Shown here: positions 1 to 32,981 of the stretch, one piece after another | Layout of the letters: every line of letters begins with the position of its first letter | Position numbering within the stretch: the stretch's first letter is position 1 | From: Alphaproteobacteria bacterium | GTDB lineage: Bacteria; Pseudomonadota; Alphaproteobacteria; Pelagibacterales; Pelagibacteraceae | Reading direction: 5' to 3' | Length of the DNA: 32,981 bases | Assembly: GCA_018658635.1 (NCBI GenBank) | Contig: JABHUX010000047.1 | Coordinates: forward strand, 1-32,981 | Program-made: the position numbers and the translations under genes | The notes under the pieces: generated by a model | The model's database searches: none | What the model was told of the DNA's origin: nothing | What the model saw: the letters and a program-made list of their open reading frames with translations, nothing else

Positions 1-1320
1 CAGCATATGTTTAACGATAGTAACAATATCTTCTTTTCTAAGAACGGTTAATTTTGGATCACAATCAAGGTCCATTCTAGCATTCATTTTAACTCTACCT
101 GTTTCTGAAAGGTCATATCGTGTATGATTAAAGAAAAGATTTCCAAATAAGTTTTTAGCAGTCTCTATTGTTGGTGGTTCACCTGGTCTTAAAACTCTAT
201 AAATATCCATGCTAGCCTCGTCTTGATTAAGATTTTTATCAATAGTTAAGGTATTTCTTAAAAAAGGCCCTCGATTTACGCCATCAATATCAAGCAGATA
301 AACTGTTTTTGTTTTAAGATCTGTAAGTTTAGTAATTAAATCATTGGTAATTTCATCTCCAGATTCAGCAATTACCTCGCCTGTTTTTTCATTAATAATG
401 TCGTTTGCTAAATACTTTCCAAATAAATCAGGAGTCTTAACTAGATAACTATTAAGTCCCTCTTTCTTTAATTTTAATGCCATTGGGTACAAAATCTTTG
501 TATCTTTTTTGATAATAATTTTTTTTGTTTCTGCGTTAACTAAATCATTTTTTAATTTATAATTTTTAAAATTTTCTGGAGTAAATTTTGTTTTCCACTC
601 ATCTTCTGAAGTTAAATCGTATCTTATGTTTTCGTAAAAAAGATTTAAAATATCATCTCTATTATAACCAAGAGCCATCAATAATGTTGATACTGGCAAC
701 TTTCTTTTTCTATCAATTCTAAAATTTAAAATATCTTTTGTATCATATTCAAAGTCTAACCAAGATCCTCTATAAGGAATAACTCTACAGCTAAATAATA
801 ATTTTCCACTTGCATGCGTCTTTCCTTTATCATGATCAAAGAAAACTCCTGGACTTCTGTGCATCTGATTTACACAAACTCTCTCTATTCCATTCACAAC
901 AAATGTTCCTCTAGGAGTCATAAGTGGAATATCACTCATATAAACTTCCTGCTCTTTGGCAGATAAAACTTGTTTAGTTTGTTTTTCTTCGTTGATGTCG
1001 TAAGCAACTAATCTAAGTGTTGCTTTTAATGCTGCTGAATATGTAAGTCCTCTTTGATTGCATTCCTGAACTGTATATTTTGGTTTTTCAAATCGATATG
1101 AAATATATTCTATAGTTGCAAGTCCTGAAAATTCTTCTATTGGAAAAATATCATTAAATACTTTTGTAATTCCAGAATCAACTTTACGCTCTGTGTTTGC
1201 CTCTAAAAAATTTTTGTAAGAATTTACTTGGACCTCTATTAAATCGGGAATATTAAGTATATTTTCTAATTTGCCAAAACTTTTTCTAACTTTTTTTTTA
1301 TCTGTAAAAGATAACAACAT
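1..1320 (-). CDS. rpoB: RNA polymerase beta subunit, N-terminal 440 residues (partial)
   Basis: The catalytic core beta subunit of RNA polymerase. The ATG is at 1318-1320 and the open frame runs without a stop to the left edge, giving exactly 440 codons. The product opens MLLSFTDKKKVRKSFGKL, and the conserved N-terminal blocks follow in order: the PDLIEVQ-NSY block, EFSGLATIEY, the MTPRGTFVVNGIERV block, the SPGVFFDHDKGKTH block, and the segment ending near MNARMDLD. This is the protrusion/lobe part; the rifampicin pocket and catalytic residues lie beyond the window. It follows rplL after 49 nt in the same direction, as in other bacteria, and is probably co-transcribed with rplKAJL. rpoC is expected next but is outside the window. 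Identity is secure. Confidence 0.97.
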   Translation of the reverse strand, partial: MLLSFTDKKKVRKSFGKLENILNIPDLIEVQVNSYKNFLEANTERKVDSGITKVFNDIFPIEEFSGLATIEYISYRFEKPKYTVQECNQRGLTYSAALKATLRLVAYDINEEKQTKQVLSAKEQEVYMSDIPLMTPRGTFVVNGIERVCVNQMHRSPGVFFDHDKGKTHASGKLLFSCRVIPYRGSWLDFEYDTKDILNFRIDRKRKLPVSTLLMALGYNRDDILNLFYENIRYDLTSEDEWKTKFTPENFKNYKLKNDLVNAETKKIIIKKDTKILYPMALKLKKEGLNSYLVKTPDLFGKYLANDIINEKTGEVIAESGDEITNDLITKLTDLKTKTVYLLDIDGVNRGPFLRNTLTIDKNLNQDEASMDIYRVLRPGEPPTIETAKNLFGNLFFNHTRYDLSETGRVKMNARMDLDCDPKLTVLRKEDIVTIVKHML

Positions 1321-1330
1321 ATTTTATTAA

Positions 1331-1350
1331 CCGAATATTTAATTATCCGG
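1331..1350 (-). other. Stem-loop in the rplL-rpoB intergenic gap (possible attenuator or processing site)
   Basis: Read on the minus strand, CCGGATA and TATTCGG form a 7-bp stem with one G-U pair and a 6-nt loop, 11 nt before the rpoB ATG. No run of U follows it in the direction of transcription, so it is not a canonical terminator. In E. coli the same gap holds an attenuator and an RNase III site; a similar role here is inference. Confidence 0.45.
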
Positions 1351-1369
1351 CTCTAAAAAAAATTTAAAT

Positions 1370-1744
1370 TTACTTAAGTTCTACTTTTGCGCCAACTGCT
1401 TCAAGTTTCTTTTTGACATCGTCAGCATCTTTTTTGCTAACGCCAGCTTTAAGTTGTTTTGGTGCACCTTCAACTAAATCTTTAGCCTCTTTTAAACCTA
1501 AACCAGTAAACGCTCGTACTTCTTTAATTGCTCCAATCTTGTTGTCGCCCGATGAAACAAGATTAACTATGAAATCATTTTTTTCTTCAGCTGCCGCGCC
1601 GCCTGCTGCTGCTGTTGGAGCTGCTGCTGCAACTGGTGCTGCTGCTGATACGCCCCACTTTTCTTCTAAAGTTTTTGATAGCTCTGCTGCTTCAACTACA
1701 GTCAGTTTTGATAAATCTTCTACAATTTTATTTAAGTCTGGCAT
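1370..1744 (-). CDS. rplL: 50S ribosomal protein L7/L12
   Basis: Multimeric stalk protein of the large ribosomal subunit; its C-terminal domain recruits the translational GTPases EF-Tu, EF-G and IF2. At 124 residues it has the usual length. It shows the N-terminal dimerisation helix (about 1-30), an Ala/Pro/Gly-rich hinge (about 33-53), and the compact C-terminal domain with the conserved block [20 protein letters not shown] and the terminal GAKVELK. The ATG is 20 nt after rplJ and is preceded by an AGGA-type ribosome-binding site. It lies between rplJ and rpoB in the conserved order. Confidence 0.98.
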
Positions 1745-1764
1745 TTTTGAATATCCTAGTGGGT

Positions 1765-2274
1765 TTAATTTTTTAAAATTTTAGCGTGCATCAAATTAAC
1801 TATTTTTGCGCTTGGTGCAAGTAAAATACTTACAATTTTTTGAGCTGGGGCAGCTAAAATACCTACAATTTTTGCTCTTGCTTCATTTAATGTAGGTAAA
1901 GTTGCTATATGAGCAACATCTGATGGCTCTAAAAGCTTCTCGTCCATTAGTCCTCCAAGAATTTTTAACTTTTCGTTGCCTTTTGAAAAAGTAACTAAAG
2001 TCTTAGCAAGAGTAATAGGGTCTTTTGAGCATGCAATAGCTGTTGGTCCTTTAAAAAACTTTTCTAACTTTTCAGCTTTGGATCCTTTAAGTGCAATTTT
2101 TGTAATTCTGTTTTTTGTAATTTTTAAAAAAGCTCCGCTTTCTCTCATTTTAGCTCGAAGACTTTCTAAATCTTTAACAGTAATACCTTCGTAGTGATAA
2201 ACTAAAATTCCATCGTTCGCTGCGATGACAGATTTTAAATCATTCACATATGTATTTTTTTGGTCTCTATTCAT
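1765..2274 (-). CDS. rplJ: 50S ribosomal protein L10
   Basis: Base of the ribosomal stalk: it binds 23S rRNA and carries the L7/L12 dimers on its C-terminal helix. It has 169 residues, typical for the family. The N-terminal part contains the conserved [20 protein letters not shown]-type segment and the FKGPTAIA block, and the C-terminal part is the long helix that binds L7/L12. Its ATG overlaps the rplA stop by one base (TAATG at 2272-2276). That leaves no room for a separate untranslated L10 leader, the usual autoregulatory site in enterobacteria, so any such structure would have to lie inside rplA. Confidence 0.97.
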
Positions 2275-2966
2275 TATAAGCTTGTAAGTTGAAGTTTAAC
2301 TGAAGGCCCCATAGTTGTAGATAAATAAATTGAATTTATAAAATTTCCTTTAATGCCAACTGGCTTTTCTTTTGAAACAACTTCATAAACACTTTTAAAA
2401 TTTTCAGATAATTCTTTATCAGAAAATTTTACTTTACCAATTGATAAACCTAAATTTCCATCTTTATCACATTTGATTTCTATTCTGCCTTTTTTAATTG
2501 CATCCACTGTAGACTTTATATCTTTTGCAACAGTACCTAATTTTGGATTAGGCATTAATCCTTTTGGTCCTAAAACTTTTCCCAATTTTCCAACTTTTGC
2601 CATCATGTCTGGTGTTGAAATTAATACATCAAAATTTACTTTTCCTGAATTGATCTCATTAATTAAATCTTCTGAACCAGATATGTCAGCACCTGAAGAT
2701 TTAGCTTCATTAAGTTTGTCGTTACCACAAATAACTGCAACTTTAACTTTTCTGCCGTTACCATTTGGCAAATCTACTACTGTTCTTAAATTTTGATCTG
2801 TTTTAGCTTTATCGATATTTAAAAAAAAAATTACTTCCATCGATTCTGCAAACTTTGTATTTGATTTTGTTTTTAATAGTTTAATAGCCTCAGGTAATGC
2901 AAGTTCTTTTGTTTTATCATGACCTTTAATTAAAGCTGAATATCTTTTTGAATGTTTTTTTGACAT
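2274..2966 (-). CDS. rplA: 50S ribosomal protein L1
   Basis: Builds the L1 stalk that handles deacylated tRNA leaving the E site, and in many bacteria represses its own mRNA. It has 230 residues, the normal bacterial length. The L1 signature is visible in the middle of the protein (KVGKLGKVLGPKGLMPNPK, then GTVAKDI), followed by the GRIEIKCDKDGN block and the C-terminal TMGPSVKL motif. It is joined to rplK upstream and rplJ downstream by one-base TAATG overlaps, which implies translational coupling through rplK-rplA-rplJ. Confidence 0.97.
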   Translation of the reverse strand: MSKKHSKRYSALIKGHDKTKELALPEAIKLLKTKSNTKFAESMEVIFFLNIDKAKTDQNLRTVVDLPNGNGRKVKVAVICGNDKLNEAKSSGADISGSEDLINEINSGKVNFDVLISTPDMMAKVGKLGKVLGPKGLMPNPKLGTVAKDIKSTVDAIKKGRIEIKCDKDGNLGLSIGKVKFSDKELSENFKSVYEVVSKEKPVGIKGNFINSIYLSTTMGPSVKLQLTSL

Positions 2967-3391
2967 TAGTCTTTTACCTCAACACCCATTGATCTTGCTG
3001 AACCAGCAATAATTTTAATCGCTTGCTCAATATCAAAAGCATTTAAATCTTTCATTTTAATTTCTGCAATTTTTTTAAGCTGAGCCTTAGTAATTGATCC
3101 AGCAACAAGTCTTCCTGGTTCTTTGGAGCCACTCTTTAATTTAATAGCTTCTTTAATTAAAAAAGATGCTGGAGGTGTTTTAATTATAAAATCAAATTTT
3201 TTGTCTTTATATATAGTGATAACAACTGGAACAGGCTGCCCCATTAAAGATTTAGTTTTATCATTAAATGATTTGCAAAATTCCATTATATTTACTCCTC
3301 TTTGTCCAAGAGCAGGTCCAACAGGAGGAGCTGGATTAGCTTGCCCACCTTTAATTTGTAATTTTAAAATTCCAGAAATTTCTTTAGCCAT
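2966..3391 (-). CDS. rplK: 50S ribosomal protein L11
   Basis: Binds the GTPase-associated centre of 23S rRNA and helps factor binding and the stringent response. It has 141 residues, standard for the family. The N-terminal proline-rich segment [38 protein letters not shown] (given here only as its type; residues about 3-39) and the C-terminal RNA-binding domain ending in [10 protein letters not shown] are both intact. It starts 2 nt after the nusG stop, so the separate L11 promoter found between nusG and rplK in E. coli cannot be in an intergenic gap here. Confidence 0.97.
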
Positions 3392-3393
3392 AC

Positions 3394-3921
3394 TTAAATC
3401 TTTTCTACCTGTCCGTATTCTAAATCTACAGGTGTGGGCCTACCAAATATCGAAACAGAAACCTTTAGTCTAGACTTTTCTTCATCCACTCCCTCCACTA
3501 AACCACTAAATGAAGCAAAAGGTCCATCACATACTCTAACTTGTTCTCCGATATCAAAACTTATACTAGTTGAGGGTTTAAGAGCTCCGTCTTCAATTTT
3601 TCCCATAATCTTTGTAACTTCAGCTTCAGAAATTGGGGTAGGTTTTCCTGGAACACCTAAAAACCCTGTAATTCTTTTTATAGATTTAATTAAATGGTAA
3701 ACTTGATCATTCATATCTAGCTTAGCTAAAAAATATCCTGGAAAGTATTTTTTCTCAGAAGTCGTTCTTTTACCTTTTTTTACTTCTGTAACTTCGTGTG
3801 TTGGAACTAATGTCTCCTCGAAGTGATGTGCTAAACCTTCTTTTTCAAGTTTTTCAGAAATAAGACTAGCTACTTTTTTTTCTGCTCCTGAATGAGCCTG
3901 AATTATATACCATTTCATCAT
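3394..3921 (-). CDS. nusG: Transcription termination/antitermination factor NusG
   Basis: Elongation factor that binds the RNA polymerase clamp, suppresses pausing, and links the polymerase to Rho or to ribosomal protein S10. It has 175 residues: an N-terminal NGN domain (about 1-120, opening with [11 protein letters not shown] and containing the [11 protein letters not shown] segment) and a C-terminal KOW domain (about 125-175, with [20 protein letters not shown]). Two Met codons begin the frame; the second may be the true start. It lies 3 nt after secE and 2 nt before rplK, the usual secE-nusG-rplK order. Rho dependence may matter here because intrinsic terminators are scarce in the window. 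Confidence 0.97.
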
Positions 3922-3924
3922 AAG

Positions 3925-4110
3925 TTAAATTCCAAGTAAATAATTTAGACCAAGTTTAAAAATTTGGTCTAATAACAAAAAAAATAAAGCTGCTATTACC
4001 GACATAACAAAAACTGTAAATGCCCCAATAGTTGTTTCTTTTTTTGTTGGCCAAGATATTTTTAAAGCCTCCTGCTTAACAGATCTTAAAAATTGAATAG
4101 GGTTAAACAT
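3925..4110 (-). CDS. secE: Protein translocase subunit SecE
   Basis: Small essential subunit of the SecYEG translocon in the inner membrane. I place the start at the ATG at 4108-4110, giving 61 residues: a short amphipathic N-terminal helix (FNPIQFLRSVKQEALKISWP) and one transmembrane helix (about 29-49), the standard single-TM form, with the conserved SWPTKKET motif. A longer reading frame extends upstream, but its extra 14 residues are simply translated tRNA-Trp sequence. The start is only 12 nt after the encoded CCA of tRNA-Trp and has no clear Shine-Dalgarno, so the processed mRNA would have a very short leader. Confidence 0.95.
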   Translation of the reverse strand: MFNPIQFLRSVKQEALKISWPTKKETTIGAFTVFVMSVIAALFFLLLDQIFKLGLNYLLGI

Positions 4111-4122
4111 ATTTAATAACTG

Positions 4123-4198
4123 TGGCAGGAGTGGAGGGACTTGAACCCGCAACCTCCGGTTTTGGAGACCGGCGCTCTACCAATTGAGCTACACTCCT
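4123..4198 (-). tRNA. trpT: tRNA-Trp (CCA anticodon)
   Basis: A 76-nt cloverleaf including an encoded 3' CCA. The acceptor stem is AGGAGTG with CACTCCT; the anticodon loop is CTCCAAA with anticodon CCA on a CCGGT/ACCGG stem; the T arm has GTTCAAGTC. It sits 5 nt after the tuf stop codon and 12 nt before secE, so tRNA processing separates the tuf and secE messages. Confidence 0.97.
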
Positions 4199-4203
4199 AA
4201 GAT

Positions 4204-5391
4204 TTATTCTATAATCTTAGTAACTACTCCAGCTCCTACAGTTCTTCCTCCCTCTCTAATCGCGAATTTTAAATTATTATCCATCGCAATTGGAGTGATT
4301 AAAGTAACAGTCATTTTTGCCTCATCGCCAGGCATAATCATTTCAACACCTACTGGTAACGCAACTTCACCTGTAACGTCTGTTGTTCTAAAATAAAACT
4401 GAGGACGATATTTAGTAAAAAATGGAGTGTGTCTTCCGCCCTCTTCTTTTTTTAAAATATAAGCTTGGGCTTCAAATTTAGTATGAGGCTTAATTGATCC
4501 TGGCTTAGCCAAAACTTGTCCTCTTTCTACTTGATCACGTTCAATACCTCTTAAAAGAATACCAACGTTATCTCCTGCTTCACCTGAGTCTAAAAGTTTT
4601 CTAAACATTTCAACACCAGTGCACACAGATTTTTGTGTAGCCTTAATTCCGATGATTTCCATTTCTTCACCAGTCTTAATTACACCAGCTTCAATTCTAC
4701 CAGTAACAACTGTTCCTCGGCCAGAAATCGAAAATACATCTTCTATTGGCATTAAGAATGGTTTTTCTTTTGGTCTATTTGGTTGTGGAATAAATGTGTC
4801 GACTGCTTCCATTAACGCAAGGATTGGTTTGTCTCCAAGTTCAATGTCACCTTCGATTGCCTTTAATGCTGATCCTTTAACAATTGGAGTTTTGTCTCCT
4901 GGATATCCATAAGAAGTCAATAATTCTCTGATCTCCATTTCAACAAGATCTAAAAGTTCTTTATCATTAACAGTGTCAACTTTATTTAAGAAAACAACTA
5001 GAGCCGGAACTCCAACTTGTCTTGCTAAAAGAATATGTTCTCTAGTTTGTGGCATTGGACCATCAGCTGCATTCACAACTAAAATAGCTCCATCCATTTG
5101 TGCTGCACCTGTAATCATATTTTTCACATAGTCGGCATGTCCTGGACAATCAACATGTGCATAGTGACGTTTTGCTGTTTCGTATTCAACGTGAGCTGTA
5201 GAAATAGTAATACCTCTTGCTTTTTCTTCGGGTGTTTTATCAATCTGATCGTAAGCAACAAATTTTGCTCCACCAGATTTTGCAAGAACTTTTGTGATCG
5301 CGGCTGTTAAAGTTGTTTTACCATGATCGACGTGACCAATAGTACCAATGTTACAATGTGGTTTCGTTCTTTGAAATTTTTCCTTAGACAT
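4204..5391 (-). CDS. tuf: Elongation factor Tu
   Basis: GTPase that delivers aminoacyl-tRNA to the ribosome. It has 395 residues, full length. The G motifs are clear: G1 GHVDHGKT (residues about 19-26), G3 DCPGHADY, and G4 NKVD. Domain 2 carries the [13 protein letters not shown] block and domain 3 ends in [24 protein letters not shown] Shine-Dalgarno lies upstream of the ATG. Here tuf follows tRNA-Tyr and tRNA-Gly and precedes tRNA-Trp and secE, an order resembling the E. coli tufB operon but lacking the thrT-like gene. Whether a second tuf copy exists elsewhere cannot be seen. Confidence 0.98.
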
Positions 5392-5433
5392 TTACTTTTT
5401 CTACACCTCTCAGTTTATTATTAATTTTTTATC

Positions 5434-5507
5434 TGGAGCGGGTGAAGAGAATCGAACTCTCACAACCAGCTTGGAAGGCTGGAGTTCTACCATTGAACTA
5501 CACCCGC
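5434..5507 (-). tRNA. glyT: tRNA-Gly (TCC anticodon)
   Basis: A 74-nt tRNA with encoded CCA. Acceptor stem GCGGGTG/CACCCGC, anticodon loop CTTCCAA (anticodon TCC) on a CCAGC/GCTGG stem, T loop TTCGATT. It lies 65 nt after tRNA-Tyr and 42 nt before tuf, in the same orientation. Confidence 0.97.
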
Positions 5508-5572
5508 GTAACCAAACCTTACTCCTAATTTTATTTTGTTGCTAACATTTCTTTTCTTTAAACACTCCCTCT

Positions 5573-5658
5573 TGGTGGAGGGGGAAGGATTCGAACCTTC
5601 GTAGGCCGGAGCCAACGGTTTTACAGACCGTCACCTTTAACCACTCGGTCACCCCTCC
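5573..5658 (-). tRNA. tyrT: tRNA-Tyr (GTA anticodon)
   Basis: An 86-nt class II tRNA with a long variable arm and encoded CCA. Acceptor stem GGAGGGG/CCCCTCC, anticodon GTA in the loop CTGTAAA, T loop TTCGAAT. It is the first stable gene of the tRNA-tuf-secE-nusG-rpl-rpoB unit. Confidence 0.97.
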
Positions 5659-5667
5659 AATTTTTCA

Positions 5668-5686
5668 CAAAACTACGGAGGTTTTG
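5668..5686 (-). other. Small stem-loop in the leader upstream of tRNA-Tyr
   Basis: CAAAAC and GTTTTG pair with a 7-nt loop, ending about 10 nt upstream of the mature tRNA-Tyr 5' end. It lies in the presumed transcribed leader of about 115 nt downstream of the promoter at 5781-5809. The role is unknown; it may help set up 5' processing or may be chance. The remaining 5687-5780 shows no gene or other motif I can support. Confidence 0.3.
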
Positions 5687-5780
5687 CTTTGAGTGGCTTT
5701 CAAGTGTTCTAAAAAAGAAAAAATTTACAACACAACTCCATAACCACACTATTGCGATTTTGAAGCTTAAAATTATGCGG

Positions 5781-5809
5781 AATATAATTAGTGAGCAATA
5801 TTAATGCAA
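5781..5809 (-). promoter_or_regulatory. Sigma-70-like promoter for the tRNA-tuf-secE-nusG-rpl-rpoB unit
   Basis: On the minus strand, -35 TTGCAT (5804-5809), 17-bp spacer, -10 TATATT (5781-5786). A second overlapping match (TTGCTC, 17 bp, TAATTT) lies just downstream. It is the best promoter match upstream of tRNA-Tyr and would start transcription near 5774. No other promoter or terminator is visible between here and rpoB, so it probably drives the whole block. Confidence 0.6.
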
Positions 5810-5852
5810 TACATTTTTAGCTCAAATTAAGATAGTTATAACGATTAAATCA

Positions 5853-6590
5853 ATGAAAAGTGGCTCATTTTGGATAGGTGGCAAACATGCAGTTTTATCT
5901 GCCATCAAAAACCCTAAAAGAAAAATAAATAAGCTGATTATCACTGAAGAAAACCAAAAGGATTTTACTCCTAAAAATTTTGATAAAAAAATTATAATTG
6001 AAATTAAAGATAAAAAGGAAATAGATAAAATTTTTATTAGTGAGAATATTGTGCATCAAGGAGTTGCTGTTGAAATAGAAAATATTCCAGCAATTGAATT
6101 AAAAGAATATTTAAAAAATAAAAATAATTCAAAAAATACAGTGGTTGTACTTGATGATATTACAGATCAAAGAAATATAGGATCAATAATAAGATCGTGT
6201 AGTGCATTCAATATTGATGCAGTCATTCTTTTAGAAAAAAATTACAATCCTAAAAATAAAATGATGTACAAAAGCGCTAGTGGAGCAATGGAGCTTGTAA
6301 ATGTTATACCAGTTTCAAATATTACTAATGCGCTAGAAGTTCTTAAAAAAAACAATTATTGGGTTTATGGATTAGATGGTCACGCAAAAGAAAATATTGA
6401 AGATCAAAAATGGTCTGATCATAATGCTTTCGTTTTTGGATCTGAAGGAGAAGGACTCAGAAGGTTGGTAAAAGAAAATTGTGATCATCTTGTAAAGATT
6501 CAAATTAATAAACAAATTGAAAGCTTAAATGTTTCTAATGCAGTCTCTGTAACTTTAGGTATGTTTAGATTGCTTGAAAGAAATAATTAA
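5853..6590 (+). CDS. rlmB: TrmH/SpoU-family 23S rRNA 2'-O-methyltransferase (RlmB-like)
   Basis: Predicted SAM-dependent ribose methyltransferase of the SPOUT class, probably making Gm2251 in the 23S rRNA peptidyl-transferase region. It has 245 residues. An N-terminal substrate-binding domain (about 1-85, with WIGGKHAV and HQGVAVE) precedes the trefoil-knot catalytic domain. That domain holds motif 1 VLDDITDQRNIGSIIRS (99-115), motif 2 FGSEGEGLRRL (195-205) and motif 3 ESLNVSNAVSV (223-233). The substrate is inferred from similarity; other TrmH members modify tRNA. A TTATAA -10-like element at 5836-5841 would leave a leader of only about 5 nt. The stop overlaps the convergent marC stop. Confidence 0.88.
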   Translation: MKSGSFWIGGKHAVLSAIKNPKRKINKLIITEENQKDFTPKNFDKKIIIEIKDKKEIDKIFISENIVHQGVAVEIENIPAIELKEYLKNKNNSKNTVVVLDDITDQRNIGSIIRSCSAFNIDAVILLEKNYNPKNKMMYKSASGAMELVNVIPVSNITNALEVLKKNNYWVYGLDGHAKENIEDQKWSDHNAFVFGSEGEGLRRLVKENCDHLVKIQINKQIESLNVSNAVSVTLGMFRLLERNN

Positions 6591-7213
6591 AATCCGAAAC
6601 TAGATTTTATTCCATCAATAATAAATTGAATTGCGAGAGATGCTAAAATTAAAGCTATTACTCTTGAAAATACATTTAAAATATTTTTGCTGGTATAGTT
6701 TGCAAGAATTGCAGAAAATATCATATGAAAAAAAGTTACAATCATTACTGCAGCTAAGGCAATATAAACCATAAATAATTTTTCTGGATACTTAGAACTA
6801 GCATTTACTAAAAGTAAAACTGAGGTTAAGGCAGCCGGTCCTGCTATTAAAGGAATAGCCAGTGGAAAAATTGCAATTTCTTCTAATGTTTTTTCATGCA
6901 AAACTTTATTAGCACTTTCCTCTCTTCTTAATCTTCTTTTATCTAACAACATTTCAATTGAAATAATAAATAAAATTATTCCCCCTGCAATTTTCAAAGA
7001 ATCTATTGAAACGCCTATCCAATTAAAAAAAAATTTGCCTCCATATGCAAAAATAATTAATACTATAAATGAAATCAAAGATGCTTTGATTGCAATTTTA
7101 AACCTTTGTTCTCTTGTTGCTCCTTCCGTTAATAATAAAAATAAAGGACCAATTCCTGCTGCATCTATAGCAACAAATAAAACAGCAAAAGAATTAAAAA
7201 AAGCTGAACTCAC
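6587..7213 (-). CDS. MarC/UPF0056 family inner-membrane protein
   Basis: A 208-residue polytopic membrane protein with about six hydrophobic segments. The family signatures are the N-terminal FVAIDAAGIGPLFL segment and the central FPLAIPLIAGPAALTSVLLL segment. The biochemical function of the family is not established; the old link to multiple antibiotic resistance was withdrawn. The start is GTG (7211-7213); no better Met start fits the family N-terminus. It lies 41 nt after tRNA-Asp and may be transcribed with it. Its TAA stop shares the TTAA tetranucleotide at 6587-6590 with the convergent rlmB stop. Confidence 0.88.
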   Translation of the reverse strand: MSSAFFNSFAVLFVAIDAAGIGPLFLLLTEGATREQRFKIAIKASLISFIVLIIFAYGGKFFFNWIGVSIDSLKIAGGIILFIISIEMLLDKRRLRREESANKVLHEKTLEEIAIFPLAIPLIAGPAALTSVLLLVNASSKYPEKLFMVYIALAAVMIVTFFHMIFSAILANYTSKNILNVFSRVIALILASLAIQFIIDGIKSSFGF

Positions 7214-7254
7214 TTAAATATTAATAAAATTATATTCCATATTCATATAAGTAC

Positions 7255-7332
7255 TGGCGGGAGTGACGGGACTCGAACCCGCGGCCTCCTGCGTGACAGG
7301 CAGGCGCTCTAACCAAGCTGAGCTACACCCCC
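7255..7332 (-). tRNA. aspT: tRNA-Asp (GTC anticodon)
   Basis: A 78-nt tRNA with encoded CCA. Acceptor stem GGGGGTG/CACTCCC (one G-U pair), discriminator G as expected for Asp, anticodon loop CTGTCAC (GTC) on a CCTGC/GCAGG stem, T loop TTCGAGT. Confidence 0.97.
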
Positions 7333-7354
7333 TAAAAAAAGTGATGAAGCTAAG

Positions 7355-7382
7355 ATTATGCTGTCACCACAATTCAAGTTAA
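7355..7382 (-). promoter_or_regulatory. Candidate promoter of tRNA-Asp/marC overlapping a palindrome
   Basis: Minus strand: -35 TTAACT (7377-7382), 16-bp spacer, -10 CATAAT (7355-7360), predicting a start about 16 nt upstream of the tRNA. The -35 lies within a perfect 16-bp palindrome TTCAAGTTAACTTGAA at 7373-7388. The rest of the 153-nt gap between the two tRNAs (7333-7485) is A/T-tract DNA, including T6A6 at 7444-7455, with no gene. Confidence 0.45.
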
Positions 7383-7485
7383 CTTGAAGACAAACTTATA
7401 TACTGATTTTTTTTGAAAGTCTTTTGCAAAATATTTTTATAGCTTTTTTAAAAAACGTTAAAAAACTCTCTATAAATTAAGAAGA

Positions 7486-7561
7486 TGGTGGGCGATCAAG
7501 GACTCGAACCTAGGACCCTCTCGGTGTAAACGAGATGCTCTACCAACTGAGCTAATCGCCC
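7486..7561 (-). tRNA. valT: tRNA-Val (TAC anticodon)
   Basis: A 76-nt tRNA with encoded CCA. Acceptor stem GGGCGAT/ATCGCCC, anticodon loop TTTACAC (TAC) on a TCTCG/CGAGA stem, T arm containing GTTCGAGTC. It lies upstream of tRNA-Asp on the same strand, 153 nt away. Confidence 0.97.
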
Positions 7562-7612
7562 TTTTACTAAGGAGCTTTGTATAACAATAAAAATAGAAAG
7601 TTAAAATAATAA

Positions 7613-7867
7613 TTAACGAGGCAAGTACTTTTTAAATGCAGTAGTTTTTGAAAAGACTCTGCCTTTTAGAAGATTAAAGGTACTCAGATCTTCTTTTTTA
7701 ATCTTTGAGCATGTAATTAAACCATACTGATCTGCAAATTGATTTTTATAGAACGTTTGTTTGTCCTTAAAATCGCTTACACAGTTCTTTAAATAATCTT
7801 GCGGATAAAAATACCAAACTAATGGCAAAACAAGAATTATATACCAATATTTTTTAAGTTTTTTCAT
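7613..7867 (-). CDS. Small single-pass membrane protein, unknown function
   Basis: I do not recognise a family. The 84-residue product has a lysine-rich start (MKKLKKYW), one hydrophobic helix (about 8-20), then a basic soluble tail of about 60 residues rich in Lys, Phe and Tyr, with two cysteines (C29 and C53) that could form a disulfide if the tail is periplasmic. It is transcribed away from the TSUP permease gene, with 58 nt of very AT-rich DNA between the two starts, and it ends 51 nt upstream of tRNA-Val. The ATG start and uniform base composition support a real gene, but there is no homology evidence here. Confidence 0.6.
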   Translation of the reverse strand: MKKLKKYWYIILVLPLVWYFYPQDYLKNCVSDFKDKQTFYKNQFADQYGLITCSKIKKEDLSTFNLLKGRVFSKTTAFKKYLPR

Positions 7868-7925
7868 TTATATATATATTAACTACTATTTATTAGCTTA
7901 AAATATATATGTTAAGAATATTTTT

Positions 7926-8756
7926 ATGATTGATTGGTCTCAAATATTTTATCTTATAATTGTAATGGTTGTGGCAGCAACCATTGCTGGTTTTGCGGCT
8001 GGACTACTTGGGGTGGGAGGCGGTTTAGTAATGGTGCCTGCACTCTATTATGCATTTACTGTTCTTGATTTTGAAATGGCAACTAAAATGCATTTAGCTT
8101 TGGGGACATCTCTAGCAATTATTATCCCAACATCAATCATGTCCACTAGAACCCATATGAAATTTAATGCAGTTGATTTTGGTCTTATTAAATCGTTTGG
8201 TATTTATATAGTTTTAGGAGTTATTATTGGAACTTTCTTAGCTTCAAATCTTAAGACAGCTAATTTAGTTTTATTCTTTTCATTGTTTGCATTCTTAGTG
8301 GGTCTATTTTTTTTATTTTTAAAATCGAAACTAGAGGAAACTGAAAGAAATATCCCAAAAATTTATAAAATTATAATTGGAAATTTTATTGGCTTTGTTT
8401 CTGTTCCACTAGGCATTGGTGGTGGATCGTTATCTGTGCCTTTTATGAGATTATTTGGCTATGATATGAGAAAGGCTATTGGAACATCTGCAGCTATTGG
8501 AATATTAATTGCAATCTCAGGAACAATTAGCATGATTTTGAGTGGGGCATTATTTGCCAAAGTTAATTCACCTCTTAGTTTTGGTTATTTTAATCTTGCC
8601 GGATTTTTAGTTTTTGTACCAGTTACAATGATAATGGCCCCTATTGGAGCAAAAGTTGTCCATAAAGTTAGTAGAAACTTAATTACTAAGGTATTTGGAA
8701 TTTATCTAATTGTAATTTCTTTTAGAAGTTATATCGAGTATTTAAGTATTAAATAA
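7926..8756 (+). CDS. TSUP (TauE/SafE) family membrane permease
   Basis: Predicted inner-membrane transporter of the sulfite exporter TauE/SafE superfamily (TSUP). It has 276 residues and about eight membrane segments arranged as two homologous halves. Each half carries the glycine-rich family motif: AGFAAGLLGVGGGLVMVPAL (21-40) and PLGIGGGSLSVPF (about 160-172). Family members export or import sulfite, sulfoacetate or related organosulfur anions; the substrate here cannot be told from sequence, and the neighbours (tRNAs, lon) give no clue. It converges on lon with 1 nt between the two stop codons. Confidence 0.85.
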   Translation: MIDWSQIFYLIIVMVVAATIAGFAAGLLGVGGGLVMVPALYYAFTVLDFEMATKMHLALGTSLAIIIPTSIMSTRTHMKFNAVDFGLIKSFGIYIVLGVIIGTFLASNLKTANLVLFFSLFAFLVGLFFLFLKSKLEETERNIPKIYKIIIGNFIGFVSVPLGIGGGSLSVPFMRLFGYDMRKAIGTSAAIGILIAISGTISMILSGALFAKVNSPLSFGYFNLAGFLVFVPVTMIMAPIGAKVVHKVSRNLITKVFGIYLIVISFRSYIEYLSIK

Positions 8757-8757
8757 T

Positions 8758-11169
8758 TTAATTTACCGGTCTTTCACTAGTAATTTCTTTGCTTTTTTGC
8801 GTTTGTGAAAGATCAATTTCTACCCAATCAATTGGCGTTAATGAACTAGTTAAAGCAATTTTTAGAACTTCATCAACTGTTTTGACTGGAATAATTTTTA
8901 AACCTTCAATTACATTCTTAGGTATTTCCGCCAAATCTTTCTCATTCTCATCTGGAATTAAAACAGTTTTAATTCCTCCTCTAAGAGCTGCTAATAATTT
9001 TTCTTTTAAACCTCCAATTGGAAGTACTCTTCCTCTTAATGTAACTTCTCCTGTCATAGCAACTTCTCTCTTTACTGGAATTCCAGTTAGAGATGAAACA
9101 ATTGAAGTTACCATTGCAATACCAGCTGAAGGTCCGTCTTTTGGTGTTGCTCCTTCAGGTACATGTATATGAATATCTTTTTTTTCAAAAACAGGTGGAA
9201 TAATTCCGTATTCTACACATCTAGATCTTACAAAAGATTTTGCAGCTTTAACTGACTCTTGCATCACTTCGCCTAATTTTCCAGTGATCTCCATTTTACC
9301 CTTACCTGGCATAATTACAGACTCAATCGTTAATAACTCACCACCAACTTCAGTCCAAGCAAGTCCAGTTACAATTCCTGTACCATCTTTATTTTCAATT
9401 TCTCCGTACTTGAACTTTTTAATGCCAAGATAATCATTAAGATTTTTGTCATCAATTTTGATTATATCTTTAGTCTTTGTAACAATGTCTTTAACGCCTT
9501 TTCTTGCAAGTTTTGAAATTTCTCTCTCTAAACTTCTAACTCCAGACTCTCTTGTGTAGTATCTAATAATGTCTTTTAGAGCCTCGTCAGAGACAGCCCA
9601 TTCTCCAGATTTTAATCCATTTTCTTTAATTTGTTTTGGTAAAAGATATTTTTTAGCGATCTCCATTTTTTCATCTTCTGTATAACCAGAGATTCTAATA
9701 ACTTCCATTCTATCCAATAAAGGACTAGGGATGTTTAAAGTATTTGCAGTAGTAACAAACATTACATTCGATAAATCATAATCAACTTCAAGATAATGAT
9801 CATTAAATGTTGTGTTTTGTTCAGGATCTAATGCTTCTAATAAAGCTGACGAAGGATCTCCTCTATAGTCATTACCAATTTTATCAATTTCATCTAGCAA
9901 AATTAAAGGATTATTTTTTCCAGATTTTTTCATCATTTGAATTATTTTTCCAGGTAAAGAACCAATGTAAGTTCTTCTGTGACCTCTAATTTCAGCTTCA
10001 TCCCTAATTCCACCTAAGGACATTCTTACAAATTCTCTCCCTGTAGCTTTAGCAATTGATTTGCCCAAAGAAGTTTTGCCCACTCCTGGTGCTCCCACTA
10101 AACAAAGAATAGGACCTTTAATTTTATTAATTCTACTTTGAACTGCTAAAAATTCTAAGATTCTATCTTTTACTTTTTCTAAACCATAATGATCTTCATC
10201 AAGAATTTTTTTTGCATTATTAATATCAGTATTTACTTTAGAAGTTTTTCCCCAAGGCAATGAAACCATCCAGTCCAAATAATTTCTAACTACTGTGGAC
10301 TCCGCTGACATTGGACTCATTGATTTTAATTTTTTTAATTCTGCCAAAGACTTTTCTTCTGCTTCTTTAGTCATTTTTGCTTTTTTAATAGCCTCTTCTA
10401 AACTTTGAATTTCGTCTTTTCCATCTTCGGTTTCGCCTAATTCTTTTTGAATAGCTTTTAGCTGTTCATTTAAATAATATTCCCTTTGAGTTTTTTCCAT
10501 TTGATTTTTAACTCTGCCTCTAATCTTTTTTTCAACTGATAAAACTTCAACTTCACTCTCAATAAAAGTTAAAAGAGATTCAAGCCTATTCTGTACTGAT
10601 AGATTTTCTAAAATTTTTTGTTTTTCAACTAAACTGATTTGCAGTTGATTAGCTACTGCATCAGCAACTTTTGATGGTTCTTTTGTATCTTTAATTGTTT
10701 CAAGTCCCTCTTCCGACACTTTTTTGGAAACTTTAACTAATTTATCGAATTTGTTTAAAACTGCTTTTGACAACAAAGATAAATCTTCTTTACCAAGATC
10801 ATCTACTAACGTCGAACATGAGGCTAATAAAAAATTCTTTTCCTCATTTTGATACTGATTAATTTTTACTCTTTCTTTTCCTTCAACTAAAATTTTAACT
10901 GTTCCATCTGGGAGTTTTAATAATTGTAATATTTCTCCTAAACAACCAACTTGGTAAATTTCATTATCTTTTGGATCATCAACATCATGACTTTTTTGGG
11001 CAGCAAGGATAATTTTTTTATATTTATCCATTACGCTATTCAGAGCATTAATAGACTTTTCCCTTCCAACAAAAAGTGGAACAACCATTCCTGGAAACAC
11101 AACAATATCTCTCAGTGGCAATACAGGGTATTGTGCTTGATTGATTTTTTGTGGGTCTTTGATTTCCAT
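8758..11169 (-). CDS. lon: ATP-dependent protease Lon
   Basis: Cytosolic hexameric AAA+ serine protease that degrades misfolded and short-lived regulatory proteins. It has 803 residues, full length. The N-terminal substrate-binding LON domain (about 13-210, beginning YPVLPLRDIVVFPGMVVPLF) is followed by a helical region, the AAA+ module with Walker A GAPGVGKTS (359-367) and Walker B PLILLDEIDK (421-430), and the protease domain with the Ser-Lys dyad S681 (in PKDGPSAGIAM) and K724 (in GGLKEKL). It follows clpX on the same strand after 82 nt. That gap contains a heat-shock-type promoter, so lon can be induced apart from clpPX. No strong Shine-Dalgarno precedes the ATG. Confidence 0.98.
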   Translation of the reverse strand: MEIKDPQKINQAQYPVLPLRDIVVFPGMVVPLFVGREKSINALNSVMDKYKKIILAAQKSHDVDDPKDNEIYQVGCLGEILQLLKLPDGTVKILVEGKERVKINQYQNEEKNFLLASCSTLVDDLGKEDLSLLSKAVLNKFDKLVKVSKKVSEEGLETIKDTKEPSKVADAVANQLQISLVEKQKILENLSVQNRLESLLTFIESEVEVLSVEKKIRGRVKNQMEKTQREYYLNEQLKAIQKELGETEDGKDEIQSLEEAIKKAKMTKEAEEKSLAELKKLKSMSPMSAESTVVRNYLDWMVSLPWGKTSKVNTDINNAKKILDEDHYGLEKVKDRILEFLAVQSRINKIKGPILCLVGAPGVGKTSLGKSIAKATGREFVRMSLGGIRDEAEIRGHRRTYIGSLPGKIIQMMKKSGKNNPLILLDEIDKIGNDYRGDPSSALLEALDPEQNTTFNDHYLEVDYDLSNVMFVTTANTLNIPSPLLDRMEVIRISGYTEDEKMEIAKKYLLPKQIKENGLKSGEWAVSDEALKDIIRYYTRESGVRSLEREISKLARKGVKDIVTKTKDIIKIDDKNLNDYLGIKKFKYGEIENKDGTGIVTGLAWTEVGGELLTIESVIMPGKGKMEITGKLGEVMQESVKAAKSFVRSRCVEYGIIPPVFEKKDIHIHVPEGATPKDGPSAGIAMVTSIVSSLTGIPVKREVAMTGEVTLRGRVLPIGGLKEKLLAALRGGIKTVLIPDENEKDLAEIPKNVIEGLKIIPVKTVDEVLKIALTSSLTPIDWVEIDLSQTQKSKEITSERPVN

Positions 11170-11216
11170 AAATTAATAATAGTAATTGTTAAGTTTATAA
11201 CAAGCTTTAACTATAT

Positions 11217-11242
11217 ATGGGGACGTTTAATGCTATTTCAAC
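11217..11242 (-). promoter_or_regulatory. Sigma-32 (RpoH) heat-shock-type promoter of lon
   Basis: Minus strand: -35 GTTGAAA (11236-11242), 13-bp spacer, -10 CCCCATATA (core CCCCAT at 11217-11222). This closely fits the E. coli RpoH consensus CTTGAAA, 11-16 bp, CCCCATnT. In DNA this AT-rich the CCCC block stands out. Predicted start is near 11210, giving a leader of about 40 nt to the lon ATG. Lon is a classic RpoH target. Confidence 0.75.
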
Positions 11243-11251
11243 TGTGAATAA

Positions 11252-12532
11252 CTAGCCTATTTTACTCTCTTTATTAATCGGAGTGCTTGAGGTTTGGCTG
11301 CTTTTTTTTGAGTAAGTAAGTAGTGGTTTTATTTTTCCTTCAACGACATCTTTATTAATCACAACCTCACTAATAGTAGATTGTGAAGGGAGCTCAAACA
11401 TTGTCTCAAGTAATATGTCTTCTAAAATTGATCTAAGACCCCTCGCCCCTGTTTTTCTAATTAAAGCTTTTTTAGCAATAGCTGATAGGGAGTCTTTTGT
11501 AAAAGTAAGCTTAGCTCCTTCAATTTCAAAAAGTTTAGCATATTGTTTAAGAAGAGCATTTTTTGGTTCTTGTAAAATTTTAATTAAAGCCTCTTCATGT
11601 AAGTCATCTAGAGTTGCTACGATTGGAAGTCTTCCTATAAACTCAGGTATTAAACCAAATTTTAACAAATCTTCAGGCTCTAAGTCTTTTAATATTTGAC
11701 CAGTGCTTTTATTGTCATGCTCTCTAATTGTAGCTCCAAATCCCATCGCAGTACCTTTGCTTCTTAATGATACAATTTTTTCTAATCCTCCAAACGCTCC
11801 TCCACATATAAATAGAATATTTGTTGTATTAACTTGCAAAAATTCTTGTTGAGGGTGTTTTCTTCCGCCTTGTGGTGGAACGCTTGCAACTGTTCCTTCC
11901 ATAATTTTTAAAAGGGCTTGTTGAACTCCCTCTCCAGAAACATCTCTTGTAATAGAAGGGTTCTCTGTTTTTCTACTAATTTTATCAACTTCATCAATGT
12001 AAACAATTCCTCTTTGTGCTTTTTCAACGTTATAATCAGCAGCTTGTAATAATTTTAAAATAATGTTTTCAACATCCTCCCCAACATAACCAGCCTCTGT
12101 TAAAGTAGTAGCGTCCGCCATAGTGAAAGGAACGTCTAAAATTTTTGCAAGAGTTTGCGCTAATAAAGTTTTTCCGCAACCTGTCGGGCCAATAAGTAAT
12201 ACATTGGATTTTGAAATTTCAACTTCTTTACTACTTTTAGAATCTTGATTTAATCTCTTATAGTGATTATGCACAGCAACAGATAAAACTTTTTTTGCTT
12301 TGTCTTGACCAATAACATACTCGTCTAAAACTTTACAAATTTCTTTAGGTGTTGGAACGCCAGCATCATCTTTAACAAAATTACTTTTGTTTTCTTCTTT
12401 GATGATGTCCATACAAAGTTCAACGCATTCATCACATATAAAAACTGTAGGACCGGCTATGAGTTTTCTAACTTCGTGCTGACTTTTCCCGCAAAAGGAA
12501 CAATAAAGAGTATTTTTATTATCTTTGCCCAT
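11252..12532 (-). CDS. clpX: ATP-dependent Clp protease ATP-binding subunit ClpX
   Basis: AAA+ unfoldase that recognises substrates (for example ssrA-tagged proteins) and feeds them to ClpP. It has 426 residues, normal length. The N-terminal zinc-binding domain carries C11-x2-C14 and C33-x2-C36; Walker A is GPTGCGKT (115-122), the pore loop is GYVG (148-151), Walker B is IVYIDEVDK (176-184), and the RKH loop (GGRKHP) follows. It lies downstream of clpP on the same strand, separated by 111 nt containing two hairpins. The last 20 residues are Ser/Thr/Lys-rich. Confidence 0.98.
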
Positions 12533-12571
12533 ATTTAAATGATCGAATCAGTTAAGTTGTTATAAAACAAT

Positions 12572-12593
12572 GACTTGCTTCTAAAAGCAAGTC
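12572..12593 (-). other. Strong stem-loop between clpP and clpX
   Basis: Minus strand GACTTGCTT-TTAG-AAGCAAGTC: a perfect 9-bp stem with a TTAG loop. It is followed by ATTGTTTTAT, a poor U-tract, so it is at best a weak or attenuating terminator, or a processing/stabilising structure protecting the clpP 3' end. Confidence 0.55.
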
Positions 12594-12636
12594 TAAGTTG
12601 AATCTAATCTCTATACTGTGTGTAAGTTATATAGAT

Positions 12637-12654
12637 AAGCTGACTAATCAGCTT
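12637..12654 (-). other. Stem-loop spanning the clpP stop codon
   Basis: Minus strand AAGCTGA-TTAG-TCAGCTT: a perfect 7-bp stem whose TTAG loop includes the clpP TAG stop (12644-12646). It has the same loop sequence as the hairpin at 12572-12593. No U-tract follows in the direction of transcription. Confidence 0.45.
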
Positions 12655-13258
12655 TCTTTTCTACTACTTTATCAATTATCCCAAAATCTTTAGCTTCTTC
12701 AGGACTCATAAACTTGTCTCTCTCTAAAGCTTCTTGTATTGATTTAAAATCTTTGCCTGTGTGCTTTGAGTAAATTTCATTAAGACGTTTTTTAACATAA
12801 GAAATTTCATTTGCATGAATTTGAATATCAGTTGCTTGTCCTTGAAAGCCTGCTGAAGGTTGATGAACCATTATACGTGCGTTTGGCAAAGAAAATCTAT
12901 GACCTTTTTCTCCTGCGGCCAGCAAAAATGAACCCATAGAAGCTGCTTGTCCAATACAAATTGTTGAAACAGGAGATTTAACATATTGCATGGTGTCATA
13001 AATGCCAAGCCCATCAGTAACTACTCCTCCTGGACTGTTAATGTATAAAAAAATTTCTTTCTTTGGATTTTCAGACTCTAAAAAAAGTAATTGTGCGCAA
13101 ACTAAACTTGCAACATGAGAATGTACTGGTCCTACTAAAAAAATAATTCGTTCTTTTAGTAATCTTGAATAGATATCGTAAGCTCTTTCTCCTCTGCTGG
13201 TTTGTTCAACCACCATTGGAATAAGAGTATTCATTTGAATATCAATCTGATCTTTCAT
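12644..13258 (-). CDS. clpP: ATP-dependent Clp protease proteolytic subunit ClpP
   Basis: Serine peptidase that forms the double-heptamer chamber of ClpXP/ClpAP. It has 204 residues. The catalytic triad is visible as S107 (GQAASMGS), H132 (MVHQPSAG) and D181 (ERDKFMS), four less than the E. coli precursor numbering throughout. The conserved [20 protein letters not shown] block follows the short N-terminus; an internal Met at residue 9 is an alternative start. It starts 26 nt after the trigger factor stop, in the classic tig-clpP-clpX-lon order. Confidence 0.98.
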
Positions 13259-13284
13259 AGAGAATCAGATTCTACAGGCTTTGC

Positions 13285-14751
13285 TTATTTTTTACTAATC
13301 TTTTTTGGGGATTTTGATTTATCCTCTGATTTAGTATCTTTTTTTGATTTGTCGTCACTACCCTTTGCTGACTTAGCTGGTGATTTAGACTTAAGATTAG
13401 ATGATAAATCTTTTACAAGTTGTTCTAACTCTTTTTTATTAACTTCTTTAATAGTAACCTTGGCTTTAGATTTTACCAGTTCGACAATCTTATCTTCGTA
13501 TATTGGTCCTCTAAGTCTTGTAATTTCTGAGGGATTTTTTTGATAATAATCTCTAATTTGTTTTTCTTGTCCAGGGTACATACTCATTTGTTTTTGTAAT
13601 TCCTGCTGAAGTTCCTGTGTCGTTACTTGAATCTTATAATCTTCTCCAATTTGATTTAGCACTAAAGCTAGTTTTACTCTTCTTTTTGAAATATCTAAAA
13701 CATCTTCTTCTTCTTCTTTAGTAAGCTTTATGTCCGAATGATCATGTCCATGTTTATGATCATCATGGGGCTCATCTTTATGAGCTTTTTCATGAATAAA
13801 ACTATGTTTAACTATTTCTTTTTCATTTTTTACTAAGTCTTCAGGCAGGTCAAACTTACAGTTTTCATCTAAATAATCTAAAATTTCTTTTCTAACTATT
13901 GTTTCCGTAATTGAAGACTGTTCTTTTGACAGTTGTTTTTCTAATAGAATTTTTAAATCGTTTAAATCTTTTGCTCCTAAATTTTTTGCAAATTGATCAT
14001 CAATAACTACTGATTCTGATTTTTTAACTTCTAATATTTTACAATTAAATATTGCAGTTTTATTTGCTAATTCTTTCTTTGGATAATTTTCAGGTAAATT
14101 AATCTTAACATCTTTTTTATCGCCAGATTTACATGTTAATAATTGCTCATCAAAACCTTTGATAAAAAGATCTTTTCCTAAAATAATTTGAATTTTTTCA
14201 CCTTTATTTCCATCGAAAGCTTTACCATTAACAGTTGCCTCAAAATCAAAAACTACTAAATCACCTTTAACAGAATTTTCGCCTTGTTTCTTATTAACGT
14301 ATTTTTTTTGACCTTCTGCTAATAAATTAATTCTGTCATCTAAATCTTTTTTTTCAATTTTTAATTTATAATCAGTTAATATTATTTTTTCTAATTCGAT
14401 TTTTTTTATTTCAGGAGTTTTTTCAACAGAAATTGTGTACTCTAAATCTTTATTTTCACCTGAGGATTTGATTTCAATTTTTGGCTGACTAGCGGGTTTA
14501 ATTTTATTATCATTTAACGCTTGATAAGTGTTGTCCTGTAAAATTTTTTCTAAAACTTCTCCATATAAAGCTTGGGAAAATTGTTTTTTTAATAAATCCA
14601 CTGGCGCTTTTCCTGGTCGAAAACCTTTAATGTTAACAGTCTTCTGTAGTTCAATAACTCTTTCTTCTATTTTTTTATCAATCTCATGTTTCTTAACCAA
14701 AACATTTAGATTGGTCTTTAAACCTTTAGATTCTGATACTGTTACTTTCAT
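13285..14751 (-). CDS. tig: Trigger factor (ribosome-associated chaperone, FKBP-type PPIase) with His-rich insert
   Basis: Binds next to the ribosomal exit tunnel and helps nascent chains fold. It has 488 residues, longer than the usual 430-450. The N-terminal ribosome-binding domain has the signature GFRPGKAP (43-50); the FKBP-like PPIase domain is at about 155-245 (GDLVVFDFEATVNGKAFDG); the C-terminal chaperone arms follow. Two features stand out: a histidine-rich insert at 316-338 (8 His in 23 residues) in the C-terminal domain, and a Lys/Ser/Asp-rich tail from about 454 to the end. The ATG is 8 nt after the CCA of tRNA-Leu(TAG), with no clear Shine-Dalgarno. It leads the tig-clpP-clpX cluster. 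Confidence 0.97.
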   Translation of the reverse strand: MKVTVSESKGLKTNLNVLVKKHEIDKKIEERVIELQKTVNIKGFRPGKAPVDLLKKQFSQALYGEVLEKILQDNTYQALNDNKIKPASQPKIEIKSSGENKDLEYTISVEKTPEIKKIELEKIILTDYKLKIEKKDLDDRINLLAEGQKKYVNKKQGENSVKGDLVVFDFEATVNGKAFDGNKGEKIQIILGKDLFIKGFDEQLLTCKSGDKKDVKINLPENYPKKELANKTAIFNCKILEVKKSESVVIDDQFAKNLGAKDLNDLKILLEKQLSKEQSSITETIVRKEILDYLDENCKFDLPEDLVKNEKEIVKHSFIHEKAHKDEPHDDHKHGHDHSDIKLTKEEEEDVLDISKRRVKLALVLNQIGEDYKIQVTTQELQQELQKQMSMYPGQEKQIRDYYQKNPSEITRLRGPIYEDKIVELVKSKAKVTIKEVNKKELEQLVKDLSSNLKSKSPAKSAKGSDDKSKKDTKSEDKSKSPKKISKK

Positions 14752-14759
14752 ATTCTACA

Positions 14760-14843
14760 TGGTGCGGGAGAAAGGACTTGAACCTTCACATCTTTCGATA
14801 CCAGTTCCTAAGACTGGCGTGTCTACCGTTCCACCACTCCCGC
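14760..14843 (-). tRNA. tRNA-Leu (TAG anticodon)
   Basis: An 84-nt class II tRNA with encoded CCA. Acceptor stem GCGGGAG/CTCCCGC, anticodon loop CTTAGGA (TAG) on a CCAGT/ACTGG stem, long variable arm, T arm containing GTTCAAGTC. It lies directly before tig in the same orientation. Confidence 0.96.
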
Positions 14844-14871
14844 TTTAATATTAATTAAATTTCGAATGGCG

Positions 14872-14900
14872 AATATAGCTATATTATTAAATGCTTTCTA
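14872..14900 (-). promoter_or_regulatory. Candidate promoter of the tRNA-Leu-tig-clpP-clpX unit
   Basis: Minus strand: -35 TAGAAA (14895-14900), 17-bp spacer, -10 TATATT (14872-14877), which would start about 20 nt upstream of tRNA-Leu. The -10 lies in a perfect 14-bp palindrome, AATATAGCTATATT (14872-14885). The remaining 14901-15053 is AT-rich with no gene or motif I can support. Confidence 0.45.
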
Positions 14901-15053
14901 GGTTTTATTTATAAAATATAAGATGCAAAAGAATAGGATTTGCTTATATAAAAAGCACATTTGATTATGAAGCTCAAACTAGTAATAGACAATAAAATTT
15001 ATAATATAAAATTATCACTTTTGTTATAAAAATATTTAAATACTTTATTAAAC

Positions 15054-15104
15054 ATGAAAAAAATTAAAGTCTGGCTTTTAGAGACAAGAAAAGAATTAAA
15101 ATGA
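15054..15104 (+). CDS. 16-codon ORF coupled to the DUF6111-like gene (possible leader peptide)
   Basis: Reads MKKIKVWLLETRKELK and stops with TGA overlapping the next gene's start (ATGA at 15101-15104). The overlap is exactly the coupling geometry used elsewhere in this window, which suggests it is translated. It could be a leader peptide, a tiny protein, or the remnant of a longer upstream gene. Nothing recognisable lies upstream in this frame. Chance remains possible for an ORF this short. Confidence 0.35.
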   Translation: MKKIKVWLLETRKELK

Positions 15105-15343
15105 TACGCTATATAATAATTATCACTGCAATCATTCTTCCTTTTGTAATTTATTATTTACTTGTTCGTTTAACTAAAAAAGTTAACAAGAAATTTCCTT
15201 TAATAACTTTATCATTACTAAGTCTTTTGCTTTTAATTTGTTCTTTAATATATTTTAGATTTACAAGTACACAGCCTAAAGGTCTAAATTATAGTCCTCC
15301 AAAATACGAAAATGATAAAGTTATTCCCTCAAAAATTAAATAA
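15101..15343 (+). CDS. Small two-helix membrane protein, DUF6111-like
   Basis: An 80-residue protein with two hydrophobic helices (about 3-22 and 33-53) joined by a basic loop (RLTKKVNKKF), ending in a polar tail NYSPPKYENDKVIPSK. The tail resembles the alphaproteobacterial DUF6111 pattern of YxPPrxedGrvvPg as I remember it; the function is unknown. The start overlaps the stop of a 16-codon ORF. It converges on nnr with 2 nt between the stop codons. The family call rests mainly on the C-terminal motif and topology. Confidence 0.6.
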   Translation: MIRYIIIITAIILPFVIYYLLVRLTKKVNKKFPLITLSLLSLLLLICSLIYFRFTSTQPKGLNYSPPKYENDKVIPSKIK

Positions 15344-15345
15344 GA

Positions 15346-16833
15346 CTAATTATATTTTTTAGCCAAATACTCTAATGCTTTTGGTAAATTTTTGATTATA
15401 TCTTCTGCTATCAATCCCTTTTTAATCATTCTTGCGGCATAAGAATGCAGCCATACACCTGCACAAGCACCATCAAATGCTGACATTTTATTTTTGCCGA
15501 TGAGACTTGCGATTATTCCACTTAAAACATCTCCAGAACCAATCACAGCTAATTCTTCCGTGGAAATTGTATTGATACAAATTTCTCCATCTGGAGATGC
15601 TATAATTGTATCGGGCCCTTTAAAAACTAAAACACAATTTGCTTTTTTTGCAGCTTTTATTGATTTTTCAATTTTATTTTTAACATTTTTAAGATCTGAA
15701 AAAATTCTATTAAATTCTCCTTCATGAGGAGTGATAATTTTATTCTTATCTAAAATAGAAAATAATTCTTTGGAATTTTTAGTAAATGAAGTTATTGCAT
15801 CCGCATCTATAACTACGCTGCTAACAAACTTAGATATTAATTTAACATTATCTATGGTCTGCTGATTAACTCCTGCGCCCGGTCCTATAAGAAAAGATGT
15901 TATTGGAGAGCTATTTAAAAAGTTTTTGAGTTCTTCATCAGAGTTAATTTCAACTTTTAGTAATGAAAAAAACTTTTGATTATATTTGTCTATCGTATCT
16001 TTATTGGAAATAATTGTGACCGACCCTGTACCACAACGAATAGCTGCGCTTGATGACAATAATGATGCTCCTATATAATTCTTTAATGATCCATAAATAT
16101 AAACTCTACCTCGAGAGTATTTGTGTGAATTGTATTTTTTCCAAGGAAACTTTTTATTAATCCATAAATTTGGATTATTTTCTTTAATTCTATTATCTAT
16201 AATTTTATTTAAAGACCTTCTAATTCCGATATCTAAAACCTTTATTACGCCCGAAAAATAAACCCCTGGAAAAAGTACATGTCCTATTTTTTTGCAATGA
16301 AGAGCTAATGTTAGGTTAGCCTTTATTGCCTCTCCCATCGCCTGTCCATTGTCACTGCTAATGCCAGTCGGCATATCTATTGAAATAGTAAACGTCTTCT
16401 TCTTATTAATCGCTCTAACTATATCCTTAATACTAGAACTAAGATTTTTATTTAAACCAGTACCAAAAATACAATCAACAATAATTGGTTTTGTTTTTTT
16501 CTTAAGCTCTTTAAGCAAGTCTTTTAAATTAAAAACTTCACAATCAAGTCTTTTGAAAGCTTTATAATTGTCATTTTTTTTATTTTTTAATGGAAGGATT
16601 AGAAAAATTTTAACCTTGTGCCCTTTAGTAATAAGACTGTTTCCAATTACAAAACCGTCTCCTCCATTATTTCCTGGCCCGCAAACAACTAATAATTCTT
16701 TATTTTTTGAAATATTAAGTGAAATATAATCTGCACATTTTTCTCCTGCTGATTGCATTAAAGAATAGGAACTTTTTCTTAGTTTAAATTCTTTTTGTTC
16801 AATAGCTTTAATTTCTGATGAATTTAAAATCAT
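15346..16833 (-). CDS. nnr: Bifunctional NAD(P)H-hydrate epimerase / ADP-dependent NAD(P)H-hydrate dehydratase
   Basis: Repairs damaged NADHX and NADPHX: the N-terminal domain epimerises R to S hydrate and the C-terminal domain dehydrates S-hydrate using ADP. It has 495 residues, matching the fused form (E. coli YjeF/Nnr). The N-terminal YjeF_N domain is at about 1-210, with CGPGNNGGDG (51-60). The ribokinase-like dehydratase domain is at about 225-495, with the NHDxG-like PHEGEFNR segment and the nucleotide-binding GSGDVLSG (432-439). It is divergent from glnA (151 nt between starts) and converges on the DUF6111-like gene. Confidence 0.93.
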   Translation of the reverse strand: MILNSSEIKAIEQKEFKLRKSSYSLMQSAGEKCADYISLNISKNKELLVVCGPGNNGGDGFVIGNSLITKGHKVKIFLILPLKNKKNDNYKAFKRLDCEVFNLKDLLKELKKKTKPIIVDCIFGTGLNKNLSSSIKDIVRAINKKKTFTISIDMPTGISSDNGQAMGEAIKANLTLALHCKKIGHVLFPGVYFSGVIKVLDIGIRRSLNKIIDNRIKENNPNLWINKKFPWKKYNSHKYSRGRVYIYGSLKNYIGASLLSSSAAIRCGTGSVTIISNKDTIDKYNQKFFSLLKVEINSDEELKNFLNSSPITSFLIGPGAGVNQQTIDNVKLISKFVSSVVIDADAITSFTKNSKELFSILDKNKIITPHEGEFNRIFSDLKNVKNKIEKSIKAAKKANCVLVFKGPDTIIASPDGEICINTISTEELAVIGSGDVLSGIIASLIGKNKMSAFDGACAGVWLHSYAARMIKKGLIAEDIIKNLPKALEYLAKKYN

Positions 16834-16873
16834 TTATGAAAAAACAATCTACAGTTTAATTTTACTCGCACTA

Positions 16874-16892
16874 TTATGCATATCTGGCATAA
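16874..16892. promoter_or_regulatory. Inverted repeat upstream of glnA (possible operator)
   Basis: TTATGC, 7-nt spacer, GCATAA: perfect 6-bp half-sites in the nnr-glnA intergenic region, 21 nt upstream of the glnA -35. The spacing suits a dimeric helix-turn-helix regulator. The regulator is not identified. Confidence 0.4.
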
Positions 16893-16912
16893 CTAAAAAA
16901 CAATGGAATTTA

Positions 16913-16940
16913 TTGCTTATAATTATAGTACATCTACAAT
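16913..16940 (+). promoter_or_regulatory. Candidate glnA promoter
   Basis: -35 TTGCTT (16913-16918), 16-bp spacer, -10 TACAAT (16935-16940). A perfect TATAAT at 16918-16923 overlaps the -35 but lacks a good upstream partner. A strong AAGGAG ribosome-binding site precedes the ATG at 16985. No sigma-54 -24/-12 pair with GG-N10-GC spacing is present. Confidence 0.45.
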
Positions 16941-16984
16941 AAAAAAATAAAAACAAGATTAATAATCAATAAAAGGAGAAATTA

Positions 16985-18394
16985 ATGAGTGCTGCGTCAG
17001 ACATAATAAAATTAATTAAAGAAAAAGAGATAGAGTTTGTAGATTTAAGATTTACCGATCCTAGAGGAAAGCTTCAGCATATGACTCAGGATTTAACAAC
17101 TATTGATGAGGATTTTTTAAATGACGGAACTTTTTTTGATGGTTCATCTATTGCTGGATGGAAGGCAATTAATGAATCTGATATGATTTTAAAACCAGAC
17201 TTATCTAGAACATTTATTGATCCTTTCACTTCACACAACACTCTAGTTTTATTCTGTGATATTATGGATCCTATAAAAAAAGATTACTACGAGAGAGATC
17301 CTAGGTCTATTGCAAAAAAAGCAGAAGCATATTTAAAAACTACTGGAATTGGCGATACTATCTATTTTGGACCTGAGCCAGAATTTTTTATATTTGATGA
17401 TGTTAAAATTTCTAACACTATGCAAAAAGTATCTTTTCAAGTTGATAGCAATGAAGGTCCTTATAATGGAGATAAAGAATATCCAAACGGAAACATGGGT
17501 CATAGACCAGTTGTAAAAGGTGGTTATTTCCCAGTGCCTCCAGTTGACAGCTGTCAGGATTTAAGAGCAGAAGCATTAAAAGCAATGAAAGATATGGGTG
17601 TTAAAGTTGAGAAGCATCACCATGAAGTTGCTCCTTCTCAGCATGAGTTAGGTACAATGTTTGATACAATGGTACGCAACGCTGACAATATGCAAATTTA
17701 TAAATATGCAGTTCAAATGGTTGCTCATTCATTTGGAAAAACTGCAACATTTATGGCAAAACCAATTAAAGGGGATAATGGATCAGGTATGCATTGTCAC
17801 CAATCTATTTGGAAAGCTGGTAAGCCACTTTTTGCTGGAGATAAATACGCAGGACTTTCTCAAGAGTGCCTTTATTATATAGGTGGAATTATTAAACACG
17901 CAAAAGCTTTAAATGCTTTTACTAATTCAACTACTAACAGCTACAAAAGATTAATTCCTGGATTTGAAGCTCCAGTTATTCTTGCTTACTCTGCAAGAAA
18001 TAGATCTGCAAGCTGCAGAATACCTTTTAGTTCAAATCCAAAAGGGAAAAGAGTTGAAGTTAGATTTCCAGATGCCGCAGGAAATCCGTACTTAACTTTT
18101 GCTTCTATGTTAATGGCTGGTATTGACGGAATTAAAAATAAAATTGATCCAGGAAAACCATTCGATAAAGATTTATATTCTTTATCAGCTGAAGAACTTA
18201 AAGGGGTTCCCCAAGTTTGTGGTTCTTTGAGAGAAGCTTTAGAAAACCTAGATAAAGACAGAAGCTTTTTAACTTCTGGTGGAGTGTTCACTGATGATCA
18301 GATTGATGCTTATATCGAGTTAAAGATGACAGAAGTGTACAACATGGAACACACTCCTCATCCAGTTGAATACCAAATGTATTACAGCTGCTAA
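16985..18394 (+). CDS. glnA: Glutamine synthetase type I
   Basis: Makes glutamine from glutamate, ammonia and ATP; the main route of ammonium assimilation. It has 469 residues, the GSI-beta dodecamer length. Signatures include FDGSSIAGW near the N-terminus, the metal-binding GPEPEFFIF, the [10 protein letters not shown] block, and the ATP-binding segment beginning [10 protein letters not shown]. Tyr398, in DLYSLSAEE, matches the adenylylated Tyr of the E. coli enzyme, so control by GlnE adenylylation is possible. It has its own promoter region and ends at a strong intrinsic terminator, so it is monocistronic. Confidence 0.98.
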
Positions 18395-18413
18395 CTACAA
18401 TATTTTAAAATTT

Positions 18414-18447
18414 AAAACCCCGTATCTAAAAATACGGGGTTTTTTTT
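18414..18447 (+). terminator. Rho-independent terminator of glnA
   Basis: AAAACCCCGTAT pairs perfectly with ATACGGGGTTTT around a 6-nt CTAAAA loop, and a run of eight T follows (18440-18447). It begins 19 nt after the glnA stop. It is the only textbook intrinsic terminator I find in the window. Confidence 0.93.
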
Positions 18448-18504
18448 GGCCTAAAATAAAATTTACGTCTGTATTTTTACGCAAATTAATCTAATGCTGG
18501 GCGT

Positions 18505-20442
18505 GTGGTAAAAAATAATAATTATTCCGCTAAAGATATTGAAATTCTAGAGGGTCTAGAACCTGTTAGAAAAAGACCTGGAATGTACATTGGCGGTACA
18601 GACGAGACTGCGTTTCATCACCTTGCAACAGAAATCATTGATAACTCTATGGATGAAGTTACTGCAGGTTATGCAAAAAATATTTATGTAAAATTAAATA
18701 AAGATAAATCGCTAACGGTAACTGATGACGGAAGAGGAATTCCTTTAGATAAACATCCAAAGAAAAATAAAACTGCACTTGAAATAGTAATGACAACACT
18801 ACATTCGGGTGGAAAATTTAAAGAAGGAACCTACTCTACTTCTGCTGGATTGCATGGTGTTGGTCTTTCGGTTGTGAATGCTTTGTCTGAAAAGTTAAAG
18901 ATAGAAGTATTTAAAAACTCTACTATTTTTGAACAAAATTATTCAAAAGGAAAACCTTTAAATAAATTAACTAAAAAAGGAAAATCCAAGATTAAAAATG
19001 GAACTCAAGTTACATTCATTCCAGATAAAGAAGTTTTTGGGAAAGAACTAAATTTTGTTCCAAATAGATTGTACAATCTTTGCAAAAGTAAGGCTTATTT
19101 AGTTAAAGGCATTACAATACATTGGGAATGCGATAGATCTTTAATTAATAGAAAAGACGATACTCCAAATAGTGCAAAACTTTTTTTTCCTGATGGTATT
19201 GTTGAGTATTTAGACAGTGAAACTAAAAACTTTACCAAAATAAATGATAAAACATGTCATCATAAAAACAATTTTGATGACGATAAAGGAAAATTTGAAT
19301 TTGCAATTCAATGGCACAATGAAATTTCTGAATTTAAAATTTCATTTTGTAACTCAGTACTAACTACTAATGGTGGAACTCACGAACAAGGTTTTAAATC
19401 TGGTGTTGCAAAATCTATAAGAAAAATTGCAAAATTTAAAAATAACAAATTAGTGGCAAGCGCAAGTGCTGATGAAATACTATCTAATGCAAGTTATATT
19501 GTCTCTGTTTTTATTAATAATCCAGAATTTGAAGGACAAACTAAATCAAGATTGTCGTCTGCTTACATTCAAAAATATTGCGACGCATCTATAGCAAAGT
19601 CAGTTGAAAACTGGTTCAATCAACATCCTAAAGCATCAAATTCTATTCTCACTTTTATTGAAGGGAAAATAAGAGAAAGAAATCTACTAGATCAAAATCT
19701 TGATGTTGGAAGACAAAGTGCAACAAGAAAAATACGTTTGCCTGGAAAACTTGCTGACTGCACTAGTTCAAAAGTTGAAGGTACAGAATTATTTATAGTT
19801 GAAGGAGATTCTGCTGGAGGTTCTGCAAAGCAAGCTCGTGATAGAAATTTTCAAGCTATTCTTCCTTTGAGAGGAAAAATATTAAATGTCAAAAACTCTA
19901 ACACTGCAAAAATATTAGCTAACACTGAAATATCAAATTTACTTCAGGCGCTTGGTTGTCAAAGAAGAGAAAAGTATATTGATAAAGATTTAAGATATGA
20001 AAAAGTAATTATTATGACTGATGCTGATGTTGATGGTGATCACATCGCAAGCTTACTTTTAACTTTTTTTTTCTGCGAAATGCCCAATTTAATTAAAAAT
20101 GGACATTTGTATCTTGCGGTTCCTCCACTTTATAAACTTACTATATCTAACCAAATTTATTATGTTCGAAACGATATTGAAAAAGACAAATTATTAAAGA
20201 ATCTTAAAAAAGGATCTAAAATCGAAATAAGTAGATTTAAAGGATTAGGTGAAATGATGGCTCTACAATTAAAAGAAACGACAATGGATATTAACACAAG
20301 ATCTTTAATTAGAGTAACTGTTCCAACGAGTGATTATAAAAAAACAAACAAGTTAATTTCAAATATTATGGGAAAAAATGCAGATTTAAGACTTAAATTT
20401 ATAGAAGAAAACGCACCCAAAGTTAAAAATATAGACTTATAA
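18505..20442 (+). CDS. parE: DNA topoisomerase IV subunit B
   Basis: ATPase subunit of topoisomerase IV, which unlinks daughter chromosomes with ParC. It has 645 residues, too short for a GyrB with the proteobacterial insert, and KDIEILEGLEPVRKRPGMYI is the ParE N-terminus. GHKL motifs: IIDNSMDEV, DDGRGIP, and GLHGVGLSVVNALS. TOPRIM motifs: FIVEGDSAGGSAKQARDRN and the metal-binding DADVDGDH. The start is GTG at 18505, the only conventional start after the in-frame TAA at 18487-18489; there is no good Shine-Dalgarno, and a 5-codon ORF (18494-18511) overlaps it. It converges on the lipoprotein gene, 2 nt between stops. Confidence 0.95.
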   Translation: MVKNNNYSAKDIEILEGLEPVRKRPGMYIGGTDETAFHHLATEIIDNSMDEVTAGYAKNIYVKLNKDKSLTVTDDGRGIPLDKHPKKNKTALEIVMTTLHSGGKFKEGTYSTSAGLHGVGLSVVNALSEKLKIEVFKNSTIFEQNYSKGKPLNKLTKKGKSKIKNGTQVTFIPDKEVFGKELNFVPNRLYNLCKSKAYLVKGITIHWECDRSLINRKDDTPNSAKLFFPDGIVEYLDSETKNFTKINDKTCHHKNNFDDDKGKFEFAIQWHNEISEFKISFCNSVLTTNGGTHEQGFKSGVAKSIRKIAKFKNNKLVASASADEILSNASYIVSVFINNPEFEGQTKSRLSSAYIQKYCDASIAKSVENWFNQHPKASNSILTFIEGKIRERNLLDQNLDVGRQSATRKIRLPGKLADCTSSKVEGTELFIVEGDSAGGSAKQARDRNFQAILPLRGKILNVKNSNTAKILANTEISNLLQALGCQRREKYIDKDLRYEKVIIMTDADVDGDHIASLLLTFFFCEMPNLIKNGHLYLAVPPLYKLTISNQIYYVRNDIEKDKLLKNLKKGSKIEISRFKGLGEMMALQLKETTMDINTRSLIRVTVPTSDYKKTNKLISNIMGKNADLRLKFIEENAPKVKNIDL

Positions 20443-20444
20443 TA

Positions 20445-20810
20445 TTATTTATAGAAATTTATTTTTCTAACATCTCCACAATTAATTCCATTAAACTGAA
20501 CATTGGAATTTACAACTTCATTAGGTTTTGATCTTTTTTCCACAACAAAAGCTTCGTATTTTTTATCTGCAAAAGAAAAAGCTTCTATTGATAATGAATT
20601 TCTTTTTTCTTCTTTAGAAATATTTTTAATTTCTAAAGACATCTGACAAGCATCATTATTCTGTCTTGCTAATGTCAATAATGAATATGTAATATCAAAT
20701 TCATTTTCAATTATAACATTGATTGGTTTTGCTGGATCTTTGCTAATAAATGGAACTTTTATATCTTTAGAGCAAGATACTAATAAAAAAAAAACAAATA
20801 ATATTTTCAT
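20445..20810 (-). CDS. Predicted lipoprotein, unknown function
   Basis: A 121-residue protein with a short signal peptide and a clear lipobox L10-V11-S12-C13; Cys13 would be lipidated and the mature part anchored in the periplasm. The mature part is mostly polar beta-strand-like sequence with two further cysteines (in DACQMS and INCGDV) that could form a disulfide. No family is recognised. Its ATG is only 5 nt after the encoded CCA of tRNA-Leu(TAA), so it is probably co-transcribed with that tRNA, and there is no room for a Shine-Dalgarno outside the tRNA. Confidence 0.7.
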   Translation of the reverse strand: MKILFVFFLLVSCSKDIKVPFISKDPAKPINVIIENEFDITYSLLTLARQNNDACQMSLEIKNISKEEKRNSLSIEAFSFADKKYEAFVVEKRSKPNEVVNSNVQFNGINCGDVRKINFYK

Positions 20811-20815
20811 AATTG

Positions 20816-20902
20816 TGGTGCCCTCGGCCGGACTTGAACCGGCACTCCCAAAAAGGGCAAGGATTTTAAGTCCTTTGTGTCTACCAATTCCACCACGAGG
20901 GC
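20816..20902 (-). tRNA. tRNA-Leu (TAA anticodon)
   Basis: An 87-nt class II tRNA with encoded CCA. Acceptor stem GCCCTCG/CGAGGGC, anticodon loop CTTAAAA (TAA) on a GGACT/AGTCC-type stem, long variable arm, T arm containing GGTTCAAGTCC. It is followed by the lipoprotein gene after 5 nt. Confidence 0.96.
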
Positions 20903-20917
20903 TTTAGTGTTGTAATG

Positions 20918-20946
20918 CTTATAATGAAATTACATGGGCTTGTTAA
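20918..20946 (-). promoter_or_regulatory. Sigma-70-like promoter of tRNA-Leu(TAA) and the lipoprotein
   Basis: Minus strand: -35 TTAACA (20941-20946), exactly 17-bp spacer, -10 TATAAG (20918-20923). Both hexamers match the consensus at five of six positions. The predicted start near 20911 is about 9 nt upstream of the tRNA 5' end, the expected layout for a tRNA promoter. Confidence 0.65.
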
Positions 20947-20961
20947 GTAGAAATAAATAAA

Positions 20962-21522
20962 TTAACTACTTAGTTTTCTTTTAAACTTCAGTAAATCTCT
21001 CAAAGTAGATTTTTTTTGAGCAGGCTGTCTTAATAAAAATGCAGGATGAAAAGTAGTTAAAATATCAAAATAAGAATTAATAATTTTTATATTTTTCCAT
21101 TTACCTCTTACTTCGCTTAATGGACCAATATGATTTAAAACTGCTGATGCTGCTGTAACACCAAGTAATAATATGCATTTTGGACTTATAATTTCTATAT
21201 GCTTATACAGTATTTTTTTAAATTCATTTATTTCTTTAAGTGTAGGCTTTCTATTTTTATCTGGCCTATAATTTACAACATTGGTTATATAAACTTTTGA
21301 TCTATCAAGATTAATTGATTGTAATAAATTATCCAAAAGCTTGCCTGCTCTGCCCACAAAAGGTTTTTGTAATTTATCTTCTGTCCTTCCAGGAGCCTCT
21401 CCTACGATCATAACTTTTGCATCTTTATTCCCGTCTGAAAAAACTAAATTTTTTCCTGGAAAATTCTTATTAAATTTTAATATTGAATTTTTTAATTTGG
21501 ATAACTGATGATCTTTATCCAT
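20962..21522 (-). CDS. Uracil-DNA glycosylase, family 4/5-like, without Fe-S cysteines
   Basis: Predicted to excise uracil from DNA at the start of base excision repair. It has 186 residues, a single catalytic domain. Motif A is GEAPGRTEDKLQKPFVG (41-57) and motif B is HPAFLLRQP (159-167). The four cysteines that bind a 4Fe-4S cluster in classic family 4 enzymes are absent: there is no CxxC near the N-terminus, and Y85 and F101 stand where the other two Cys would be; the only Cys is C116. I recall similar cysteine loss in other alphaproteobacterial relatives. Its ATG overlaps the cinA-like stop by one base. Confidence 0.82.
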   Translation of the reverse strand: MDKDHQLSKLKNSILKFNKNFPGKNLVFSDGNKDAKVMIVGEAPGRTEDKLQKPFVGRAGKLLDNLLQSINLDRSKVYITNVVNYRPDKNRKPTLKEINEFKKILYKHIEIISPKCILLLGVTAASAVLNHIGPLSEVRGKWKNIKIINSYFDILTTFHPAFLLRQPAQKKSTLRDLLKFKRKLSS

Positions 21523-22268
21523 TAAGATTTTTTTATTTTCTTTAAAATTTTCTCTAAAATAATTTTACACTCTTGTATTCTTTTTTCAGAATATCCCCGT
21601 ACAACAAGAGCTGTACCTATTTTTCCTGATTGAAAAAAAGGATAACTACCAAGACTTAAATCTTTAAATTTCTTTTGCAACTTTCCTAAATCTTTTCCTA
21701 TTTTGCTTTCTGGTAAATGTACCTGCAGAGTAACACTATATACTTTTTCGCCACCAATTATTAATTGCTCTACAAAAGACATCATTGATTGTAGAATTGA
21801 AGGAACTCCTGGTAGAGTAAAAACATTTTTTACGTAAAAACCAGCTGCTGAACTAGAAGGATTATAAATTAATCCTGCTCCCCTTGGCATCTTTGCCATT
21901 TTCTTTCTTGCTTCGTTAAAATAAGAATCTTTGTAGTGTCTCTCTAAAATTTGATAAGCTTCTTTGTTATATTCATATTTTCTTTTAAATGCTTTTGAAA
22001 TTGCAAAAGCCGTAATATCATCATGTGTGGGTCCAATTCCACCTGTCGTAAATAAATAATCATATTTTTTTCTTAAAAGATTTACTGAAGATACAATTGT
22101 ATTAAGTTCATCAGGAATAATTCTGACTTCCTTTAGTTGAACTCCCCTTTCATTAAGCCATTTTGCAAGAAATGAAGTGTTAGCATCTTGTGTTCTGCCG
22201 GATAAAATTTCATCCCCAATGATTAAAATAGCAGCGAAAATTCTTTTTTTTTTATTTCGTGTAGACAT
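21522..22268 (-). CDS. CinA-like protein (MoCF/molybdopterin-binding domain only)
   Basis: A 248-residue protein of the COG1058 type. The MoCF domain is at about 10-175: GDEILSGRTQDANT (18-31), TTGGIGPTHDDIT (74-86) and the FTLPGVPS segment. It lacks the C-terminal PncC nicotinamide-nucleotide amidase domain of full-length CinA. Related domains act as NMN/ADP-ribose pyrophosphatases or molybdopterin-binding enzymes; the substrate here is uncertain. It is coupled to the downstream UDG gene by a TAATG overlap and is divergent from sfsA with only about 22 nt between the likely starts. Confidence 0.83.
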   Translation of the reverse strand: MSTRNKKKRIFAAILIIGDEILSGRTQDANTSFLAKWLNERGVQLKEVRIIPDELNTIVSSVNLLRKKYDYLFTTGGIGPTHDDITAFAISKAFKRKYEYNKEAYQILERHYKDSYFNEARKKMAKMPRGAGLIYNPSSSAAGFYVKNVFTLPGVPSILQSMMSFVEQLIIGGEKVYSVTLQVHLPESKIGKDLGKLQKKFKDLSLGSYPFFQSGKIGTALVVRGYSEKRIQECKIILEKILKKIKKS

Positions 22269-22290
22269 CTAAATGATATTAATACTTTTA

Positions 22291-22989
22291 ATGAAATTTG
22301 ACACTCCTCTAATTAAAACAAAATTCATAAAAAGATACAAAAGATTCTTTGTAGATGTGATGTTAAATAAAGAAATTCTTACAGCTCACTGCCCAAATTC
22401 TGGATCGATGATGGGTCTTCTTAATGAAAATGAAAATGCATGGGTTTCTAAATCAAAAAATCCGAAAAGAAAATTAAAATATACTTTAGAAATTTTAGAA
22501 AAAGAAAAACAAAAAGTTGGTGTTAATACACACTTAACAAACAAGATTGTAGAGGAGGCATTGGTCAATAAGAAAATAAAAGAATTTGAAAAATTTAATC
22601 AAGTTCAAAGAGAGGTGAAATTTAATAATAATACTAGATTTGATTTCTTGGTTTCTAATAAAAAAGAGCAAGCTTTTATTGAAGTTAAAAATGTTACATT
22701 AAAAAGGGAACAAGATTATGCTGAGTTTCCTGATGCTCCAACTACTAGGGGGCAAAAGCATTTATTAGAACTTATTAATGCTAAAGAAAAAGAATACCAA
22801 GCTTATTTGATATTTTTAATACAAAGAGAAGATTGTAATTTTTTTAAAATATCTAAAGATATCGATAAAAAATACTATGAAAATTTTATACAAGCTAAAA
22901 AAAAAGGTGTTAAATTTTTATGCTATTCAAGTAAAGTAACTGATAAAGAAATTATTCTTAATAAAAAAATAGAGATTAAATTCGAATGA
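22291..22989 (+). CDS. sfsA: SfsA family protein (sugar fermentation stimulation protein homolog)
   Basis: SfsA proteins are DNA-binding, restriction-endonuclease-fold proteins of unclear physiological role. I choose the ATG at 22291, giving MKFDTPLIKTKFIKRYKRF, which matches the family N-terminus; an in-frame ATG at 22273 would add six hydrophobic residues. This gives about 232 residues. Family blocks: AHCPNSGSM, KNPKRKLKYTLEI, VGVNTHLTN, and EVKNVTL followed by the FPDAPTTRGQKHL block, containing the nuclease-like acidic and Lys residues. It is the first gene of the sfsA-map-purine run and overlaps map by 4 nt (ATGA). Confidence 0.88.
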   Translation: MKFDTPLIKTKFIKRYKRFFVDVMLNKEILTAHCPNSGSMMGLLNENENAWVSKSKNPKRKLKYTLEILEKEKQKVGVNTHLTNKIVEEALVNKKIKEFEKFNQVQREVKFNNNTRFDFLVSNKKEQAFIEVKNVTLKREQDYAEFPDAPTTRGQKHLLELINAKEKEYQAYLIFLIQREDCNFFKISKDIDKKYYENFIQAKKKGVKFLCYSSKVTDKEIILNKKIEIKFE

Positions 22990-23756
22990 AAATAGAAAAA
23001 GAAGAATCTTCTTCTGTTAAAATATATAATGATGCTGATTTTAAAGGTTTAAAAAAATCTGGTGAACTTGCGGCAAAAGCTTTGGAATATATAAAAAAAC
23101 TTATTAAGCCAGGAGTTAAAACTAATTTTATTGATCAAGCGGCAAATAAATATCTAAATGATCATGGGGCATTTTCTGCTCCTTTATTCTACAGAGGTTA
23201 CATGAAATCAATCTGCACCTCTATAAATCATGTAGTTTGTCACGGCATTCCAGGTGATAAAGTTTTAAATGAAGGAGATATTGTTAATGTTGATATCACT
23301 TCAATATTAGATGGCTACTATGGCGATACTAGCAAAACATTTTCTGTTGGAAATATTTCTGTGGAAGCGGAAAAACTTCTTAAGGTTACTTATGAAAGCA
23401 TGATGGAAGGTATTAAAATTTTAAAACCAGGAATTACTTTAGGTGACATTGGGTTTGCTATTCAATCTTACGCCGAATCTCATGGGTATTCCGTTGTTAG
23501 AGATTTTTGTGGACATGGAATTGGTAAAACATTTCACGAAGAACCTAATATTCTGCATTATGGAAAAAAAGGTGAAGGAATGAAGATAAAAAAAGGTATG
23601 GTTTTTACAATTGAACCAATGATTAATTTAGGAGAATATCATACTAAAGTATTACAAGATGGTTGGACCGCAGTTACAAAAGATAAATCCTTATCTGCAC
23701 AATTTGAACACACAGTTGGTATAATTGATAATGGATACGAAATTTTTACTTTATAA
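22986..23756 (+). CDS. map: Methionine aminopeptidase type I
   Basis: Removes the initiator methionine from nascent proteins. It has 256 residues, with all metal ligands of the family visible: D103 (VNVDIT), D114 (GDTSKTF), H177 (GHGIGKTFHEEPN), E210 (TIEPMI) and E241 (QFEHTVG). The substrate-contact His is H86. The N-terminal 12 residues are a short extension. Start overlaps the sfsA stop (ATGA), so translation is probably coupled; 33 nt separate it from purB. Confidence 0.97.
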   Translation: MKIEKEESSSVKIYNDADFKGLKKSGELAAKALEYIKKLIKPGVKTNFIDQAANKYLNDHGAFSAPLFYRGYMKSICTSINHVVCHGIPGDKVLNEGDIVNVDITSILDGYYGDTSKTFSVGNISVEAEKLLKVTYESMMEGIKILKPGITLGDIGFAIQSYAESHGYSVVRDFCGHGIGKTFHEEPNILHYGKKGEGMKIKKGMVFTIEPMINLGEYHTKVLQDGWTAVTKDKSLSAQFEHTVGIIDNGYEIFTL

Positions 23757-23789
23757 TAAAATAGTGTTAATGAATTATAACGTATCTAA

Positions 23790-25085
23790 ATGATCTCAAG
23801 ATATTCGCGCGAACAAATCGCAAAAATTTGGCAACCCGAAAATAAATATAAAATCTGGCTAGATATTGAAATTTATGCGGCTGAAGCAATGGAAAAATTT
23901 AAAATTATTCCAAAGGGTATTGCAAGCGAAATAAGAAGAAAAGCCAAAATTAATCCGAATAGAATTGATCAAATTGAAAAAAAAGTAAAACATGATGTAA
24001 TAGCATTTCTTACCTCGATAACAGAAAAAATTGGTCCAAAAGCAAAATTCTTACATCAAGGAATGACCTCTTCCGATGTGCTGGATACTTGTTTTAATAT
24101 TCAACTTTATCAATCAGGAAAAATTATTTTAAAAGATTTAGAAGATCTTTTAAAAATTTTAAAAACAAAATCTATAAAATATAAAAAAACAGTTTGCGTT
24201 GGCAGAAGTCATGGAATTCATGCTGAGCCTGTAACTTTTGGATTAAAACTTCTTACTTATTATGCTGAATTTAAAAGAAATAAAAAAAGAATGGAGCAGG
24301 CAATAAATGAAATATCAACTTGTGCTATCTCTGGAGCTGTTGGAACTTTTGCTCATATCAATCCAGGAATTGAACAGTATGTTGCGAAAAAATTAAAATT
24401 CAAAGCAGAACCAATTTCAACACAAGTAATACCAAGAGATCGTCACGCCTATTTCTTTAGTGTACTTGCAATAATAGCATCCTCTGCTGAAAGATTAGCT
24501 ACTGAAATAAGACACCTGCAAAGAACTGAAGTTTTAGAAGTTGAAGAATATTTTTCAGTTGGACAAAAAGGTTCCTCAGCAATGCCTCATAAAAGAAATC
24601 CAGTTTTGTCTGAAAACATTACAGGACTTGCGAGATTAATTAGAAGTTACGCTTACCCAGCTTTAGAAAATGTCGTTTTGTGGCACGAGAGAGATATTAG
24701 CCATTCAAGTGTTGAAAGAAATATCGGACCAGATGCAACTGTTACATTAGATTTTGTTTTAGCAAGGCTTGCTAATGTAATTCAAAATTTAGTTGTTTAC
24801 CCAAAAAATATGCAGAAAAATTTAGAAAAATTTAATGGTCTGATTTTTTCTCAAAACATTCTGTTAAAATTAACTCAAAAAGGAATGACGAGAGAACTTG
24901 CTTACAAAGTTGTTCAAAAAAATGCTATGAAAACATGGTCTGCAAATGAAAGTTTTTTTGATAATTTAAACAATGATAAACAAATTAAATCTAAATTATC
25001 CACAGACGATCTTAAAAAACTATTCAACATGAATTCTCATTTGAGATACATTAATACTATCTACGGAAGAGTATTTAAAAGCTAA
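23790..25085 (+). CDS. purB: Adenylosuccinate lyase
   Basis: Catalyses two steps of purine synthesis: SAICAR to AICAR plus fumarate, and adenylosuccinate to AMP plus fumarate. It has 431 residues, the length of the Bacillus-type enzyme. The fumarase/lyase signature [11 protein letters not shown] is at 261-271 with the mobile-loop Ser; the [10 protein letters not shown] segment holds the catalytic His, and [12 protein letters not shown] the other conserved site. It overlaps purC by one base (TAATG). It leads the purine run purB-purC-purS-purQ-purL. Confidence 0.97.
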
Positions 25086-25873
25086 TGGCTAAAGGCAAAC
25101 AAATATACGAAGGCAAAGCTAAAATATTGTATGAAGGTCCTGAAAAAGGAACTTTAATTCAATATTTTAAAGATGACGCAACAGCTTTTAATAATAAAAA
25201 AAAAGCAATTATTGATGGTAAAGGTGTTTTAAATAATAGAATTTCTGAATTTCTGTTGTCGCAATTAAATCAAATAGGAATTAAAACACATTTTATAAAA
25301 AGATTAAATATGCGTGAACAGCTTATTAAATCTTTAGAAATTATTCCAATTGAAGTGGTTATTAGAAATATCGCTGCCGGAACTTTTTCAACTAGACTCG
25401 GAATTAGCGAGGGAACAGATCTTAGTAAACCTATTTTAGAATTTTATTACAAAAACGATGAGCTTGGCGATCCATTAGTTAATGAAGAACATATTCTTGC
25501 CCTGAACTGGGCAACTCAAAGCGAATTAATGCATATCTCTGAACAGGCTTTAAGAATTAATGATTTTTTAGTTGGATTGTTTAGAGGAATTGGAATTAAG
25601 CTTGTTGATTTTAAATTAGAATTTGGAAGACAATGGAATAACGATGATGTTGAAATTTTTTTAGCTGATGAAATTAGTCCTGACACATGCAGATTATGGG
25701 ATGCAAAAGACGAGAGAAAATTAGACAAAGATAGATTCAGAAGAGATCTTGGTGGTTTGATTGAGGCATATCAAGAAGTTGCTCGAAGACTTGGAATCAT
25801 GCCAGAAGGCTCAAATATTAAAGAAATTAAGACAGGCATCTCAAAAAATTTAACTACGTTAAAGAAAAAATAA
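25085..25873 (+). CDS. purC: SAICAR synthetase
   Basis: Phosphoribosylaminoimidazole-succinocarboxamide synthase: joins CAIR and aspartate using ATP. It has 262 residues. Signatures: [11 protein letters not shown] at the N-terminus (ATP binding), the central [17 protein letters not shown] segment, VDFKLEFGR, and the [13 protein letters not shown] block with metal-binding acidic residues. The ATG overlaps the purB stop; purS follows after 4 nt. Confidence 0.97.
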
Positions 25874-25877
25874 AAAA

Positions 25878-26123
25878 TTGAAGTTACAAGTTATTGTTAC
25901 ACTAAAAAAGGATGTTTTAGATCCTCAGGGTTCTGCAATTAAAAGCTCATTGTCTAATATGGGTTTTAAAAATATTGAAAGTTTAAGACAGGGAAAAACA
26001 TTTGAAATAATTCTAAAAGAAAAAGATGAAAAAGCTGCTCTTTCTAAAGCTAAAGATATGTGCGAAAAACTTTTAGCAAATCTGACGATTGAGGACTATT
26101 CAGTAAGAGCTATTAAAGAATGA
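25878..26123 (+). CDS. purS: FGAM synthase subunit PurS
   Basis: Small structural subunit that bridges PurL and PurQ in the three-part formylglycinamidine ribonucleotide synthase, and probably helps channel ammonia. It has 81 residues, typical. It shows VIVTLKKDVLDPQGSAI near the N-terminus and the MCEKLLANLTIEDYSV block at the C-terminus. The start is TTG at 25878; no ATG fits the family N-terminus. It overlaps purQ by 4 nt (ATGA). Its presence agrees with the short PurL here. Confidence 0.95.
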   Translation: MKLQVIVTLKKDVLDPQGSAIKSSLSNMGFKNIESLRQGKTFEIILKEKDEKAALSKAKDMCEKLLANLTIEDYSVRAIKE

Positions 26124-26794
26124 AGGCCAGCGTCATTGTTTTTCCTGGCTCTAATTGTGATCGCGATGTTAGAATCTCCCTTGAAAAATTTGGCATAAAA
26201 ACATCAATGGTATGGCATGCAGATGTCAAACTTCCAAAATCAGATCTTGTTGTTCTTCCAGGGGGATTTTCGTATGGAGATTATTTAAGATGTGGAAGCA
26301 TTGCTTCTAAATCAAGAATTATGAAAGAAGTTATAGCTCACTCCAAAAAAGGAGGTTCGGTAATGGGTATTTGCAATGGTTTCCAAATTCTCGTTGAATC
26401 TCAACTTTTGCCTGGCGTTTTAATAAAAAATATTAATCTTAAATTTATATGTAAAAATATAACTGTAAAAGTAATTAATAATAAAACAAATTTTACGTCT
26501 AAAATCAGCAGAAATTCTGTTCTTGAAATTCCAATAGCTCACAATGAGGGTAATTATTTTGCAAGCAAAAATCTAATTGATGAACTGGAAGATAATAATC
26601 AAATTATACTTCAGTATTGTGATGCTGCTGGAAATATTACTGAACAATCCAATCCTAATGGCTCAATTAAAAATATTGCAGGAATTGTAAATAAAAAAGG
26701 AAATGTATTTGGTCTTATGCCTCATCCTGAGAGAGCCTCCGATGAACTATTGAGTGGGATGGATGGATCTTTAATTTTCAAATCTCTAAAATAA
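26120..26794 (+). CDS. purQ: FGAM synthase glutaminase subunit PurQ
   Basis: Class I glutamine amidotransferase that supplies ammonia to PurL. It has 224 residues. The catalytic triad is visible: C85 in GICNGFQIL, and H202 and E204 in MPHPERA. The N-terminus [12 protein letters not shown] and [12 protein letters not shown] are family blocks. It begins on the ATGA overlap with purS and ends 2 nt before purL. Confidence 0.97.
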
Positions 26795-26796
26795 TT

Positions 26797-28989
26797 ATGC
26801 AAAAAGTTAATCAAGAACTTGCAATAAAACATGGTCTTACAGCGGATGAATATAATAAAATTATCGAATTAATGGGAAGAAATCCAAACTTAGTAGAACT
26901 TGGAATTTTTTCAGCAATGTGGAATGAACACTGCTCTTATAAGTCTTCAAGAATTTGGCTTCAAACTTTGCCAACAAAAAATAAATATGTAATTCAAGGA
27001 CCCGGTGAAAATGCTGGGGTTGTTGATTTTGGTGACGACGATGTTGTTATTTTTAAAATTGAAAGCCACAATCACCCTTCTTATATTGAGCCCTATCAAG
27101 GAGCTGCAACTGGTGTTGGGGGAATATTAAGAGATGTTTTTACAATGGGTGCAAGACCTGTTGCTAATCTTAACTCTATAAGATTTGGCTCTCCTAATCA
27201 TAAAAAAACAAAATATTTATTAAATGGAGTTGTTTCTGGGATTGGCGGCTATGGAAATTGTATAGGTGTTCCAACCGTAGGTGGAGAGACTGAATTTGAT
27301 GAATGTTACAATGGAAATATTTTAGTCAATGCCATGAACATTGGTGTGGCTAAAAAAGATAAAGTATTTTACTCAATTGCAAGTGGCGTTGGTAATCCTG
27401 TTGTTTACGTAGGCTCAAAAACGGGTAGAGATGGAATTCATGGAGCAACAATGGCTTCAACTGAATTTGATGAAGACTCTGAGTCAAAAAAACCAACTGT
27501 ACAAGTTGGCGATCCGTTTACTGAAAAATTATTATTGGAAGCCTGTTTAGAGTTAATGCAAAAAAAATCTATAGTTTCTATTCAAGATATGGGGGCTGCT
27601 GGACTTACTTCTTCTTCTATAGAAATGGCATCAAAAGGTGATCTTGGAATTAAAATAAATTTAAATTTAATTCCTTGCAGAGAAAATAATATGACTCCTT
27701 ATGAAATTATGCTCTCTGAAAGTCAGGAACGAATGTTAATAGTTTTGAAAAAAGGAAAAGAAAAAGAATCCAGAAAAATATTTGAAAAATGGGGATTAGA
27801 TTTTGCAATTATAGGAAAATTAACAAATTCAAAAAAACTTGAACTTGAGTTTAATAAAAAAAATGTATGCAGTATTCCAATTCATTCCTTAGGCGATAAT
27901 GCACCTAAATATAAAAGAGATTTTATAACTTATAGCTACCCCAAAATAATTAATCACGATTCTGATATTGAAAAATTAGATATTAAAAATTCATTAATTA
28001 AAATTTTATCACATCATAATTATTCAAATAAGTCATGGGTGTGGGAACAGTACGATCATATGGTAATGACAGATACAATTCAAAAACCAGGTGGTGACTC
28101 TGCTGTTGTTAGATACCACGGAAAAAACAAGGGAATAGCTGCCACAGTTGATTGTGTTCCAAGATATTGTAAAGCCCATCCAAAATCAGGAGCAATGCAA
28201 GCTGTATGTGAAACTTGGAGAAATCTAATTTCAGTTGGAGCTCAGCCTATTGCAATTACTAATTGTTTAAATTTTGGAAATCCAGAAAAAAAAGAAATTA
28301 TGGGTCAGTTTGTTGATAGCATTAATGGAATGAAGGAAGCTTGCGAAGCATTAAATTATCCGGTGATATCTGGAAACGTATCTTTATATAACGAAACAAA
28401 TGGTGTTGCTATTTATCCAACTCCAACGATTGGTGGAGTTGGTCTTTTAAAAAATATTAACAATATGATGACATTTAATTTTAAAAATACAGAAAATATT
28501 GTTGCTGTTGTTGGTGAAACATCAGGTCACTTAAGTCAAAGTGCTTTAATTTATGATATTATAGGAGACAAAGAAGGCCCTCCCCCGCAAGTTAATTTAA
28601 AAGAAGAAAAGAAAAATGGTCTTTTTATAAGCGATCTAATCAAAGAAAAGTTAGTTAATGCAGTTCATGATATATCTCACGGTGGAATAATAGTTACTTT
28701 AGCTGAAATGTGTATGGCATCTAATATCGGCGCAAAAATTAAAGTTTCTGGATCAAATAGTGATAAAATTAAATATTTATTCGCAGAAGATCAAGCTAGA
28801 TATTTAATTGAAATTAGTCAGAAAAATTTAGAAATAATTAAAAAAATCGCAAATTCTAAAAATATTAAAATAGATATTATTGGCAAAACTCAAAGTGAGA
28901 TATTTGAAGTAGAAAATGATTTTAAAGTTAGCGTTAAAGAATTAAAGACAAAAAATGAAAGTTGGTTTAAAAATTATAACAAAAATTAA
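26797..28989 (+). CDS. purL: FGAM synthase large subunit PurL (small type)
   Basis: ATP-dependent synthetase that turns FGAR into FGAM using ammonia from PurQ. At 730 residues it is the short, Bacillus-type PurL that needs separate PurS and PurQ, not the fused form of about 1300 residues found in gammaproteobacteria. Visible blocks: [11 protein letters not shown] near the N-terminus, [20 protein letters not shown], the Ser/Gly-rich [19 protein letters not shown], and the second AIRS-like repeat with [12 protein letters not shown] and [10 protein letters not shown]. It is followed by bolA after 2 nt. Confidence 0.97.
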
Positions 28990-28991
28990 CT

Positions 28992-29222
28992 ATGGCTATT
29001 AAACAAGAAGAAATTCACAAATTGTTAAAAGAAGGATTTCCTGATGCTGATATTGAAATAAATGATCTGGCTGGTGATGATAATCATTATGCTGCCAAAA
29101 TAAAATCTTCAAAATTTAAAGGCAAGACTAGAGTTCAGCAGCATCAAATGGTATATGCTTCTCTCAAAGGAAAAATGGGGAATGAATTGCATGCATTAGC
29201 ACTAACAACAGAAGAAAAATAA
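28992..29222 (+). CDS. bolA: BolA family protein
   Basis: A 76-residue BolA/IbaG-type protein. BolA proteins form [2Fe-2S]-bridged complexes with monothiol glutaredoxins and take part in iron-sulfur trafficking and iron sensing. The conserved class II KH-like fold is seen in DNHYAAKIKSSKFKGKTRVQQHQMV (residues about 30-54), and the invariant C-terminal His is in ELHALAL. The Grx partner gene follows after 1 nt, the usual arrangement. It trails the purine genes with no promoter gap, so it is likely co-transcribed with them. Confidence 0.93.
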   Translation: MAIKQEEIHKLLKEGFPDADIEINDLAGDDNHYAAKIKSSKFKGKTRVQQHQMVYASLKGKMGNELHALALTTEEK

Positions 29223-29223
29223 T

Positions 29224-29529
29224 ATGACAAATATTAATGAAAAAATAAAAGATATCATAAGTAAAAACGATGTGGTTTTATTCATGAAAGGCACTCCTGA
29301 AATGCCCCAATGTGGATTTTCAATGACAGTTGGTAATATTCTAAAAGAACTAAAAGTAAAATTTATTGGAGTTAATGTTTTGGCTGATCCTGAGATAAGG
29401 CAAGGAATTAAAGATTTTAGTAATTGGCCAACCGTTCCTCAACTTTATGTTAAAGGAGAATTTATTGGTGGATGTGATATCGCTAAAGAAATGTATGAAA
29501 AAGGTGAATTACAAAAAATTCTTAAATAA
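29224..29529 (+). CDS. grxD: Grx4-family monothiol glutaredoxin
   Basis: A 101-residue single-domain monothiol glutaredoxin. The CGFS active site starts at C30 (PEMPQCGFSM), and the glutathione-binding segments FMKGTPEMP, WPTVPQLYVKGEFIGG and GCDI are intact. Members bind a [2Fe-2S] cluster with glutathione and pass it to target proteins, or pair with BolA. It is the last gene of the plus-strand run and converges on rpsD with 4 nt between stops; no terminator is seen. Confidence 0.95.
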   Translation: MTNINEKIKDIISKNDVVLFMKGTPEMPQCGFSMTVGNILKELKVKFIGVNVLADPEIRQGIKDFSNWPTVPQLYVKGEFIGGCDIAKEMYEKGELQKILK

Positions 29530-29533
29530 AAAA

Positions 29534-30151
29534 TTATCTAGAATAATATTCGACAACTAATTTAGGTTCCATTTGCACTGGATACGGGATCTGATCATAT
29601 TTTGGAACTTTATTAAATTTTGCTGTCATTTTTTTATGGTCAGCAACAATATATTCTGGAACTTCTCTCTCTTTGCTTTGTGTCGCACCAATAATTGGAA
29701 TTGATTGCTTGAACGATTCTTTTATTTCTATTTCATCGTTTTCAGAAACTAAGTAACTAGAAATATTTACTTTTTTTCCATTCACTTTTACTTTTCCATG
29801 ATTAATAATTTGCCTTGCTGCAAAAACAGTAATTGCAAATTTAGCTCTATAAATAACTGCATCCAATCTTCTTTCTAATAAGCCAACTAAATTTTCCCCT
29901 GTATCACCTCTTTTCTTATAAGCTTTTCTAAAAAGATTTCTAAATTGTCTTTCACTCATATTACCATAATAACTTTTTAATTTTTGCTTAGCTTGTAATT
30001 GAATATTATAATCTGATGGCTTACCTTTGTTTCTTTGTCCATGTTGACCTGGTCGATATGCACGAGTGTTGAAGGGACTTTTTGGTCTTCCCCAAAGGTT
30101 TACACCAAGTCGTCTATCAACTTTATGAGTAGAATTTATTCTTTTTGTCAT
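29534..30151 (-). CDS. rpsD: 30S ribosomal protein S4
   Basis: Primary 16S rRNA-binding protein that starts 30S assembly. It has 205 residues. The N-terminal part is the alphaproteobacterial form, with the [17 protein letters not shown] segment and without the zinc-binding Cys motif. The S4 RNA-binding domain follows ([33 protein letters not shown]), and the C-terminus is the VVEYYSR block. It has its own strong promoter at 30167-30195, predicting a leader of only about 9 nt, and lies downstream of the trmJ-like gene. Confidence 0.97.
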
Positions 30152-30166
30152 ATTTTAAAGTGCCTT

Positions 30167-30195
30167 GTTATAGTAATCCCCATTCTTTTAGTCAA
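30167..30195 (-). promoter_or_regulatory. Strong sigma-70-like promoter of rpsD
   Basis: Minus strand: -35 TTGACT (30190-30195), exactly 17-bp spacer, -10 TATAAC (30167-30172); each hexamer matches five of six consensus positions. It fits precisely into the 52-nt gap between the trmJ-like stop and the rpsD ATG. Predicted start near 30160. Confidence 0.7.
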
Positions 30196-30203
30196 TGTTA
30201 CTC

Positions 30204-30935
30204 TCATTCTTTATACTTAATTAAAGAACTAATAACTCCTGATAAAGTTCTGATTTCCTGCGTAGAAAGAGAACTTCGATGAAAAATATTTTTAACACTT
30301 CTGATCATTTGTTCTTTTTTTTCCTCAGGTTTTAAAAAACGCACCTTATCTAAACGAGAAATTAAAAAATATAAAAAAGCATTAACTTCTTTTTTCTTCG
30401 CATCATCACTTCTATATAAATTCTTAACAATAGGTTCAAATTTTTTTGAAGCAATAAATAATTCAAAAGCAAAAATAGTTACTGCGTGAGATAAATTTAA
30501 TGACTTAAATTTATTACTTGTTGGAATATTAACTAAATAATTAGCATTAATAAGATCATCATTACTCAATCCGGATGCTTCTGGTCCAAAAAAAATTCCA
30601 ATTTTTTTATGAAGAATGTTTTGCCTTTTTATAATCTTTACAGCTTCATTTAAATCTATAATTTTTTTATTAACCGATCTACTTCTTGACGTAGTTGCAA
30701 AAACATAATCCAAATCCGAAACTGCCTGATCATTATTTGAGAAAACTTTTGATTTATGAACAATATCTTTAGCATCTACAGCTGTATATATTGCGCTTTT
30801 GTTTGGCCAACTATCTCGAGGTGATACTAATCGTAAATTTTCAAAATTAAAATTTTTTAGTGATCTTGCTGCCGCCCCAATATTCTCTCCAAGCTGGGGT
30901 CTAATTAAAATAAAATGGATATTTTTAAATAACAT
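30204..30935 (-). CDS. trmJ: TrmJ-like SPOUT RNA 2'-O-methyltransferase
   Basis: Predicted SAM-dependent ribose methyltransferase, probably acting on position 32 of tRNAs as TrmJ does. It has 243 residues. The SPOUT motifs are visible: FILIRPQLGENIGAAARSLKNF at the N-terminus (residues about 8-29), GIFFGPEASGLSNDDL in the middle, and SLNLSHAVTIFAFE as motif 3. A helical C-terminal extension (about 165-243) matches the TrmJ dimerisation tail. The RNA target is inferred; the family also has rRNA-type members. It overlaps the cimA stop by one base (TAATG). Confidence 0.87.
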   Translation of the reverse strand: MLFKNIHFILIRPQLGENIGAAARSLKNFNFENLRLVSPRDSWPNKSAIYTAVDAKDIVHKSKVFSNNDQAVSDLDYVFATTSRSRSVNKKIIDLNEAVKIIKRQNILHKKIGIFFGPEASGLSNDDLINANYLVNIPTSNKFKSLNLSHAVTIFAFELFIASKKFEPIVKNLYRSDDAKKKEVNAFLYFLISRLDKVRFLKPEEKKEQMIRSVKNIFHRSSLSTQEIRTLSGVISSLIKYKE

Positions 30936-32539
30936 TACAAGTTTGCAGGCGCCTTATCTTTGTACAACTTGTAATCAATACTATCTATTAACGCTCTAAA
31001 AGAGGCTTCAATAATATTTGGAGAAACTCCAATGGTAAACCACACGTCTCCGGTATTATCTGTGCTCTCGATCGAAACTCGGGTAATAGCATTGGTTCCT
31101 GTATTTAAAATTCTAACTTTATAATCTAATAACTTTAAATCTTCTAAATACTCACTATATTTTCCAATTTTATTTACATTAGATCTAATTGCATTATCAA
31201 TTGCATTTACTGGTCCATTACCTGATCCTTCGCAAACAATATCTTTTTTATCAACCTGCAAAATAACTGTTGCATAAGAGTTGATAAGATCATTGTCATT
31301 GCTTTTACTAACTTTAACTTCATATTTTTTAATATTTAAATAATTAGGAACTTCACCCAACAATCTTCGAGTTAACAATTCAAATGAAGCATCAGCACCG
31401 TCATAAGCATATCCAATAAATTCTCTATCTTTAACTTGCTCTAATAATTTTTGAATTTTCGGGTCATCTTTATTTATTTTAATATTTAACTTCTCTAATC
31501 TTGATAAAATATTTGATCTTCCTGACTGATCAGAAACAACAATATTCCTTTTGTTTCCAATAGATTCTGGAACAATGTGTTCATATGTTTTAGGATTTTT
31601 TTCAACAGCAGAAACATGAAGGCCGCCCTTATGCGAAAAAGCTGAAGCCCCAACGTAGGCGGCGTGATTATTAGGCTTTCTGTTTAATATTTCATCTAAT
31701 AATCTAGAGCATTCAGTTAGGTATTTAACTTTTGTTTCTTCTACTGAAATATTAAATTTATCTTTGAAATATTTTTTAAATAACAACGTTGGAATAATAG
31801 ATACGATATTTGCATTACCACATCGCTCTCCTAAACCATTCAATGTTCCCTGTACTTGTCTTGCTCCAGATCTAATAGCAGCAAGTGTATTTGCTACTGC
31901 ATTTTCAGTGTCATTATGAGTATGAATTCCTAAATTCTTTCCAGGAATAATTTTTGCAACATCGTTTACAATTTCTTCAATTTCAAATGGTAATGTACCA
32001 CCATTAGTGTCACATAGAACAACCCATCTTGCTCCGTTATCATAAGCTGAACGAATACATTTTAATGCATAATCTTTATTTTTTTTATAACCATCAAAAA
32101 AATGTTCTGCATCAAACATATACTCTCTGTTATTTTTTACAAAATGTTTTGTAGTATCAACGATATTTTCTAAATTTTCTTCCTTTGAAATTCCTAAAGC
32201 TACATCTACGTGAAAGTCCCATGTTTTTCCTACAATACAAACGGACTTAGTATTAGAATTTAAAATAGCGGAAAGACCTGGATCGTTTTCTGCACTTCTG
32301 CCAGATTTTTTTGTCATCCCAAAAGCAACTATGGTTGAATTCGACAATTTTGGAGGTTTGTTAAAAAAATTAGTATCAGTTGGATTAGCTCCTGGCCATC
32401 CTGCCTCAATATAATCAACACCTAATTTAGATAATGCAGTCGCAATTCGATTTTTTTCATCCATAGAAAAATTGACACCCTGTGTTTGAGCTCCGTCTCT
32501 TAAGGTGGTATCAAATATATAAATTTTTTCTTTGCTCAT
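30935..32539 (-). CDS. cimA: (R)-citramalate synthase
   Basis: Condenses pyruvate with acetyl-CoA to (R)-citramalate, the first step of the threonine-independent route to isoleucine. It has 534 residues: a TIM-barrel catalytic domain opening with DTTLRDGAQTQG (10-21) and carrying the metal-binding GIHTHND motif, then the LeuA-type C-terminal regulatory domain (about 390-525), so feedback control by isoleucine or leucine is plausible. The AGWPGANP and NGLGERCGN segments are CimA-type. A homocitrate or isopropylmalate synthase is less likely. It is coupled to cysS upstream and trmJ downstream by TAATG overlaps. Confidence 0.92.
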   Translation of the reverse strand: MSKEKIYIFDTTLRDGAQTQGVNFSMDEKNRIATALSKLGVDYIEAGWPGANPTDTNFFNKPPKLSNSTIVAFGMTKKSGRSAENDPGLSAILNSNTKSVCIVGKTWDFHVDVALGISKEENLENIVDTTKHFVKNNREYMFDAEHFFDGYKKNKDYALKCIRSAYDNGARWVVLCDTNGGTLPFEIEEIVNDVAKIIPGKNLGIHTHNDTENAVANTLAAIRSGARQVQGTLNGLGERCGNANIVSIIPTLLFKKYFKDKFNISVEETKVKYLTECSRLLDEILNRKPNNHAAYVGASAFSHKGGLHVSAVEKNPKTYEHIVPESIGNKRNIVVSDQSGRSNILSRLEKLNIKINKDDPKIQKLLEQVKDREFIGYAYDGADASFELLTRRLLGEVPNYLNIKKYEVKVSKSNDNDLINSYATVILQVDKKDIVCEGSGNGPVNAIDNAIRSNVNKIGKYSEYLEDLKLLDYKVRILNTGTNAITRVSIESTDNTGDVWFTIGVSPNIIEASFRALIDSIDYKLYKDKAPANL

Positions 32540-32981
32540 TATTTATGTTTCCAATGTGTTTTATCATTAAGATCTTCAATTAAAATTCCATTCTTTTCAA
32601 GATTGAATCTAATTTTATCAGCCTCTTTAAAATCTTTATCTTTTCTAGCAAGATTTCGTTGTTGTATAAGCTTTTCAATCTCGCTCAAATCTAATTTCGA
32701 TTTTTTTTTTAAACTATTAAATTGTTCTTGGCTTTCATCAAACAAACCAAGAAATTTAAGAGCAGAATTTAGATATTTTTTGGCTACAGGATCGCCAGTT
32801 TTTGCTTTGTTATAAAGGCTATGAATATTAGTTATAAATTTTGGTGTATTTAAATCATCTAATAAAATATTATAAAGTTCATCGTTAATTTCATCCTCAT
32901 TCGGAGAATAATAACTGTACCAGTTCTCTAGTATTTTTTTGTTTGTGTCTAAAATTTTTAAATTCCAGTCTAAAGGCTGTC
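32539..32981 (-). CDS. cysS: Cysteinyl-tRNA synthetase, C-terminal part (partial)
   Basis: Attaches cysteine to tRNA-Cys. The frame is open from the right edge to the TAA at 32539-32541, giving about 147 codons of the C-terminus; the catalytic domain is beyond the window. The visible part begins QPLDWN, the end of the conserved YRQPLDW block, followed by ILLDDLNTP, the DALR-type anticodon-binding helices and the terminal RNxARxxKDFxxADxIR region (RNLARKDKDFKEADKIRF) with the characteristic ending. An internal Met at 32745 is not the real start. Its stop overlaps the cimA ATG. Confidence 0.93.
   Translation of the reverse strand, partial: QPLDWNLKILDTNKKILENWYSYYSPNEDEINDELYNILLDDLNTPKFITNIHSLYNKAKTGDPVAKKYLNSALKFLGLFDESQEQFNSLKKKSKLDLSEIEKLIQQRNLARKDKDFKEADKIRFNLEKNGILIEDLNDKTHWKHK

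Follow-up and report, generated by a model that had tools for sequence, protein, structure and literature searches.

For most newly made bacterial proteins, trigger factor is the first chaperone they encounter, and the copy encoded in the DNA analysed here (hereafter the window: 32,981 nucleotides, contig C82 of an 828,789-base genome that is 83% complete) carries a dense group of histidines in its C-terminal chaperone domain. This raises the question whether these residues form a metal-binding site kept by selection or are a low-complexity expansion of a tolerant loop.

The tig gene and its genomic context

The features of the encoded protein (Tig) that define it as a trigger factor (TF) are as follows.

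13285 to 14751, minus strand: tig, trigger factor, 488 amino acids (open reading frame; Pfam PF05697, PF00254 and PF05698; TIGR00115 equivalog; Foldseek)
14326 to 14751, minus strand: ribosome-binding Trigger_N domain, residues 1-142 (Pfam)
14035 to 14277, minus strand: FKBP-type PPIase domain, residues 159-239 (Pfam)
13471 to 13965, minus strand: Trigger_C chaperone domain, residues 263-427, enclosing the His-rich loop (Pfam)

All three features tested identify the protein as a trigger factor. It scores 344.1 bits against the NCBIfam equivalog TIGR00115 (cut-off 180.2), and the Pfam domain order Trigger_N, FKBP_C, Trigger_C, with all three present, is that of a full-length TF. The sequence GFRPGKAP at residues 43-50 fits GFRxGxxP, which we take to be the TF ribosome-docking signature, and G43, F44, R45, G47 and P50 are invariant in an alignment of 31 sequences. 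Foldseek returned the E. coli TF structures 2vrh and 1w26 as top matches (E about 1e-29), with a large overall rmsd of 14 angstrom. The possibility that the gene encodes SlyD itself was ruled out, since the TIGR00115 equivalog match identifies a TF and the His cluster is internal and not C-terminal; the C-terminal tail (residues 454-488) is Lys/Ser-rich and devoid of His.

The closest relatives of this TF, at 91-95% identity, are encoded on contigs of Candidatus Fonsibacter and of other Pelagibacterales or alphaproteobacterial MAGs and SAGs, pointing to a Candidatus Fonsibacter-like host from the freshwater LD12 SAR11 group. We take Fonsibacter and LD12 SAR11 to be the same lineage. This equation agrees with PMC10030771. 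The gene order on the minus strand is tRNA-Leu (14843-14760), tig (14751-13285), clpP (13258-12644) and clpX (12532-11252), and the tig-clpP-clpX arrangement is reported as conserved across Proteobacteria (PMC7804408). The tRNA-Leu(tag) gene (14760-14843), also on the minus strand, precedes the tig start codon by 8 bases, and an open reading frame on the plus strand that crosses it (14528-14848) is probably spurious.

Composition and predicted structure of the histidine cluster

The region of interest comprises one His-rich segment and two structural parts.

13738 to 13806, minus strand: His-rich segment, residues 316-338, 8 His in 23 amino acids (positions, shuffles, codon-level conservation)
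13780 to 13806, minus strand: residues 316-324, with H316, H320 and H324 at the end of the predicted arm-1 helix 304-324 (AlphaFold2, alignment)
13720 to 13779, minus strand: residues 325-344, predicted to form a flexible hairpin loop that holds HDDHKHGHDH (AlphaFold2)

Tig has His at positions 22, 316, 320, 324, 329, 332, 334, 336 and 338, so that eight of its nine histidines fall within residues 316-338; the count and the position of the cluster given by the sequence-only reading are thus exact. Among 20,000 shuffled versions of the protein, none had more than five His in a stretch of 23 residues, against the eight observed. The first three are spaced i, i+4 and i+8 and should therefore line up on one side of the first helix at its end, and the other five lie in the HDDHKHGHDH stretch that follows. 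The segment aligns to residues ~316-334 of E. coli TF, in arm 1 of the C-terminal domain. An AlphaFold2 model built with 31 sequences (mean pLDDT 83, pTM 0.64) places a helix at residues 304-324, a loop with pLDDT below 50 at 328-336 and a second helix at 345-371, so that the His site is predicted to be the flexible tip of a helical hairpin in arm 1. The E. coli arm-1 residues L314, F322, L332, L336 and F337 are described as contacting the partner subunit of the dimer at its ribosome-binding domain (PMC5988418).

Counted from the helix that precedes the tip up to the RRVKL helix, the segment is 72 amino acids long here, 58 in E. coli TF, 64 in 86 of 144 sampled alphaproteobacteria and 51 in all 65 other Pelagibacteraceae loci that cover it. 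Because of these shorter counterparts, we regard it as a lengthened natural loop and not as a new domain. The cluster had been described as inserted in the chaperone domain: it does lie within Trigger_C, but the term insert holds only in a relative sense.

Conservation within the genus and its loss nearby

Thirteen genomes of the same genus were available, ten of which, our own included, cover the His region. All ten carry 7-9 His there, with H320, H324, H329, H334, H336 and H338 unchanged throughout, whereas one sequence lacks H316 and three lack H332. Synonymous CAT/CAC swaps occur at five of the six invariant positions, H338 being the one without. Among the eight full-length sequences of the genus, pairwise identity is 91% at the His columns and 84% in the other loop columns, compared with 83% for residues 1-311, 87% for residues 353-445 and 68% for the Lys-rich tail. 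Synonymous and nonsynonymous codon differences, given as raw counts uncorrected for opportunity, are 42:20 at the His sites, 251:149 at the remaining loop positions and 3027:2030 over residues 1-445, which places the His sites only modestly above the rest. Purifying selection on them is thus of moderate and not of exceptional strength. The absence from close relatives that would have spoken for a neutral expansion did not occur within the genus, where alignment recovered the cluster in 10 of 10 genomes. In the SAG AAA280-P20 (L007) tig is split over two frames (query residues 1-388 and 381-488), probably through an assembly or sequencing error; the split tig at G010:C1:81998-83462 appears to be the same record.

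Outside the genus the pattern fades quickly. The four genomes of sister genus g12 have 5-6 His in the tip; in sister genus g9 there are 4-5 in genomes G020 and G032 and two in G374. H316 and H320, together with some of the remaining His, are common to most sequences of these two genera, with L134 of g9 as the exception. No TF match was found in G033, a 95% complete genome of g12. Genus g7 (three genomes), which falls inside the same subclade, has the loop length with 0-1 His. The His site is therefore dispensable, as both g7 and L134, with just two His, indicate. Across the wider family, 65 of 66 Pelagibacteraceae loci cover the region (L069 does not) and all 65 have 0-1 His in the 51-residue segment; five sequences from a second family of the order have 1-3. 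By these alignments, the His site is lost or absent only slightly beyond the genus.

Recurrence across Alphaproteobacteria

To place the cluster in the class, 289 alphaproteobacterial genomes were searched and 277 gave a TF match, of which 144 from 86 families were read; these come nearly all from the higher-scoring part of the 277, so that the most divergent TFs are missing. In this sample the arm-1 segment varies from 51 to 97 amino acids and holds no His in 96 genomes, while 19 genomes from 12 families have at least five. Twelve of these 19 have 9-22 His, often as (HD)n. Long segments are not always His-rich: 23 reach 68 amino acids or more, 14 of them His-rich and nine with fewer than five His. 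With its recurrence in 12 of 86 families, the feature is not peculiar to this organism. Nor does it depend on a very small genome, since the 12 cases of 9-22 His are all in genomes of 2.0-4.8 Mb.

On a TF tree (FastTree, 159 rows, loop columns removed) the His-rich tip changes state at least 11 times, six of these changes being forced by well-supported branches, in counts that do not separate gain from loss; on the 144 class rows alone there are nine changes. The tree thus suggests that His-rich tips arose or changed repeatedly at the same TF site in Alphaproteobacteria. By comparison, none of 34 TFs from non-alphaproteobacterial Pseudomonadota, taken among the best-scoring PF05698 matches, has more than one His in the segment, and 16 further alphaproteobacterial TFs from the same phylum search, also top-scoring matches, have 0-2; sampling by best PF05698 score may disfavour long inserts in both sets. 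The earlier statement that trigger factors normally lack such a stretch therefore stands for the 34 non-alphaproteobacterial sequences but not for Alphaproteobacteria, given the 19 of 144 with five His or more.

The coding of these tips varies. All four HD codon pairs are present in nine of the 15 His-rich tips examined, so the tips are not simply fresh copies made by DNA slippage. Sequences of the same genus differ in repeat number, with 18 against 22 His in one pair (L108/L110) and 11 against nine in another (L167/L196). The longest run seen in a tip, 16 His alternating without a break with Asp, belongs to G151 (L389), which, like G332 (L400, with an HD run at the contig end), stands outside the 144. 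Elsewhere in the protein, at least five His per 25 residues were found in at least one of the 144 TFs, a lower bound because the fetched stretches end with the match and most C-terminal tails fall outside the sample. One TF of another alphaproteobacterial family (G189, L392) has three His in the arm tip and a long C-terminal tail rich in (HD)n, at the position where SlyD has its own; this would represent a second way for a TF to gain a His stretch, and it is one that the count just given missed.

Histidine-aspartate tracts in other proteins

A DNA pattern for HDHDHDH was found in 83 of the 289 class genomes, and one place in each of 30 of them was examined. The tract lies inside an open reading frame at 29 of these 30 loci, and four of the 29 encode TF. 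Among the other 25 hosts, 17 belong to metal families by Pfam: CobW/COG0523 (six), nitrile hydratase alpha (six) and beta (one), and UreE, ZnuA, an HMA P-type ATPase and ZrgA (one each). The remainder are ABC ATPases (two), MacB/FtsX permeases (two), an RNase E/G (one) and three proteins with no Pfam assignment. Although indirect, this company is the strongest argument obtained here that the TF tip binds metal; the window's own TF, with its looser HDDHKHGHDH, does not match the HDHDHDH pattern.

In the nitrile hydratase alpha subunits (L369, L383, L384, L385, L393 and L398) the HDHDHDH-rich stretch sits just ahead of the Pfam domain and could possibly serve as a built-in Co/Fe reservoir. The MacB/FtsX-like permeases L373 and L374 have their periplasmic core domain and FtsX domain separated by a long stretch rich in His and Asp, and might belong to a metal-related exporter. 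The RNase E/G family protein (L380, genome G095) has its (HD)n-rich stretch in the N-terminal half.

Metal-related genes, SlyD and urease

In our own genome the motif HxHxH occurs at 43 DNA places. The loci of 30 of these yielded three open reading frames of at least 90 amino acids that carry it, namely TF, a 387-residue frame (HSHNHKH) and a 413-residue frame (HTHTH), and the other 13 places lie in frames of 56 amino acids or fewer; TF is the densest His carrier of the three. A search for slyD elsewhere in the genome, as the sequence-only reading had suggested, gave no match in this 83% complete assembly (G000) at E values up to 0.001, and ZnuA and urease were likewise not found in it. Two partial cobW matches (20.7 and 17.9 bits) lie around the cut-off of 20.7 bits and were not accepted as HypB/CobW. 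The nickel part of the metal role first proposed is thus without support in this genome, which has no urease match and just these two partial cobW matches. Nor do these searches tie the tip to any other particular metal. Members of IIIa.3 and LD12 are reported to contain fieF, an iron and zinc efflux pump (PMC10030771), and zinc handling is therefore relevant to the Fonsibacter lineage.

Across the 144 class genomes SlyD is present in 5 of 19 genomes with a His-rich TF and in 16 of 125 others (Fisher p 0.16; 30 of 36 matches counted, E up to 2e-13, a weak match in G162 bringing the first figure to 6 of 19). Urease is present in 11 of 19 and 44 of 125, respectively (Fisher p 0.076; 84 of 124 urease-alpha matches taken as real, E below 1e-20). 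Both comparisons contain just four independent lineage pairs, too few for a tree-aware test, and a urease or nickel link with His-rich TF is at most a weak trend. A SlyD-tail pattern run on other alphaproteobacteria picked up one of eight loci (L279).

Proposed function and alternative explanations

Taken together, these observations lead us to propose, with a probability of about 0.6, that the arm-1 tip is a metal-binding loop kept by selection. H316, H320 and H324 on the helix end, together with the five His of the flexible HDDHKHGHDH turn, would bind at least one divalent ion, most likely zinc, with nickel, copper or cobalt as other possibilities. Trigger factor is abundant in cells, and the ribosome-associated protein could buffer metal in the cytosol, or serve as a metallochaperone, at the site from which nascent proteins emerge. 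The simplest role would be to buffer a divalent ion or pass it on, zinc being the first candidate; there may also be effects on folding, dimerisation or docking to the ribosome.

A bolder reading, which overlaps with the metal-binding loop and which we hold to be doubtful, is that TF is a metal-gated chaperone in many Alphaproteobacteria and has evolved as such repeatedly. It is suggested by the location of the tip, because this lies on the dimer surface: the His would sit on the arm-1 face that, in the E. coli dimer, meets the ribosome-binding domain of the second subunit. A bound metal might then move TF between a free dimeric reserve and a monomer docked on the ribosome, and cytosolic zinc (or Ni, Co or Cu) would tune co-translational folding, or metal would be loaded onto nascent metalloproteins.

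Neutral low-complexity growth, in which a tolerant loop gathers His and Asp codons by slippage and drift, is unlikely in our view, yet it is the rival that we take most seriously, because segment length varies freely and some relatives have no His. The range of 51-97 amino acids, the nine of 23 long segments with few His, the His-free g7, the mostly His-free L134 and the unequal repeat numbers within genera (18 and 22, 11 and 9) speak for such growth. It accounts less well for His codons that change synonymously between CAT and CAC in Fonsibacter while the residue is kept, for HD units written in mixed codons, for the His-richness of the other 14 long segments, for tips of five His or more in Alphaproteobacteria against 0 of 34 in other Pseudomonadota, and for the finding that HDHDHDH elsewhere occurs mainly in metal proteins (17 of 25 frames). 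Another possibility is that a charged flexible tip aids chaperoning through solubility, pH sensing or contact with the nascent chain or the PPIase domain, His serving to tune charge and not to bind metal. Many 64-residue alphaproteobacterial segments are indeed rich in Glu, Asp and Lys and lack His, in keeping with the 96 of 144 that have none, and since this arm of E. coli TF takes part in the dimer contact with the partner's ribosome-binding domain (PMC5988418), changes at the tip may alter TF activity. We nevertheless find this explanation improbable, as it leaves the alternating H-D and H-x-H patterns and the i/i+4 spacing unaccounted for. Such alternation and i/i+4 His are typical spacings of metal ligands.

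It is highly improbable that the His-rich TF replaces SlyD, with its role in nickel delivery, in genomes that have lost it. The two proteins have an FKBP domain in common and our own genome has no SlyD match, but the same genome lacks a urease match and has no more than two partial cobW matches, and across the 144 class genomes SlyD is, if anything, more frequent beside a His-rich TF (5 of 19 against 16 of 125, p 0.16), the opposite of what replacement implies; we consider the idea not supported.

If the metal-binding loop is correct, an arm tip that has arisen repeatedly would link co-translational folding to metal homeostasis; metal-chaperone links of this type are known for SlyD, HspA and GroEL1. 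No description of a His-rich or metal-linked trigger factor was found among the titles and abstract openings of the open literature searched, a scope that takes in few subscription-journal papers, and within it the His-rich tip is apparently new for trigger factor.

Comparison with known systems

Relative to a canonical trigger factor, the three domains, the adjoining clpP and clpX and the arm-1 hairpin at its expected place are the same, whereas the tip is longer and His-rich, E. coli TF having no His in the segment. Among chaperones that have gained a His-rich metal-binding stretch, the mycobacterial GroEL1 and the Helicobacter HspA (GroES) offer a precedent, although their folds are unrelated to TF and their His-rich stretches are C-terminal tails, unlike the internal hairpin loop of TF. 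Removal of the GroEL1 His stretch is reported to have abolished binding to nickel beads (PMC3076238), and the HspA extension is described as a nickel sequestration-like domain (PMC7840056).

His stretches in COG0523/CobW, HypB and UreG/UreE have been taken as a sign of metallochaperones (PMC2770081). The (HD)n type of tract seen in TF also occurs in CobW and UreE proteins from this class, but these families are GTPases or urease accessory proteins and not ribosome-associated chaperones. A further parallel is SlyD, likewise a chaperone with an FKBP domain and a His-rich stretch; it differs in that its His/Cys-rich tail is C-terminal, while in TF the His lie in an arm-tip loop without Cys. The comparison with SlyD and HypB drawn by the sequence-only reading is thus apt as one of function: the TF loop would be analogous and not homologous to the SlyD tail, and may work like it.
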